In this document: positions 1 to 64,000 of the stretch, one piece after another
Layout of the letters: each line of letters begins with the position of its first letter
Position numbering within the stretch: the stretch's first letter is position 1
Position numbers and translations under genes: made by a program
DNA from: Alphaproteobacteria bacterium
Lineage (GTDB): Bacteria; Pseudomonadota; Alphaproteobacteria; Ferrovibrionales; Ferrovibrionaceae
Assembly: GCA_017307375.1 (NCBI GenBank)
Contig: JAFKFH010000003.1
Span: forward strand, 496,001 to 560,000
Direction of reading: 5' to 3'
DNA length: 64,000 nucleotides
The notes under the pieces: model-generated
Database searches by the model: none
Seen by the model: the letters and a program-made list of their open reading frames with translations, nothing else
Told to the model about the DNA's origin: nothing

Positions 1-1348
1 CGTGGTCGGCGGTGATCAGCAGCACCCCGCCTGCTTCGGTCACTGCGGCCTCGACCCGCCCCAGGCAGGCATCCACCGCCTCCGCCGCCTTGACGGCGGC
101 GGCCAGGATCCCGGAATGGCCGACCATGTCGGGATTGGCGTAGTTGACCACGATCAGGTCGTACTTGGCCGACTGGATCGCGGCGACCAGGCGGTCGGTC
201 AGCTCGGGCGCCGACATTTCCGGCTGCAGGTCGTAGGTCGCGACCTTGGGCGAGGGCACCAGGATCCGCTCCTCGCCGGGGAAGACCTGCTCGTCGCCGC
301 CGTTCAGGAAGAAGGTGACGTGGGCGTATTTCTCGGTCTCGGCGATGCGCAGCTGGGTCATGCCGGCCTTGGCCACGACCTCGCCCAAGGTGTCGGCGAA
401 GCGGATCGGCGGGTAGAGCACCAGCAGCAGCGGGTCGAGCGCCGAGGAATAGCTGGTCATGCCGGCGGCGGCGGCGAAGGCCGGGCGACGGGCGCGTGCG
501 AAGCCGTCGAACGCCGGGTCGACCAGCGCGGTCATGATCTCGCGGGCGCGGTCGGCGCGGAAATTGGCCAGCACCAGCCCGTCGCCGTCGCGCATGCCGT
601 CATAGCCGTCCACGACCGTGGGTTGGACGAATTCGTCGGTTTCCCCCGCGGCATAGGCGGCGGCGATCGCCGCCTCGGGCGTTGCCGCCGGCCGGCCCGT
701 GGCATCGACCAGCGCCGCGTAGGCGGCCGCGACCCGGTCCCAGCGCTTGTCGCGGTCCATCGCATAGAAGCGCCCGGTCAGGGTGGCGAAGCGCACGCCG
801 GGCGTGTCGCCCAGGCCGGCGCGCAGCTGGGCCAGGAATCCGGCCGCGCTCTGCGGCGGGGTGTCGCGGCCGTCGAGGAAGGCGTGGATCAGCACCTCGA
901 CGCCCTGGGCGGCGGCGACCTTGGCCAGGGCGATCAGATGATCCTGATGCGAGTGCACGCCGCCGTCCGACATCAGCCCCATCAGGTGCAGCCGGCCGCC
1001 GGCGGTCTTGGTCCGGGCGATCAGCTCGACCAGCGGCGGATTGACGGCAAAGCCGCCCTCGGCGATCGCGGTGTCGATCCGCGGCAGGTCGGGCACGGCG
1101 ATGCGCCCGGCGCCGATGTTCATGTGCCCGACCTCGGAATTGCCCATCTGCCCGTCCGGCAGGCCGACATCGCGGCCCGAGGTCATCACCTCGGCCGTCG
1201 GCGCCTGCGCGACCAGCCGGCGCCAGTTGGGCAGCCGGGCCTGGGCCAGCGCATTGTCGGTCGGGTCCTGCCGCAGGCCCCAGCCGTCCAGGATGCACAG
1301 GACGACGGGACGCGGATGCTTGGCCGGGGTAAAGGGGGCTTCGGTCAT
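1..1348 (-). CDS. gpmI: 2,3-bisphosphoglycerate-independent phosphoglycerate mutase (C-terminus beyond window)
   Basis: Interconverts 3- and 2-phosphoglycerate in glycolysis/gluconeogenesis in the cytoplasm, using two metal ions and a phosphoserine intermediate. The ATG at 1346-1348 gives an N-terminus with VVLCILDGWGLR (first metal-binding Asp) and then the serine-nucleophile region NSEVGHMNIGAGR. About 449 codons are visible, out of roughly 510 usual for the family. The visible part ends at VLLITADH, the conserved region carrying later metal ligands, so only the C-terminus is missing. It has no operon partner inside the window; the LysR gene upstream is on the same strand but separated by 50 bp. 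Identification is by motifs and is secure. Confidence 0.96.
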   Translation of the reverse strand, partial: MTEAPFTPAKHPRPVVLCILDGWGLRQDPTDNALAQARLPNWRRLVAQAPTAEVMTSGRDVGLPDGQMGNSEVGHMNIGAGRIAVPDLPRIDTAIAEGGFAVNPPLVELIARTKTAGGRLHLMGLMSDGGVHSHQDHLIALAKVAAAQGVEVLIHAFLDGRDTPPQSAAGFLAQLRAGLGDTPGVRFATLTGRFYAMDRDKRWDRVAAAYAALVDATGRPAATPEAAIAAAYAAGETDEFVQPTVVDGYDGMRDGDGLVLANFRADRAREIMTALVDPAFDGFARARRPAFAAAAGMTSYSSALDPLLLVLYPPIRFADTLGEVVAKAGMTQLRIAETEKYAHVTFFLNGGDEQVFPGEERILVPSPKVATYDLQPEMSAPELTDRLVAAIQSAKYDLIVVNYANPDMVGHSGILAAAVKAAEAVDACLGRVEAAVTEAGGVLLITADH

Positions 1349-1398
1349 GATGGCGCCTATATAGGGCAAAAGCCCGGCGATTTGAATTGGCCGCCGGA

Positions 1399-2313
1399 TC
1401 AAATCGTCGGCGAGGCGTCGGCCTCGGCGGAAAGCCAGTCGGCGAAGGCGGCAACCGCCGGGCGCTGCCAGTGGCTCGACGGCGCCACCAGGTAGTAGGC
1501 CCAGCCCGCCGCCAGCGTGTCGGGCAGCGGCCGGACCAGCCGCCCCTTGGCGACCAGGTCGCCGATCAGCTGGCTGCGCGCCAGCACCACGCCCTGGCCG
1601 GCGGCGGCGACGCTGATCGCGGTGGCCGAATCGGTAAAGCGCGGGCCGCGGGCCAGATGGGCCGGGGCGATCCCGGTGCCGGCCAGCCAGTGCGACCAGT
1701 CCAGCCATGGCTGGTGCGGCACCGCGTCGTGATGGTGCAGCAGCGGCAGCGCGCCCAGATCGGCCAGCCGGGTCAGCGGCGGCCGGTCGGCCAGCAATTC
1801 CGGGCTGCAGGCCGGGAAGACGACTTCGTCGGCCAGCTTGCGGGCCTGCAGCCCGGGGAACAGCCCGGCCGAATAGCGCACCGCCAGGTCGACCTCGTCG
1901 CGGCCGAAATCGATCAGCCGGCTTTCCGACCGCACCACCAGGTCCAGGGCGGGCAGCCGCCGCGCCAGCCGGCCGAGCCGCGGGCCCAGCCAGAATGCGG
2001 CGAAGGCGGGCAGGGCCGAAACCACCAGGCGCCCCGCCACGGCGGGGCCCTGCAGCTGCGCGGTCGCCGCGGCCAGACGGTCCAGCCCCTCGGCCAGGCC
2101 CGGGGCGAGGTTGCGCCCGGCCTCGGTCAGCACGAGGCCGTTGGGCCGGCGCAGGAACAGGCCCAGCCCCAGCTGGTCTTCCAGCGCCCTGACCTGCTGG
2201 CTGACCGCGCCCGGGGTGACGCCGAGCTCGATGGCCGCGGCGACGAAGCCGCCATGGCGGGCGGCGGCTTCGAAGGCGCGCAACTGGTTCAGCGGCGGCA
2301 GGCGTCTGGTCAT
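1399..2313 (-). CDS. LysR-family transcriptional regulator (GcvA-like)
   Basis: DNA-binding activator/repressor of 304 residues, the usual LysR length. The N-terminal winged helix-turn-helix is clear: LPPLNQLRAFEAAARHGGF, then VTPGAVSQQVRALEDQLG and LFLRR. The rest is the periplasmic-binding-like effector domain. The NQLRAFEAAARHGGF opening is typical of the GcvA subgroup. It is transcribed away from the GST gene that starts at 2421, with a 107-bp gap. Divergent LysR regulators usually control the neighbour and themselves, so the GST gene is the likely target (inference). The effector cannot be read from the sequence. Confidence 0.9.
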   Translation of the reverse strand: MTRRLPPLNQLRAFEAAARHGGFVAAAIELGVTPGAVSQQVRALEDQLGLGLFLRRPNGLVLTEAGRNLAPGLAEGLDRLAAATAQLQGPAVAGRLVVSALPAFAAFWLGPRLGRLARRLPALDLVVRSESRLIDFGRDEVDLAVRYSAGLFPGLQARKLADEVVFPACSPELLADRPPLTRLADLGALPLLHHHDAVPHQPWLDWSHWLAGTGIAPAHLARGPRFTDSATAISVAAAGQGVVLARSQLIGDLVAKGRLVRPLPDTLAAGWAYYLVAPSSHWQRPAVAAFADWLSAEADASPTI

Positions 2314-2420
2314 CGCAAGGCGTAGTTTATCTCAGCCTCTGGCGCCGAAATACTGGTTTGCGGCGCAATTTCCGCTCGGTCATCGTCGGGCTGACCAATA
2401 TCCGCTGGGGCTCGACCGCC

Positions 2421-3026
2421 ATGTACGTGCTTTACGACTATCTCGATTCCGGCAACGGCTACAAGCCGCGCCTGCTGCTGGCGCTGCTGGGCCTGCCCTA
2501 TCGCCGGATCGAGCTCGATATCGACAAGGCCGAGACCCGCACCCCGGAATTCCTGGCCAAGAACCCGAACGGCCGCATCCCGGTGCTGGAACTGCCCGAC
2601 GGGTCGCTGCTGCCGGAGTCGAACGCGATTCTCTATTACCTGGCCGAAGGCACGCCGTACTGGCCGGACGATCGCATCGCCCGGGCCCAGGTGCTGCAGT
2701 GGATGTTCTTCGAGCAGTACAGCCATGAGCCTCATGTCGCCGTGGCCCGGTATATCCTGCGCCATCTGCCGGCCAACCATCCCCGCCATGCCGAACTGCC
2801 GATGCGGCGGGAACGCGGCGGAGAGGCGCTGGCGGTGATGGAAGGGCATCTGGCGACCCGCGACTTCTTCGTCGCCGGCCGCCCGACGATCGCCGACCTC
2901 GCCCTCTACGCCTATACCCATGTCGCGGCCGAGGGCGGCTTCGACCTGGCGCCTTTTCCAGCGATCCGCGCCTGGCTCGGCCGCATCGCCGCGCTGCCCG
3001 GCTACATCCCGATTACCAGGGGCTAG
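2421..3026 (+). CDS. glutathione S-transferase family protein
   Basis: Cytoplasmic GST-fold protein of 201 residues, likely glutathione-dependent detoxification or isomerisation. The N-terminal thioredoxin-like domain runs MYVLYDYLDSGNGYKPRL to about residue 80, with the cis-Pro region NGRIPVLEL and the glutathione-binding ESNAILYYLA motif. An all-helical C-terminal domain follows, with the N-capping/hydrophobic staple region TIADLALYAY. I chose the ATG at 2421 because the family begins just there; an in-frame start at 2358 would add 21 residues unlike any GST. Divergent from the LysR gene. The specific substrate is unknown. Confidence 0.88.
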   Translation: MYVLYDYLDSGNGYKPRLLLALLGLPYRRIELDIDKAETRTPEFLAKNPNGRIPVLELPDGSLLPESNAILYYLAEGTPYWPDDRIARAQVLQWMFFEQYSHEPHVAVARYILRHLPANHPRHAELPMRRERGGEALAVMEGHLATRDFFVAGRPTIADLALYAYTHVAAEGGFDLAPFPAIRAWLGRIAALPGYIPITRG

Positions 3027-3042
3027 TTCGCATCTGCGGCAG

Positions 3043-3067
3043 CGGGGCCGGGCCAAGTCCGGCCCTG
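3043..3067 (+). terminator. possible terminator hairpin after the GST gene
   Basis: A 9-bp stem (3043-3051 with 3059-3067, one G-T pair) and a 7-nt loop lie 17 bp after the GST stop. There is no U-tract right after the stem; a run of seven T occurs about 35 bp further on. Only moderately convincing as an intrinsic terminator. Confidence 0.4.
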
Positions 3068-3139
3068 CGCTGCAATGATTGCGCGACGGCGCGACCCAGG
3101 GTTTTTTTGTGCGGTTGCGAAGGCGGGGTTTTTTCCGTT

Positions 3140-3160
3140 AGTTTCGCGCCGTGCGAAACT
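3140..3160. promoter_or_regulatory. perfect 8-bp inverted repeat, candidate operator
   Basis: AGTTTCGC, 5-nt spacer, GCGAAACT. The dyad ends 14 bp before the ATG of the CitE-like lyase gene, in the position of a repressor site overlapping the 5' leader. No regulator gene is adjacent, so the factor is unknown. Confidence 0.5.
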
Positions 3161-3174
3161 CAGGGGTACCCGCC

Positions 3175-4041
3175 ATGGCTTCATCCGTCCGCCCGCGCCG
3201 CAGCGTGCTCTACATGCCGGGCTCCAACGCCCGGGCGCTCGAGAAGGCGAAGACGCTGGCCGCCGACGGCCTGATCCTCGACCTGGAGGATGCGGTCGCC
3301 CCCGACGCCAAGGCGATCGCCCGCCAGCAGGTGACCGACGCGGTCAAGGGCGGCGGCTATGGCGCGCGCGAGCTGATCATCCGCGTCAACGGCCTCGACA
3401 CCCCCTGGGCGCGCGACGACCTCGCCGCCGCCGCGGCGGCCGGTCCGGACGCGATCCTGATCCCGAAGGTCGAGAGCGCGGCGATGGTCGCCGAGGCCGA
3501 GGCGCTGATCGCGGCCGCGCCCGCGCACACCACGCTGTGGGTGATGATGGAAACCCCGCGCGGCATCCTGCGGGCCGAGGAGATCGCCGGGGCCAGCCCC
3601 CGGCTGGCCGCGCTGGTCCTCGGCACCTCCGACCTGGCCAAGGATACCCATGCCCATCACACCGCCCTGCGGCTGCCGTTCCTCTACAGCCTGTCGGTCT
3701 GCGTGCTGGCGGCGCGCGCCAACAACCTCACCGTGCTCGACGGCGTCTATCTCGACCTGAAGGACAACGACGGCTTCGTCGCCGCCTGCCGCCAGGGCCT
3801 CGAGCTCGGCTTCGACGGCAAGACGCTGATCCATCCCGACCAACTGGCCGGGGCGAACGAGGTCTTCGCGCCGACCGCGGCGCAGGTTGCCCAGGCCCGC
3901 AAGATCGTCGCCGCCTACGAGGCGGCCGAGGCCGAGGGCAAGGGCGTCGTCGTGGTCGACGGTCGCCTGGTCGAGAAGCTGCACGTGGTCGAGGCGCAGC
4001 GGCAGATCGCGCTGGCCGACGCCATCGCGGCGATGGGCTGA
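3175..4041 (+). CDS. HpcH/HpaI aldolase / citrate-lyase-beta-like CoA-ester lyase
   Basis: CitE-family (beta/alpha)8 enzyme of 288 residues acting on CoA esters with Mg2+. Visible family motifs: RSVLYMPGSNARALEKAKTL at the start, LILDLEDAV, the metal-binding IPKVES region, VMMETPRGIL, and the C-terminal GFDGKTLIHPDQ. The ATG at 3175 is preceded by AGGGG; an upstream GTG would add an atypical tail. The next gene (11-bp gap) looks like a mesaconyl-CoA hydratase. That pairing suggests malyl-CoA/beta-methylmalyl-CoA lyase or malyl-CoA thioesterase (Mcl2-type) activity in the ethylmalonyl-CoA pathway. Length fits Mcl2 better than the ~320-residue Mcl1. The exact reaction is inference. Confidence 0.85.
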   Translation: MASSVRPRRSVLYMPGSNARALEKAKTLAADGLILDLEDAVAPDAKAIARQQVTDAVKGGGYGARELIIRVNGLDTPWARDDLAAAAAAGPDAILIPKVESAAMVAEAEALIAAAPAHTTLWVMMETPRGILRAEEIAGASPRLAALVLGTSDLAKDTHAHHTALRLPFLYSLSVCVLAARANNLTVLDGVYLDLKDNDGFVAACRQGLELGFDGKTLIHPDQLAGANEVFAPTAAQVAQARKIVAAYEAAEAEGKGVVVVDGRLVEKLHVVEAQRQIALADAIAAMG

Positions 4042-4052
4042 AGGGGCACGCG

Positions 4053-5102
4053 ATGAAGACCAACCCCGGCAACTTCTTCGAGGATTTCCGCCTCGGCCAG
4101 GACATCGTCCATGCCACGCCGCGCACGGTGACGGCGGGCGACGTCGCGCTCTACACCGCTCTTTACGGGCCGCGCTTCGCCCTGCAAAGCTCGGACGACT
4201 TCGCCCGCGCGCTGGGCCTGCCGGCCGCGCCGGTCGACGACCTCCTGGCCTTCCACGTCGTCTTCGGCAAGACCGTGCCGGACATCTCGCTCAATGCCGT
4301 CGCCAATCTCGGCTATGCCGACGTGCGCTGGCTGAAGTCGGTCTATCCCGGCGACACGCTCGCCACCCGCTCGACCGTGATCGGGCTGCGCGAGAACGCC
4401 AATCGCAAGTCGGGCATCGTCTATGTCCGCTCGACCGGCACCAACCAGCGCGGCGAAACCGTGCTCGACTACGTCCGCTGGGTGATGGTGCGCAAGGCGC
4501 GCGAAGCGGCGCCGACGCCCGAGACGGTCGTGCCCGACCTGCCCGAGCGCGTGGCGCCCGACCGTCTCGTCGTGCCCGCCGGGCTGGCCTTCGCCGGCTA
4601 CGACTATGAACTGGCCGGCCAGCCCCATGGCTGGGACGACTACGAGGTGGCCGAGAAGATCGATCATGTCGACGGCATGACGATCGAGGAGGCCGAGCAC
4701 ATGCTGGCCACCCGCCTCTACCAGAACACCGCCAAGGTCCATTTCAACCAGCTGCAGCAGGGCGCCTCGCCGCTCGGCCGCCGGCTGATCTACGGCGGCC
4801 ACGTCATCAGCCTGGCCCGCGCCCTGACCTTCAACGGCCTGGCCAATGCCGTGTCGGTGCTGGCGATCAACGGCGGCCGCCACGTCAACCCGACGCTTGC
4901 CGGCCACACCATCCATGCCTGGTCCGAGGTGGTCGAGAAGGCGGAACTGCCGGGCCGCAGCGATGCCGGCGCGCTGCGCCTGCGCACCATCGCGACCAAA
5001 GACCAGCCCTGCGCGGCCTTTCCCGATCGCGACGCCGCCGGCAAATATCCCGACTCCGTCGTCCTGGATCTCGACTACTGGGTGCTGATGCCGCGTCGCT
5101 GA
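4053..5102 (+). CDS. mch: mesaconyl-CoA hydratase-like MaoC-family dehydratase
   Basis: Predicted double-hotdog enzyme, 349 residues, that reversibly hydrates mesaconyl-CoA to beta-methylmalyl-CoA, a step of the ethylmalonyl-CoA pathway for acetate/C2 assimilation. The sequence reads as a full-length Mch: NFFEDFRLGQDIVHATPRTV at the start, the first hotdog with YTALYGPRFALQSS, and a second with VHFNQLQQ and GRRLIYGGHVISLARAL. The ATG at 4053 follows GGGGCAC. It lies 11 bp after the CitE-like gene and is probably cotranscribed with it. Its 3' end overlaps the convergent P-loop gene by 28 bp. Other pathway genes (ccr, ecm) are not in the window. Confidence 0.85.
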   Translation: MKTNPGNFFEDFRLGQDIVHATPRTVTAGDVALYTALYGPRFALQSSDDFARALGLPAAPVDDLLAFHVVFGKTVPDISLNAVANLGYADVRWLKSVYPGDTLATRSTVIGLRENANRKSGIVYVRSTGTNQRGETVLDYVRWVMVRKAREAAPTPETVVPDLPERVAPDRLVVPAGLAFAGYDYELAGQPHGWDDYEVAEKIDHVDGMTIEEAEHMLATRLYQNTAKVHFNQLQQGASPLGRRLIYGGHVISLARALTFNGLANAVSVLAINGGRHVNPTLAGHTIHAWSEVVEKAELPGRSDAGALRLRTIATKDQPCAAFPDRDAAGKYPDSVVLDLDYWVLMPRR

Positions 5103-5617
5103 TCGGCATCGCCGCCTGCCGGAAGGCCGTCGAGCCAGGCGGCGACCCCGGCCGGCGTCGTGAAGGTCAGCCGCGTGCCGGCGAAACCCGCGACGATGTC
5201 GTGCATCTTCGGCCGGTGGCTGCGGCGGTAGTTCCAGACATATTTCAGGAATGGCCAGTCGAACCGCTCGGGGCAGCCCGGCGACATCTCGGCGCGGGTG
5301 CGGCCATAACCCGACAGCGTCCGGCGCAGCACGCGCAGCAGGCAGACCGGCATGGCCAGATCGAGGAAGATCAGCGTGTCGGCGCGCGCCAGCCGCAGCT
5401 CCAGCGTGCCGCCGTACTGGCCGTCGATGATCCAGCTTTCGCCCGCGGCCAGCCCCGCGACCCGCGCGCGCCAGTCGTCGCGCGGCGGCTCGACCCAGCC
5501 CGGGCGCCAATATTCCCGGTCGAGATGGACGACCGGCAGGCCGGTCCGTTCCCCCAGCCGGCGCGCCAGCGTCGACTTGCCCGACCCGGAGCAGCCGATG
5601 ATGACGACGCGCCGCAC
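5075..5617 (-). CDS. P-loop kinase-like protein (topology-modulation/adenylate-kinase-like)
   Basis: Small cytoplasmic NTP-binding protein of 180 residues. It has a Walker A GCSGSGKST at residues 8-16, then LPVVHLDREYWRPGW and the WIIDGQYGGTLELRL segment typical of the FlaR/topology-modulation family of small kinase-like proteins. The biochemical role of this family is poorly known. It starts 3 bp after the amn stop, so it is the last gene of the rsmB-amn unit. It converges on mch with a 28-bp overlap. Confidence 0.75.
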   Translation of the reverse strand: MRRVVIIGCSGSGKSTLARRLGERTGLPVVHLDREYWRPGWVEPPRDDWRARVAGLAAGESWIIDGQYGGTLELRLARADTLIFLDLAMPVCLLRVLRRTLSGYGRTRAEMSPGCPERFDWPFLKYVWNYRRSHRPKMHDIVAGFAGTRLTFTTPAGVAAWLDGLPAGGDADQRRGISTQ

Positions 5618-5620
5618 CGT

Positions 5621-7108
5621 TCAGCGGAAGGCGGTTTCGGAGAACGAGCGCAGCTTGCGGCTGTGCAATTGCTCCAGCCCGCCGTCGCGCAGCATTTCCA
5701 TCGCGCGCACGCCGATCTTCAGATGCTGGTCGACCGAGGCGCGGTAGAAGCGATCGGCCATGCCGGGCAGCTTGAGATGGCCGTGCATCGGCTTGTCGGA
5801 GACGCAGAGCAGCGTGCCGTAGGGCACGCGGAAGCGATAGCCGTTGGCCGCGATCGTCGCCGATTCCATGTCGAGTGCGATGGCGCGCGACAGGTTGAAG
5901 CGGGCGACCAGCTCGCGCTGTTCCTTCAGTTCCCAGTTGCGGTCGTCGACGGTCGCGACCGTGCCGGTGCGCATCAGCGCCTTCAGGGCATAGCCCGCCA
6001 TGCCGGAAACCTCGGCCACCGCGTTCTCCAGCGCCTGCTGCACCTCGGCCAGCGCCGGCAGCGGCACCCAGGTCGGCAGCGCCTCGTCCAGCACATGGTC
6101 CTCGCGCACATAGGCATGGGCCAGCACGTAGTCGCCGAGCTTCTGGGTATCGCGCAAGCCCGCGCAATGGCCCAGCATCATCCAGGCATGCGGCCGCAGC
6201 ACGGCGACATGGTCGGTGATGGTCTTGGCGTTCGACGGGCCGACGCCGATATTGATCACCGTGATGCCCGAGCCGTCGGCCCGCTTCAGGTGATAGGCCG
6301 GCATCTGCGGCAGGCGCGGCGGCCGCGCGCCCTGGACGAAGCTTGCCGGATCGGCGTCGAAGCGCGGGGTGATGACGTTGCCCGGCTCGACGAAGGCGAC
6401 ATAGCCGCGGGGATCCTCGGCCCGCATCAGGTCCTGGCCCAGGCGGACGAATTCGTCGACGTAGAACTGGTAGTTGGTGAACAGGACGAAGTCCTGGAAA
6501 TGCTCGGCCGAGGTGGCGGTGTAGTGCTTCAGCCGGTGCAGCGACAGGTCGACGCGCGCGGCGGTGAACAGTGCCAGCGGCTGACGCTCGGTCGGCGGCA
6601 GGAAGAAGGCGCCGTTGGCGATGGCATCGTCGAGCCCGGCCAGGTCGGGCAGGTCGAAGACGTCGCCGATGGTGGCGATGCGGGCGGGGTCGAGATCGCC
6701 CTCGACATGCATCGCATCCCCTAGGGCAAAGTGGATCGGGATCGGCCGGTTCGACAGCCCGATCTCGAGCGGCACGCCGTGATAGTCGAGCAGGCGCGTG
6801 AACTGGTCGCGCCAGTAGCCGGCGAACAGGTCGGGCCGGGTCAGGGTGGCGCGGTACGTACCGGGGCCGGGCACGAAGCCGTAGGCGAGCCGCGAATCGA
6901 GCCGGGTCAGCGTCGTCGTCGTCAGCTCGACATACGGATACCACGACCGGACGCGGGCACCCGTTGCCTCGCCCCGGGCATAGGCCTGGAAACGCCGGGT
7001 CAGATGCGCGATCTGGGCGTCATAGAGCGCGGTCACATGGGCGATGGCCGCGTCCGGGTCGGTGAAGGTCCGGGGTTGGACCGGGTCCAGGCGGTCGAAC
7101 TCGATCAT
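5621..7108 (-). CDS. amn: AMP nucleosidase
   Basis: Hydrolyses AMP to adenine and ribose-5-phosphate, helping to set the adenylate pool. At 495 residues it is close to the E. coli enzyme. The N-terminal regulatory domain (about 1-170) includes RVRSWYPYVELTTTT and SNRPIPIHFALGDAMH. The C-terminal nucleoside-phosphorylase-like domain carries GSGITVINIGVGPSNAKTI and ALDMESATIAANGYRFRVPY; the DMES motif supplies the ribose/base-binding acidic residue. It starts 4 bp after the upstream rsmB-like stop, so the two are probably cotranscribed. Confidence 0.93.
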   Translation of the reverse strand: MIEFDRLDPVQPRTFTDPDAAIAHVTALYDAQIAHLTRRFQAYARGEATGARVRSWYPYVELTTTTLTRLDSRLAYGFVPGPGTYRATLTRPDLFAGYWRDQFTRLLDYHGVPLEIGLSNRPIPIHFALGDAMHVEGDLDPARIATIGDVFDLPDLAGLDDAIANGAFFLPPTERQPLALFTAARVDLSLHRLKHYTATSAEHFQDFVLFTNYQFYVDEFVRLGQDLMRAEDPRGYVAFVEPGNVITPRFDADPASFVQGARPPRLPQMPAYHLKRADGSGITVINIGVGPSNAKTITDHVAVLRPHAWMMLGHCAGLRDTQKLGDYVLAHAYVREDHVLDEALPTWVPLPALAEVQQALENAVAEVSGMAGYALKALMRTGTVATVDDRNWELKEQRELVARFNLSRAIALDMESATIAANGYRFRVPYGTLLCVSDKPMHGHLKLPGMADRFYRASVDQHLKIGVRAMEMLRDGGLEQLHSRKLRSFSETAFR

Positions 7109-7111
7109 CGC

Positions 7112-8716
7112 TCATCCCTTCCGTTCGAGCACGGCGACGAAAAAGCCGTCGCAGCCGTGGCGTGCCGGGGTCAGCAGCAGCATGTCGCCCTTGGCCGGCG
7201 GCGCCCCGCCGACCGTTTCGGCCCAGACCTCGGCGATCGGCCGCAGCGTGAAGTCGGGCTGGCGGGCCAGGAAGGCCGCCACCTGGTCCTCGTTCTCGGC
7301 CCGCAGCAGCGAGCAGGTGACGTAGACGACCCGCCCGCCCGGCGCCACCAGCCGCGCGGCATCGTCGAGCAGCCGCGACTGCGCCGCGGTCAGTTCGGGC
7401 AGGTCGGTCGGGGCCAGCCGCCAGCGGGCATCGGGCTTGCGCCGCCAGACGCCGGTGCCGGTGCAGGGCGCGTCGACCAGCACGCGGTCGGCCTCGCCGC
7501 CGTGGCGCTTGATCCATTTGCGGTCGAGTTCGCGGCATTCGGCATTGTGCACCCCGGCCCGGCGCAGCCGGGTGCGGGCCCGCGCCAGCCGGCCTTCCGA
7601 AATATCGAGGGCGACGAGGCGGCCGCGATTGGCCATCTGGCCCGCCATCGCCAGCGTCTTGCCGCCGGCCCCGGCGCAGAGGTCGACGACGAACTGGCCG
7701 GGCCGGGCATCGGCCAGCAGCGATGCGAGCTGCGAGCCCTCGTCCTGCGGCTCGACCAGCCCGTCGGCCAGCGCCTTGGCCGGGCCGATGTCGGTGCCGG
7801 GCTTCAGCCGCAGGCCCAGCGGCGAATAGGGCGTCGGTGCGGCTTCGAGCCTGTCCTGGGCCAGGCGATCGCGGGCCAGGTCGCGCTTGCCCGCCAGCGC
7901 GTTGACCCGCAGGTCCAGCGGGGCGGGGCGCAGCATCGCCTGCATCTCGGCTTCGAGATCGCGGCCGAAACGCTCGGCCAGTGCCGGTTCGAGCCAGGCG
8001 GGAATGCCGGCGCGCGTCGCCCCGGGCATGTCCGGGTGGTCGATCGTATGGTCGCCCAGCGCCTCGGCCAGCTTGCTCAGCTCCGGGTCCGGCCGGCGGA
8101 CCTGGGCCAGCGCATCCTTGGGCTTGCGCTTGCGCACCAGGATCTGCATGGCGACCAGCCGGGCCTGGTCGGTCGGCGGCAGGCCGCGCCCGGCGCGGTC
8201 GATCCACCAGTCCAGGCCGGCGCGGTAGCGCATGACGTCGTCGACCATGCGCTCGATCTGCGCGCGCTCCTGGCCGTCGACATGCGGCCGGCCGCGGAAC
8301 CAGTCGTTCTTGGCCTTGTCGGCCGTCGCCCGGCCATAGGACATCGCGTCCAGCACGTCGAGGGCATGGGCAAAGCGCCGCGAGGCGGCGCCGGCCTGGG
8401 GCCGGCGGGCGGCGGCGTCGCGCTCGGCCTGCTCGCGCACCTTGCGGCCGGCGCGCTGGCGCGGCGCCCGTTCGGCGGCGTCGGCGGCCGGTTTCTGCCG
8501 TTCTTCGGCCGGGCCGTCGTCGCGACGGGTGCGGTTGGCGCGGGCCTCGTCGAAATCGGCCTTGCGGGCCAGGTTGCGCGGCCGTTCGCCGGGGCGCGGC
8601 TTGCGCGCCTCCGGCGCCTTGGGGGCGGTCGTCCGGTCGGCCGGGCCCTTCTTGCCGCCGGGGGGCTTGCCCCCTGCGGTGCCGCGGCCGCTGCGCGGGG
8701 GGCGTCGCTCGTCCAT
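7112..8716 (-). CDS. RsmB/NOP-family RNA (cytosine-5) methyltransferase
   Basis: SAM-dependent m5C methyltransferase acting on rRNA or tRNA, 534 residues from the ATG at 8716, which has GGAG about 9 bp upstream. Residues 1-110 are a low-complexity Arg/Lys/Ala/Pro tail, probably RNA-binding and disordered. A NusB-like helical region follows, then the Rossmann domain: [17 protein letters not shown] (SAM site), [18 protein letters not shown] (catalytic PC motif) and [19 protein letters not shown] (second catalytic Cys). The long basic N-terminus is unusual in length. It is divergent from dapD and first in the unit with amn. The exact target base cannot be told from sequence. Confidence 0.9.
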
Positions 8717-8843
8717 GGTCGCCTGCTCCTTCAGAATCCTGTCCCCAGTGCCTAGACCAATACCGGCGGCGGGGAAAGCCCGATTGACAGGGCTAAGGGG
8801 CCGGCTAAAGTCCGCCCCCTGTATCGGACGGAGGACAAGACCC

Positions 8844-9677
8844 GTGAGCCTGCAAGCGACGATCGAGGCCGCCTGGGACGCGCGCGACGGTATCAATGTT
8901 GCGACCAAGGGCGAGGTGCGCGACGCGGTCGAGGCCGCGCTGGACGCGCTCGATCGCGGCGAGAAACGCGTCGCCGAGAAGGTCGACGGCGCCTGGGTCG
9001 TCAACCAGTGGCTCAAGAAGGCGGTGCTGCTGTCCTTCCGCCTCAACGACATGGCCCCGATCCCGGGCGGCCCGGGCGGGTCGACCTGGTTCGACAAGGT
9101 GGCCTCGAAGTTCGAGGGCTGGGGCGACAACCAGTTCCGCGCCGCCGGCTTCCGCGCCGTGCCCGGCGCGATCGTGCGCCGCTCGGCCCATATCGCACCG
9201 GGCGTGATCCTGATGCCGTCCTTCGTCAATCTCGGCGCCTTCGTCGATTCCGGCACCATGGTCGACACCTGGGCGACCGTCGGGTCCTGCGCCCAGATCG
9301 GCAAGAACGTCCATATCTCGGGCGGCGCCGGCATCGGCGGCGTGCTTGAACCGCTGCAGGCCGGGCCGGTGGTGATCGAGGACAACTGCTTCATCGGCGC
9401 CCGCTCGGAAGTGGTCGAGGGCGTGCTGGTCGAGGAAGGCTCGGTCCTGTCGATGGGCGTGTTTATCGGCGCCTCGACCAAGATCGTCGATCGCCATACC
9501 GGCGAGGTGTTCGTCGGCCGCGTGCCGGCCTATTCGGTGGTCGTGCCGGGCGCGCTGCCGGGCAAGCCGCTGCCGGACGGCAGCCCCGGCCCGTCGCTCT
9601 ACTGTGCCGTGATCATCAAGCGGGTCGATGCCCAGACCCGGTCGAAGACCGGCATCAACGAGCTGCTGCGCGACTGA
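8844..9677 (+). CDS. dapD: 2,3,4,5-tetrahydropyridine-2,6-dicarboxylate N-succinyltransferase
   Basis: Succinylates tetrahydrodipicolinate in the lysine/meso-diaminopimelate pathway. It is 277 residues, the normal length. The left-handed beta-helix hexapeptide repeats are visible from about residue 105 ([47 protein letters not shown]). The start is a GTG at 8844 with GGAGG 8 bp upstream; no ATG fits. It is followed 22 bp later by dapE, which removes the succinyl group two steps on, so the two form a lysine/cell-wall unit. Confidence 0.96.
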
Positions 9678-9699
9678 TTTTTTCCCAGAGGTGACGGCG

Positions 9700-10860
9700 A
9701 TGGATCAGGTGATCGACCCGGTCGAACTGGCGCGGGACCTGATCCGCTGCCCCTCGGTGACGCCAGCCGATGCCGGCGCGCTCGACGTGCTGCAGGCCCG
9801 GCTCGAAGGCCTGGGCTTTGCCTGCCACCGGCTGAAGTTCCAGACGCCGGGCGAACCCGAGATCGACAATCTTTATGCCCGGCTGGGCGGCGCGGGCCGC
9901 AATTTCTGCTTTGCCGGCCATACCGACGTCGTGCCGGTCGGCCGGCGCGAGGGCTGGACCGTCGAACCCTTCGCCGCCGAGATCCATGACGGCTGGCTCT
10001 ACGGCCGGGGCGCGGCCGACATGAAGGGGGCGATCGCCGCCTTCACCGCGGCCGTCGCCGGCTTCAAGGCGCGCCATCCGGGCAGGCTGCCCGGCTCGAT
10101 CAGCCTGCTGATCACCGGCGACGAGGAAGCCAGGGCGGTCGACGGCACCGTCCGCGTCCTCGACTGGCTGAAGGAACGGGGCGAGCGCCTCGACGTCGCC
10201 CTGGTCGGCGAACCGACCAACCCGCAGGAACTCGGCCAGATGATGAAGATCGGCCGGCGCGGCTCGCTGACCGGCTATCTGACGGTGCAGGGCGTGCAGG
10301 GCCATGTCGGCTACCCGCATCTCGCCGACAACCCGATCCCCCGGCTGCTCGCCACCCTGTCGGCGCTGGACGGCCGGGTGCTCGACCGCGGCAACGCGCA
10401 TTTCGAAGCCTCCAACCTCGAGATCACCACGATCGACTGCGGTAATGCCGCGACCAACGTGGTGCCGGCCGAGGTGCGCGCCACCTTCAACATCCGCTTC
10501 TCGACCGAGCAGACCTCGGCCGGGCTGAAGGCCTGGATCACCGAGACCTGCGCGGCGCTGGCCGGCAATCACGACCTGCGCCTCGAGGTCGGGGCCGAGC
10601 CGTTCTTCACCGAGCCGGGGCCGTTCACCGCGGCGGTGGCCGGGGCGATCGCCGAGGCGCTGGGCCGCACCCCGGAACTGTCGACCACCGGCGGCACCTC
10701 GGACGCCCGCTTCATCACCCGCCATTGCCCGGTCGTCGAATTCGGCCTGGTCGGCCAGACCATGCACAAGACCGACGAGCGGGTGCCGGTGGCCGACATC
10801 GTCGCGCTGTCCCGTGCCTACGGCCTGATCCTCGATCGCTATTTCGCGCAAGGGTCGTGA
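9700..10860 (+). CDS. dapE: succinyl-diaminopimelate desuccinylase
   Basis: Zn-dependent M20 amidohydrolase that releases LL-diaminopimelate and succinate. It has 386 residues. The ATG at 9700 has AGAGGTGA upstream. Motifs: [13 protein letters not shown] (metal His/Asp), [14 protein letters not shown] (bridging Asp), [14 protein letters not shown] (catalytic Glu pair, with the E-E-A form), and the C-terminal [15 protein letters not shown] with the last metal-binding His. It sits between dapD and a small membrane protein whose TTG start follows the stop by one base. Confidence 0.95.
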
Positions 10861-10861
10861 C

Positions 10862-11410
10862 TTGATCGGCTACCTCGCCGCGTCGCTGACCGGCGCCTGG
10901 CGGCTGGCACGGCTGAAACCGGACGGCTTCGCCTGGTTCGACCTGTCGGCCGACGGCTTCTGGCGCTCGTTCCTGGCCATGCCGGTGGCCGCGCCGCTGT
11001 TCCTCGGCTTCGTCGCCGCCCAGGCCGGCGGCGGCCCGCTCGATGCCGGCACCCTGGTCGTCCAGCTGCTCAGCTATTTCGTCGTCTGGTGCCTGTTCCT
11101 CGGGCTGATGGTGCCGTTTGCCCGCTTTTTCGGGCTGGGGCCGGGCTACGTGCCGTTCGTGGTCGCCTACAACTGGGCCCAGGTCCTGATGCTGATGCTG
11201 TTCCTGCCGCTGACGCTGCTGCGCGCGGCCGGCGTCATGCCCGGGCTGATGAACGTCGTGATCGTCCTGCTGATGGCGTTCGGCATGGTCTATGTCGGCG
11301 TGCTGGCCCGGTTCGGCCTGCGCGCCGACTGGCCGCAGACCGTCGCCGTGGTGCTGATCGAGATGGTCACGTCCTACGCGATTCCGGAACTGGTCGACGC
11401 CATCTTCTAG
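10862..11410 (+). CDS. small integral membrane protein, function unknown
   Basis: Predicted inner-membrane protein of 182 residues with about four or five hydrophobic spans (roughly 35-55, 65-90, 97-125, 130-150, plus a weaker C-terminal one). The start appears to be a TTG at 10862, one base after the dapE stop, implying translational coupling. I do not recognise a catalytic motif. Similar small membrane proteins commonly follow dapE in alphaproteobacteria, but I cannot assign a role. It ends in a hairpin that includes its own stop codon. Confidence 0.75.
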   Translation: MIGYLAASLTGAWRLARLKPDGFAWFDLSADGFWRSFLAMPVAAPLFLGFVAAQAGGGPLDAGTLVVQLLSYFVVWCLFLGLMVPFARFFGLGPGYVPFVVAYNWAQVLMLMLFLPLTLLRAAGVMPGLMNVVIVLLMAFGMVYVGVLARFGLRADWPQTVAVVLIEMVTSYAIPELVDAIF

Positions 11411-11431
11411 GCGGTGCGGCAAACCGCCTAG
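11407..11431 (+). terminator. hairpin at the end of the dapD-dapE unit
   Basis: Perfect 9-bp inverted repeat, CTAGGCGGT and ACCGCCTAG, with a 7-nt loop. It starts at the TAG stop of the membrane-protein gene. No U-tract follows, so it may be a weak or Rho-assisted terminator. Confidence 0.5.
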
Positions 11432-11482
11432 GCGAACGCGGGCCGGGGCTGGTATCATCGGGGGGTCAGCAGAGGCATTTCG

Positions 11483-12544
11483 ATGACCGAATCCGCGACC
11501 AATGCCGTCCAGCGCAAGCTGACCACCCTGTTCTGCGCCGACGTCAAGGGCTACAGCGAACTGATGGGCCGCGACGAGGAAGGCACGCTCGCCCGCCTCA
11601 AGGCCTACCGCCAGGCGATGATCGGCCTGATCAGCCGCCATCACGGCCGCACCATCAATACCTGGGGCGACGGACTGCTGGCCGAATTCGCCAGTCCGGT
11701 CGAGGCGGTGACCTGCGCGGCCGAGGTGCAGCGCGAGCTGCGCTCGCGCAACGAGGCCGAGACCGGCCAGCCGGCGATGCTGTTCCGCATCGGCATCAAT
11801 CTCGGCGACGTCATGGTCGACGGCGACGATCTCTATGGCGAGGGCGTCAACGTCGCCGCGCGGCTGGAGGCGCAGGCCGAGCCCGGCGGCATCGCCATCT
11901 CGCGCACCGTCTACGACCAGGTCCGCAACAAGCTCGGCCTCGGCTTCGAATTCGTCGGCGAGCGCGAGGTCAAGAACATCGCCGACAAGGTCGAGGTCTA
12001 CCGCGTCGTGCTCGATGCCGAGGGCCGGGCCCAGGCTCAACCCCACGACCAGAAGCCCTACCGGCCGGCGGCCCCGCCGCCGCGGCCGGCCGAGGCGGCC
12101 GCGGCGCCCGAGGTGATGGACCGCCTGGCCTGGCAGCGCCGCATCTGGATGCGGCGGGCCTGGCAGGGCGGCACGCTGATCGTGTTCCTGCTGGCGATCA
12201 ACCTGATCACCAATCCCAATCGCCTGTGGGTGGTCTGGCCGGCGCTGGGCATCGCCCTGACGCTGGCCTGGTCGTGGCTGCACCGCGTCGGCTTCCCGGG
12301 CCGCGAGGCCCAGGCACCGGTCGGCGCGATCCGCATTAACGGCAACCACCGCTTCACCGAGGATTGCTGCTTCAGCGGCCGGATCAAGGGCAACGTGTCG
12401 GTCGATCCCGGCATCACCGTGCAGTTCTTCGGCCGCATCGACGGCAATGTCGAACTCAGCCCCGGCGCGGTGTTCGAGATGCACGGCCGCCTCGGCGGCA
12501 CGGTGATCGACAACGGCGGTTCGTTCCGGCCGATTTCGGGCTGA
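11483..12544 (+). CDS. class III adenylate/guanylate cyclase fused to a 2TM domain and a bactofilin-like tail
   Basis: 353 residues. Residues 10-176 are a class III cyclase domain, predicted to make cAMP (or cGMP). Metal ligands are Asp20 in LFCADVKGYSELM and Asp63 in NTWGDGLLAEF. DDLYGEGVNVAARLEA carries the base-selecting Asp116, Asn123 and Arg127, so it looks active. After a Pro/Ala linker (190-210) come two hydrophobic helices (228-247 and 251-266), a 2TM unit. Residues 280-350 have short glycine-spaced beta repeats (FSGRIKGNVSVDPG, FFGRIDGNVELSPG, FEMHGRLGGTVI), like bactofilin beta-helix turns. Converges on truA with a 35-bp gap. The tail could make a polymer-forming or localising module; that is inference. 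Confidence 0.85.
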   Translation: MTESATNAVQRKLTTLFCADVKGYSELMGRDEEGTLARLKAYRQAMIGLISRHHGRTINTWGDGLLAEFASPVEAVTCAAEVQRELRSRNEAETGQPAMLFRIGINLGDVMVDGDDLYGEGVNVAARLEAQAEPGGIAISRTVYDQVRNKLGLGFEFVGEREVKNIADKVEVYRVVLDAEGRAQAQPHDQKPYRPAAPPPRPAEAAAAPEVMDRLAWQRRIWMRRAWQGGTLIVFLLAINLITNPNRLWVVWPALGIALTLAWSWLHRVGFPGREAQAPVGAIRINGNHRFTEDCCFSGRIKGNVSVDPGITVQFFGRIDGNVELSPGAVFEMHGRLGGTVIDNGGSFRPISG

Positions 12545-12579
12545 CGGCCCAACTTTCGCCGGAGCGACGGTCTGTTTCT

Positions 12580-13320
12580 CTAGGGATAGTCGACCCGCGT
12601 CAGGTAGAGCCCTTCCGGCGGCGCATTCGGGCCGGCGGCCTGGCGGTCCAGCGCGTCGCGCGCGGCGGCGAGGTCGGCCGCCGTCCAGCGGCCCTCGCCG
12701 ACCAGTTTCAGTGAGCCGGTCATCGCGCGCACCTGATTGTGCAGGAACGACCGCGCGGTGGTCTCGACGACGATGGCCTCGCCGTCGCGCCGCACGGTCA
12801 GCGCGTCGAGGGTCTTGACCGGCGACTTCGCCTGGCACTGGGCGGCGCGGAAGCTGGAGAAATCGTGGCGGCCGACCAGCATTTGCGCGGCCCCGTGCAT
12901 CGCCTCGGCGTCGAGCGGCTTGGGCACCCACCAGACCCGCCCGCGCTCCAGCACCGGCGGGCTGCGGCGGTTGAGGATGCGATAGCGGTAGTGGCGGCGT
13001 TCGGCCGAGAAGCGGGCGTGGAAATCGGCCGCGGCCTCGGCGGCTTCGACCACCACGACCGGGGCGGGGCGCAGGTGGAAGTTCACCGCGTCGCGCAGCT
13101 TGTCGGCCGGCACCGCGCGCTCGAGGTCGAGATGAGCGACCTGGCCGGTCGCATGGACCCCGGCATCGGTGCGGCCGGCGCCGGTGACCTCGGCATCCTC
13201 GTCGCAGAACAGCTTGACCGCGCGCTGCAGCGCCCCCTGGACCGAGGCGCCGTTCTCCTGCCGCTGCCAGCCGACGAAGGCGGTGCCGTCATACTCGATC
13301 AGCAGGCGATAGCGCGGCAT
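12580..13320 (-). CDS. truA: tRNA pseudouridine(38-40) synthase
   Basis: Converts uridines 38-40 of the tRNA anticodon arm to pseudouridine. It has 246 residues. The start [20 protein letters not shown] matches the family exactly, so the ATG at 13320 is used rather than an upstream start. The catalytic Asp lies in [14 protein letters not shown]. The C-terminal [13 protein letters not shown] motif is also present. Seven bp downstream of the MOSC gene on the same strand. Lies in the def-fmt-truA-dap neighbourhood common in alphaproteobacteria. Confidence 0.96.
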
Positions 13321-13327
13321 CGCCGCC

Positions 13328-14131
13328 TCAGCCCCGTTCCAGCACCTCGACCGCATCGCCCTGGGCGATGCGGCCGGGGCCGTCGGGGATCAGGTTCTGG
13401 CCGAAGACGATGCGGCCGGCCGCGTCGCGGCGGAAGGTCGAGAGATGGCGCAGCGGTTCGCCGTCCAGGGCCTTGATGCCGGTCTCCTGGTCGATCGTGG
13501 TCATCACGCAGCGCCCGCAGGGTTTGGTGGCCCGGAAGGTAACCTCGCCGATGCGGATGACACGCCAGTGATCCTCGTCCCAGGCGGGGGTGTCGGCGAC
13601 CACCACGTTGGCGCGGAAGCGGTCCATGCCGAGCGGGCGGCCCAGCCGCGCCTCGAGATCGGCGAGCGACCCCAGCGTGGTGACCAGCAGCGGGAAGCCG
13701 TCGGCGAAGCTGACATGGTCGCCCGGGGCGCTGAAGGCCGGGTCGACCGGGCGCCCGGTCGGGTCGGCCTGATGGACCAGCCGGCAGGGAATGCCGATCG
13801 CCTCGGCCAGCCAGGCATCGGCGGCGGGGCCGGCCGGCACCGCCGGCACCTGGTCGCGCCAGACCGTGACGGTCTCGGCCGCCGCGTCGGGAAACGGGAT
13901 GGTCAGCGGCCGGCGGCCGGGCTGCGACAGGGTCAGCCCGGCGGGGCCGGCGGCGGCCACGATCGTCGCCATCACCGGATGGGCGCGCTGGGTGATGAAG
14001 CGGCCATCGGGGTCGACCACCATCCAGCGGCGGTCGCCGGCCAGCCCCCAGGGTTCGACCTGCGCCTGGCGCACCGCGCGGCCGCGCAGGCTCTTGACCG
14101 GATAGACGCGCAGTTCGGCGACGGTGGGCAT
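13328..14131 (-). CDS. MOSC domain-containing protein
   Basis: 267-residue protein of the MOSC beta-barrel family, related to the molybdenum cofactor sulfurase C-terminal domain. The N-terminal MOSC_N part starts [11 protein letters not shown] and [18 protein letters not shown]. The MOSC domain contains RFRANVVV and [12 protein letters not shown] with the conserved cysteine thought to carry sulfur or bind Moco. By homology it could be an N-hydroxylated-compound reductase component (mARC/YcbX-like) or a sulfur carrier. Close to truA (7 bp) and cotranscribed; no functional link is evident. Confidence 0.85.
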
Positions 14132-14194
14132 GGCGGCGGCATCCTCTGGCAGCGGGCCGGCGTTTATCGCCCGGCCGCGCCGCCCAAGGCAAGC

Positions 14195-14638
14195 TCAGCC
14201 CGCGCGGACCGGCCCGGGCAGCATGGCGATGGTGGCCAGCGCGGCGGCGGTCAGCGTCTCCGCCCCGTCCGCCAGGCTGAAGACGCGCGCCTCCACCACC
14301 GACATCCGGCCGGGTTTCAGCAGGCTGGCGCGGCAGACCAGCCGGTCGCCGCGGGCCGGGGCGATCAGGTTCAGCTTGTATTCCGCGGTCAGCACCCGCT
14401 GGTCCATCTCGCGCCGGGTGGCGGCCGCGGTGGTCGTGGCATTGTCGACCAGGAAGGCGGTGACCCCGCCATGGAACAGCCCGTCCTGCTGCAGCAGCTC
14501 GGGCCGGCGGGCGACCGACATGACGCAGAGGCCGGGCTCCAGCAGGTCGATCTCGGCCCCCAGCAGCTTCATGAAACCCTGCGCCCCGACGAAATGGCGG
14601 ATCTGGGCGGCGAGGGCGGGGAAATCGTCAGCGGACAT
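14195..14638 (-). CDS. PaaI-family hotdog thioesterase
   Basis: 147-residue single-hotdog protein predicted to hydrolyse acyl- or aryl-CoA thioesters. The PaaI pattern is visible: QQDGLFHGGVTAFLVDNATT (HGG motif, with Asp at the catalytic position), then the central sheet ending in EARVFSLADGAETLTAAALATI. The gene overlaps the end of the upstream TetR gene by 11 bp, so they form a two-gene operon. The TetR protein probably senses a related acyl compound and controls this enzyme (inference). Confidence 0.85.
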   Translation of the reverse strand: MSADDFPALAAQIRHFVGAQGFMKLLGAEIDLLEPGLCVMSVARRPELLQQDGLFHGGVTAFLVDNATTTAAATRREMDQRVLTAEYKLNLIAPARGDRLVCRASLLKPGRMSVVEARVFSLADGAETLTAAALATIAMLPGPVRAG

Positions 14639-15218
14639 CCGGGGGTTCCTTGATCAGTGCGGCGCAGGCGGCGCGGGCGAGGGGGGGTGCGGCTTCCGAC
14701 GGGGTCAGCGGACTTTGCCCGGCGGCCCAGGCGCGGGCGACCAGCTGGGCCGGGCCGATCAGTTGCGCGACGATCAGCGGCGTCGGCCAGTCGACCAGCC
14801 GGCCGGCCGCCATATGCGGCCGCGCCCAGGCGGAAAACCGGGTCAGCATCGCCCGGTTGGCCCGGCCGATGGTTTCGGCCCGCGCCGCGGTCCAGTCCGG
14901 CGTGCCGCGGGCGAACAGGAAACGGGCGAGGTCGGGATGGCCCTCGACCCAGCCGAGATGGCTGCGGACCAGCGCCGCCAGCCCGGCGGCCGGGTCTTCC
15001 TCGGCCTCCACCGCCGCCAGCACCAGGCCGTGGTAATCGGCCAGCGCCTCGAGGTAGAGCGCCTCGGCCACCGCTTCCTTGTCGGCGAAATGGTGAAAGA
15101 AACTGCCGTTGGAGACGCCGGCGCGGCGGCGGATGGCGGTGACCGTCGCGCGCTCGAAACCGGCCGCGCCGAATTCGGCGAGGGCGGCGGCAAGGATGCG
15201 GGCGCGGGCGTCGTTCAT
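14628..15218 (-). CDS. TetR/AcrR-family transcriptional regulator
   Basis: 196 residues from the ATG at 15218. The N-terminal HTH is clear: ARARILAAALAEFGAAGFE, VTAIRRRAGVSNGSFFHHF and DKEAVAEALY. The C-terminal ligand-binding domain has no assignable effector. A perfect 32-bp palindrome lies 2 bp upstream of this start, which argues for autoregulation. An earlier in-frame ATG (15233) would start inside the palindrome and adds only MILRS, so 15218 is preferred. Overlaps the PaaI-type thioesterase gene by 11 bp. Confidence 0.88.
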   Translation of the reverse strand: MNDARARILAAALAEFGAAGFERATVTAIRRRAGVSNGSFFHHFADKEAVAEALYLEALADYHGLVLAAVEAEEDPAAGLAALVRSHLGWVEGHPDLARFLFARGTPDWTAARAETIGRANRAMLTRFSAWARPHMAAGRLVDWPTPLIVAQLIGPAQLVARAWAAGQSPLTPSEAAPPLARAACAALIKEPPDVR

Positions 15219-15220
15219 CG

Positions 15221-15252
15221 ACCGGAGTATCACTCTAGAGTGATACTCCGGT
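15221..15252. promoter_or_regulatory. perfect 32-bp palindrome, candidate TetR operator
   Basis: Each half is ACCGGAGTATCACTCT, meeting its exact reverse complement with no spacer. It sits between the trxC stop (15261) and the TetR ATG (15218) and covers the expected promoter/leader. TetR dimers bind such dyads. A terminator is less likely: no loop is present and no U-tract follows. Confidence 0.75.
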
Positions 15253-15260
15253 CAAGCGGA

Positions 15261-15716
15261 TCAGGCGGCGAGGCGGCCTTCCGCCCAGCGCAGGATCATC
15301 GAGGTTTCCATCGCGCCGGAAATCCGCCCGGCCTCGCGCCCGCCGCGGAACAGGATCATCGTCGGGATGCCGCGGATGCCCAGGCGCTGCGACGGGCCGG
15401 GATGGGCCTCGGTATCGAGCTTGGCCAGCCGGGCGCGCGGGATCAGCGCCGGGGTGGCGGCCTTGAACATCGGCGCCATCGACAGGCAGGGGCCGCACCA
15501 CGGCGCCCAGAAATCGACCAGCAGCGGCACGCCGTCCTTGGCCAGGTGGCGCTCGAAGCTGTCGGGCGACAGCGTGATCGGCTCGTCCGGGAACAGCCGG
15601 GCACGGCATTTGCCGCAGACCGCCTCGGGGCCCAGCCGCTGGGTCGGCACACGGTTCTCGGCGCCGCAGGCAGGGCAGATCAGATGGGTCGACGACCCGT
15701 GGGCATGTGCGTTCAT
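15261..15716 (-). CDS. trxC: thioredoxin 2 (zinc-containing TrxC type)
   Basis: 151-residue cytoplasmic thioredoxin with an N-terminal zinc ribbon. The ribbon cysteines are Cys14/Cys17 (CPAC) and Cys34/Cys37 (CGKC). The redox site is WCGPC at 73-77 and the cis-Pro is in GIRGIPTMILF. The ATG at 15716 fits the TrxC start; an open frame continues upstream but reads as fmt shadow. It is 37 bp downstream of fmt. TrxC proteins reduce protein disulfides and are often oxidative-stress-induced, though no regulator site is obvious here. Confidence 0.93.
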   Translation of the reverse strand: MNAHAHGSSTHLICPACGAENRVPTQRLGPEAVCGKCRARLFPDEPITLSPDSFERHLAKDGVPLLVDFWAPWCGPCLSMAPMFKAATPALIPRARLAKLDTEAHPGPSQRLGIRGIPTMILFRGGREAGRISGAMETSMILRWAEGRLAA

Positions 15717-15753
15717 GCCCTTGGATGTGGGGATGGTGGGCGGGAAATCCAGA

Positions 15754-16698
15754 TCAGCCGAGAGTGGTGCCCGGCGGCAGCGGCCAGCCGCGCAGCAGCT
15801 CGGCCGCCGCCATCGGCCCCTTGCCCGGGCGCTGCAGCACGTCGAGGCGCAGCGCGCCCTCGCCGCAGGCCACCACCGGCGCGCCGTTGCCGGCGATGGC
15901 CAGCACGGTGCCGGGCGGCCCGCCGCCCTCGACCGGCAGCACCTCGCGCAGCTTGACCCGTTCGCCGGCCTGCTCGAACCAGACGCCGGGCGCGGCGCCC
16001 AGCGCGCGGACCAGCCGGTCCAGCGCGCCGGCCGGTTTCGACCAGTCGACCTGGCCCTCGGCCTTGTCGATCTTGTGGGCATAGGTTACGCCCTCGGCCG
16101 CCTGCGGGCGCGGCATCAGGCGGCCCTGGGCCAGCCCGGCCAGCGCCTCGACCATCAGCGGCGCGCCCAGCGCGGCCAGCCGGTCATGCAGGCTCGGCGT
16201 GGTCTCGCGCGGGCCGATCGGGGTGCGCGCCTCCAGCAGCACCGGGCCGGTATCGAGCCCGGCTTCCATCTGCATCGCCGCCACGCCGGTCTCGGCATCG
16301 CCGGCGAGGATGGCGCGGTGGATCGGTGCCGCGCCGCGCCAGCGCGGCAGCAGCGAGGCATGCAGGTTCAGGCAGCCCAGCCGCGGCACCGCCAGCACCG
16401 CGCGCGGCAGGATCATGCCGTAGGCGACGACCACGGCGGCATCGGGGGCCAGCGCGGCGAACCCGGCCAGCGCCGCCTCGCCCTTCAGGCTGTCGGGGGT
16501 CAGCACCGGCCAGCCGGCGGCCGCGGCGGCCTGGTGGACCGGCGAGGGCCGCTCCTTCTGGCCACGGCCGGCGGGGCGGGGCTTCTGGGTATAGACCGCC
16601 GCGATCTCGTGCCCGGCGGCGGCCAGCGCGGCCAGCGTCGGGACGGCGAAGTCGGGCGTGCCCATGAAGACGAGGCGGAGCGGCACCTCAGAGGACAT
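15754..16698 (-). CDS. fmt: methionyl-tRNA formyltransferase
   Basis: Formylates initiator Met-tRNA using 10-formyl-THF. It has 314 residues. Family signatures: [19 protein letters not shown] at the start, the folate-site region [18 protein letters not shown] (Asn/His catalytic residues), and [13 protein letters not shown] with the catalytic Asp. The C-terminal tRNA-binding OB domain starts near [16 protein letters not shown]. Overlaps the end of def by 11 bp, the standard def-fmt pair of bacterial initiation. Confidence 0.96.
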
Positions 16699-17215
16699 GC
16701 GCGTCGTCGCGCATCTTCTTCTGCTTCTGCAGCTTCTTCAGGATCATGTTGCGCTTCAGCGACGACAGGTGATCGACGAACAGCACGCCGTCGAGATGGT
16801 CGATCTCGTGCTGGATGCAGACCGCCAGCAGGCCGGTGCAATGCTTCTCGTGCACCGCCCCGGTCTCGTCCTGGTAGCGCAGCTTGACCTCGTCGGGCCG
16901 CATCACGTCGGCATAGTGCTCGGGCACCGACAGGCAGCCTTCCTCGTAGGGGGCGAGGCGGTCGGACGCCCAGGTGATCTCGGGGTTGACGATGCGCATC
17001 GGCGCCGGCGGCTCGCCCTCGCGGGCGACATCGACGACGATGACGCGGCGGGCGACGCCGACCTGGATGGCGGCCAGCCCGATGCCCGGGGCGACATACA
17101 TGGTTTCCAGCATGTCGTCGGTCAGCTGGCGCAGCGCCGCGTCGAAGGCGGTGACGGGCGCCGATTTCTGCTTCAGCCGCGGATCGGGCGCCGTGAGAAT
17201 GGGTAGCAAGGCCAT
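16688..17215 (-). CDS. def: peptide deformylase
   Basis: Metalloprotease (Fe2+/Zn2+) that removes the formyl group from nascent chains. It has 175 residues. All three signature motifs are intact: [18 protein letters not shown] with the Cys metal ligand, and QHEIDHLDG with the HExxH pair. The basic Lys-rich C-terminus is usual. Forms an operon with fmt (11-bp overlap). A second, degenerate deformylase-like gene lies at 60585-61097. Confidence 0.96.
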
Positions 17216-17249
17216 GATGGACTGGAGATAAGAGACCCGTTGAACCCCG

Positions 17250-18134
17250 TCAAGCGCGGGCGAAATGATCGATCATCTGGCCCGACAGTTCGGGCAGCAG
17301 CGCGTCGGGCATGTCGTGGCCCCAGCCGGGATAGCTGCGCAGCCGCGCCCCCGGCACCAGCCCCGCGATATCCTGGCCGTGCGGCAGCGGCAGGATCGGG
17401 TCGGCCTCGCCGTGCAGCACCAGGGTGGGGGCCGCGACCCGGGGCAAGAGCCCGACGCGGTCGCCCGAGGCGATGATCGCCGCGTACTGGCGCGCCGCGC
17501 CCTCGGGGTAGAAGCTGCGGTCGATCTGCCGGGCGATGAAGGCTTCCAGCGCCGCCTCCTCCATCGGGTAGGCCGGGCTCTGCAGCGCGCGGCGCACCAT
17601 CTTGCCATGGGCGATCAGGCTGGCCCGGTCGCTGCCCGACGGCACGGCCAGCAGGGCGGCCCGCGCCGCCGGCGACCCTTCCGGCAGCCCGGCCCGGCCG
17701 CTCGAGGTCATGATCGCGGTCAGGCTGCGGGTGCGGCCGGCATGGCGCGCGGCGACGATCTGGGCGATCATCCCGCCCATCGACAGCCCGACGACATGGG
17801 CGCGCTCGATCCCCAGGGCATCCAGCACGCCGACCGCGTCGGCGGCGAGATCGTCCAGCAGATAGGGGGCAAGGCCCGGCCGCGCCTCGCGCGACGCGGC
17901 CATCAGCGCGGGAAAATCGGGCAGGCCGGCGGCCTCGAACCGGGTGGACAGCCCGACATCGCGGTTGTCGAAGCGGATCACGCGGTGGCCCGCCTCGGCC
18001 AGCACCCGCACGAAACCCTCGGGCCACAGGGTCAGCTGGGCGCCCAGCCCCATGATCAGCAGCACCGGCGGCCCGCCTTCCGGCCCCGCCGTCTCGACCT
18101 CGATATCGATGCCGTTCGCCCTGATCTTGCCCAT
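17250..18134 (-). CDS. alpha/beta-fold hydrolase
   Basis: 294-residue serine hydrolase. The lid-less core has PVLLIMGLGAQLTLWPE (oxyanion region), FDNRDVGLSTRF, the nucleophile elbow GLSMGGMIAQ, the acid in LVLHGEADPILPL, and the catalytic His in YPGWGHDMPDAL. The pattern FDNRDVGLS is typical of the family with TAP-like or haloperoxidase-like members. Start taken as the ATG at 18134, with GGTGA upstream; a GTG at 18146 is possible. Substrate unknown. It is the last host gene before the tRNA-Arg and the inserted element. Confidence 0.85.
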   Translation of the reverse strand: MGKIRANGIDIEVETAGPEGGPPVLLIMGLGAQLTLWPEGFVRVLAEAGHRVIRFDNRDVGLSTRFEAAGLPDFPALMAASREARPGLAPYLLDDLAADAVGVLDALGIERAHVVGLSMGGMIAQIVAARHAGRTRSLTAIMTSSGRAGLPEGSPAARAALLAVPSGSDRASLIAHGKMVRRALQSPAYPMEEAALEAFIARQIDRSFYPEGAARQYAAIIASGDRVGLLPRVAAPTLVLHGEADPILPLPHGQDIAGLVPGARLRSYPGWGHDMPDALLPELSGQMIDHFARA

Positions 18135-18191
18135 CGCGCCAATCACCCTTTTGCACTGCCGCGGGCGATTATGCTATGAACCTCCCCGGTT

Positions 18192-18268
18192 GTCTCCGTA
18201 GCTCAGCTGGATAGAGCGGCTGCGTCCTAAGCAGCGGGTCGGGAGTTCGAATCTCTCCGGGGACGCCA
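18192..18268 (+). tRNA. tRNA-Arg (anticodon CCT)
   Basis: 77-nt tRNA with encoded CCA. The acceptor arms GTCTCCG and CGGGGAC pair with one T-G. The D-arm is GCTC...GAGC, the anticodon stem GCTGC/GCAGC with loop GTCCTAA (anticodon CCT, reading AGG), and the T-arm loop TTCGAAT. It is intact and is the integration target of the element that begins at its 3' end. Confidence 0.96.
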
Positions 18269-18272
18269 ATTT
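18252..18272 (+). repeat. attachment-site repeat at the tRNA-Arg 3' end (left end of the element)
   Basis: 21 nt from the T-arm/acceptor 3' end through CCA and AATTT. It matches 25098-25118 at 20 of 21 positions (A at 18263 versus C at 25109), in direct orientation. This is the signature of tyrosine-integrase insertion into a tRNA gene. Confidence 0.88.
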
Positions 18273-18377
18273 CTCAGAATCTCCAGCATTTGCTAAGGCC
18301 GAGGAAATCCGCCACTCTCCGGGCGGAAACCTGTACCGGTGAATGTCACGGTTCCGAAGTTTGTAGGGGATAAAATC

Positions 18378-19832
18378 GTGGCATCGAAGCCTGCCGGGAT
18401 CTTCCGGCGCGGTACGACCTATTACGCCAGATTTTTCGTGCCGGCCGACCAATAGGCCGGCTTGGGCAAGGAGGACGTCGCCTGGAGCCTGAAGACGGGC
18501 GACCTGCGCGAAGCCCGGAAGCGCCTGCCGGCCATGCAGGTCAGGTTCGAAGCCGTCGTCAGCCCCCCGGACCCACGCCGCGAAGATCTGGAACGGCGCT
18601 ATGGCGTCCCTGCGACCCTGCCGGCCCCCGAAATGCTGCAACGCCTCCAGGCCGTCATCGCGGCAGGACAGGCGGCTGACGCTGCCCGAGACCGCCAGCA
18701 GGCGGCCCAGGTCGATCCGGCGGACTTCGGCCTCGACGTCGATCGCCCGGAGCCACCGGCGGCGACCGAACGCGACCGGCTGGAGGCCCTGCACGGCCAC
18801 CGGCTCGACGATCCTGCCTTTCGGGCCGCTGCCACTGCCGCCGGCCTGGTGCCAGAACGCGTCATCGCTGCCGAGGATGTCGCCGCCGAACTGGCTGAAC
18901 CCGCCATCAAACCGGCAGCGCCAACCGACAACAGTCTGGACGACTTGCGGAGGCGCTGGGAGGGCGAGCGCAAGCCTTCCAGGAAGACGGCCGACGAGAC
19001 GGCCTCGACCATCGCCATGTTCACCACCGTCGCCGGCGTCAAGCCGGTGGGCGACCATGTCAAGAAGGATGTCATTGCCTATAAGGACTGGCTGCTTACG
19101 CAGCCTGGCCGCATGTCCGAGACGCTGTCGGCGGTATCGGTGGTCAAACGCCTCAACTTGCTCAAGGCGGTGTTTGGGTATGGCGTCGACAACGACGTGG
19201 TCCAGGTCAACCCGGCCACCGGCGTGACCATCAAGGTTGCCAACAATTCGGATCAACAGCCGTTCAGCCGCGCTGACCTCGACATCCTGTTCGCGCCGCA
19301 GAACCTGCCGAAGAACAAAAACTACCAGATAATCATGTTGATCGGATTGTACAGCGGCGCCCGGCTGAACGAGATCTGCCAACTACGCGGCAGCGATGTT
19401 GTACAGGAAGACGGCGTCTGGTGCATGGGCATCGACGACGCGGGCGATGACCAGTCGGTCAAGATCGCCGGTTCGCGCAGGCTGGTACCGATCCATCCTG
19501 TCCTGATCGACGCGGGCTTCGTCGACCTCGCGACCAAGCACGGGGCCGCTCAGCTGTTTGCCGACTTGATATGGAAGGAAACCCAAGGATGGAGCAAGAA
19601 GGCGAGCAAGGACATCAACCGACATATCCGCAAACTCATCCCCGACGCCAGGAAGGTATTTCACAGTTTTCGTCATAGCGTCAAAGACTTATGCCGCGAT
19701 CCCGGGAGCGCTGAAGACATCCATGACGGGACACTCTTCGGCGAGCGTTGGCCGGGCTATGGGGCAGGGCATTCGATCCGACGACTGGCTGAGGAGCTTG
19801 GGAGGATCGAAGGGAGGTGGAGGTTGCCGTAG
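18378..19832 (+). pseudogene. tyrosine recombinase/integrase, degraded
   Basis: From the GTG at 18378 the frame reads VASKPAGIFRRGTTYYARFF and reaches VPADQ, then hits TAG at 18453-18455 and continues in frame with an integrase N-terminus. The catalytic domain has YSGARLNEICQLRG (first Arg) and FHSFRHSVKDLCRD (HxxR). Near 19722-19760 the usual LTGH segment is displaced: TGHSSASVGR reads in another frame, and GYGAGHSIRRLAEELG returns to the first. This fits an 8-nt loss and a 1-nt loss (net -9) relative to a normal family member. The conserved third-box His is removed and the Tyr remains. Likely inactive unless the amber codon is suppressed and the C-terminus tolerates the change. Confidence 0.85.
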
Positions 19833-19855
19833 GCGCCTCAATCCGGACCGACGTG

Positions 19856-21031
19856 TCACTCGCTGCCATAGGGCGCGCATCTATGTCCCGACACGTCATC
19901 CACATGGATATACCCAAAGTACGTCTGACCGAAATATTTGGACGAATCCTCTATGTGCAATACCCTCCAGAAAAGACTTTCATCGCCCTCTGTAATACCG
20001 GGTGTCCGATACATGCCATATACAGTTATGGCCGGCTCCAGCGTTACTATGACCGGGCTCGCTCTGTCCGCCTTCTCGTAGACCGGCACAGCCCAGTCTT
20101 GAACCGTGACATTGAGGCTGTATCCACCTGCGGCGGAACGAAGCCGCTGATTGTACGCCTCATGGCCCAACGCCAATTCGACGGCGATCTCCAGGCAGTA
20201 GGTCGCCGTTTCCTCATTGCCGAATTCAGCTTCCTTACGTGGGTCGTCTTTTACGTGCCATACCCCCTGAGACAGATACAGGTCTGGCGCCATCTTCTGG
20301 AGGTTCCAGTAGGTTTCTGGAGGGATGCCTGCCGAAAGAAGTTTTTTTTCAATGCCGTCGTTGTCAAGTTGTATATAATCAAATGGGTCTCGTACATTCT
20401 TTTCAATCCATTCGATGCTTCTAGTCCAATATGGCGCAAGTGAGTAAGCACCAAGCCCTAATGCTATTGGAGATTTGAATTTGGCTATATTATAGTGCTC
20501 ATCTATTAGACTATAAGATGACGCCCGAGATTCTATAATGCTATTCCAGTATTCCTTCTGCTGAAGGAGGCTTTCTGCTTTCTTTAGATGCGACTTTACG
20601 TCTCCATCAGGCAGTAGATCGACCATGCTGACCGTGGCGAAGTCGACATCGAACACCATCCGGGACCCTTCCCGGAGAAATTCTGACATTGCCGTAAGTA
20701 GACGCTGAGCCTCAGTTCGCTCTGGCTGAATGCCAAAGTGCTTGGAGCTGATCCGCACCTTGTTCAGCTTGAGCACTTGGCCCCGGAACGGCAGCTTGGC
20801 CCGTTCTATGCCGACATCGACCGCATCCATCAATGCGGCGATCTCCATCTTCTCCTTGGACCGATTCAGATGGGCCACTGCCGCCCACAGAAACGCCTCA
20901 ACGGCATCGTGCAGAAGGTTGACGCCGGCGAAGAGCCGGATGTTCTGCTTGGCTTCGATGTTCTGTCTGGCCAGATGCAGCAGATGGCGTGAGGCAACAA
21001 GCTGATTGATTGTCGTTTCCAGTATCGGCAC
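19856..21031 (-). CDS. uncharacterised HEPN-like protein with SH3-like C-terminus
   Basis: 391 residues, no firm family match. Residues 1-170 look all-helical and HEPN-like: SRHLLHLARQNIEAKQNIRL, then VLKLNKVRISSKHFGIQPER, which contains R93-x4-H98, the spacing of HEPN RNase sites. FDVDFATVSMVDLL follows. Residues about 310-365 (VQDWAVPVYEKADRASP and on) resemble a bacterial SH3-like beta domain. The start is a GTG at 21031, preceded by TAAGGCC and a G10 tract. It is 34 bp downstream of the DUF4238 gene and is the last gene of the XRE operon. A ribonuclease-type effector is plausible but unproven. Confidence 0.6.
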   Translation of the reverse strand: MPILETTINQLVASRHLLHLARQNIEAKQNIRLFAGVNLLHDAVEAFLWAAVAHLNRSKEKMEIAALMDAVDVGIERAKLPFRGQVLKLNKVRISSKHFGIQPERTEAQRLLTAMSEFLREGSRMVFDVDFATVSMVDLLPDGDVKSHLKKAESLLQQKEYWNSIIESRASSYSLIDEHYNIAKFKSPIALGLGAYSLAPYWTRSIEWIEKNVRDPFDYIQLDNDGIEKKLLSAGIPPETYWNLQKMAPDLYLSQGVWHVKDDPRKEAEFGNEETATYCLEIAVELALGHEAYNQRLRSAAGGYSLNVTVQDWAVPVYEKADRASPVIVTLEPAITVYGMYRTPGITEGDESLFWRVLHIEDSSKYFGQTYFGYIHVDDVSGHRCAPYGSE

Positions 21032-21038
21032 GGCCTTA

Positions 21039-21048
21039 CCCCCCCCCC
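21039..21048. repeat. C10/G10 homopolymer in the leader of the HEPN-like gene
   Basis: Ten consecutive C on the plus strand (G10 on the coding strand), ending 7 nt before the GTG start. It occupies the Shine-Dalgarno position, so slippage would change spacing or strength of the ribosome site. It could also be a sequencing artefact in length. Confidence 0.7.
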
Positions 21049-21065
21049 GGCGTCACGCTGCTTCC

Positions 21066-22061
21066 TCATCGGCCTCCTGGAGACCGCTTGTCTCGGTCTT
21101 TGCTGGCCTGTGCCAGCGCATCCTCTAGCTGGTCGCCCGGCAACACCTCGCCGGTGAACCAGGACCGGAAATAGAAGTCGGTCGACCCCGCATAGACTTG
21201 GCGGTCGGCCGAGGTGATCGTCAGAAAATTGATCTCGGCCACGGTGCGGCGATCGGCTTTCAGCGTGGTCGCAGACTCGACCATATCGAACGTCCCCATC
21301 AGGGCGAGCTTGCTGGAAACCGGCATCATCACGTAGGTGCCCTTCGTCCCCAGGCCCGGCGGCAGCATCGGATGGTGATCTTCCGGCCGGTGCCAATCGA
21401 CACGCACAGGATGGTCAGAAGTGATAAATGAGCCGGCATCAGGCAGCGCCTCGATTAGCCGCCATCCCCTCTGGCGCAAGGCGATCAAGGCCGGATCGTA
21501 GGTCTGGAGTTCCAGCCCAATCTGGTAGGTCTGATCATAGGTCAGCCGGAGGTCTGGATCGCTGGCCCATTCCCTCATTTCGGCCAATGCTGGAACCTCG
21601 TCCGGCGCCAATGCACCAGCTTCGATAGCGTCAGACATCGACTGCGCAAAACGCTCTGGTGACGACGTCTGGATGCGCAGCATCATGTTCAGCGTGTCGT
21701 TGAGGAAATCGTCGTACTTGCGCCGCAGCCTGGGATTCCGGCATAGCAGATGGGCCACGAATTCCAGGAGGATTTCGCGCGGATAGCCATCAGCGATCTG
21801 GCTGGTTTCGATGACCGCGCCCAGCACCCCATCCAGCTTGCCTTCGAAGTCAGCTATTCGGGTTTCGAGCGCCGTGGGCGAGTGACCCTCCACCTCGATC
21901 CGATTGAAGTCTCGCTTGTTGGCGATGTTCAATGGCGAGGTATCGAACCTTTTGGCCTCAGCAAGGTTGAAGCACGCCAGGGAGCAATCCTTGTCCCTCT
22001 GAAGCCCGAAACCCTTCAGATAGCACTGCGGGACGAAGTGATGCCGTCTGGCTTCAGCCAT
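21066..22061 (-). CDS. DUF4238 domain-containing protein
   Basis: 331 residues from the ATG at 22061. The DUF4238 hallmarks are present: HHFVPQCYLKGF at 7-18 and FITSDHPVRVDW at 212-223, with a helical middle containing EFVAHLLCRNPRLRRKY. The biochemical role of DUF4238 is not established; the invariant His-His and Ser-Asp patterns suggest an enzyme. The start overlaps the XRE stop by 8 bp (an alternative TTG is at 22064), so the two are translationally coupled. The HEPN-like gene follows by 34 bp. The protein is soluble, with no signal or TM segment. Confidence 0.82.
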   Translation of the reverse strand: MAEARRHHFVPQCYLKGFGLQRDKDCSLACFNLAEAKRFDTSPLNIANKRDFNRIEVEGHSPTALETRIADFEGKLDGVLGAVIETSQIADGYPREILLEFVAHLLCRNPRLRRKYDDFLNDTLNMMLRIQTSSPERFAQSMSDAIEAGALAPDEVPALAEMREWASDPDLRLTYDQTYQIGLELQTYDPALIALRQRGWRLIEALPDAGSFITSDHPVRVDWHRPEDHHPMLPPGLGTKGTYVMMPVSSKLALMGTFDMVESATTLKADRRTVAEINFLTITSADRQVYAGSTDFYFRSWFTGEVLPGDQLEDALAQASKDRDKRSPGGR

Positions 22062-22473
22062 CAAGCACCGCCTCTACTTCACCATCCCCATCGCCGACTG
22101 CCTGGACCAGTTCGATCAAGCGAAACCGCTTCTCCGGATCCTTGATCCTGTTGAAGGCGCGAACCAGGGTCAGAGTCTCGCGCCGGGCAAGTTCGTCGCT
22201 CTCGTCGATATCGGCCGGCAGGGTCGGCGCCTTGATGATCCCGGTGTGGCCGAGGTCGTGGAACAACCTCTGCGGCGGCACATTCAGCGCCTGGCTCAGC
22301 GCAGCGAGCCGGGCCGCGTCGATGCGGTTGGTGCCGTTCTCGTACTTCTGGACCTGCTGGAAGGTCAGGCCGATGGCGTCGGCCAGTTGGCGCTGGGACA
22401 TGCCGAGCAGGATGCGCCGCTCGCGGACTTTGGCGCCGACACGGATGTTGAGGGCGTGTAGCCGCTTGGACAT
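22054..22473 (-). CDS. XRE-family helix-turn-helix regulator
   Basis: 139 residues. The Cro/CI-type HTH spans about 14-70: GAKVRERRILLGMSQRQLAD, then LTFQQVQKYENGTNRI and LAALSQALNV. The C-terminal half (ERRETL-like helices, FRLIELVQAVGDGDG) could mediate dimerisation. The ATG at 22473 is chosen because the HTH family starts about 10 residues before the first helix; the frame stays open upstream without looking coding. It is the first gene of a three-gene operon and divergent from the one-TM protein gene. Resembles phage-type and toxin-antitoxin regulators. Confidence 0.88.
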   Translation of the reverse strand: MSKRLHALNIRVGAKVRERRILLGMSQRQLADAIGLTFQQVQKYENGTNRIDAARLAALSQALNVPPQRLFHDLGHTGIIKAPTLPADIDESDELARRETLTLVRAFNRIKDPEKRFRLIELVQAVGDGDGEVEAVLDG

Positions 22474-22565
22474 GGCGCGATGGTCGCTGTCGTGGTCCCC
22501 TTTCGCAAGCCTAGATCGGCGTTGCATAGAATTGTTCGCAAAATGTCGGTTTTCGCGCCAGCGGT

Positions 22566-22585
22566 TGTTATTGTATGGTATATAA
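22566..22585. promoter_or_regulatory. divergent promoter region with imperfect dyad
   Basis: AT-rich 20 nt with arms GTTAT and ATAAC around a 10-nt centre, inside the 147-bp gap between the XRE gene (-) and the one-TM gene (+). The segment includes TATATAAC, a -10-like sequence for the plus strand. The XRE protein is the likely binder (inference). Confidence 0.4.
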
Positions 22586-22620
22586 CTACTAAAAGATAAA
22601 GAGCCGGTGAGGGGTACGCC

Positions 22621-23175
22621 ATGCGCTGGTTGGTCCGGTTCAAGCTGCTTGCCGAAAGCATGAAAAGTCTCATCACGGTTGTGATTGCCTTTGCACTGGC
22701 CATCCTCGTGATCACGTGGGCGTCGCTGCTGATTTTTGACCGGGGTACGGGGGATCGTACCAGGACCATCCGAACCGGCCTGTTCACCAGCGAGTTGCAG
22801 ACAAAAACGGATGCCTATGTGCAGGCCTGCCAACTGCAGACTCAGTTGGCTGGAAAGCTCCTTGACCACTTGGGTAACGTCACGAAGACCCTCGCCCAGG
22901 CATATGCAGATGCCTCACTTGCCGGAAAGGCAAACGCAGACGATATAGGCAACAAGATGGACTTCCACGTCAATACCATGATCGCCATCGTCGCCAGCAA
23001 TTCGACAATGATCGGTATTATCGACAGTTCACAGAAAGTCGAAAACTTGAATGCTAGTGCTGAAAGCATGAATAAGGCCTTTGGAAATACCATCAGGAAA
23101 GATGTTATTCTCAACAGGATCATCAGCCAGTCGCCGGTAAAATTCACACTGTGCGACAACATTCCGCAACATTGA
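22621..23175 (+). CDS. single-pass membrane protein of unknown function
   Basis: 184 residues. An N-terminal signal-anchor, about residues 15-38 (LITVVIAFALAILVITWASL), follows a short basic stretch. The rest is a helical, polar domain with many Gln, Asn and Thr, ending in CDNIPQH. The ATG at 22621 has GTGAGGGG 7 bp upstream. I do not recognise the family. It is divergent from the XRE gene and followed by a strong hairpin, so it is its own transcription unit. Base composition is clearly lower in GC than the host genes. Confidence 0.7.
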   Translation: MRWLVRFKLLAESMKSLITVVIAFALAILVITWASLLIFDRGTGDRTRTIRTGLFTSELQTKTDAYVQACQLQTQLAGKLLDHLGNVTKTLAQAYADASLAGKANADDIGNKMDFHVNTMIAIVASNSTMIGIIDSSQKVENLNASAESMNKAFGNTIRKDVILNRIISQSPVKFTLCDNIPQH

Positions 23176-23664
23176 CCCAGGTCACACGTGCTGGCAGGGC
23201 CGCTGACATGGTCGCCGGCCACGGCGCCGTCATGTCGCCGCCGTGGCGACCTACGCGACCCTGGTGGGGTCATCCATTTGGTTGTCAGGCATTTCGGCCG
23301 CAGGTTGATGTTCGCCCCCCCCCCCCCCGCGCGAAATCCCGGAAGCCTATATTACTATTGGGGATCGCGCGGGGTCGAAGCTCGACTCCTGAGTGCTTAT
23401 TTTTATTTTGACAAATAAATGCGTGCGACGGTGTCTGGTCGCGTTGTCGCCATGTCGGCGCCAAGCGCCGTCACCCGGGCAGTCGCCCGTCGGGCAAGAG
23501 CGCCCCACGGACAAAAAGTCACCGGGGCTGGGACCAGGCGGGGTAGTCAGCGGAGCGAAACCAACCAGGCAGCGTGCAGCAAGATCGGACCGCGTCTCTC
23601 GGATCACGATGGGGAAAATGCGATTATACTGTTGGCAGGCCGACAACTCGAATCCGGCACCTCA
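23176..23664. other. 489-bp intergenic stretch with hairpins and a C14 tract
   Basis: No convincing gene. It contains a hairpin (23210-23251), 14 consecutive C (23315-23328), a short AT-rich patch with TTGACA at 23408-23413, and GC-rich inverted segments around 23455-23510. A TATACT at 23625-23630 could be the -10 of the AlbA_2 gene. A frame is open from 23419 into the AlbA_2 gene but is Arg/Ala-rich and does not look coding. A structured RNA cannot be excluded. Confidence 0.5.
23210..23251 (+). terminator. GC-rich hairpin after the one-TM protein gene
   Basis: GGTCGCC at 23210 pairs with GGCGACC at 23245-23251, and the inside also pairs extensively with a small bulge. It lies 35 bp after the stop. 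No U-tract follows, so termination is probable but not certain. Confidence 0.45.
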
Positions 23665-24966
23665 ATGAAAAATCTCGGCGCCCTGGCCAAACCTATTATC
23701 GACATCACACCGGCCGATCTCGACGAGCTATGCCACCAGACCGTCCAGGAAACCGCGACGATCGAATTCAAGGAGGCCTTACCTGCCGAGAACGGCAGGT
23801 CAGAACCTTGGCTGCAAGGTGGTTCCAAGATCGGCGACTATGCCAAGCTGAAGCTGCTGAGAGAGATCATCGCCTTCGCGAACAGCTACGGCGGTCATCT
23901 GTTCGTTGGCATCGAAGAGACCGACGGCAGGCCGGCCAGTGCGAAGGCGGTCAAGCCGGTCCCCAGGGTGGCCGAGCTTGCCCGCCGGTTCGAGACGATC
24001 ATCCGCGATAGCATCGATCCACCCCTTTCGGCCTTCGACTGCGCCGGTATCGAGACCGACGGGCAGGGCGGAGGGGTGCTGGTGATCCAGGTCACGCCGG
24101 GCAGGCTGGCGCCTCACAGATCCGCCCAGACCAAGGAGGCATACCGCCGGCACGGCGAACGATCGGAGACTATGACAATGCGCGAGATCCAGGATCTGAC
24201 GCTTGCCCGGTATCGTTCCGACGATGACCTCCATCGGAGCATCGAGGCCCGCCACGAAGCCCTGACCGGGCAATTCGTCGCCGGTGACGTTACCCGCCGG
24301 GTTAGCTTCCAGTGTGTGGCCGTACCGGTCGGCACCCCGTTCCCCCAGGTGGCGCGTCTAGCCGACCACCCGGCACTTATCCCGGCGATCCAATGCCCTA
24401 GGTTGTTGATCAACGACACGGTTCACGAACCGCTAAGTGGCGTAGTGTCTGGGCACGACCTCAGGCCCCTCCTGCGAGGGCTGCGCCTAGCGCGACAGGA
24501 CAACAGCCAGCACCAGATTCACGATGCCTTTGCAAACGGGACCGTGCAGACATGCTTGGCAATGAACGCCCTCGTCTCCGCATCGGACAGTCGGCCCAAG
24601 ATATTCCTGGGTCATCTCCTATACGTCCTGATCACGACCCTGCTCACTGCCCACCGGCACCGGCTCTTTCACCATGCGCCCTTCACGGAATATGCAGTGA
24701 GTTGCCGCTTGCGTCTGGACTTCCTAGGAAGCTCGGGTGGAGTGCTGGCGGGGCCGCGTAGCGAGCAATTGGGCTACTTCCCATTCCACGAATCGCCTTT
24801 CCATCTTCCAACCTACTCGTTCGGTGCGGTCGACGACCTACCCAACCTCGTCAGCATGTTCCTTCGCGACATCCACAACCTTGCCGGCAAGGACCCCGCC
24901 GGGTTCAACGTCGTCATCGACGACCAGGAACTGCAGGCTGCGATCGAAGCATCCGACAGAAGTTGA
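23665..24966 (+). CDS. AlbA_2 (Schlafen-type) putative DNA-binding domain protein
   Basis: 433 residues from the ATG at 23665. Residues 27-180 match the Schlafen AlbA_2 domain: ETATIEFKEALP (34-39 EFKEAL), LLREIIAFANSYGGHLFVGI with the FAN-x-GG-x-L-x-x-GI pattern, and YRRHGERSETMTMREIQ. AlbA_2 domains bind nucleic acid, and some relatives are nucleases in defence systems. The C-terminal 230 residues have no family I recognise; they include a hydrophobic stretch, LGHLLYVLITTLLTAH, and long aromatic-rich loops. There is no clear ribosome site, so the start is uncertain. It stands alone on the plus strand at the right end of the element. Confidence 0.8.
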   Translation: MKNLGALAKPIIDITPADLDELCHQTVQETATIEFKEALPAENGRSEPWLQGGSKIGDYAKLKLLREIIAFANSYGGHLFVGIEETDGRPASAKAVKPVPRVAELARRFETIIRDSIDPPLSAFDCAGIETDGQGGGVLVIQVTPGRLAPHRSAQTKEAYRRHGERSETMTMREIQDLTLARYRSDDDLHRSIEARHEALTGQFVAGDVTRRVSFQCVAVPVGTPFPQVARLADHPALIPAIQCPRLLINDTVHEPLSGVVSGHDLRPLLRGLRLARQDNSQHQIHDAFANGTVQTCLAMNALVSASDSRPKIFLGHLLYVLITTLLTAHRHRLFHHAPFTEYAVSCRLRLDFLGSSGGVLAGPRSEQLGYFPFHESPFHLPTYSFGAVDDLPNLVSMFLRDIHNLAGKDPAGFNVVIDDQELQAAIEASDRS

Positions 24967-25097
24967 CGTTCCATAGCGCCACACCATAGACGGCCATCAG
25001 ATGTCCCGATCGCCATGCCGGGGACTGTACCGGTGAGCCTACCTAGAGCCCATTTAAGTCATTGATTTATATTGGGATTATACATCCTTGTATGGTT

Positions 25098-25118
25098 TCT
25101 CTCCGGGGCCGCCAATTT
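25098..25118 (+). repeat. attachment-site repeat (right end of the element)
   Basis: Copy of the tRNA-Arg 3' end and flank (20/21 identical to 18252-18272, same orientation). It lies in the 178-bp gap after the AlbA_2 gene, which holds no other gene. It marks the right junction with host DNA. Confidence 0.88.
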
Positions 25119-25144
25119 TCTTCAGGCGGTGGGCGCGGCCCCGA

Positions 25145-25657
25145 TCAGTCGAGGTTCAGCTGTTCCAGCAGCGCCAGCGCCTTGTCGATCGTGGCGTCGT
25201 CGGCCTTCGACGGCTTGCGCCGCTTCAACTCGGCGCGCCAGTCCGCCCGCTTTTCCTTCTCGCGCAGCCAATGGATCGTCGCCGCCAGCTCGATCACGAC
25301 CGAGCTGGCCGATTTCATCGTCGCGATCAGGTCGCAGGCGTCTTCCAGCGTCAAGGCGCCGACGCGGGCGGGGGCCTCGCCGGCATTCCTGACCAGCTCG
25401 AAGATGCTGTAGTTGGCGCGGCCGCCGGTCGTGTCCTTCTCGATTTCCCTGATGGTCTGGTCGAGATAGCGGGCGCGGTCGATGGCCTGCGACAGGTCTT
25501 CGGAATAGGGGCCGTAATGGTGGTAGGAGAAGCGGAAATCGCCCCCCAACCCCAGCTGATTGAGCAGGTAGAAGACCTTCTGGATGCGGATCCGGCCCAC
25601 GATCGAGCCATCGGCGGCAAACAGAACGTCGCGCACGAGATCTTCACGCCGACTCAT
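25145..25657 (-). CDS. small winged-helix-like protein of unknown function (YwgA/Panacea-like)
   Basis: 170 residues. The N-terminal 60 residues (VGRIRIQKVFYLLNQLG, then FSYHHYGPYSEDLSQAID) have the K-x-x-YLL and YGPYS pattern seen in YwgA-like and Panacea-type proteins, several of which act as antitoxins or regulators. The C-terminal half is helical and basic. Start ATG at 25657 (MSRREDL), 4 bp after the stop of the 97-codon gene, so they are cotranscribed. Lies directly outside the element. Function not established; an antitoxin-type role is one possibility. Confidence 0.6.
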   Translation of the reverse strand: MSRREDLVRDVLFAADGSIVGRIRIQKVFYLLNQLGLGGDFRFSYHHYGPYSEDLSQAIDRARYLDQTIREIEKDTTGGRANYSIFELVRNAGEAPARVGALTLEDACDLIATMKSASSVVIELAATIHWLREKEKRADWRAELKRRKPSKADDATIDKALALLEQLNLD

Positions 25658-25661
25658 TTGC

Positions 25662-25955
25662 TCACCTTCCCTTCATCGTTCGCTCTGCCTCGTCACGCTC
25701 GTCGTCCGACAGGAAACAATAACGCGTCAGCTTGGTCTTCTGCATCAAGGCCTTGCTGATGATCGTGTCGGGAAACCGGGCGATTTCCTCGGGCCTGCCA
25801 TCGGCCACGCGCGCCCGGACCACCTTGTGTGCCTTCACGACGTCGCCATCCGACAGCGAACAGAGTTTGTAGCGTGGGTCGTGGTGACGTCCCGGGTCGA
25901 GGTGCAGCAGGACGCCCGCCGGCAATTCCTCCTTGTCGGCCAGTACGATGGCCAA
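25662..25955 (-). CDS. small protein of unknown function, possibly 5'-truncated
   Basis: 97 residues if it starts at the TTG at 25955, which has no Shine-Dalgarno. The frame stays open back to a stop at 26007-26009 and reads plausibly (RIRYWKDDPSLAIVLAD), but no ATG or GTG is present there. The true start may therefore be non-canonical or lost. No family recognised. It runs into the 170-residue gene with a 4-bp gap and lies downstream of the amidohydrolase on the same strand. The pair could be a small toxin-antitoxin-like module; this is a guess from layout only. Confidence 0.5.
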   Translation of the reverse strand: MAIVLADKEELPAGVLLHLDPGRHHDPRYKLCSLSDGDVVKAHKVVRARVADGRPEEIARFPDTIISKALMQKTKLTRYCFLSDDERDEAERTMKGR

Positions 25956-26050
25956 GGAGGGATCGTCTTTCCAATATCGGATTCTGGGGGTATCGATCGG
26001 ATTCGACTATGAATCGTGCCGGACGGCCGAACCCGGCCGGCGCGCCGCGG

Positions 26051-27445
26051 TCAACCCGCCTTGTCCACCACGATCTCCCCGATCGCCGCCGCATAGGCCT
26101 GCACCGTCGCGCCGCCGGCCGCGTCCTCGTCGGACGGCGTTGCCAGATGGGCCTGGGTTGCCAGGATCTCGGCGCGCAGCCGGGCGAGGTCGTGGCCGAG
26201 CAGCCTGCCGTCGCGCTTGACCACGCTGCCGGCGACCATCACGAAAGCGACGTCGCCGGGCCGGGTCTGCAGGACGATCGCCGGCACCGGCGCGGCCGGC
26301 GGCATGAAGTTCAGGCCGTCGGTGGCGATGGCGATGATGTCGGCCTGCTTGCCCACGGCCAGCGAGCCGATCTCGTGCGCGCGGCGCAGGGCGCGGGCGC
26401 CGTTGATCGTGGCGAAGGCCAGGGCGTCGCGCACGCCGGGCGAGATCGTCGCCGGCATCTTGCCCGCGCGCAGCACCGGTTCGTTGCGCAAGGCGCGCTC
26501 GACCTGCAGCGCCATGCGCATCTGGGTGAACATGTCGCCGGCATAGTCGGAGACGATGTCGATGCCCAGCGCCGGGGCCATGCCGAGCCTGAGCAGGCGG
26601 TCGAGGATCGGGAAGCCCATGCCCATCTGCAGCTCGGTTTCCGGGGTGCAGCAGACCGCGCCGCCGGAGTCGCGGATCTGCACGAGTTCCTCGTCCGAGG
26701 TGAAGTTGCAATGGACATGCAGGATGTCCGGCCCGAGCAGCCCGGCGCGGCCGAGCTGGGCGACGCCGTCGGGCGTCGACAGTGTGCCCATATGCGCGGT
26801 GATCGGCAGGCCGTGGGCGCGGGCGAACTCGATCTCGGCCCGCGTCTCGGCCGGCGTGACCAGCTTGGCCTCGGTCAGCGCGACGCCGAGGCGGCCGATG
26901 CCCGCCTGGCCGGCCAGGCGGCCGGCCACGCGCTCGGCATCGCGCACGCGGTCGGCATGGGCGGCGAAGGCCGGCCGGGCCAGCGGCACGTCGTAGAAGC
27001 CGTAATAGAGCTGGGTGCGGATGCCGGCATCGGCCATCGCGGCGACGGCCGCGTCGGCGTGGGCGGGGCTGTTGATGATGTGGCAGAAGTCGGCCACCGT
27101 GGTGACGCCGCTGTCCAGCGCCTCGAGCAGCCCGACCAGGATCGAGACATGCACGTCCCGCGGGCGATAGCGGCGGGCATAGCCCATGCGGATATGGCGG
27201 ACGTATTCATGCAGGCTCCAGTCCGCGGCCACGCCGCGGATGCCGGTCTGCCAGCAATGGCGGTGCGTGTCGACGAAGCCGGGCAGCACCAGATGGCCGG
27301 CGAGGTCGACGACCTCGGCCTCGGCGACGTCGAGATCGCGGCCGATGGCTGCAATCCTGTCGCCCTCGACCAGGATGTCGGCCGGGCCGTCGTCGTCGCC
27401 CGCCATGGTGACGACGAGGCCGCCCTTCAGCAGGCGGCGGGTCAC
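26051..27445 (-). CDS. amidohydrolase (TRZ/ATZ, cytosine-deaminase-like family)
   Basis: 464-residue metal-dependent deaminase/hydrolase of the amidohydrolase superfamily. Metal-site motifs: PGFVDTHRHCWQ (HxH on strand 1), ITAHMGT, DILHVHCNFTSDEEL, and LGIDIVSDYAGDMFTQMRMA with the strand-8 Asp. The C-terminal composite sheet ends in GSLAVGKQADIIAI. Possible substrates are an aminated heterocycle such as a purine or pyrimidine. The start overlaps the TetR stop by 4 bp, so the TetR gene and this gene are one operon, divergent from the ABC transporter operon. The product may feed, or be imported with, that operon's substrate. Confidence 0.85.
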   Translation of the reverse strand: MTRRLLKGGLVVTMAGDDDGPADILVEGDRIAAIGRDLDVAEAEVVDLAGHLVLPGFVDTHRHCWQTGIRGVAADWSLHEYVRHIRMGYARRYRPRDVHVSILVGLLEALDSGVTTVADFCHIINSPAHADAAVAAMADAGIRTQLYYGFYDVPLARPAFAAHADRVRDAERVAGRLAGQAGIGRLGVALTEAKLVTPAETRAEIEFARAHGLPITAHMGTLSTPDGVAQLGRAGLLGPDILHVHCNFTSDEELVQIRDSGGAVCCTPETELQMGMGFPILDRLLRLGMAPALGIDIVSDYAGDMFTQMRMALQVERALRNEPVLRAGKMPATISPGVRDALAFATINGARALRRAHEIGSLAVGKQADIIAIATDGLNFMPPAAPVPAIVLQTRPGDVAFVMVAGSVVKRDGRLLGHDLARLRAEILATQAHLATPSDEDAAGGATVQAYAAAIGEIVVDKAG

Positions 27446-28134
27446 GGCCGGGCCTCCGCCGCCGGGGCGACCGCCGGGGCGTCGAGCCCCGCGGTCAGCA
27501 CCGCGATCAGTTCCTCGTTGGCCTGGCCGGCGAAAGCCTCGCCCAGCTCGCCCAGCAGGTGGGCGACGCGGCCGTTGTCGCTGCGGATGTACATCATGCT
27601 GCCGTAGACGCAGTGCAGCCGCCAGTAGAACGCCTGGTCCGACAGATGCGGGCAGGCGCGGCGCAGCAGCGCGGTGAAGCGCCGCGACACCTGGTCATAG
27701 GCGTCGAACACCACCTGGCGCACCGCCGGGTCGGGGTCGACCGAGCACAGCGCCGAGACGCGGTTGAAGAATTCCCCGTCGCTCTGCCGTGCCCGGCGGA
27801 TCGCCGGCTGGATGAAGGCGCGCAGCACGTCGGCGGTGCGCGGGCGGCCGTCGCCCACCGCCGCCTCGATCGCGGCGAAGCGGGCGTCGCGCTCCTCGTT
27901 CATGGCGCTGATGCGCATGTCGAAGATGGCGCGCAGCAGCGCCTGCTTGTTGCCGAAGTAATAGTGGATCGAGGCGTTGTTGACCTCGGCCTCGGCCATG
28001 ATCGTGCGCAGCGAGGCGCCGGCATAGCCATGCGCCGCGATCAGCCGCTCGGCCGCGCGCAGGATGCGGAGTCTGGCTTCCGCCTCGTCGCCGGCGGCAT
28101 TGCCGGGGGCGGTTCGCTGGTGCGGCTGGCGCAT
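27442..28134 (-). CDS. TetR/AcrR-family transcriptional regulator
   Basis: 230 residues. HTH: ARLRILRAAERLIAAHGYAG, then LRTIMAEAEVNNASIHYYFG and KQALLRAIFDMR. The rest is a TetR C-terminal domain with many Arg and aromatic residues. The ATG at 28134 has GAGGAAG upstream. First gene of an operon with the amidohydrolase (4-bp overlap) and divergent from the ABC-transporter/cupin/FAH operon. The operator-like repeats at 28208-28237 make it the likely repressor of both directions. The inducer is probably the transported compound or a breakdown product (inference). Confidence 0.88.
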   Translation of the reverse strand: MRQPHQRTAPGNAAGDEAEARLRILRAAERLIAAHGYAGASLRTIMAEAEVNNASIHYYFGNKQALLRAIFDMRISAMNEERDARFAAIEAAVGDGRPRTADVLRAFIQPAIRRARQSDGEFFNRVSALCSVDPDPAVRQVVFDAYDQVSRRFTALLRRACPHLSDQAFYWRLHCVYGSMMYIRSDNGRVAHLLGELGEAFAGQANEELIAVLTAGLDAPAVAPAAEARP

Positions 28135-28207
28135 GCGTGCGGCTCTTCCTCGCAAATGGGTCGGGGCGGACGATAGATCAGCCGGCGGGCGCTCGGCAAC
28201 GGGAATA

Positions 28208-28237
28208 AATCAGTCGACTGTCTTAATCAGTCGGTTG
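28208..28237. promoter_or_regulatory. tandem operator-like repeats in the divergent promoter
   Basis: AATCAGTCGACTG (28208-28220) and AATCAGTCGGTTG (28225-28237) are 11/13 identical with start-to-start spacing of 17 bp. The first includes the perfect 10-bp palindrome CAGTCGACTG. They lie next to and overlap the -35 of the transporter operon, where TetR binding would block RNA polymerase. Confidence 0.65.
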
Positions 28238-28263
28238 ACAGACTTTTGCCGCGGCGCTAGGTA
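28235..28263 (+). promoter_or_regulatory. sigma-70 type promoter of the ABC-transporter operon
   Basis: TTGACA (28235-28240, perfect -35), a 17-nt spacer and TAGGTA (28258-28263) as -10. The start codon of the binding protein (28302) is 39 bp downstream. The -35 overlaps the second operator-like repeat. Confidence 0.65.
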
Positions 28264-28301
28264 TGGCGGCACGCAAGAACCCAAAGCCGAGGAAACCCAG
28301 G

Positions 28302-29423
28302 ATGCGCACCCTCTTCCGCGCCGCGCTGCTCGCGGCCGCCTGCACCCTTGCCCTGTCCGCCGCGCCGCGGACGGCCGCGCTGGCCGCCGACCCGGTACGG
28401 CTGGGCGTGATCAACCCGACCAAGTCGCTGGTCGGCAAGCAGGGCCAGCAGGGCGCGGTGGTCGCCGCCGAGATGATCAACGCCGATGGCGGCATCCTCG
28501 GCGGCCGCAAGATCGAGCTGGTCTCCTACGACACCAACTTCCTGCCCAACGAAGGGGTCGCGGCCGCCCAGCGGCTGATCAACCAGGACAGGATCCGCTT
28601 CATCACCGGCGAGATCTCGTCGACCGTGGCGCTGGCGGTGCTGCAGCTGGCCCAGGCCAACGGCGCGCTGTTCATGGCGGCTGTCCCCAAGCACCCCGCG
28701 GTGACCTCGGGCTATGACCGCGTCTTCCGGCTGAATTCGACCACGGCAATGGACGCCAAGGATTTCGACGCCTTCCTGGTCGAGCAGATCAAGCCGAACA
28801 AGGTCGCCGTCATCGCCGAAAATTCCGATTTCGGCCGCCTGACCATCGCCGGTCTGAAGAAGCTGTTCGGCGACAAGGTCGTCGCCGCCGAGACCTACGA
28901 GATGACGCAGAACGACTTCAACACCATCGTCACCAAGGTCAAGGGCTCGGGCGCCGACGTCGTCTGCCTCGCCGGCTCGAACATGGAGCAGTACGGCAAC
29001 ATCCTGCGCGTCGCCGCCGAACTGAAGCTCACCGCCAAGCGCTGCGTCATGCCGGGCATCCTGAATTCCGAGGGCGTGCGCATCGCCGGCCCGGCGGCCG
29101 ACGGCGCCTTCTCGGCCGACATCTACGTCACCGGCCTCGACAACCCGCTGAACCAGCGCTTCGTCGCCGCCTACAAGGCCAGGTACAACGAACTGCCCGA
29201 GAAGATCGAGGTGCTGGGCTTCGAGAGCATCTGGATCGTGGCCAAGGCGATGGACAAGGCCGGCGACGCGACCGACCCGGGCAAGGTCGCCCGGACCATC
29301 CACGACAATGCCTGGGAAACCCCGCGCGGCACCGTGCGCTTCGAGAAGAACGGCCAGGCCGTGGCCGGCCCGCTGATCAACCTCGAAGTGATCGGCGGCA
29401 AGCTGGTGGCGGCCAAGCCGTAA
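28302..29423 (+). CDS. ABC transporter substrate-binding protein (branched-chain/amide type)
   Basis: 373-residue periplasmic receptor of the HAAT/Leu-Ile-Val-binding family. The signal peptide is about residues 1-28 (MRTLFRAALLAAACTLALS..., cut near AALA|ADP). The mature start VRLGVINPTKSLVGKQGQQG and GGRKIELVSYDTN match type-I Liv-type binding proteins. Start chosen at the ATG at 28302, with GAGGAAA upstream; an ATG at 28263 would overlap the promoter -10. First gene of a seven-gene operon. The ligand cannot be read from sequence; downstream hydrolases suggest an aromatic or keto-acid type compound. Confidence 0.92.
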   Translation: MRTLFRAALLAAACTLALSAAPRTAALAADPVRLGVINPTKSLVGKQGQQGAVVAAEMINADGGILGGRKIELVSYDTNFLPNEGVAAAQRLINQDRIRFITGEISSTVALAVLQLAQANGALFMAAVPKHPAVTSGYDRVFRLNSTTAMDAKDFDAFLVEQIKPNKVAVIAENSDFGRLTIAGLKKLFGDKVVAAETYEMTQNDFNTIVTKVKGSGADVVCLAGSNMEQYGNILRVAAELKLTAKRCVMPGILNSEGVRIAGPAADGAFSADIYVTGLDNPLNQRFVAAYKARYNELPEKIEVLGFESIWIVAKAMDKAGDATDPGKVARTIHDNAWETPRGTVRFEKNGQAVAGPLINLEVIGGKLVAAKP

Positions 29424-29452
29424 GCCGGCAGCGCGCCACCGGGGCCAGGGGC

Positions 29453-30322
29453 ATGGTCGACATCCTGCTGCAGCAGATCGCCAACGGGCTGTCCGTCGGC
29501 ATGGGCTATGCCCTGGTCGCGCTCGGCCTGACGCTGATCTTCGGCGTTCTCCATGTGATCAATTTCTCGCATGGCGAAACCTTCATGCTGGGCGGCCTGC
29601 TGACGCTGATCGCCACCACGACGCTGGGCCTGCCCTATCTCGCGGCGCTGCCGCTGGCGGGGCTGGGCGGGGCGGTGCTGGGCTGGGGCGTCAACCGCAT
29701 TGCGGTGCGCCCGCTGCTGGCCCGGCGCGACGGCGGGGCGGACGTGCTGCTCGCCACCTTCGCGGTCTCGATCCTGATCCACCAGGCCGTCGTCATGCTG
29801 TGGGGGCCGGCGCCCGCGCGCATCGACGGCGTGCCCGGCACGTTCGAGCTGGGGCCGGTCGTGCTGACCGGCCAGCGGCTGTTCGTGCTGGCCGCGGGCC
29901 TCGCCCTGCTCGTCGCGCTGGAATGGATGCTGCGGCGGACGCGCTTCGGCGTCGAGCTGCGCGCGGTGGCGCAAAGCCAGTTCGCCGCGCGTGTCGTCGG
30001 CATCGATGTCGACCGCGTCAACGGTGCCACCTTCGGCATCGCCGCGGTCGTCGCCGCGCTGGGCGGGGCGCTGCTGTCGCCGGTCATCCTCTATTCGTCG
30101 TCGATGGGCCAGGTCGTCATCATCAAGGCCTTCGTCGTCGTCGTCATCGGCGGCATGGGCTCGGTCAGCGGCGCGGTGGCCTGCGGGCTGCTGGTCGGGC
30201 TGCTCGAGGCCGTGCTGGGGCTGGTGGCCGGCGAAGGGGTCGCCACCGCCGTCATCTATTCGCTGCTGCTGGCCATGCTGCTGATCCGGCCCCAGGGCCT
30301 CACCGGAAAGCGCGCCCGATGA
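29453..30322 (+). CDS. branched-chain-type ABC transporter permease (LivH-like)
   Basis: 289-residue integral membrane permease with about eight hydrophobic spans. Family signature: GMGYALVALGLTLIFGVLHV and NFSHGETFMLGG near the N-terminus, and the cytoplasmic-loop EAA-like ALGGALLSP followed by IIKAFVVVVIGGMGSVSGAV. It acts with the LivM-LivG fusion and the LivF ATPase. ATGA overlap with the next gene and a 29-bp gap from the binding-protein gene. Confidence 0.92.
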   Translation: MVDILLQQIANGLSVGMGYALVALGLTLIFGVLHVINFSHGETFMLGGLLTLIATTTLGLPYLAALPLAGLGGAVLGWGVNRIAVRPLLARRDGGADVLLATFAVSILIHQAVVMLWGPAPARIDGVPGTFELGPVVLTGQRLFVLAAGLALLVALEWMLRRTRFGVELRAVAQSQFAARVVGIDVDRVNGATFGIAAVVAALGGALLSPVILYSSSMGQVVIIKAFVVVVIGGMGSVSGAVACGLLVGLLEAVLGLVAGEGVATAVIYSLLLAMLLIRPQGLTGKRAR

Positions 30323-32072
30323 CCTCGTCGCCGTTCATCCTCGGGCTGGGCGCGGTCCTTGCCGTCGCCTTAGGCTTCCTGGTCGACCAGCCCTATTTCG
30401 CCAGCGTGGTGGCCTATGGCCTCGTGCTCGGCATCTTCTCGCTCGGCCTCGGGCTGACGCTCGGCCGCATGGGCTATGTCACCTTCGGCCATGCCGCCTT
30501 CTTCGGCCTCGGCGCCTATGCGGTCGCGCTGGTCTGCGTCGCGTCCGGCTGGAGCTACTGGCTGGTGCTGCCGCTGTCGCTGGTCCCGGGCATCGCGCTC
30601 GGCGTGCTGGTCGGCTTCGTCTCGGCCCGCCTGGGCGGTGCCTATTTCGCCATCGCGACGCTGACCACCGCCGAGATCCTGCGGCTGGTCGCCGCCAACT
30701 GGATCGAGCTGACGCGCGGGCCGATGGGAATCCTGGTGCCGGTCGGTCCGCTGCCCTGGCAGGAGGCGCTGGGCTGGAACCCGGCGCAGGCCTATCTGTC
30801 GCTGCTGATCGCGGTCGCCGCCGTGGTGCTGGCGCTGGTCCACAACCTGAACCGCAGCCCGCTCGGCCGCGCCTGGGTCGCGGTGCGCGAGGCGCCCGAC
30901 CTCGCCGAATCGCTGGGCATCCCGACGGTGCGGGCGCGGGTCTGGAACGTCGCGCTGTCGGGCGCCGTCGCCGGCCTCGCCGGCGCGCTGGTCCTGCCCA
31001 AGATCTTCGTCGTCACCCCCGACCTGTTCGGCGTCGCCAACTCGGCCACCGGCCTGCTTGCCGCGATCCTCGGCGGCAAGGCCAGCCTGCTCGGCCCGCT
31101 GCTCGGCGGCCTCGTCTTCGCCGTGCTGCCCGAGGCGCTGCGCTTCGTCGATGCCGCGCGGCTCGCCATCTTCGCCGTCATCCTGCTGGTCGTCGTCCGC
31201 CTGCTGCCCGGCGGCATCGTCTCGCTGATGCCCGCCCGGCTGCGCCCGCGCAACCGGGCGCCGCGCCCCGATGGCTCGGCCCCCGCGCTGTTCGCCGCCG
31301 CGTCCACGGCCGCGACGCTGCTGGAAGTGCGCGGCCTGCGCAAGAGCTTCGCCGGCGTCACCGCCACCCAGGATGTCTCGTTCAGCGTGCGCCGCGGCGA
31401 ACTCGTCGGGCTGATCGGGCCGAACGGCGCGGGCAAGACCACCTGCTTCAGCCAGCTCTCCGGCTTTCTCGCCCCCGATGCCGGCGAGATCGTGTTCGAT
31501 GGCGCCTCGGTGCTCGGCCAGGCGCCGCACCGGATCGCGGCGCGCGGCATGGTCCGCACCTTCCAGCACGCGGCGCTGGCCCGCAACCTCACGGTCTACG
31601 AGAACGTGCTGACCGCGACGCATCTGGCCCTGCCGGAATCGGTGCTCGCCTCGGCCCTGCGCCTGCCCGGCCTGCGCCGGCGCGAGGCCGCGCGGGCCCA
31701 GCTGGCCCTGGCCTGCCTTGCCGCCCTCGACCTCGGCGCCCGCGCCGACGAGATGGCGCAGGACCTGCCCTATGGCGAACAGAAGCTGCTGGCCATCGCC
31801 ATGGCGCTGGCGGCGCGGCCGCGCCTGCTGCTGCTCGACGAGCCGGCGGCCGGGCTGAACCAGGTCGAGGCGGCGCGGCTGGCCGAGGTGCTGCGCGGGC
31901 TGCAGCACGCCGGGCTGACCATGGTGGTGGTCGACCATAACCTGAAGATGATGATGGCGATCTGCGACCGCATCGTCGTGCTCCATCACGGCGCGCTGAT
32001 CGCCGCGGGCACGCCCGCCGAGGTGCGCGAACACCCCGAGGTGGTGCAGGCCTATCTGGGGGAGGCCGGGGC

Positions 32073-32076
<4 letters not shown>
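30319..32076 (+). CDS. fused LivM permease and LivG ATPase of the ABC transporter
   Basis: 585 residues. Residues 1-310 are a LivM-type permease: GYVTFGHAAFFGLGAYAVAL, RLGGAYFAIATLTTAEI, VAGLAGALVLPKIFVVTPD. A short Pro/Ala linker leads to a LivG-type ATPase (about 335-585) with Walker A GPNGAGKTTC, the LivG-specific region after it, a signature region DLPYGEQKLLAIAMAL and Walker B LLLLDEPAAGLN. Fusion of these two subunits occurs in other Liv-type systems. Start ATG at 30319 overlaps LivH, and the 3' end overlaps LivF, each by 4 bp. Confidence 0.93.
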
Positions 32077-32774
<698 letters not shown>

Positions 32775-32808
32775 CCGGCCGCCGCCGGATGTTTGTGAGG
32801 AGCCATCG

Positions 32809-33354
32809 ATGACCGAGCCCGTATTGCGCCGCCCCCGCCGGATCGTGACCGGCCACGATGCCGAGGGGCGCTCGATCTTCGTGCAGGACGGGCCGGCGCC
32901 CAACCTGATCCAGCCGCAGGCTTCGCCCAATGTCGGCATGTTCAACCTGTGGACCATGGCGCAGGTGCCGGCCTCCTACGCCGGCAACGACGACGCCGCC
33001 CCGGCCGAGGCGCGCATCACCCTGGCCCCGGCACTCGGCGGCATCAACTTCCGCATCATGGAATTCCCGCCGGACGCCGAGCGCAACTGGGCGGGCAAGC
33101 AGTCGGTGTTCGCCCAGTACGGCAACCCCGAGGCACTGACCGACCGGGCCCAGCGCCATCCCGGCTTCCACAAGACCGACTCGATCGATTTCGGCATCGT
33201 GCTGGAAGGCGAGATCTGGGCGCTGATGGATGTCGGCGAAACCCTGATGCAGCCCGGCGACGTGCTGATCCAGCGCGGCACCAACCATGCCTGGGCCAAC
33301 CGCACCGACAAGCCCGCCCGCATGGCCTTCATCCTGATCTCGGCCCAGCCGTGA
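32809..33354 (+). CDS. cupin-domain protein
   Basis: 181-residue single cupin. The barrel is about 95-175, with FGIVLEGEIWALMDVGE and QPGDVLIQRGTNHAWANRTD, which hold the two cupin histidine/glutamate motifs in reduced form. The N-terminal RRIVTGHDAEGRSIFVQDGP is shared with many catabolic cupins of unknown substrate. The start ATG at 32809 has TGAGGAG upstream. GTGA overlap with the FAH-family gene. Could be a dioxygenase, isomerase or sensor; the metal site is not fully obvious. Confidence 0.82.
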   Translation: MTEPVLRRPRRIVTGHDAEGRSIFVQDGPAPNLIQPQASPNVGMFNLWTMAQVPASYAGNDDAAPAEARITLAPALGGINFRIMEFPPDAERNWAGKQSVFAQYGNPEALTDRAQRHPGFHKTDSIDFGIVLEGEIWALMDVGETLMQPGDVLIQRGTNHAWANRTDKPARMAFILISAQP

Positions 33355-34331
33355 AGTTCGCCTCGCTGCGCCACGGCCGCGACGGCCGGCTGGCGCTGGT
33401 CGACCGCGCCCTGACCCGGATGCTGCCGGTCGATGCGATCGTGCCGACGCTGCAGGCCGCGCTCGATGATTGGCAGGCCGCGATCGCCGCGCTGGCCCCG
33501 GCGGCGGCGGCGCTGGAGCGCGGCGAGGCGGGGGCCGCGATCGCCTATGATCCGGCGCTGCTGGCCGCCCCCCTGCCGCGGGCCTATCAATGGTGCGACG
33601 GGTCGGCCTATCTCAACCATGTCGAACTGGTCCGCCGGGCGCGCGGCGCGGTGATGCCGCCGGAATTCCTCGACGATCCGCTGATGTACCAGGGCGGCTC
33701 GGACGATTTCCTCGGGCCGGTCGACGACATCCGCGTGCGCGACGAAGCCTTCGGCATCGATTTCGAGGGCGAGGTGGCCGCGGTCACCGGCGACGTGCCG
33801 ATGGGCTGCGGCCCGGCCGAGGCGGCGGGGCATATCCGCCTGCTGATGCTGGTCAACGACGTCTCGCTGCGCCACCTGATTCCGGCCGAGCTGGCCAAGG
33901 GTTTCGGCTTTCTGCAAGCGAAGCCGTCGACCGCCTTCGCGCCGGTCGCGGTGACGCCCGACGAGCTGGGGCCGGCCTGGCACGACGCCCGCATCCACCG
34001 CCCGCTGCAGGCCTGGCTGAACGGCCGGCTGTTCGGCGCGCCGGAAGCCGGCGAGGACATGCAGTTCGGCTTCGACCGGCTGATCGCGCATGCCGCGCGC
34101 ACCCGCAACCTGCGCGCCGGCAGCATCGTCGGATCCGGCACCGTCTCGAACCGCGATGCCGCCCGGGGCTTTACCTGCATCGCCGAGATCCGCATGATCG
34201 AGACGATCGAGCAGGGCGCGCCCCGCACGCCGTTCATGAAGTTCGGCGACCGGGTCCGCCTGGAAATGCAGGACGCCGACGGCCGCTCGATCTTCGGCGC
34301 CATCGACCAGACCGTGGTGCGCGCCGCATGA
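33351..34331 (+). CDS. fumarylacetoacetate hydrolase (FAH) family protein
   Basis: 326 residues, GTG start at 33351. The FAH fold is recognised by YQGGSDDFLGPVDDIR, the metal-binding GIDFEGEVAAVTGDVP (Glu/Glu), LMLVNDVSLRHL, LQAKPSTAFAPVAVTPDEL and NLRAGSIVGSGTVSNRD. These enzymes cleave or decarboxylate acyl-pyruvate type ring-fission products. Ordered after the cupin and before the acetoacetate-decarboxylase-like gene, with 4-bp overlaps on both sides, so it is an enzyme step in degrading the transported compound. Confidence 0.9.
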   Translation: MKFASLRHGRDGRLALVDRALTRMLPVDAIVPTLQAALDDWQAAIAALAPAAAALERGEAGAAIAYDPALLAAPLPRAYQWCDGSAYLNHVELVRRARGAVMPPEFLDDPLMYQGGSDDFLGPVDDIRVRDEAFGIDFEGEVAAVTGDVPMGCGPAEAAGHIRLLMLVNDVSLRHLIPAELAKGFGFLQAKPSTAFAPVAVTPDELGPAWHDARIHRPLQAWLNGRLFGAPEAGEDMQFGFDRLIAHAARTRNLRAGSIVGSGTVSNRDAARGFTCIAEIRMIETIEQGAPRTPFMKFGDRVRLEMQDADGRSIFGAIDQTVVRAA

Positions 34332-35164
34332 CCCATCGCCATCGACCCGGCATGATGTACCGCATGCCCTATGGCTTCGGCCCGACCGCCGGGCCGCGCC
34401 AGGGACCGGACGGCGAGCGCTTCGACTGGACGGCCAGCCCGCGGCGCCAGGCCGTCGCGGTCTCGTTCCTGACCGATGGCGCCTTGCTCGATGCCCTGCT
34501 GCCGCCGGGCTTCGTGCTGGCCGGCGAGCCGGTGGTGACGGTCGAGATCCAGCGCTTCACCGAACTCGAATGGCTGGCCGGCCGCGGCTACAACACGCTG
34601 GGCGTGCGCTTTCCCGCCACGTTCCAGGGCACTGAAGACCGCGCCACCGGCGCGTTCCTCGCCGTGCTGTGGGAGAACCTGCCCGATCCGATCCTGTCGG
34701 GCCGCGACGAGCTCGGCTTCGCCAAGCTCTATGCCGAGATCCCGGCGCCGCGGGTGTTCCGCGGGGCCGAGCATTACGAGGCTGGCTGGCTCGGTCATCG
34801 CTTCATGGAACTGGCGGCGACCGACCTGACCGACGTCCCGGCGGCGGCCCAGCCGGCAGCGGGCCTCGCCGGACCGTCGGACGGCACCTTGCATTTCAAA
34901 TACCTGCCGCGCACCGGCAGTTGGGGCGAGGCCGAGGTGGCGCAGGCCTGCCTGACCCCCGCGGCGGGCAGCGCCGCCCGGATCGAGCGCGTCCGCCACG
35001 GCCGCGGCCGGGTCGCCTTCCTGCCCGCGACCTGGGAACAGATGCCCACCCAGTTCCACATCGTCAACGCGCTGGCGGCGCTGCCCCAGCTTTCCGCGCC
35101 GCAGGCCGTCCTGACCGACAGCCGGGGCGCCAAGGACCTTACCGATCAGCGGATCCTGCGCTGA
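34328..35164 (+). CDS. acetoacetate decarboxylase-family protein
   Basis: 278 residues. The fold is recognised by MPYGFGPTAGPRQGPDGERF, VSFLTDGALLDALLPPGFVL, and GRDELGFAKLYAEIPAPRV, where Lys in FAKLYAE corresponds to the Schiff-base lysine region of acetoacetate decarboxylases. Members often act on other keto acids. Last gene of the operon, overlapping the FAH gene by ATGA. The 221 bp to the chemoreceptor hold no gene I can support. Confidence 0.82.
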   Translation: MTHRHRPGMMYRMPYGFGPTAGPRQGPDGERFDWTASPRRQAVAVSFLTDGALLDALLPPGFVLAGEPVVTVEIQRFTELEWLAGRGYNTLGVRFPATFQGTEDRATGAFLAVLWENLPDPILSGRDELGFAKLYAEIPAPRVFRGAEHYEAGWLGHRFMELAATDLTDVPAAAQPAAGLAGPSDGTLHFKYLPRTGSWGEAEVAQACLTPAAGSAARIERVRHGRGRVAFLPATWEQMPTQFHIVNALAALPQLSAPQAVLTDSRGAKDLTDQRILR

Positions 35165-35385
35165 TTTCCCCGCAGCGCGTCCCCCGATAAACTCCGGCCG
35201 ATTTCATCTACCGGAACGGGTTACGCGGCAAGATCAGAAGATACAGATCCTTACAACCCAGAGGTCACAAGGATTGCTAGGTTCAGCAACCTTTGCGGGA
35301 AGGGCGGCGCACCATAACTTGGCTAGGCCGGCCAAGAAGATCGCTGCGACCCTCCCGCCGAACCTTTGACCTGCTGCTTCGGGGC

Positions 35386-37245
35386 ATGACCGTGAAGATA
35401 CTCGACAATCTCAAGATCGCGCAGAAACTGGCGCTTGCGTTCCTCCTGTTGATCGTGATCAGCGTGACGGTCAGCGCTCTGACCTGGCGAAACATGTCGG
35501 TGCTGGAGCGGACCAACAACTGGACCGTCCACACCTACCAGGTGCTCGGCGAGGCGCAGAACATCGTCGCCGGCATGGTCAACCAGGAAACCGGCCTGCG
35601 CGGCTTCCTCGTCGCCGGCGACGACAAGTTCCTGCAGCCCTATCGCGACGGTGAACGGCAGTTCGCCAAGGCGTTGGCCGAAGCCCGGCGGCTCACTTCC
35701 GACAACCCGGCCCAGCAGCGCCGCCTGGCCGATGTCGAGCGTTTCGCCACGTCCTGGCGCATGGATGTCGCCGAAAAGGAAATCGCCGCGGCCCGGACCA
35801 ATATCGACGAAGGGCGCCGGCTTGAAGCCTCGGGCGCCGGCAAGACGGCGATGGACGGCCTGCGCGGCGTGGTCGCCGAATTCGCCCAGGCCGAAGAAAG
35901 CCTGCTGTCGGTCCGCAGCGCAGAGGCCGCGGCTGCCACGTCGCTGCAAAACACGACCATTATCGTCAGTGTGCTGGTGATCGTCGTGCTGTCGGTGCTG
36001 CTCGGCTTCGGGCTGTCGCGCGTGACGGCGACGCCGATCGGCCGGATCACCGCGCTGATGGGCCGCCTGGCCGGTGGCGACAAGTCGATCGTGGTCGGCG
36101 ATCGCGAGCGTCGGGACGAGGTCGGTGGCCTGGCCCGGGCGCTCGAGATCTTCCGCGTCAACGCGATCGAGGCCGACCGCCTGGCCGCCGAGGCCGCAGC
36201 CCAGCGCGAGGAAATCGCCCGCCAGGAAAAGGCCGCGGCCGAGGCCGCGCGCCAGCGCGAGGCGGACGAGCGCCAGGCCGCCGAACGCCGGCGCCAGGAC
36301 GAGGCCGCCGCCGAGCGGCGCCAGGCCGAGGAGAAGGCCGCGCGCGATGCGGCCGAACGCCAGCGCGAGCAGGCCGAGACCGCGGCCCGCGAGGAACGGG
36401 CGCGCAAGCTGATGTCGATCGTCGGTGGTTTCGAGGCCGAGGTCGGCTCGGTGGTCCAGATCGTCGCCTCGTCCTCGACCGAGGTCCATGCCTCGGCACG
36501 GTCGATGGCGACGGTGATCGAGGGCGTGTCGCGCCAGACCCAGGACGCGGCGGCGGCGACCGAACAGACCGCGGCCAACGTGCAGACCGTCGCCTCGGCG
36601 ACCGAGGAACTGTCGGCGTCGATCAACGAGATCGCCTCGCAGGTCTCGACCGCCAGCCGGGTCTCGCAATCCGCGGTCGAACAGGCCCGCCGCACCGACC
36701 AGATCGTCCGCGGCCTCAGCACCTCGGCCGAGAAGATCGGCGAGGTGGTCAGCCTGATCAACACGATCGCCGGGCAGACCAACCTGCTGGCGCTGAATGC
36801 GACGATCGAGGCGGCACGCGCCGGCGATGCCGGCAAGGGCTTTGCCGTCGTCGCCTCCGAAGTCAAGTCGCTGGCCAACCAGACCGCCAAGGCGACCGAG
36901 GAGATCAGCCAGCAGATCGGTTCGGTGCAGTCGGCAACGCAGGAAGCCGTGGCCGCGATCCGCGACGTGTCGTCGGTGATCGAGCAGATCAACGAGATCT
37001 CCGGCTCGATCGCCTCGGCCGTCGAGCAGCAGGGGGCCGCGACCCGCGAGATCGCCCGCAATGTCGAGGATGCGTCGGCCGGCGCCAACGTGACCTCGAA
37101 GAACGTCACCGACGTCAACCAGGGCATGGGCGAGGCCGGCGGGGCGACGACCCAGGTGCTGTCGGCGTCGGAGGAGTTGTCCCGGCAGGCCGAGCGGCTG
37201 CGCAGCCAGGTCGAGCAATTCGTCGTCCAGGTCCGCGCCGTCTGA
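35386..37245 (+). CDS. methyl-accepting chemotaxis protein with CHASE3 domain
   Basis: 619-residue inner-membrane chemoreceptor. TM1 is about 12-30 ([18 protein letters not shown]). The periplasmic CHASE3-like domain, about 40-180, contains [22 protein letters not shown]2 is about 187-210, then a HAMP at 212-265. Residues 265-345 are an Arg/Glu/Ala/Gln-rich coiled coil. The signalling tip is [20 protein letters not shown], then [20 protein letters not shown]. It signals to CheA/CheW. Start at the ATG at 35386; a GTG at 35392 is an alternative. Upstream neighbour is a catabolic operon; no che genes are present here. Confidence 0.92.
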
Positions 37246-37255
37246 AGCAGACTGC

Positions 37256-37284
37256 GGGGCGGGGGCTCGCCGAGCCTCCGCCCC
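37256..37284. terminator. bidirectional terminator hairpin
   Basis: 13-bp stem (37256-37268 with 37272-37284, one G-T pair) and a 3-nt loop, between the convergent chemoreceptor (+) and DUF2157 gene (-). No clear U-tract on either side. Confidence 0.6.
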
Positions 37285-37290
37285 GTACCA

Positions 37291-38343
37291 TCAGCGTATC
37301 GGGGGCGGCAGCCGCCGGCTGATCCCGGCCGGCAGGCCCCGCATCATCAGCCCGCGCAGGCCGTGCCAGAACGCCGCCAGCATCAGCACCATCGCCCCTA
37401 GTGCCAGCAGGGTCGCCGGCGGGGTCAGGTCGCTCAAGCCGACCTGGCGCAGCAGCCCGGCGAAGGCAAAGCCGGCATAGGCAAGGCCCGAGACCAGCAT
37501 CGCCCGCCGGTCGACCAGCAGGGCGACCGCGCCCAGCGCGATGAAGATGCCGAGAATGGCGGCGGCCCGCGCGCCGCTCGCCTCGCCGTCGGCCTGCAGG
37601 CCCCACAGGACCGGATGCACGATCAGCGGCGCCGCCAGCAGATGCAGCCAGAAGGCGATGTCGGCGCGGCGCGTGGTGCGGGCGGTATCGGTCATGTCGA
37701 TCCGCATCGCCAGGGCGAAGACGATCAGGCCGGTCAGGAACAGCAGCGGGTTGAGATGGTCGGCGAACCAGTCGGGTGCTGCCGCCTCGAGTCCCTTCAG
37801 CACGGCGCCGCCAAGCCCGGCGACGGTGGCGGCGACGGTGATCGGCACCCGGAACCGGCGGTAGTGCAGGGCGGCGGCCAGCGCCGCGCCGAGCGCGGCG
37901 ACACTGAGCCGCTGCGGATCTTCCGGGCCCGCCCCGGGCAGGAGCATCGCGCCGGTCAGCACGACGAGGAAGCTTGCGGCGACGAAGGCGGCGAGCAGCG
38001 CGATGCTCGGCAATGCCATCCGGCGGCGGCGGGTGAAATATTCGGCCAGCAGCCACGACAGCGCCAGCCCGACCAGCGCGCTCGCCATCGGAAAACCGGT
38101 CTGCTCGGCGAGATAGGCGGCGGCCCCCAGGAACAGGGCCAGGCCGATGGTGACGAAGATGTCGCCGAAGCCACCGGCGAAGCGCAGCGCCTCGTCGTCG
38201 CGCGGCCGGGCCGGCGGGGCGGCGAGCTCGGCGGCCAGCGCGGCCAGGGCCCGTGCCTGCTCGGGCGTGACGATGCCGCGGGCGACCGCGGCCGGCAGCA
38301 GGCCGATCCGGTCGATCCACGGGGTCTGCGGTGGAACGGTCAT
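37291..38343 (-). CDS. DUF2157-type multi-spanning membrane protein
   Basis: 350 residues with about nine or ten hydrophobic spans from residue 60 on. The N-terminus is cytoplasmic and carries the region WIDRIGLLPAAVARGIVTPE, then FGDIFVTIGLALFLGAAAYL, typical of DUF2157. Start at the ATG at 38343; a more upstream start is poorly supported. No enzymatic motif seen. Converges with the chemoreceptor; next upstream is the redoxin cluster on the same strand, 79 bp away. Confidence 0.75.
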   Translation of the reverse strand: MTVPPQTPWIDRIGLLPAAVARGIVTPEQARALAALAAELAAPPARPRDDEALRFAGGFGDIFVTIGLALFLGAAAYLAEQTGFPMASALVGLALSWLLAEYFTRRRRMALPSIALLAAFVAASFLVVLTGAMLLPGAGPEDPQRLSVAALGAALAAALHYRRFRVPITVAATVAGLGGAVLKGLEAAAPDWFADHLNPLLFLTGLIVFALAMRIDMTDTARTTRRADIAFWLHLLAAPLIVHPVLWGLQADGEASGARAAAILGIFIALGAVALLVDRRAMLVSGLAYAGFAFAGLLRQVGLSDLTPPATLLALGAMVLMLAAFWHGLRGLMMRGLPAGISRRLPPPIR

Positions 38344-38422
38344 CGTCTCGGCCCTTCTGCTGTCGTGGCCGAGACAGCTACCGCCGATGTCCGTTCCGCG
38401 CAACAGTCACGGGTGCGACGGG

Positions 38423-38955
38423 TCAGCGGGGCAGGGCACAGGTACCGTCGGCACAACCACCGTCGACCATTGCCGTGCCGGCGGCCGTCACCGGCGCGGC
38501 CAGCGCCTCGGCGATGCGCGCGCCGACCAGGATGTCGTCCTCGACGCCGAAGGTCTGGTGCAGAATCCGGCCGTCGCGGCCGATCAGCACCGAGCTCGGC
38601 GTGCCCTGCAGTCCATAGCGTTGCATGGTCACCGGCACCGGGTGATCGGCGCGGGGCTGGTCGACGCCGATCGGCGCGGTCAGGCGGTATTCATGGATGA
38701 AGGCTTCCAGCGTTGCCGGCGGCATCGCCGCGTGATGCTCGAACACGGTGTGCAGCCCGATGACCTGCAGGTCGCTGCGGGCGAAGATCCGCTCGACGCG
38801 CTGGGCTTGCGGAATGCCGCGCAGCACGCAGCCCGGGCACAGCAGCTGGAACGTGTGGATGAAGACGAGCGCCCGCGCAGCGCGGCGAGATCGAGCGGCC
38901 GGGGGGTGTTGAACCAGCGGGTGACGGCCAGATCGGGGGCATGCATGGTCGTCAC
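38423..38955 (-). pseudogene. redoxin/thioredoxin-like protein with a frameshift
   Basis: The protein starts MHAPDLAVTRWFNTPRPLDL, then AALRGR in one frame. It continues LVFIHTFQLLCPGCVLRGIP in a second frame, with the active-site CPGC and a redoxin core (VIGLHTVFEHHAAM, YGLQGTPSSVLIGRDG). One base is missing near 38866-38872 relative to an intact redoxin. Start GTG at 38955 or ATG at 38946. It may be a real null mutation or a base-call error. The C-terminus has two extra cysteines, GGCADGTC. Shares the operon with the upstream 22-codon ORF (GTGA overlap). Confidence 0.75.
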
Positions 38956-39020
38956 CGCGCGAACTGCCCGGTGCGGGTTCCGGTCGCCGCGGCGGGGGCC
39001 GGCAGATTAACCTTGGTCAT
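38952..39020 (-). CDS. 22-codon small ORF preceding the redoxin gene
   Basis: Reads MTKVNLPAPAAATGTRTGQF then AR and stop. Its ATG has the purine-rich leader AAGAGAAGAGAAAATC. Its stop overlaps the redoxin GTG as GTGA. Upstream it shares an identical 14-nt motif at similar spacing with the start of the secreted-protein gene. This favours a real translation start, either a coupled leader peptide or the true N-terminus of a twice-frameshifted redoxin. Confidence 0.4.
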   Translation of the reverse strand: MTKVNLPAPAAATGTRTGQFAR

Positions 39021-39037
39021 GATTTTCTCTTCTCTTC

Positions 39038-39051
39038 TTGCCTGGAGGGGG
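39038..39051 (-). repeat. shared 14-nt leader motif, copy 1
   Basis: On the minus strand CCCCCTCCAGGCAA, 17 nt before the ATG of the 22-codon ORF. The identical 14 nt lie at 39831-39844, 15 nt before the ATG of the secreted protein. Confidence 0.6.
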
Positions 39052-39060
39052 GAGGAAAAC

Positions 39061-39092
39061 GTCGGTCTGCCGATGGCAGTCGGCAGACCGAC
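39061..39092 (-). terminator. intrinsic terminator of the secreted-protein gene
   Basis: Perfect 13-bp inverted repeat (39061-39073 and 39080-39092), 6-nt loop, followed on the minus strand by GTTTTCC. It lies 7 bp after the stop at 39099. It may attenuate rather than end transcription, since the redoxin ORFs follow. Confidence 0.8.
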
Positions 39093-39098
39093 ACCTGA

Positions 39099-39815
39099 TC
39101 ATCTGGCCGGCATCACCCGGCCGGGCAGCGTCAGGCGGCCCGACGCGATCTTGAAGACGTCGGCGACACAGAGCAGCGGGGCATGCAGGTTGGCGTTGAC
39201 CTTCAGCCCGCCGGTCACGCCGTCATAGGCGGCCCCGGCAATGCCCCCGATCAGGCTCAGCGGTATCTCGACCTCGACCGTATTGCCGCTCAGTGTCGTC
39301 GGATAGTCCGGGCTGTCGATCAGCAGCGGTACGTTCGGCCAGGTCGCCGGCAGCCTCGGGCTGGCGCCCTTCGGAATGTCGACGACCTTCAGCCCGCCGC
39401 CGCAGGCCTTGTCCTCGGCCAGCACGACCCAATGCGGATGCCAGCGCTCGCGGTTCTTGCCGCCGAAGGCCGCATCGTCGAAATCGGGATGGAACGTCAC
39501 GGCCAGCGCGACGGTCCCCTGCGCCTTGTCGAAGCCGATCTCGCCCGAATCGAGGGAGGTCGGCCAGACATAGGCATAGACTTCCGCATTTTCGAATTTG
39601 CCGGTCGCCGCCGGCGTATCGTGGCCGGCCTTGCCGCGCACCCGGGTGGTGAAGACGGCCTTGTCGCCGTTGGTCACGATCCGGGTCTCGACGATATCGA
39701 ACGAGGCGCTGACGGCCTCGGAGGGGTCGGTCGCGACCGGGTGGCCGAGGGCGAGGGGCGAAAGAAGGGACGTGCCGCCGGCGACGAGGGCGGCAGCCAA
39801 CCAGTTCCGTGACAT
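39099..39815 (-). CDS. secreted protein of unknown function
   Basis: 238 residues with a signal peptide, about 1-24 (MSRNWLAAALVAGGTSLLSP, cut after ALG). The mature part is beta-rich and contains SASFDIVETRIVTNGDKAVF, KFENAEVYAYVWPTSLDSGE and HWVVLAEDKACGGGLKVVDI. Two Cys (CGGGL and LLCVADVF) could pair. I do not recognise the family. The ATG at 39815 has AAAAGGAA upstream. Follows the MarR gene by 38 bp and probably shares its regulation. Confidence 0.75.
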   Translation of the reverse strand: MSRNWLAAALVAGGTSLLSPLALGHPVATDPSEAVSASFDIVETRIVTNGDKAVFTTRVRGKAGHDTPAATGKFENAEVYAYVWPTSLDSGEIGFDKAQGTVALAVTFHPDFDDAAFGGKNRERWHPHWVVLAEDKACGGGLKVVDIPKGASPRLPATWPNVPLLIDSPDYPTTLSGNTVEVEIPLSLIGGIAGAAYDGVTGGLKVNANLHAPLLCVADVFKIASGRLTLPGRVMPAR

Positions 39816-39830
39816 GAGAGTCTGTTCCTT

Positions 39831-39844
39831 TTGCCTGGAGGGGG
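39831..39844 (-). repeat. shared 14-nt leader motif, copy 2
   Basis: Identical to 39038-39051. It lies between the MarR stop (39854) and the secreted-protein ATG (39815). May be a translational control element or a regulator site. Confidence 0.6.
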
Positions 39845-39853
39845 AATTTCCAC

Positions 39854-40504
39854 CTATCCGTTGACGAATGCGGTCCAGGTGGCAGCCCGGGCCGCCGGAT
39901 CGGCGGTTTCGTGCTCGCGGCAATCGACCCTGAGATCTCGAGGGCCGAAGGCCGCGTCGACGAAGGCGCAGTGATGCGGCGTCGCCGCATCGTCGTGAAC
40001 ATGTGGCCGGAAATGGCGGCAGGTGGCGCACATCCGCTGGATCGGGATGGCACCGGTCTCCTGCAGGTTGCGGATGACCTTGACCAGCGACAGCAGCAGC
40101 CTTTCCTGCTCGGCCCGGTCGAGACCCGCCACCGCGGCGACCGTGGCGCCGGGGGCGTCGTAAGTCCGATGCAGCAAGGCCAGGCCGGACTCGGTGATGG
40201 TCACGCCGACCGCCCGGCGGTCGGCCTGGGAGGCCGCGCGGCGGACATGGCCCTTGCGTTCCAGTGCGGATATCGCATCGGTCGCCGTCGGCTGGGTGAC
40301 CCCGAGATCGGCGGCGATCTCCTTGACCCGCATCGCGACCGGGTCGCGGCCGGCGACGAAACGCAGCACATGCAGTTGCGTGGGAGTGAGCCCGCCGACC
40401 TCGGCGGCCTGCCATTCGTCCGCCCGCATCGCCGTGGCAATGCGGGCCAGCCCATCGGCGATGCGGGCGGGCAATGGGCGGGAGGCGGGGGCGTCGGTGC
40501 TCAT
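39854..40504 (-). CDS. MarR-family regulator with a Cys/His-rich C-terminal extension
   Basis: 216 residues. Winged helix about 38-115: LTPTQLHVLRFVAGRDPVAM, then VKEIAADLGVTQPTATDAIS and RRAVGVTITESGLALL. Residues 156-200 add RMCATCRHFRPHVH, then HHCAFVDAAF and LRVDCREHE: four Cys (159, 162, 179, 195) and several His. Such a tail could bind zinc or an iron-sulfur cluster, so the protein may be a redox or metal sensor (inference). The next genes are a secreted protein and a redoxin. A palindromic site sits 9 bp upstream. Confidence 0.88.
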   Translation of the reverse strand: MSTDAPASRPLPARIADGLARIATAMRADEWQAAEVGGLTPTQLHVLRFVAGRDPVAMRVKEIAADLGVTQPTATDAISALERKGHVRRAASQADRRAVGVTITESGLALLHRTYDAPGATVAAVAGLDRAEQERLLLSLVKVIRNLQETGAIPIQRMCATCRHFRPHVHDDAATPHHCAFVDAAFGPRDLRVDCREHETADPAARAATWTAFVNG

Positions 40505-40512
40505 GGGGCGTA

Positions 40513-40531
40513 TATATAGGAGTACTATATA
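40513..40531. promoter_or_regulatory. palindromic MarR-type operator
   Basis: TATATAG, 5-nt spacer, CTATATA, perfect arms, 8 bp upstream of the MarR ATG. The AT-rich dyad may also include the promoter -10 of this operon. Autoregulation is likely. Confidence 0.65.
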
Positions 40532-40583
40532 ATTATCAACACTGCGGACCCTAGTGCTGGAGCTGTAGGTAGAGTGACCAAAA

Positions 40584-40610
40584 CTTACAAATATACGCTA
40601 TAACTGTAAG
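40584..40610. promoter_or_regulatory. inverted repeat upstream of the beta-helix protein gene
   Basis: CTTACA and TGTAAG with a 15-nt centre that contains TATAAC, a -10-like sequence. It ends 8 bp before the GTG start at 40619. Could be a regulator site or promoter-embedded dyad. Confidence 0.4.
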
Positions 40611-40618
40611 CATCGGCT

Positions 40619-41869
40619 GTGACAAAAACGGGTCGCGACAAGGCGGTCCGAGAGGGGCTGCCGATACAGCCACGGAGCGGGAAGACAGTGGATCGGCGCA
40701 GCTTCTTTGCGGCGGGGGCGACGGCTGCGGCTGTCGGAACGACGGGGATCACGGTGGCCCGCGCGACCGGCCTGCCGGCATCGTCGGGGGGCATGTCGAT
40801 CGTCGATTTCGGGGCGGTCGGCGACGGTGTCACCGACGACAGCGCGGCTTTCAACGCCGCGCTGAAGCAGGCGGCCAGCTACGGCCGGGTGATCTTCGTG
40901 CCGGGGCTGACCTATGCGATCGCCCGGCCGATCGTCTTTTCGTCGACGCAGGATGCCGCGCGGTCGTGGGGGCTGCGCTGCGACGGGGCCACCCTGGTCT
41001 CGCGCCTCGCCGGCAGTGCCGACGTCGTGACGCTGATCGCCAACAATACCGTGCGCTATTTCCGCCTGACCGGGGGGCTGTCGATCGTCGGGTCGGGCCA
41101 GGACGGCAACGGCCTGCGGCTGTTCGCCCCGGGCGGCACCCCCTGCCTCTACAATATGCTGATCGAGGGCCTGTCGGTCGAACGGGTCGGCGGGCACGGC
41201 CTGCTGTTCGAGGGCAACGTCTTCGAGGGCACGGTCCAGAACAGCTACTTCCAGGATTGCGGCGGGAACGGCGCAACCTTCGCCCATTCGTGCGGCGGCG
41301 TGGTCTCGGCGATCAACGTCAACGGTTGCTATTTCAGCCAGAACGGCGGCCACGGCCTGGCGGCGACCAATTTCGACGGCGAATACGGCGGCACCACCGA
41401 CGTGCGCGTCCATGGCGGCTATTGCCGCGACAACCATGGCTACGGCTTCTACTACAACAACGGCACCGGCGCCGGTGCGATCGAGCAGGTCGGGTTCGAG
41501 AACAACTGCCGGGGCCTCGCCCCCGGCGACCCGAACGGGGCCCATGTCTACGGCCTGTCCTCGATGTATCTGCGCAACTGCTCGGGCCACAACATGCATG
41601 GCGGCGCCACCTACCTGCTGCGCGGCTGGTTCTCCGGTCTGACCGTGCTGGAAGGCTGTGCCCAGTCGGCTGCCGGCGCGGCGGCGGCCACCGGGGCCAC
41701 GCGGCTGGTCCAGATCAACGGCAATGCGCAGGGCCATGTGCGGATGCGCAACTGCAACGGCGGCATCGACGTCGCGCCGGGCTCGGCCTGCAGCTGGGCG
41801 GCGGAAAGCTCGGCCGGGCCGACGCCGCGCGGCATGCTGAGCTACGCGAGCGCGCTGGCGAGCGCCTGA
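40619..41869 (+). CDS. Tat-exported right-handed beta-helix protein (pectate-lyase/GH28-like)
   Basis: 416 residues, GTG start at 40619. A Tat signal is visible: KTVDRRSFFAAGATAAAVGT (Arg26-Arg27). The mature part starts with the family segment MSIVDFGAVGDGVTDDSAAF, seen in pectate lyases, GH28 enzymes and phage-type depolymerases. A long right-handed beta-helix follows with repeated Asn/Gly turns (NSYFQDCGGNGATF, NGCYFSQNGGHGL, GGYCRDNHGYGFYYNN). A catalytic role on polysaccharide is plausible, but no definite catalytic triad is identified. Stands alone on the plus strand, divergent from the MarR gene. Confidence 0.82.
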   Translation: MTKTGRDKAVREGLPIQPRSGKTVDRRSFFAAGATAAAVGTTGITVARATGLPASSGGMSIVDFGAVGDGVTDDSAAFNAALKQAASYGRVIFVPGLTYAIARPIVFSSTQDAARSWGLRCDGATLVSRLAGSADVVTLIANNTVRYFRLTGGLSIVGSGQDGNGLRLFAPGGTPCLYNMLIEGLSVERVGGHGLLFEGNVFEGTVQNSYFQDCGGNGATFAHSCGGVVSAINVNGCYFSQNGGHGLAATNFDGEYGGTTDVRVHGGYCRDNHGYGFYYNNGTGAGAIEQVGFENNCRGLAPGDPNGAHVYGLSSMYLRNCSGHNMHGGATYLLRGWFSGLTVLEGCAQSAAGAAAATGATRLVQINGNAQGHVRMRNCNGGIDVAPGSACSWAAESSAGPTPRGMLSYASALASA

Positions 41870-41873
41870 GGCG

Positions 41874-42461
41874 TCAGCGCGGCGGGTAGAGGGTGTAGAA
41901 GATCTGCAGCCTGGCTCGTCGCGGTCGGTCCGACCGGTTGATGAACACCGCGGTCGCCGCCTTCATCGCGCGGCCGCCCTGGATCAGCACCTCGTCCTCG
42001 AACCCTGCCCCGTCGATCCCGCAATCGGCGGCGGGCAGGCACGGGCGGAAGTCGCCGTCCATCTCGGCCGCCCACAGCCGCGGCGCCAGCACCGCCGCGT
42101 CCGGCGGCAGCGGCGCGATCAGCGGCGTGCAGGCGACGCCCGCCATGATCCGCGGTCCGAAAACATCCTTGTTGTCGGGCATCGACGCGCCGCCGGTGAT
42201 CATCATCCCGCGCAGCGCGTCGGTCGTCTCGTCCATGCAGCCGGGCTTCTCCGGGCCGCCGGCCGGCCCGGGCGGCACCGTCACCGTCATCTCCAGCGCC
42301 ATCATCCGCTGCCGGCCGCACTCGGGCGGCGGGTCCAGCGCCCGGCAGGCCGGCATCGTCCGGGTCTGGCCCAGCGCCGGGGCGGCGGCGAGCAGCGCCG
42401 TGAGGATCAGGCCGGCTGCCGCAGCGGTTGACGTCGGCCGGAAAGGGTGAGGGCAAAACAT
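41874..42461 (-). CDS. secreted protein of unknown function
   Basis: 195 residues with a signal peptide, about 1-32 (TAAAAGLILTALLAAAPALG, cut after ALG). The mature part has six Cys, e.g. MPACRALDPPPECGRQR, GVACTPLI and FRPCLPAADCGIDG, probably disulfide-bonded. No family recognised. Start at the ATG at 42461; an upstream in-frame ATG at 42513 would bury the signal peptide. It ends 5 bp from the stop of the convergent beta-helix gene. Confidence 0.65.
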   Translation of the reverse strand: MFCPHPFRPTSTAAAAGLILTALLAAAPALGQTRTMPACRALDPPPECGRQRMMALEMTVTVPPGPAGGPEKPGCMDETTDALRGMMITGGASMPDNKDVFGPRIMAGVACTPLIAPLPPDAAVLAPRLWAAEMDGDFRPCLPAADCGIDGAGFEDEVLIQGGRAMKAATAVFINRSDRPRRARLQIFYTLYPPR

Positions 42462-42616
42462 CGATTCACACTGCTTCACTCGCCGCGGGTCCGCAATCGG
42501 GGGACAGTGGAACATGCGGGCACCGGCGGATGAGGATCCATGACCATGAGGATAGCGGCAAGCGCCAGACTTTCGGGTCAGGCCCCGGCTGGCTCCAGCC
42601 GGCAGGCGCGGTTCGG

Positions 42617-43096
42617 ATGCGCATTCTGATGATTCTGATTCCCGGCGACCGGGCCATGCGGCCGGTGCTGCGGCTGGGCTCGTTCGTCGGACCCTATTAC
42701 GCCTTTCGCGACGCCGGCGCCGAGGTCGTGTTGGCGTCGCCCGCGGGCGGGTTCCCGTGGCTGGGGCCGGCCACCGACGAGCCGGAAGCCGCCAGTGCCG
42801 CACTCGACCGCTTCCGCGCCGATCATCCGGCCCGCGCGGATCTCACCGATACCCTCGACTTCGACCAGGTCTACGACGAGGACTTCGAGGCCGCGCTGTG
42901 TCTCGGCGCCCCGCGCCCGCCCGGGGCGCGGGCCTTGATCGCAGCCTTTCTTCGCGCGGGCAAGCCGGTCGCGGTGATTCCGTCAATGCCGCAACTGCCG
43001 GCGCAAGGCATCGGTGACGGCCTCGTCATCACCGGTGACGATGCAGCCGCCGGCCTCCGGGCGGCCGCAGCGCTGCTCGGGGCGTTGAAGGGCTGA
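42617..43096 (+). CDS. DJ-1/PfpI-like protein
   Basis: 159 residues with the flavodoxin-like fold of DJ-1/PfpI (class I amidotransferase-like) proteins. MRILMILIPGDRAMRPVLRL is the first strand and loop, then AGAEVVLASPAGGFPWLG, and FEAALCLGAPRPPGARALIA where DJ-1 proteins have their cysteine elbow. Here the Cys lies in AALCLGAP rather than the usual position and the catalytic His is not evident, so the protein may be non-enzymatic. Ends 4 bp before the treY stop on the opposite strand. Confidence 0.6.
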   Translation: MRILMILIPGDRAMRPVLRLGSFVGPYYAFRDAGAEVVLASPAGGFPWLGPATDEPEAASAALDRFRADHPARADLTDTLDFDQVYDEDFEAALCLGAPRPPGARALIAAFLRAGKPVAVIPSMPQLPAQGIGDGLVITGDDAAAGLRAAAALLGALKG

Positions 43097-43100
43097 CCGC

Positions 43101-45794
43101 TCAGCCGGGCCTGCCGCCGTGCAGCAGCGCGACCGGGAGGCCGCCGAGAATCTCCCGCAACGCCAGCCTGCCGCCGGCGGCCAGCGCGGCCGAGCCGCAG
43201 AGAACGTCGACGAAGCTGTCGATCGCGAGATCGTCCGGCAGCAGCACCGCGGTATCGCCCCAGCCTTCCGGCGGCACCAGCGGCGCCCCATCCTGCGGCA
43301 GCAGCCGCGCCGCCAGGCGGGTGACGACCGTGATCGCGACCTCCGTATCGCTTGCCCGCAGAAAGGCCATGGCATGGCCGGCCAGATGGCCCTGCACCGC
43401 CAACGGCCGGTAGAGGCCGTCGGCGAACAGGGCGGGTGCGGTCTTGCGCAGCGCCAGTGCTCGCGCGATGACGGCCTGCTTGACCCGGCCATCGCGCCAG
43501 TCGGCCAGCAGATCGCGGGGCGAGGCCCCGGCCGCCAGCGCGGTGGCGCGTGCGTCGTAGTCGACCGGACGCCTGTTATCGGGATCGGCCAGGCTGAGGT
43601 CCCAGAAGTCGCAGCCCTGGTAGAGGTCGGGCATGCCGGGGACGGTGAGGCGCAGCAGCGTCGCCGCCAGGCCGTTGACCGCCCCCGCCGGGGCGATCCG
43701 GCGGGCGAACGCCTCGATCTCGGCGCGGAGGCGATGGCCGTCGCGGCCGCAGATCAGGTTCTCGGCGAATTCCCGGGCGCCTTGCTCATAACCCTCGTCG
43801 GGTGCCGTCCAGTTCGATCGCTGCTTGGCTTCGCGTACCGCCTTGCGCTGCCAGTCGACGATACGGGCGGCAAAGGCTTCGTCGGCATGGCCGGCGCATG
43901 GCCAGGCGCCGACGAGGGTCTGATACAGCATCAACTCGTCCGCGGGTGCCGGCACGGGCCCGTCCGCGCCCGGCGTGCGTAACGGGGCCGAGAGATCGCG
44001 CCAGCGGCCGACGGCATCGCGCCATTCCGGTGCCAGTTCGCTCAGCACGGCCAGCCGGGCGCGGACATCCTCGCCGCGCTTGTGGTCATGGGTGGCGCTC
44101 GCCAGCATCGCCTTCGGAAAATGCTCGAGACGGCGGCGGCAGGCCTCGTGGAAACCCTGGACGCCCAGGGCGAACTCTCCCGGATCCGATCCGACCTCGT
44201 TGCGCGAGATCAGCCGCCCATAGCGATAGAACGCGGTGTCCTCGACCGATTTGGCCGTCACCGGTGCCGTCAGTTGCTCGAAGCGGGCGATCAGGGTCGG
44301 CTCGGGCCGGCCGGTCAAGCGATCGAGAACGTAGTCGAGGGCGGGCCGGTCGGCGACGGCCACTGTCCGCCGGGCGGCCGCCGCGGCGCCGTCGATCAGC
44401 CGGCGGTCGCGGGCGTCGGGTCCGGCAGGCGTCAGGTAGGTGCGATAGACCGGGAAATGGACGACGAGTTCGGCCAATGCCCGGCGCAGCCCGGCCAGGG
44501 TCAGGTCGCGCCGGACCGCTTCCAGGCGCATCTGGCGATGGAAGGCACGCGCCGCACGGTCGAGTTCGGCACCGAGCGACTGGGCCAGGATCTGGTGCTT
44601 GGCCGCATGCACCTCCGCGGCGAAATCGCCGTCCTCGCCGGTCGCATCCGACCACAGCGCGGTCAGCGGCGCCTCGCCGTCCCGGTCGTGGAGCAGGGCG
44701 CCGACCTCGGCCATGAAATCGTAGCCCGAGGTGCCGTCGATCGCCCAGGTCGCCGGCAACGTCTCGCCGCTGCCCAGGATCTTTTCGACGACCAGATAGG
44801 CGGGGCCGTCGCGCAACCCCTCCAGCCGGCCCCGCAACCGGCGGCAATAGCCGGTCGGATCGGCCAGGCCGTCGACATGATCGATGCGCAGGCCGTCGAT
44901 CACTCCCTCGGCATAGAGGCGCAGCGGCAGGGCATGGACCGCGTCGAATACCTCAGGCCGCTCGATGCGCAGGCCGGCAAGGCCGGCAATGTCGAAGAAG
45001 CGTCGCCAGTTGATCTCGTCGGCGGCGGTGCGCCACCAGGCTAGGCGATAGTGCTGGCGTTCCAGCAGGTCGTGCAGCCGGGCGCGGCCAGCCATGCCGG
45101 GGCCGAAGGCCTGCAGGGCGCGGGCCACCTCGCCCCCTACCCGGGCCGTCACCTGGGCAAGCGCCGCCTTGACCGCGCGCGCGTCGCCGGGCCTGGCGAA
45201 GGGGCCGGCCAGCTCCCGCTGCAGCGGCGGGGGCAGGTGGGCGAAGATCTTCCGATAATCCTGCGGCCGTATCGGAAAACGGTGCTCGCCGTAGCCGACG
45301 AAGAATTCGCCGGCAGCCCCATCGATCTGCAACACCAGTGCGTCCGACTCCAGCGCCTCGCCATAGGGTGTGCCGAGGAAGGGGGCGAGCAGGCGGCCGC
45401 GCAGCGTCTCTTCCGGCGGATGCCAGTCGATGTCGAAGAAGTCGGCATAGGGGCTGGCCTGCCCCGATTCCAGCACGTCGAGCCACCAGCCGTTCTCGGA
45501 ACCGCCGACGCCCATGTGGTTGGGCACGATGTCGAGGATCAGGCCCATGCCGCGCGCCTTGAGCGCCGCGGCCAGCCGGCGCAGTGCCGCCTCGCCGCCC
45601 AGCTCGGGATTGATCACGCCGAAATCGACGACGTCATAGCCGTGGGTCGAACCGGCGCGGGCGCGGGTCAGCGGCGAGGCGTAGACATGGCTGACGCCCA
45701 GCCCGGCGATGTAGTCGATGCGGGCCAACGCATCGTCCAGCGTGAACGCGCGATGGAACTGCAGGCGAAGGGTGGCGCGCGGTGGCTTAGTCAT
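43101..45794 (-). CDS. treY: maltooligosyl trehalose synthase
   Basis: 897-residue GH13 enzyme that converts the reducing end of maltodextrins to a terminal trehalose unit. Motifs: LDIVPNHMGVGGSENGWWLD (region I), GLRIDHVDGLADPTGYCRRL (nucleophile Asp), and YLVVEKILGSGETLP (acid/base Glu). The start MTKPPRATLRLQFHRAFTLD is typical. ATGA overlap with malQ. Works with TreZ, which releases trehalose. It is the last gene of the seven-gene operon. Confidence 0.95.
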   Translation of the reverse strand: MTKPPRATLRLQFHRAFTLDDALARIDYIAGLGVSHVYASPLTRARAGSTHGYDVVDFGVINPELGGEAALRRLAAALKARGMGLILDIVPNHMGVGGSENGWWLDVLESGQASPYADFFDIDWHPPEETLRGRLLAPFLGTPYGEALESDALVLQIDGAAGEFFVGYGEHRFPIRPQDYRKIFAHLPPPLQRELAGPFARPGDARAVKAALAQVTARVGGEVARALQAFGPGMAGRARLHDLLERQHYRLAWWRTAADEINWRRFFDIAGLAGLRIERPEVFDAVHALPLRLYAEGVIDGLRIDHVDGLADPTGYCRRLRGRLEGLRDGPAYLVVEKILGSGETLPATWAIDGTSGYDFMAEVGALLHDRDGEAPLTALWSDATGEDGDFAAEVHAAKHQILAQSLGAELDRAARAFHRQMRLEAVRRDLTLAGLRRALAELVVHFPVYRTYLTPAGPDARDRRLIDGAAAAARRTVAVADRPALDYVLDRLTGRPEPTLIARFEQLTAPVTAKSVEDTAFYRYGRLISRNEVGSDPGEFALGVQGFHEACRRRLEHFPKAMLASATHDHKRGEDVRARLAVLSELAPEWRDAVGRWRDLSAPLRTPGADGPVPAPADELMLYQTLVGAWPCAGHADEAFAARIVDWQRKAVREAKQRSNWTAPDEGYEQGAREFAENLICGRDGHRLRAEIEAFARRIAPAGAVNGLAATLLRLTVPGMPDLYQGCDFWDLSLADPDNRRPVDYDARATALAAGASPRDLLADWRDGRVKQAVIARALALRKTAPALFADGLYRPLAVQGHLAGHAMAFLRASDTEVAITVVTRLAARLLPQDGAPLVPPEGWGDTAVLLPDDLAIDSFVDVLCGSAALAAGGRLALREILGGLPVALLHGGRPG

Positions 45795-47839
45795 GCCTGG
45801 CGCCCCGCGGTCATGGTGGCCAGCCGCGCCCGCACCCCTGGGGGCTCCAGCAGGCGATCGGCCGGCCGGGGCAGACGCCGTCGCCAGTTCGGGTGGGGGT
45901 CGGTCAGGCCGGGCAGGTTCGGCTGTTCCTCCAGCGCCAGCGCATCCTCGACCGGCAGCAGCGCGAGCGGCCCGCGCGCCCGCGCGACATGGGCGATGGC
46001 CGCGGTCACGAACGGCTCCGGCGTGGCCGGATCGGGGGCTGGACCCTCGGCGATGCCTTCATCGCACAGGACCTGCCACAGGCTCGACCGGTCCGCATTC
46101 CGTTCGGCCGTCACGGCCGCCTCGCCGTGGTCGGCGGAAAAAAGACCGAGTTGCCGCCGCCAGGCGATATCGCGGGCCGACCACCAGCCGGCCAGGGTCG
46201 GCAAGTCGTGGGTTGCGGTCAGCGCGGCGGCCTCGGCCGGCCAATCCCCCGGCCTCAGCCAGGCCCCGTCCGCGGCGCGGGCAAACAGCAGTACGGACAT
46301 GCCCATCACCCCGGCTGCCGCGAGACGGTCGCGGAAGCCTTCCGGCACGGTGCCGAGATCCTCACCGATGACGATGGCGTCGTGACGCCAGGATTCCAGC
46401 GCAACCAGACGCAGGAGATCGTCGCACGGGAAGCGGAGATAGGCGCCTGCCGCCGCATCGGCGCCGTCCGGCACCAGCCAGCCGCGGGCAAAGCCCAGCA
46501 CATGATCGATACGCAGTCCGCCGGCATGGGCAAAACTGGCCCGCAGCATCTCGATGAAGGCGCGATAGCCATGCGCGCGCAGACCGCGGGGCGACAGCGG
46601 GCTCAGGCCCCAGCGCTGGCCCAGCGGGTTCAGCAGATCGGGCGGCGCCCCGAGCGACAGGCCGGGCAGCATTTCGGCCTGCCGGCTCCAGGCCTGCGAG
46701 CCGGCCGCGTCGCTGCCCACCGCCAGGTCGGCGATCAGCCCGATGCCCATGCCGCTCGCCCGTGCGGTCCGCTGGGCGCGCCCCAGGCCGTGGTCGGCCA
46801 GGAACTGCAGGAAAGCGTGAAACGTGACCTCGCGGGCGTGTTCCCCGGCAAAGCGCGCCACCGCGTCGCTGCGCGGATCGCGCAGATCCTGCGGCCAGCT
46901 GCGCCACGACCAGGCCTGCGGATTTTGCCCGTAGTGATGGGCGTGCAAGGCTTCGAACCGCGCGTGGTCCTCGAGCGGTTCTCCCCTGGCGCGGCGAAAG
47001 TCGCTGAAGGCGCGCTGGGCGGCGCCGAAGGTATTCTCGAAGCGGTCGAACAGGCGCCGCAGCCGGGCCAGCCGGCGCGCCGCTGCCGCCGGCCAGTCGA
47101 TCAGTTCGTTGCCGTCGTCCTCGTCGGGGTCGACGAAATCATTGCCCAGCAAGGCGGCGGGATCGACATGCAGCACGTTCAGCCATAGCCGGGTCGATGG
47201 GGAATAGGGGCTGAAGTTCCGCGGCTCGGCGGCAAACATCGCGTGCACGGGGCTGACAGCCAGTGCGTCGGCGCCCTGCGCCGCCGCCGCGCGGGCCAGC
47301 TCGGCAAGGCCGGTGAAGTCGCCGATGCCACCGTCGCCGGGCCGCCTGATGCCGTAAAGCTGCACGGCCAGTCCCCAGAGGCGGGCCTCGGCCCCCAGGG
47401 CGTCGCCGACACCGAAGCAGCGCGGCGGGGCCACCGCCAGCGTGCAGTCGCGGCTGTCGAGGCTGAGCGTGTGATAGCCCGGCGTCGATACCGCCGGCAG
47501 CGCGACATGCCGGGCATCGACATGCTCGACCAGGCCCGAGACCCCGCCGCCGTTCTCGAACCTGATGCGGTATCGGCGCGGCGCCCAGCTCGAGATGCCG
47601 AGGTCGATCAGCACGGCCTGGCCCGACCACGCCGTCACCAAGGGCGGCAGTCCGCTACCGCCCTCCGCCGCGCGGATGCTGTCGGCGATGTCGCCCGGCC
47701 CGGCACAGGGAAAGCCCAGCGCGGCGAGCAGCGCGCGCAGGCTGTCCGGGGCGACGGTCCGCTTCTGGTGGAAGACGTCTTCCCATTCGACGGCGATGCC
47801 TGCCGCCTCGGCCAGCGCCCGCAGGCGATCGTCGCTCAC
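45791..47839 (-). CDS. malQ: 4-alpha-glucanotransferase (amylomaltase)
   Basis: 682-residue GH77 enzyme that shuffles maltodextrin lengths. Motifs: YSPSTRLWLNVLHVDPAALL, GGLRIDHVLGFARGWLVPDG (nucleophile region) and IVIGEDLGTVPEGFRDRL (catalytic Glu). GTG start at 47839 (MSDDRLRALAEAAGIAVEW), overlapping the treZ stop. The N-terminal ~150 residues are the extension of the long bacterial MalQ form. It can feed chains to TreY and recycle debranching products. Confidence 0.94.
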   Translation of the reverse strand: MSDDRLRALAEAAGIAVEWEDVFHQKRTVAPDSLRALLAALGFPCAGPGDIADSIRAAEGGSGLPPLVTAWSGQAVLIDLGISSWAPRRYRIRFENGGGVSGLVEHVDARHVALPAVSTPGYHTLSLDSRDCTLAVAPPRCFGVGDALGAEARLWGLAVQLYGIRRPGDGGIGDFTGLAELARAAAAQGADALAVSPVHAMFAAEPRNFSPYSPSTRLWLNVLHVDPAALLGNDFVDPDEDDGNELIDWPAAAARRLARLRRLFDRFENTFGAAQRAFSDFRRARGEPLEDHARFEALHAHHYGQNPQAWSWRSWPQDLRDPRSDAVARFAGEHAREVTFHAFLQFLADHGLGRAQRTARASGMGIGLIADLAVGSDAAGSQAWSRQAEMLPGLSLGAPPDLLNPLGQRWGLSPLSPRGLRAHGYRAFIEMLRASFAHAGGLRIDHVLGFARGWLVPDGADAAAGAYLRFPCDDLLRLVALESWRHDAIVIGEDLGTVPEGFRDRLAAAGVMGMSVLLFARAADGAWLRPGDWPAEAAALTATHDLPTLAGWWSARDIAWRRQLGLFSADHGEAAVTAERNADRSSLWQVLCDEGIAEGPAPDPATPEPFVTAAIAHVARARGPLALLPVEDALALEEQPNLPGLTDPHPNWRRRLPRPADRLLEPPGVRARLATMTAGRQA

Positions 47840-49598
47840 GCGACGCGCCCCATCACGGCGACGACCGACCATGGCGGCAGCCGGCCGGCATCGAGATCCG
47901 CCGCGGCGCTGTCCGGGATCGCCACCATCACCTCGCCGCCCTCGCGCCGTGCCGGCACCGCTTCGGCCCCGAGATTGACGTAGAGCGCGTAGACCGCGCC
48001 GTCCCCCATGCGCCAGTGGACCACCACTGCCGCGGGCCCCAGCACTGCCGAGGCTTCGGTGCGGGTGCCGTCCAGCCGCGGAATGATCTCGACATGGCGC
48101 AGCAGCAACAGGCGGCGGACCAGGTCGACGCGGGTCGAGCCGGGCGGGGTCTGTGCCTCCCCGGCATCGGGAATCGACGCCGCGAAGGTTGCCTGGTCGT
48201 TCGGGTCGGGCAGCTGGTCCAACTGGCCGGCAAAGCCGGCGAAGGCCGCGAACTCGCGCCGTCGCCCCTCGCGCACTGCCTGGGCCAGCTCCGGCCCGTG
48301 GCTGGTGAAGAAGTAGAATGGCGTGCGCGCGCCCCATTCGTCGCCCATGAACATCAGCGGGATCTGCGGCGACAGCAGCAGCAGTGCCGTGCCGGCTTCC
48401 AGCGCCTGCGGCGTCGCCAGCGATCCCAGGCGTTCGCCCAGTGCGCGATTGCCGATCTGGTCATGGTTGTGCAGGAACAGCACGAAGGAGGTCGGCGACA
48501 GGTGGTCGCTGGGCTGGCCGCGCCGGCGCCCGTCGCGATGGGGCGATGCCTCGCCCTGGTAGACGAACCCCTCGGCCAGGCAGCGCCGCAGCCGCTCGGC
48601 CGGACCATCGGCGTAGTCAGCGTAGTAGCCATCCGCCTCCCCGGTCAGCAGATGGTGGAGCACATGATGGCCGTCGTCGTTCCACTGGGCGTCGAAGCCC
48701 GACGTCAGCAGCTCGGCATCGTTGTCGTCGTTCTCCAGCACCAGATGGACGAAGCGGTCGGGGTCGATCGTCTGCCGCACCGTGCCGGCCAGTTCCTCCA
48801 GCCAGTCGCGATCGACGATGGCATGCACCGCATCGAGGCGGAGGCCGTCGAAGCGGAATTCCTGCAGCCAGTAAAGCGCATTCTGGGTGAAGTAGTCGCG
48901 CACCTGCGGCACGCGGAAATCGATCGCTGCGCCCCAGGGGGTCGGCACGTCGGTGCGGAAGAACGGGCTGGCATAGGCGCCCAGGTAATTGCCGTCCGGT
49001 CCGAAGTGATTGTAGACGACGTCGAGGAAGACCATCAGCCCCAGGCCATGCGCGGCATCGACCAGCGCCTTCAGGGCTTCGGGCGGCCCATAGGCCGATT
49101 CCGGGGCGTAGGGCAGCACCCCGTCATAGCCCCAGTTGCGTCCGCCCGGGAATTCGGCCAGCGGCATCAGCTCGATCGCCGTGATGCCCAGCGCGGCGAT
49201 CTCGGGCAGGCGCTGGACCACGCCGGCATAGCCGCCATAGGCGCCGACATGGAGCTCGTAGAGGATGGTGTTGCGCCAGGGACGGCCGCGCCACTCGGCA
49301 TGGCGCCAGGCATAGGCCCGCGGGTCGACGACGATGCTGGGGCCGTGCACGTCGCCCTGCGCCCGCGCCGCCGGATCGGGTACCGCGAGATCCGGCGCCA
49401 GCCGGTAGCGATAGCCGGTGCCGGCACCGCAGGCCGCTTCGGCCTCGAACCAGCCGTCGCCGGCGGCCGCCATCGCGACCGGCCCGAGGCCTTCGATCTC
49501 GACGGCGACGGCATCGCGGTCCGGCGCCCACAGGCGAAAGCGCGTCCGGTCCGGCGCCACGAGGGTGGCGCCGAAGGGCAGGTCGTGGGCGAAGCCGG

Positions 49599-49602
<4 letters not shown>
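47836..49602 (-). CDS. treZ: malto-oligosyltrehalose trehalohydrolase
   Basis: 588-residue GH13 enzyme that cleaves trehalose from maltooligosyl-trehalose. N-terminal E-set/CBM48-like domain, 1-90 (LPFGATLVAPDRTRFRLWAP). The barrel has LDVVYNHFGPDGNYL, FRFDGLRLDAVHAIVD (nucleophile) and VHLVLENDDND (acid/base). Start ATG at 49602, overlapping the glgX stop as ATGA. Directly before malQ and treY. Confidence 0.95.
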
Positions 49603-51708
<2,106 letters not shown>

Positions 51709-51719
<11 letters not shown>

Positions 51720-53872
51720 GCTTCAGGAGAATGGTGGAAAGTGGCGGCAACGTCAGATCGACCGACGCCGGCTGGCCGTGCGCCGGAATGCTCGCGGCCC
51801 GCACCTCCCCGTCATTGCCGAGGTTGCTGCCGCCGTAGTGGCCGGCATCGCTGTTGAACACTTCGCGCCAGCGGCCGGGTCCGGGCACGCCGACGCGATA
51901 GCCGCGCCGTGGCAGCGGGGTCATGTTGACGATTGCCAGGATGGGGGAATCGCCGTCGCCGCCGCGGCGGAGATAGGCGAAGACACTATTGTCGCGGTCG
52001 TCGCCGATGAGCCAGGCGAAGCCCGCAGGGTCGGTGTCGCGCCGGTGCAGCGCCGGCAGATCGCAGTACAGCCGGTTCAGGTCGCGCAGCATCAGCTGCA
52101 AACCGCGATGGCGCGGATCGTCCAGGCAATCCCAGGCGAGCGGGACGTCGTGGTTCCATTCGTGCGGCTGGCCGAACTCGCCGCCCATGAAGATCAGCTT
52201 CTTGCCCGGGTGGCTCCACATGAATCCGAGATAGGCACGCAGATTGGCGAAGCGCTGCCAATCGTCGCCCGGCATCCGCGCCAGCAGCGAACCCTTGCCG
52301 TGCACGACCTCGTCATGCGACAGCGGCAGCACGAAACGTTCGGAAAAGGCGTAGACCAGGCCGAAGGTCATGTCGTCGTGATGCCAGCGCCGATGCACCG
52401 GCTGATGCCCGACATAGCGCAGCGTGTCGTGCATCCAGCCCATGTTCCACTTGAAGGAAAAGCCCAGCCCTCCCTCCGCGACCGGACGGCTGACGCCGGG
52501 CCAGGCAGTCGATTCCTCGGCGATCGCCAGGGCGCCGGGGCAGCGTGCGGCAATCGTCTCGTTGAGCCGGCGCAGGAAGGCAACGGCCTCGAGATTCTCG
52601 CGCCCGCCATGGATGTTCGGCACCCATTCGCCGGCCTTGCGGCTGTAGTCGCGATAGAGCATCGAGGCCACCGCGTCGACGCGGATGCCGTCGACGTGGT
52701 AGCGCTCCAGCCACTCCAGCGCGCTGGCGATCAGGAAGCCCGCGACCTCGTTGCGACCGAGGTTGTAGATCAGGGTATTCCAGTCCTGGTGAAAGCCTTC
52801 GCGGGGGTCGCGATGCTCGTAGAGCGCCGTGCCGTCGAAGTTGACCAGGCCATGGGCGTCGGTCGGAAAATGGGCCGGCACCCAATCGAGAATGACGCCG
52901 ATCCCGGCGGCATGGCAGCGGTCGACGAAGCGCGCGAAGGCGTCGGGCGGGCCGAAACGCGCGGTGGGTGCAAACAACCCGATCGGCTGATAGCCCCACG
53001 AGCCGCCGAACGGATGCTCGGTCACCGGCAGCAGTTCGACATGGGTGAACCCCATGCCGGCGGCGTAGGCAACCAGCCGGTCGGCGAGCATGTCCCAGTG
53101 GCTGTCCCATTCGCGGCCGTCGACGGCCGGTGCCCAGGATCCGGCATGGACCTCATAGATCGCGATCGGCGCGTCGGGTCCCTGCCGTCGTGCCCGGCCG
53201 GCCATCCAGGCCTCGTCGGTCCAGCGGAAAGGCCGGGGATCGGGCACGATCGAGGCAGTGGCCGGCGGTGGCTCGGTCGCGCGGCCGACCGGGTCGGCCT
53301 TCAGCGGCTGCAGCTGGCCGTCCGCCCCCAGGATCTCGTATTTGTAGCGCCGGCCCGGGCCGACGGCGGGGATGAACAATTCCCACACCCCGGCTTCGCG
53401 GCGCAGCCGCATCGGGTGCCGCCGGCCGTCCCAGCCGTTGAAGTCGCCGACCACCGAGACGCGGCGGGCATTGGGCGCCCAGACCGCGAAACGGGTGCCT
53501 GCAACACCGTCGATCGTCATCACATGGGCACCGAGACAGCTGCCCATTTCCTGGTGCCGCCCCTCGGCGATCAGATGCAGGTCGAGGTCGCCAAGCAGCA
53601 GGCCGAACGCATAGGGGTCGGCAAGTTCCTCCTGCCGGTCGGGCCAGTCGACGCGCAGGCGATAGCGGCCATCACCGTTGGCTGGTCCGGCAAACAGCCC
53701 TGCCGGGTGGACGCGCGCCAGCGGGATGACTTTCTCCTCGGCATCGACGACGCTGACGGCCTTCGCGCCCGGCTGGAGCGTGCGGACAATGACGTCCGGC
53801 CCCTCGCGATGCGGGCCCAGCAGGGCGAAGGGGTCGCCGTGGCGTGCCTCGGCCAGTGCCTCGATTCCGGGC

Positions 53873-53880
<8 letters not shown>
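51709..53880 (-). CDS. glgB: 1,4-alpha-glucan branching enzyme
   Basis: 723 residues, standard for GlgB. Two N-terminal E-set domains (1-110 and 115-220, with [20 protein letters not shown]). Barrel motifs: [34 protein letters not shown] (nucleophile), [13 protein letters not shown] (acid/base), and [13 protein letters not shown]. Introduces alpha-1,6 branches into the glucan made by GlgE. Overlaps the treS-mak gene by 8 bp and glgX by 11 bp. Confidence 0.96.
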
Positions 53881-57156
<3,276 letters not shown>

Positions 57157-57160
<4 letters not shown>

Positions 57161-60100
57161 CCTTCTGCGGGCAGGCGGAGACGCCAAGCGGCGAAGGCGA
57201 GGCGGGCGGGGTCGAGCCGGATCGTCTGCCGCTTGCCCCGCCACTCGCGTGTCTGATCGTTCACGAGGTCGTCGACGGCAAACGCCGCGTCGTCGTCGAG
57301 GCCCCAGCGCCACAGCGGCAGTTCGAAGGCCGCTTCCCGCGTCTCATGCGGGTCGAGGTTGATGGCGGCCAGCACGACGTTGCGGCGATCGGGGGTGGCC
57401 TTGACGAAGCACAGGACCCGGTCGTCGGAAGCGGGCAGGAACGTCACGCCGAGATGGCTGTGCAAGGCTGGATTGGCGCGCCGGATCCGGTTCAGCAGCG
57501 CGATTTCGCCCTTGATGTTTCCCGGCTGATTCCAGTCGCGGGCGCGCAACTGGAATTTCTCGGAATCGAGATACTCTTCCTTGCCCGGCAGTGGTTCGGC
57601 CTCGCACAGCTCGAAACCGCTGTAGAGACCCCACAGGCCCGAGAGCAGCGCGGCCAGGGCCGCGCGCTGGACGAAGCCCGCACGGCCCGAGCGTTGCAGG
57701 AAATAGGGATTGATGTCGGGGGTGTTGACGAAGAAATGCGGCCTGAAGAAATCCTTCGGCGGCGTCGTGGTCAGTTCCGTCAGGTAGTCGGTGAATTCGG
57801 CCGCCGAATGCCGCCAGGTGAAATAGGTGTAGGACTGCGAGAAGCCAAGCTTGGCCAGCCGGTACATCACCTTGGGTCGGGTGAAGGCCTCCGCCAGGAA
57901 CACCACGTCGGGATGGCGGCCCCGCACATCGGCGATCAGCCATTCCCAGAACGGAAAGGGCTTGGTGTGGGGATTGTCGACGCGGAACAGCCGAATCCCC
58001 TCGGCGACCCAGAACAGCACGATGTCGCGCAGCGCCACCCAAAGTTCGGGGACGGCGCCCGGTGCGTAGAAGTCGACGTTGACGATGTCCTGATATTTCT
58101 TCGGCGGATTTTCGGCGTAGCGGATCGTGCCGTCAGGCCGCCAGGCGAACCAGTCGGGGTGGTCGCGCAGCCAGGGATGGTCGGGCGAGCACTGGATGGC
58201 GAAGTCGATGGCGAGTTCGAGCCCGTGGTCGGCTGCGGCCTCGCGCAGCCGGCGGAAGTCGTCGAGCGTGCCGAGTTCGGGGTGGATCGCGTCGTGCCCG
58301 CCCGCGTCGCCGCCGATCGCATAGGGGCTGCCCGGGTCGTTGGCGCCGGCCGTCAGCGTGTTGTTCGGTCCCTTGCGGTGCTTGCGGCCGATCGGATGGA
58401 TCGGGGGGAAATAGAGGACATCGAAGCCCATGGCGCTGATGTCCGGCAGTCTCGCGACGACATCGGCGAACGTGCCGTGGCGGGTGATGTCGTTGCTGGC
58501 CGAACGCGGGAACAGCTCGTACCAGGCGGCAAAACGGGCGACGAGACGCTCGGCGTCGACCGGCATCGGCTCGCTGCGCACGGCGAAGGGGCGGCGGTCG
58601 GCCATCGCCAGCAGAGCGCCGGTATCGGGCGCCAGCATCAGTCGCAGCCGGCTTTCGTCGTCGCCGGCCGCCATCTGCGCCGCCCGCAGGTCGAGGGCTG
58701 CGCGGTAGTCGTCCGCCCCGGCAGCCGCCGCGGTTTCGACCAGGAAAAGCCGGGCTTCCTCCAGCTCCAGGGCGAGATCCAGGCCAGCCTCGTGCTTCTT
58801 CTGCAGTTCGTCGCGCAATGTCGCGTAGGCATCGCGCCAGGCTTCGATCGCGAAGACGTGGCGCCCCAGCCGCTCCAAGGGCATGTCGGCGGCCCAGCGG
58901 TCGTTTCCCAGTGGCCTCATCGGCCACCGCCGCCATTCACGGTCATCGGCCGCACGCCACAGCAGGTCGACGGCGATCTTGTCGTGGCCGTCGCAAAAGA
59001 CGTCGGCTTCGACCCGCACCATCTCGCCAACCGTGCGCTTGACCGGAAACCGCCCGGCATCGACCGACGGCGTGATCGCCTCGATGGCAAGGCGCGGCCG
59101 TGTAGACGCCTGCTCGGCCGTCATGCGGCGCGGCGAGCGATCGCCGGTGATCGCCGCCTGCAGGCGGCCGCGCAGGAGTCTCGCGTCGCCCGGACCCAGG
59201 GTCAGGTCGGTACCCAGGCGCAGATCGGGGCCGCCATCCTCGCCGTCGAAGGCGGTGATGCCGCCGGTAGCGGCAAGAATTGCCGCCGGCGCAAGATGAA
59301 GCGGCCTGGTATTGTCGGGGTTGATCACCACCAGCCTGGCGGTGCCGTCCGCCGGGCGACACAGCAGGGCGGTTGGTCCGGTGCCCGCCGGGCCGAGCAC
59401 GTCGACGCGCCGGGCGGCCGGTTGTGCGGCAATGCGGTGGTTGGCTGCGCGGATCTCTTGCGACAGATCGATGTCGTCGCGGTCCAGCAGGTAATCGTCG
59501 GGCGTGCCGCCGCGCGGATCGAGACGGCGGCGCGCGCCGAACTCGAAACCCATCGGCACCAGCAGCCCGGCACCGATCGCGGCCGCAACCTGCAACGCGC
59601 GGCAGGCGCGCCTTCGGCGCACCAGCGGATCGGGCTCGTCATGGGCGATTCGCGCCCCGAACGGGGCTTCCGGCGCGTTCATGACCGCCGCGATGCGGGA
59701 GAGACGCCGATGTTCGTCGGCAAGCCAGGAATCGCGACCGTTCCACCACGGCAATGACGAGAAGATCCCATCCAGCCCGGCATCGGCCAGCCGCATCGCC
59801 TCGTCCGCGCCCGCCCCGGGGATCCAGGCGAGAAAACGAAGATCTGGCGTCGCCGCCTGGCGCACCGCCCTGATCGCCGCGCGCCAGAAGCCCGGCGGAG
59901 CACGATGCGCCTCGCGCAGCAGGAAACCGGCGACACCCGCCTTCGCCCAGGCGGTCAGCCGCGCGATCCACCATGCAGCCGCCTCGGGCCGGCCGAGATC
60001 GATTCGGGCGCAGCGGGCGCTCGAGTCGCCAGTGCGCGGATCAGGGCCAGGGGCCGAACCGGCTGATGGGGCAATCCATGCGTGCTCGCCGCGCGCCAGC

Positions 60101-60489
60101 ACGCCATCGGCGGCGATGCGGTCGATCCCGACATCGAGGACCAGTCCCAGGCCCTCGGCCTTGGCCGCGGCCGCCATCGACCGGACGGCCATGGGGCCGT
60201 CGCCACCGCTGACTCTGGCATCGCCGTGATCGGGATCATCAATCAGGAATATATTGCTCGATCTTGCGGAGGCGAAGGGTGGCGGGCAGGCGATGTGGTC
60301 GAAACCCAGGCTCGCGGCGTGGGCCAGCAGCGGTCGCCAGCCCGCGACCGGGCCGGCCATCAGCGGATGGATGGCATAGAGACGGGGGCAAGTCGTGGGC
60401 GCGTCGGGAATCGGCTCGGGCAGACGCGCCCGTTCACGCTGCCCGGTCTTGCGGGCAGGCGTCCGGCGCGGGGGCGGTGCGAGGTTCAT
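57157..60489 (-). CDS. glgE: maltose-1-phosphate maltosyltransferase with a long N-terminal extension
   Basis: 1110 residues. The C-terminal part, from about residue 470 ([20 protein letters not shown]), is a complete Glg[61 protein letters not shown] (nucleophile Asp), [17 protein letters not shown] (acid). It extends alpha-1,4-glucan using maltose-1-phosphate. Residues 1-460 are an extra amylase-like region ([40 protein letters not shown]) lacking the usual catalytic set. First gene of the operon, divergent from the deformylase-like gene. Confidence 0.94.
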
Positions 60490-60584
60490 GGCAGGCTAAC
60501 CGGCCGACGTCTGTTTGGTTCCCCTCGCCGGTCCAAGGTCGTGCTAGGTTGTGCGCAACAGTCCAGCCGTCCGAGACCCGACAG

Positions 60585-61097
60585 ATGCCCGTGCGCCCAA
60601 TCCTCATCTACCCGGATTCACGGCTGAGCGTCGCCGCGACCGCGGTCACGCGCTTCGATGCCGCGCTCAGGCAACTCGCCGTCGACCTGGTCGACACGAT
60701 GCGCGCCGCGCCCGGCATCGGTATTACCGGACCGCATATCGGCGTGCTGCAGCGCGTGGTGGTGATCGACCTCGGCGATGGCGTGGGTGTCCGCCACTAT
60801 GTCAATCCCACGGTGCTGTCGGCGTCGACCGAGACCGCACGGCATCAGGAAGGCAGTGTCTCGATGCCGGGTGTCGCCGACGAGGTCGAGCGGCCGGCCC
60901 GCGTGCATGTCGGCTGGCAGGATCTGGACGGCGCGGCCCGCGATGCTGAATTCGACGGTTTCCTTGCCACCTGCCTGCAGCATGAGATCGACCAGCTCGA
61001 CGGCATTTTCTGGATCAGGCGTCTGTCGCACCTCAGGCGTGATCGCGTGGTCAGGCGGTTCGACAAGCTTGTCCGGGCGCGGCGGGCCGGCGATTGA
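60585..61097 (+). CDS. deformylase-like protein lacking metal ligands
   Basis: 170 residues with the peptide deformylase fold (PILIYPDSRLSVAATAVTRF, LVDTMRAAPGIGITGPHIGV). The catalytic motifs are changed: EGSVSMPG has Ser91 in place of the metal Cys, and HEIDQLDG has Gln137 in place of the second metal His. The GxGxAAPQ box is GIGITGPH. It cannot bind metal like an active enzyme. The reading frame is intact with normal codons, so it is probably a functional non-enzymatic paralogue rather than a pseudogene. Divergent from glgE by 95 bp. Confidence 0.82.
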   Translation: MPVRPILIYPDSRLSVAATAVTRFDAALRQLAVDLVDTMRAAPGIGITGPHIGVLQRVVVIDLGDGVGVRHYVNPTVLSASTETARHQEGSVSMPGVADEVERPARVHVGWQDLDGAARDAEFDGFLATCLQHEIDQLDGIFWIRRLSHLRRDRVVRRFDKLVRARRAGD

Positions 61098-61133
61098 CCG
61101 GAACCACCGATCCCGCCGCGGTGTTTTCGCGGC

Positions 61134-61523
61134 ATGTATGCTCATATTCAGCTTGGCGCGCGCGACATTGAGGCGATGGCTGCCTTCTATGATGCAATCC
61201 TGCCGGCCTTCGGTTTCAGTCGCGATCCCGCGATGGCCTCCGAGGCCGCGGGCCTCGTCTGGCGCGGCAGCGGTCGCTGGCCGCAATTCGTGATCCGCAA
61301 GCCGTTCAACAACTTGCCGGCAAGCTGGGGCAACGGCGTCCAGATCTCGCTGCTGGCGCCATCGCGCGATGTGGTGGACGAAAGCTGGCGCCGGGCGCTT
61401 GCCGCAGGCGGCATCGACGAGGGGCCGCCACGGCTGCGCAAGCGCTATGCCCCGGATTTCTACGCCGCCTATTGCCGCGATCCCGAGGGCAACAAGCTCT
61501 GCTTCGTCCACGCGCCAGATTGA
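61134..61523 (+). CDS. VOC-family (glyoxalase-like) protein
   Basis: 129 residues. Recognised by HIQLGARDIEAMAAFYDAIL at the start and FYAAYCRDPEGNKLCFVHAP at the end, the paired beta-alpha-beta-beta-beta modules of the VOC superfamily. His4 and the C-terminal acidic/His positions may bind a metal. Substrate unknown; could be a dioxygenase, lyase or resistance protein. 36 bp after the deformylase-like gene. Confidence 0.85.
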   Translation: MYAHIQLGARDIEAMAAFYDAILPAFGFSRDPAMASEAAGLVWRGSGRWPQFVIRKPFNNLPASWGNGVQISLLAPSRDVVDESWRRALAAGGIDEGPPRLRKRYAPDFYAAYCRDPEGNKLCFVHAPD

Positions 61524-61593
61524 CGCGCGGCGGAACCATCGTCGGGGTGACCTGTTGCCCCCGGCATCCGCAGGGAGTGACCGGCGAGGACCG

Positions 61594-62694
61594 ATGGAGA
61601 CAATCGAGGAATTCACCGACAGGGCGATGGGCTGGCTGGACTGGCTGCCGAGCTGGGTCGTCAGCCTGAGCGTGCTGGCGCTGGCCGCCGCGATTGCGCT
61701 TGTCGTGCACAAGGCGACGTTTCGTATTCTGACGCGGCTCGTCGACGGCTCATCGCTGTTCTGGCGCTCCACCGTCCAACGGATCTACGGGCCGGCGCGC
61801 CTTGCCTTGCTGTGCCTCACCCTCGCGATCGGGGCCAGTGCCGCGCCATTGTCCTACGAACAGGGGGCCCTGATCCGCCGGGGGCTGGTCGTCGCCTTCA
61901 TCATCGTGCTGGGCTGGTCGGCGATGACGGTGCTGCACATCGGGGTCACCGTCTATACGCGGCGGTTCACCCAGGCGGCGGCCGACAGCGTGGCTGCGCG
62001 CAAGATGATGACCCAGATCCGCATCCTCGAGCGCGCCGGCGGCCTGCTGATCGTCATCGTGACAGCGGCCGCCGCGCTGATGACCTTTCCCGACGTACGG
62101 CAGTACGGGGTCAGCCTGCTGGCGTCGGCCGGCGCGGCGGGGCTTATCGTCGGCCTGGCGCTGCAACCGGTGCTGGCCAATCTCTTCGCCGGCATCCAGC
62201 TCGCCATCACCCAGCCGATCCGCATCGAGGATTCGATCGTCGTCGAAGGCGAGTGGGGCTGGGTCGAGGAAATCACCTCGACCTACGTCGTCGTCCGCAT
62301 CTGGGACTGGCGGCGCCTGGTCCTGCCGCTGAAATACTTCATCGAACGCCCGTTCCAGAACTGGACCCGCGACGGCGCCTCGATCATCGGCAACGTGCTG
62401 CTGCATGTCGACTATACCGCGCCGGTGCCGCTGTTGCGGCGCAAGGCCGAGGAGCTCGTGCGGCAATCGCCGCTGTGGGACGGGCAGGTCGTCAACCTCC
62501 AGGTGGTCGAAGCCTTCAACGAAACGATGCAGCTGCGCCTGCTGATGAGTGCGGCCAGCGCCGGCAAGGCCTTCGATCTGCGCTGCGAGATCCGCGAGAA
62601 GATGATTGCCTTCCTGCAGCAGGAATACCCGTCCGCCCTGCCACGCCGGCGGAACGAAACGCTGCAGATTCAGATCCCCGCCCCGGCCGAGTGA
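61594..62694 (+). CDS. mechanosensitive channel of small conductance (MscS family)
   Basis: 366-residue inner-membrane channel that opens on hypo-osmotic stress. Hydrophobic helices at about 18-38, 66-84, 93-112 and 148-168, then the pore helix region QYGVSLLASAGAAGLIVGLA and the MscS beta domain LANLFAGIQLAITQPIRIED, followed by GEWGWVEEITSTYVVVRIWD. Start ATG at 61594, with GGCGAGGA upstream. Unlinked in function to the VOC gene. Confidence 0.92.
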   Translation: METIEEFTDRAMGWLDWLPSWVVSLSVLALAAAIALVVHKATFRILTRLVDGSSLFWRSTVQRIYGPARLALLCLTLAIGASAAPLSYEQGALIRRGLVVAFIIVLGWSAMTVLHIGVTVYTRRFTQAAADSVAARKMMTQIRILERAGGLLIVIVTAAAALMTFPDVRQYGVSLLASAGAAGLIVGLALQPVLANLFAGIQLAITQPIRIEDSIVVEGEWGWVEEITSTYVVVRIWDWRRLVLPLKYFIERPFQNWTRDGASIIGNVLLHVDYTAPVPLLRRKAEELVRQSPLWDGQVVNLQVVEAFNETMQLRLLMSAASAGKAFDLRCEIREKMIAFLQQEYPSALPRRRNETLQIQIPAPAE

Positions 62695-62717
62695 GCCGTG
62701 GGCCATCGACCGGTCGT

Positions 62718-62993
62718 TCAGTCGGACGGGCGCTCGTCGGGACGGGCGGCGGCGAGCAGGCGGGTCAGTTCCGCGGTACCGGCCTGTTCGATCGCCACGC
62801 CGGGCCCCAGCTCGGCGCCCGGGTCTTCGGCGTGATCCTGGAAACGCAAGGTGGCGTCGACCAAGCGGCGGAACGCATCGCCATGCTGGCCGGCCAGGAA
62901 ACCCATCAGCGTTTCGAGCACCTGGCGATGGGCGATCAGCATCCCCTCGAGTTCGAGAGCGGAGCGTGCCGCCGGATCGGGTGGTGATGCCAT
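62718..62993 (-). CDS. small protein of unknown function
   Basis: 91 residues, ATG at 62993 with a strong AGGAGG site 5 bp upstream, so it is likely translated. Helical and acidic (RSALELEGMLIAHRQVLETL, then VIEQAG-type region). No family recognised and no signal peptide. Convergent with the MscS gene. Confidence 0.6.
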   Translation of the reverse strand: MASPPDPAARSALELEGMLIAHRQVLETLMGFLAGQHGDAFRRLVDATLRFQDHAEDPGAELGPGVAIEQAGTAELTRLLAAARPDERPSD

Positions 62994-63061
62994 CGACGCC
63001 TCCTGGCCATACGGTACGGGCAGAACGGCGCGTGCCGACGATCGTTCCCTGCAATGGCTGA

Positions 63062-63213
63062 TCTCAAATTATTGGAAACAAAATAATATAGAAATAAATA
63101 AATAGACTTTATACTTTATATAATCGATGATTACAGAAATGTAAATGTAATTTTCGTTGACTGTTTCATCGGTATTCTTGTCTGCTTATTGTGTTTTCGA
63201 TGGATTCAGTACA
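63062..63213. other. AT-rich intergenic stretch
   Basis: About 150 bp, markedly AT-rich against the GC-rich genome, with no gene. It likely holds the promoter and leader of the PAS-domain gene that starts at 63214. No clear -35/-10 pair or dyad stands out. Confidence 0.5.
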
Positions 63214-64000
63214 GTGAAAAAAAACGAGCAGACTGGGGCGGAGGAAGACGGCCGGGACATCCTCGCGGCCGCGCCCGGCGCGGCCATGCTGGCAAGCCTG
63301 GTCGACGGCGTCATCATCATCGATAGCGGCGGCGTCATCCGCTATGCCAATGCGGCCGCCGCGCGCATGTTCGGACGCGACCCCGCCGAGCTGTTCGGCG
63401 CTTCGGTCGAATTGCTGATGCCGGCCGCGACGGCGTCGCGCCACCAAGGCTATGTCGAGACTTATCTTCGGACCGGCGAGGGCCGTATCGTCGGCCGGGG
63501 CCGGGCCGTCGAAGGCATCGGGCGGGACGGGCGACCGGTGCATATCCATCTCGCGGTCGCAGCCTTCGAGTATCGCGGCGCCCGCCATTTCATCGGCATC
63601 ACCCACGACCGTACGGCCGAAACCCTCGCCGCCCAGGAATTGCACGAAAATCTCGATCGGCTGCGGCGCTGCCAGCATCATGGCGGCATCGGCAGCTGGG
63701 CCTGGACGGTGGGCAGCGGCGACGTCTACTGGTCGGAGACCATCGGACCGATGTTCGGCTTTCCGCCTGGCGAGCGGCAGGTGCCGGTCCGCGCGCTGAT
63801 GGCAAGGATCCATCCGGAAGACCGCGGCGCCGTCCTGGCGGCGACCGATTCCTGCGTACGCTCGGGCCGGCCCTGCCGGGCGGAGCATCGTGCGGTGCAG
63901 CCCGACGGCACGATTCGCTGGCTGATGATGGAAGGCGATTGCGAGCGCGATGCCGCAGGGCATGCCCGTCGCTTGCTGGGGGTGGTTCGCGATATCACGA
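63214..64000 (+). CDS. PAS-domain signalling protein (3' end beyond window)
   Basis: At least 262 residues, cut by the window edge. GTG start at 63214; no ATG fits. Two PAS domains: the first at about 27-140 (DGVIIIDSGGVIRYANAAAA, ARMFGRDPAELFG, AFEYRGARHFIGITHDRT) and the second at about 158-262 (GSWAWTVGSGDVYWSETIG, FPPGERQVPVRALMARIHPE, DGTIRWLMMEGDCERDAAGH). The output domain (histidine kinase, GGDEF or other) lies outside the window. The second PAS resembles the PAS_3 type. Confidence 0.85.
   Translation, partial: MKKNEQTGAEEDGRDILAAAPGAAMLASLVDGVIIIDSGGVIRYANAAAARMFGRDPAELFGASVELLMPAATASRHQGYVETYLRTGEGRIVGRGRAVEGIGRDGRPVHIHLAVAAFEYRGARHFIGITHDRTAETLAAQELHENLDRLRRCQHHGGIGSWAWTVGSGDVYWSETIGPMFGFPPGERQVPVRALMARIHPEDRGAVLAATDSCVRSGRPCRAEHRAVQPDGTIRWLMMEGDCERDAAGHARRLLGVVRDIT

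Follow-up and report, generated by a model that had tools for sequence, protein, structure and literature searches.

The open reading frame at positions 11483-12544 of the window, i.e. the whole 64,000-nucleotide stretch of DNA that was analysed, encodes a genuine protein of three parts: a class III nucleotide cyclase, a hairpin of two transmembrane (TM) helices and a bactofilin-like tail. The join of cyclase, hairpin and tail is rare, and the protein constitutes a rare new combination of parts that are already known. With a probability of about 0.5, it is a membrane-bound class III cyclase, most likely making cAMP, whose tail is a stacking module that pairs or clusters the cyclase and may secondarily dock it on a bactofilin filament. 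Bacteria often possess many cyclases, and how their signals stay separate is unclear. If this interpretation is true, a filament-type module built into the cyclase itself would be a direct means of positioning cAMP synthesis within the cell. In a literature search, which was not exhaustive, no description of a cyclase-bactofilin fusion was found. The gene, its parts and the adjacent upstream ORF are as follows:

11483..12544, plus strand: whole gene coding for cyclase, 2TM hairpin and bactofilin-like tail, 353 aa plus stop.
11507..12010, plus strand: class III nucleotide cyclase catalytic domain, residues 9-176 (PF00211, 3mr7, AlphaFold2/Foldseek, residue counts).
12110..12289, plus strand: predicted membrane hairpin, helices 210-243 and 251-269, with WxxWP motif (PF13239, hydropathy, AlphaFold2, conserved W249/P253).
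12323..12541, plus strand: tail, residues 281-353, predicted four-coil beta-helix with an 18-residue period (PF04519 below cut-off, AlphaFold2, VIA-align to 6ria, relatives).
10862..11410, plus strand: upstream ORF of 182 aa with a TTG start, hydrophobic multi-span membrane protein, no family match.

The frame at 11483-12544 (plus strand) is single and unbroken, and its coordinates agree exactly with those of a previous sequence-only reading. That reading had described a cyclase with all catalytic residues, followed by two TM helices and a repeat tail; the three parts were recovered, whereas the complete catalytic set was not. The sequence AGAGG, which resembles a ribosome-binding site, stands a short distance 5' of the ATG. 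A frameshift or an artefactual fusion with a downstream gene was ruled out, since a single ORF includes the tail and a second genome has the parts in the same order.

A Pfam search matched residues 15-173 to the Guanylate_cyc catalytic domain PF00211 (E 5.4e-13) with 49.4 bits, which is above the curated cut-off of 21.9. The PDB entry 3mr7 was matched both by phmmer (E 5.5e-36) and by Foldseek (TMt 0.89); the latter search was performed with a full-length AlphaFold2 model that was built from an alignment of 13 sequences and displays pLDDT values of at least 90 across most of the cyclase domain. This model also matches the structures of Ma1120 and Rv1900c. The Pfam and phmmer results bear out the proposed class III domain. 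The metal-binding aspartates D20 and D63, as well as D116 and the transition-state residues N123 and R127, are all present. Canonical class III adenylate cyclases specify their substrate by means of a Lys-Asp pair (PMC4215837). Of this pair, the Asp is kept as D116, and the Lys position contains an Asn (N59). Among the aligned relatives, Asn is the commonest residue at this position (26 of 46 rows), and Lys is found in 12 of 46. Judged by these residues, the catalytic set is nearly, not wholly, canonical. As background, Rv1900c is a cyclase that works even though Asn occupies its Lys position. For the present protein, cAMP is a likelier product than cGMP, given that the Asp of the pair is retained and that adenylate cyclases make up most of the closest structures studied.

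The cyclase domain is followed by a linker (residues 184-211) that is disordered in the AlphaFold2 model (pLDDT <50) and by two hydrophobic helices, which are placed at 210-243 and 251-269. Hydropathy of the protein peaks at residues 232-266. The match of the hairpin to PF13239 ('2TM') reaches 17.9 bits and lies below the cut-off of 24.8; the two helices are predicted all the same. Residues W249 and P253, which belong to the WxxWP motif, are nearly invariant across the relatives. Given a hairpin, cyclase and tail should lie on the same side of the membrane, presumably the cytoplasmic one.

Autocorrelation of tail residues 281-353 yielded one clear, strong period of 18 residues. From the sequence of the tail alone and without an alignment, AlphaFold2 predicted a four-coil beta-solenoid with a core pLDDT of 90-96. 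Using VIA-align, this model matched two structures of the Thermus bactofilin in the first and second place (6ria with Z 8.2, rmsd 2.1 and 71 residues; 6rib with Z 7.9) and Caulobacter BacA (2n3d) in the sixth, although a Z of about 8 counts as middling where repeat folds are concerned. With Foldseek alone, the tail model had no significant match; bactofilins were ranked first only by VIA-align. Thus, the structure prediction that the sequence-only reading had proposed as a check produced a beta-helix like that of the solved bactofilins, albeit in a predicted structure and with a middling Z.

The Bactofilin profile PF04519 matches the tail alone with 23.4 bits (E 7.4e-5) and the whole protein with 19.8 bits, both below the gathering score of 27.9. 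The match spans positions 7-62 of the 98 positions of the model, i.e. about the first two thirds and not the full domain. In Caulobacter BacA, the polymerisation-interface residue F130 sits in the C-terminal interface (PMC12448750); no stretch of the tail aligns with the F130 region. Compared to L055, a bona fide bactofilin that scores 83.5 bits with PF04519, the tail has an alignment score of 103, whereas shuffled tails average 25 (z 17) and none of 1000 shuffles scored as high; a sequence search matched the two with E 4.2e-7. The tail is related in sequence to this bona fide bactofilin, with a likeness far beyond chance. The profile-profile similarity to canonical bactofilins spans 30-44 columns only, and searches with the tail in PHROGs, in NCBIfam and in the PDB (phmmer) gave nothing useful. 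The proposal of a Gly-spaced, bactofilin-like tail is hence upheld by the 18-residue repeat and the likeness to L055, and not by the Pfam cut-off.

The closest relatives of the tail are stand-alone proteins of about 100 aa from plasmids of Rhizobium and Sphingobium (e.g. WP_012760564.1 and WP_007681980.1). Loci of such proteins are:

L112:1983-2285, L115:4001-4303, L116:3977-4297 and L117:3995-4516: bactofilin-like proteins of very small size, encoded on Rhizobium/Sphingobium plasmids; those scored lie under the Pfam cut-off for Bactofilin.

These proteins align with the tail across the same four coils and with the same glycine pattern; the eight invariant positions of the alignment are all solenoid glycines. 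Two of them score 16-17 bits with PF04519 and match the same part of the model as the tail. A profile of the group had the Thermus bactofilin as its best match in the PDB, which is still weak (E 0.057). WP_207600982.1 is annotated as 'polymer-forming cytoskeletal protein', the other stand-alone relatives as 'hypothetical protein'. Based on an alignment of eight sequences, we read the tail and the stand-alone proteins as a putative short subfamily related to bactofilins. The analysis also draws attention to bactofilin-like proteins of very small size as a group, found on plasmids and as tails, that lies under the cut-off of Pfam. The copies on Sphingobium plasmids adjoin tyrosine recombinases and toxin-antitoxin genes. 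A phage origin of the tail was also considered and rejected, as nothing matched in phage records (with the stand-alone relative from Rhizobium as query), in PHROGs or among viral contigs.

Proteins consisting of cyclase and hairpin without a tail are common in Alphaproteobacteria, including ten genomes of the sister genus. In several relatives (L006, L008, L013, L017, L018, L019), a second hairpin is found at the place of the tail. Tailed cyclases were sought in three overlapping draws of 385, 388 and 398 genomes, of which the best ten candidates per genome were scored, such that misses are possible. A tail joined to the hairpin was found only in the genome of the window and in one other (G239); among the genomes drawn from the order of the window, only the window's own contains it. 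The second case is:

G239:C98 (L086), near the high end, minus strand: second tailed cyclase, with a frameshift next to the contig end.

This frameshift may be a sequencing error, an assembly error or the mark of a broken gene. Both cyclases have tails that end at roughly the same coil, and the two tails can be aligned across four coils. In the phylogenetic tree, the window's protein groups with tail-less relatives (support 90/93) and the G239 protein lies outside that group; the two tails may go back to two separate gains, to a single gain followed by losses, or to an exchange of the tail. Two further proteins, L102 and L103 (from G095 and G379; about 415 and 460 aa), contain a cyclase-like domain that lacks several of the usual catalytic motifs and, behind it, two WxxWP hairpins connected by a charged linker. 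They look like degenerate cyclases.

The upstream ORF at 10862-11410 is located on the same strand between the cyclase gene and an M20 peptidase gene, which we take to be DapE-like. It had no match in Pfam or PHROGs and may be co-transcribed with the cyclase. None of the ten neighbouring ORFs of the window, including the M20 peptidase and truA, was matched near the cyclase in the 11-12 kb loci of five relatives, and none of the genes near 11483-12544 points to a bactofilin role. The host genome encodes two full bactofilins, which are possible partners of the tail. The start of one of them, MFSSSK, is similar to the peptide that has been described as targeting BacA to the membrane (PMC12448750).

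In the favoured interpretation, the hairpin would hold the cyclase in the inner membrane, with the catalytic domain and the tail facing the cytoplasm. The tail would be a short bactofilin-related beta-helix that serves as a module for protein-protein stacking. Given that class III cyclases function as dimers and that beta-helices of the bactofilin type join at their ends, it is plausible that stacking of the tails would bring copies of the cyclase together and favour the dimer. In a secondary role, the tail may dock the cyclase onto the bactofilin filament of the host. Catalytic activity, product, membrane topology, self-association and cell placement are what we infer here for the 353-aa protein. 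In favour of this model we count the cyclase fold, the presence of most active-site residues and the cyclase-hairpin core conserved in many Alphaproteobacteria, furthermore the confident beta-helix of the tail, its structural matches to bactofilins and its relation to L055, and finally the second tailed cyclase in another order and the two host bactofilins. Counted against it are the score of the tail below the cut-off, the missing C-terminal third of the domain, the middling Z and the null result of Foldseek, as well as the profile-profile likeness of 30-44 columns, Asn59 and neighbours that do not point to bactofilins. It is improbable that the cyclase goes further and uses a bactofilin-type stacking domain of its own to form polymers at the membrane or to assemble together with the bactofilin cytoskeleton, such that cAMP is made in a fixed patch of the cell.

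The sequence-only reading had suggested that the fusion could tie the synthesis of a second messenger to a polymer or to a site in the cell. In this case, the tail would dock the cyclase as a client on canonical bactofilin filaments and cAMP would be synthesized at a pole or another site, which we regard as rather doubtful. Membrane clients of bactofilins are indeed recruited via their own cytoplasmic regions (PMC12448750, PMC10945521), and the fold of the tail, its partial sequence match and the two bactofilins of the same genome are consistent with such targeting. However, the tail scores higher against the small stand-alone relatives than against the host bactofilin on contig C3 (118 versus 58), and bactofilins occur in every genome of the family, whereas the tailed cyclase is found in this one alone. 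Moreover, the part of a bactofilin that carries the known polymerisation residue has no counterpart in the match of the tail; since this match ends at position 62 and leaves the C-terminal part uncovered, the idea of anchoring to a polymer or a site is weakened. Membrane anchoring is already provided by the hairpin, a feature also of the relatives that have no tail.

It is also unlikely that the tail is a beta-helix that senses a ligand or binds a partner and in this way regulates the cyclase, rather than a cytoskeletal module. The C-terminal region of the family varies between nothing, a second 2TM hairpin and the tail, and the nearest relatives of the tail are free-standing plasmid proteins, both of which would suit a regulatory element; on the other hand, no conserved polar cluster of the kind expected at a ligand site was seen, and the eight invariant positions are all glycines of the solenoid. 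Least of all do we expect a chance extension or a recent accidental fusion that functions at most as a stable cap. The confinement to one genome of the order, next to a tail-less sister genus, and the fact that the sole other example lies at a contig end with a frameshift would agree with such an accident, but cyclase-hairpin proteins of two orders bear tails with about the same end point, and the tail of the window's protein has retained its repeat and a confidently predicted fold.

Among the closest known systems are the alphaproteobacterial cyclase-2TM proteins (e.g. L005, L022-L031), which share the domain order and the WxxWP motif of the window's protein, are about 50-60% identical to it over residues 5-265 and mostly contain an Asn at the substrate-Lys position. 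In contrast to it, they end after the hairpin or bear a second one and have no beta-helix tail. The G239 protein (L056/L086), from another order, shares the order cyclase, 2TM, tail, and its tail is 31-33% identical; its start is lost at the contig end and a frameshift splits its cyclase part, so that it may be broken or misassembled. The stand-alone plasmid proteins have the four-coil length and glycine pattern of the tail, but are free-standing and contain neither a cyclase nor a membrane part. With the bactofilins (PF04519; BacA 2n3d, Thermus 6ria/6rib), its best structural matches, the tail has the glycine-spaced beta-helix in common; unlike these, it comprises about four coils, covers 7-62 of 98 positions with a score below the cut-off and forms the C-terminal end of an enzyme, behind a hairpin.

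Follow-up and report, generated by a model that had tools for sequence, protein, structure and literature searches.

A MarR-family regulator with a conserved four-cysteine tail and a predicted operator in its own promoter

Regulators of the MarR family rank with the commonest in bacteria, and the signal is known for few of them. A locus from an alphaproteobacterium of the Ferrovibrionaceae raises this question in a particular form: what would be sensed by a MarR-family protein that carries four cysteines in a C-terminal extension, and on which DNA would it act? The locus lies in a stretch of 64,000 nucleotides (contig JAFKFH010000003.1, positions 496,001 to 560,000), hereafter called the window, in which all coordinates of the locus are given.

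Results

The regulator combines a MarR core with a four-cysteine tail

The gene (39854..40504, minus strand, ATG start) encodes a protein of 216 residues, P0001, which was assigned to the MarR family from its open reading frame, its Pfam matches and a structural model with a winged-helix core. Both Pfam models were matched above their cut-offs (MarR, PF01047, 47.2 bits for a cut-off of 24.6; MarR_2, PF12802, 52.2 bits for a cut-off of 27), with matches spanning residues 38-99, which bears out the MarR regulator that a first-pass annotation had proposed here. In the AlphaFold model, which had an overall mean of 77.0, the MarR core was confident. P0001 scored 25.6 bits with the OhrR model, far under its cut-off of 200. 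Its PADLOC matches were low-scoring (at most 23.7 bits) and restricted to the winged helix, and a defence-system reading was rejected on these grounds.

The first-pass annotation had drawn attention to C159, C162, C179 and C195 in the C-terminal extension, together with histidines. The four cysteines are present as described and are the only ones of the protein, none standing before C159; their codons (39920..40030, minus strand) spell the motif C-x2-C-x16-C-x15-C, recognized from the sequence and from its conservation in relatives. A full-length tblastn search of plasmids with the regulator gave 139 records, of which we examined 13 of the first 40 listed and 5 weaker ones. When the 13 plasmid records were aligned with the genome relative L039 and the window (15 rows of diverse relatives), the tail cysteines made up 4 of just 12 invariant columns, and all four were also present in 5/5 of the weaker plasmid relatives examined. 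The cysteines, on whose conservation the proposal of a metal or iron-sulfur site had been made to depend, are thus conserved across relatives. The histidines fared less uniformly: H177 and H198 were at least 90% conserved in the relatives' alignment, and the remaining tail histidines were variable.

The spacing of the cysteines was determined on 95 sequences (94 loci and the window). A genome scan had given 389 relatives among 410 candidates, of which the best 80 were retained. The four-cysteine motif was found in 95/95 sequences, a figure that informs on spacing and cannot test the presence of the tail in relatives, because the patterns used in the genome scan were themselves tail peptides; C-x2-C-x16-C-x15-C was exact in 91 of them and replaced by a close variant in the remaining 4, spacing variants occurring in deeper branches. 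In a separate full-length search, 29 loci (L010-L038) comprised 18 with a four-cysteine tail, 8 with none and 3 with no match, and in the 8 tail-less loci the alignment with P0001 ended no later than residue 147. A profile of the tail matched 15/240 genomes of the class at E ≤1e-4. Among 14 loci other than the window from these genomes, the four tail cysteines were found by pattern in 13; the one without them, L149, has the same regulator gene as L176.

Searches with domain and structure profiles found no Fe-S or Zn domain and no solved structure for the tail. Against Pfam, the tails gave five family names, each as a single-member match with E between 0.02 and 0.2. We took the spacing of the tail cysteines to resemble that of HiPIP. 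Kinship with HiPIP was not supported, as PF01355 matched neither P0001 at E ≤1 nor any of 23 tails at E ≤10, and hhalign of the tail with a thin three-row HiPIP alignment gave a probability of 2%. Residues 161-200 had block means of 36-43 in the AlphaFold model, with no confident structure. Such a low-confidence model would fit folding that depends on a cofactor, of which it is no proof.

We infer that the four tail cysteines would hold a redox-labile cofactor, and we give an Fe-S cluster about an even chance of being this cofactor. It is possible, if somewhat doubtful, that they form a Zn-thiolate site, and reversible disulfides are rather improbable. A zinc site could act in several ways: it might fold the tail while the MarR pocket senses a small ligand, it might lose its metal to a thiol oxidant, or zinc might itself be the signal. 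Four cysteines with nearby conserved histidines can bind zinc, the tail is not predicted to fold without a cofactor, and zinc-dependent MarR proteins exist according to the accessible part of a review on MarR regulators of plant-associated bacteria (PMC10458429). The model for the zinc-dependent AdcR (NCBIfam NF038251), however, gave 17.8 bits with P0001, far under its cut-off of 175, and we consider the zinc reading unlikely.

The cysteines might also need no cofactor and respond through disulfide formation or reaction with electrophiles, as they do in OhrR or DUF24-type MarR proteins. OhrR, DUF24-type and AdcR-type proteins are redox- or metal-responsive MarR repressors, as proposed for P0001, and the thiol switches among MarR proteins are well known (PMC10458429, accessible part). 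Yet the same source places the sensor residues of all three types in the core, cysteines in the case of OhrR and DUF24-type sensors, whereas the cysteines of P0001 are in the tail and its core has none. Furthermore, four cysteines at near-fixed spacing (91/95 identical) exceed what a thiol switch needs. A cofactor-free mechanism thus appears quite improbable, and a redox-labile cofactor held by the tail is the reading that we retain.

A palindrome in the promoter is conserved in relatives

An AT-rich dyad had been noticed just upstream of the gene, and we found it at 40513-40531 (TATATAG-GAGTA-CTATATA). What relatives have kept of it is a core (40516-40528) that reads ATAGTACTCCTAT on the gene strand and ATAGGAGTACTAT on the plus strand, and has one mismatch with the family consensus TAGGANTCCTA. 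Operators of the MarR family are palindromic and about 16-20 bp long. The consensus was found exactly in 87/95 MarR upstream regions and with at most one mismatch in 90/95 (the one-mismatch sites being those of the window, L048 and L050), and the palindrome carries extended A/T-rich arms in these regions. It was absent from 5/95 upstream regions, those of L043 (Thermus), L045, L047 (Paraburkholderia), L051 (Hymenobacter) and L124, where the MarR gene begins at the contig edge. By comparison, an exact copy stood in 41/4750 segments of 113 nt drawn at random from the same loci, a control that could include the MarR promoters themselves. When the half-site letters were rearranged in the 29 other ways, no palindrome turned up in any of the 95 upstream regions, and the median elsewhere was 0. 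The recurrence of the exact palindrome in relatives, combined with the failure of the other arrangements, led us to reject a chance palindrome.

Elsewhere in these loci, which total 1.286 Mb, there were 4 further exact copies for 0.52 expected. All 4 precede split-off parts of the module described below: trx in L042 and L049, and, in L045, TlpA-SOD-marR and the exported-protein gene. In 20/20 genomes WTAGGANTCCTAW occurred once per genome, as against 3/20 for the reversed control, and the single copy is the marR site because the loci from these genomes have the site before marR. The window's genome contained 4 places within one mismatch of the consensus and 13 for the reversed control pattern. 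The window site is therefore unexceptional within its own genome, and its weight derives from the relatives.

Putative promoter boxes, identified by consensus match only, are a -35 box TTGATA (40534..40539, minus strand) and, 17 nt after it, a -10 box TATATA (40511..40516, minus strand). In this TTGATA-17-TATATA arrangement of the window, ATAGTACTCCTAT overlaps the spacer. The -10 box lies only 6 nt before the ATG of marR, so that transcription probably begins at or very close to the start codon. Of the operator sites, 72/88 were accompanied by -35 and -10 boxes with no more than 4 mismatches in the pair, compared with 41/2000 random anchors that were unmatched for AT content, and the -35 box started most often 11 nt before the operator site. 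The operator site occupies the -35/-10 spacer and reaches the -10 box, and binding in this spacer normally blocks a promoter. Its recurrence upstream of MarR genes and its promoter placement make the palindrome a conserved predicted operator suited to repression. Some MarR proteins act as activators, as the accessible part of the review also states (PMC10458429), and the regulator might activate its operon; a site that fills the spacer and meets the -10 box argues against this, and we hold activation to be very improbable. The predicted operator and the operon that follows it are well supported at the level of sequence comparison; repression from this site would be the likely consequence.

The regulator heads a redox gene module

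The first-pass annotation had described the neighbours of the regulator, a secreted protein and a redoxin, as fitting a redox or metal response. Both genes are there and belong to a conserved redox module. The first encodes an exported protein of 238 residues, P0002 (39099..39815, minus strand), with a signal-like N-terminus by eye. The second, for a TlpA-like redoxin (38423..38955, minus strand), lies in two frames, with a break at about 38869-38878 in the assembled sequence; the homologues from L039 and L040 align to it as two pieces in different frames. The window retains only marR, the exported protein and the redoxin. With one mismatch in its operator and a broken redoxin, the window's copy of the module may be decaying. 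The divergent gene at 40619-41866 (plus strand), which has Pfam matches to Pect-lyase_RHGA_epim and Beta_helix, did not recur beside the module in the clustering of neighbours.

We counted module members as tblastn matches to queries picked from annotated loci. The 80 genome loci (the best 80 of 389) contained the exported protein in 66 cases, the TlpA-like redoxin in 58, a MOSC protein in 41, a glutamine amidotransferase in 32, an AhpD-like protein in 29, catalase in 8 (two at 24-25% identity), an Rrf2 protein in 6 and a globin in 4. The leading partners were the same when genes were clustered without supervision. The AhpD-like protein scores above the TIGR01926 cut-off; the MOSC protein has its top score with 6-hydroxyaminopurine reductase, under the cut-off of that model, and contains a YiiM 3-alpha domain. 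These comparisons support a conserved redox operon in which marR comes first, followed by the exported protein and often by an AhpD-like protein, a redoxin, a glutamine amidotransferase and a YiiM-like MOSC protein. No zinc transport gene was recognized among the frequent neighbours, a list that comes from chosen queries and clusters, and redox neighbours do not point to zinc supply, which argues further against a zinc site. The same neighbours would suit cysteines that react without a cofactor.

The exported protein is the most conserved partner of the module. A homologue was found in 76/100 stretches (99 loci, L039-L137, and the window), including stretches from Deinococcus, Hymenobacter and Phaeobacter. 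Identity to the window was 52-73% for the exported protein (29 relatives) and 48-58% for the regulator (39 relatives); the exported protein is thus more conserved than the regulator. P0002 had no match in Pfam or NCBIfam at E ≤1, and its four PDB profile matches (E of about 0.5) were judged chance-like. Its AlphaFold model was beta-rich and of low confidence (mean pLDDT 56.9). Foldseek gave no match to this model at E ≤0.001, the best (E 0.063) being chance-like. The best VIA-align result on Foldseek's own rows, obtained with the same low-confidence model, was 2ivf_C, the ethylbenzene dehydrogenase gamma subunit, which has a haem-binding fold (Z 3.9, rmsd 4.8, 149 aligned); the similarity is too weak for a fold claim. 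In the Hymenobacter locus (L051:2664-4334), the exported-protein homologue lies with genes for catalase, a hexameric tyrosine-coordinated haem protein and a protoglobin, and the edge of that stretch carries flavohaemoglobin and Rrf2 genes.

Some modules adjoin genes for nitric oxide or oxidant defence

In L054, a single strand carries in succession marR and the genes for the exported protein, an AhpD-like protein, a redoxin, an amidotransferase, a MOSC protein and a flavohaemoglobin, which passes the NCBIfam cut-off for Hmp. Hmp was found beside the module in 4/50 loci (L054, L069, L081 and L082), which represent few lineages, for about 0.05 expected by chance, according to our arithmetic, given the size of the stretches; only 17/50 of the genomes had an Hmp match at all (21 matches, two of them partial). 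An NsrR-like Rrf2 gene, which scored 128.8, below the NsrR cut-off of 182, stood beside 5 of the same 50 loci (L079, L081, L082, L083 and L114) and somewhere in 44 of the same 50 genomes. Both Hmp and Rrf2 genes were lacking from the available stretch of most of the 80 genome loci (best 80 of 389), and the positive ones were from few lineages. Distant copies adjoin genes for protoglobin, globin, truncated haemoglobin, NnrS or cytochrome P460, and other copies adjoin catalase or superoxide dismutase genes.

Taken together, the Hmp, NsrR-like and globin neighbours and the catalase and superoxide dismutase neighbours point to a redox or nitrosative switch, with nitric oxide taking the largest single share. 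We would tentatively name nitric oxide as the single most likely signal, followed by peroxide or thiol-reactive electrophiles as the next likeliest.

A second branch has another palindrome

A second branch of the regulators is found on plasmids of Phaeobacter, Leisingera, Agarilytica, Enterobacter and Lelliottia and in some genomes. Its recognition-helix sequence differs, and so does its palindrome, TATCGANTCGATA, which often occurs twice between marR and a divergent exported-protein gene. Within 2 mismatches, TATCGANTCGATA was found in 12/15 of these gaps (16 gaps less L174, at a contig edge), as against 38/3000 random segments of the same loci; the gaps of L177, L137 and L176 had no such site. 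Since recognition helix and palindrome both differ in this branch, protein and site have changed together, which supports direct recognition of the palindrome by the cysteine-tailed MarR proteins.

Perfect copies of TATCGANTCGATA were seen upstream of cysteine-tailed MarR genes at L134:4872-4985, L224:6137 and L225:6775; the L134 copy, on an IncHI2A plasmid from Enterobacter hormaechei, is next to a glutaredoxin-domain gene. The Polaromonas plasmid L137 encodes two different cysteine-tailed MarR proteins (87-695 and 4890-5540), one of them beside an aconitate hydratase gene. In another branch, such regulators adjoin the gene for a sigma-70-type factor of about 300 residues, presumably RpoH-like (L217, L219 and L223), or AAA and VWA_CoxE genes (L217 and L221). 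The tailed regulators that adjoin sigma-70-type or AAA/VWA genes include some from genomes of the window's own family, and the cysteine tail may serve additional stress regulons.

Discussion

The mechanism that we propose is autorepression by a protein whose cysteine site responds to redox conditions or NO, a reading that we regard as probable when the exact nature of the cofactor and of the signal is left aside. P0001 would be a dimeric MarR repressor that acts chiefly, or exclusively, on its own promoter, with the palindrome TAGGANTCCTA placed between the -35 and -10 boxes of the operon promoter and ATAGGANTCCTAT as the expected target. Bound to the palindrome, the cofactor-loaded dimer would block RNA polymerase. 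Nitric oxide or an oxidant would damage the cysteine site, release the dimer and allow expression of the operon, the products of which, the exported protein in the envelope and the redoxin, MOSC, AhpD-like and amidotransferase proteins inside the cell, would detoxify or repair.

The nearest analogue in mode of action is ArnR of Corynebacterium. ArnR is a wHTH regulator with a [4Fe-4S] cluster that represses hmp and nar genes, and its DNA binding is abolished by NO (PMC12343034). Like P0001, it joins a winged helix of the MarR/ArsR type to C-terminal cysteines (PMC12343034), and some relatives of P0001 have hmp in the operon. They differ in that ArnR has three conserved cysteines, at positions 179, 193 and 223 (C-x13-C-x29-C), with no fourth (PMC12343034), whereas P0001 has four in a C-x2-C-x16-C-x15-C arrangement. 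The mode proposed here would also resemble that of NsrR and other Rrf2 proteins, in which the cluster is lost or nitrosylated and the repressor released; P0001, however, matches MarR and not Rrf2, and the NsrR-like genes are separate neighbours. It is like the MarR family in its winged-helix core, which scores above the cut-offs, and in the palindromic predicted operator in its own promoter, but its four-cysteine tail was covered by none of the family models searched.

In the open literature, in which subscription journals are mostly outside coverage, we found no description of the tail, the operator or the gene set among the papers listed, and the seven papers containing one of the 11-base operator strings were unrelated judging by title. 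The term 'Fe-S' does not occur in the accessible part of the review on MarR regulators (PMC10458429). What is known here is the MarR family; the cysteine tail, the specific operator and the gene set are without a description that we could find. One may speculate, with considerable reserve, that they mark a hitherto undescribed class of MarR repressors that sense through an Fe-S cluster in a cysteine tail, spread over Proteobacteria, Cyanobacteria, Deinococcota and Bacteroidota, with the branch-specific operators TAGGANTCCTA and TATCGANTCGATA, governing a new module of nitrosative and oxidative defence whose signature exported protein might have a haem-binding fold.

For the MarR family, the finding offers a subfamily that is recognizable by its cysteine tail, whose operator hardly varies (one copy per genome in the 20 genomes searched) and whose targets recur, so that a single reporter and a single purified protein would suffice to look for the signal. 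It further draws attention to a family of exported proteins that is more conserved than its regulator and travels with genes for defence against nitric oxide and peroxide.
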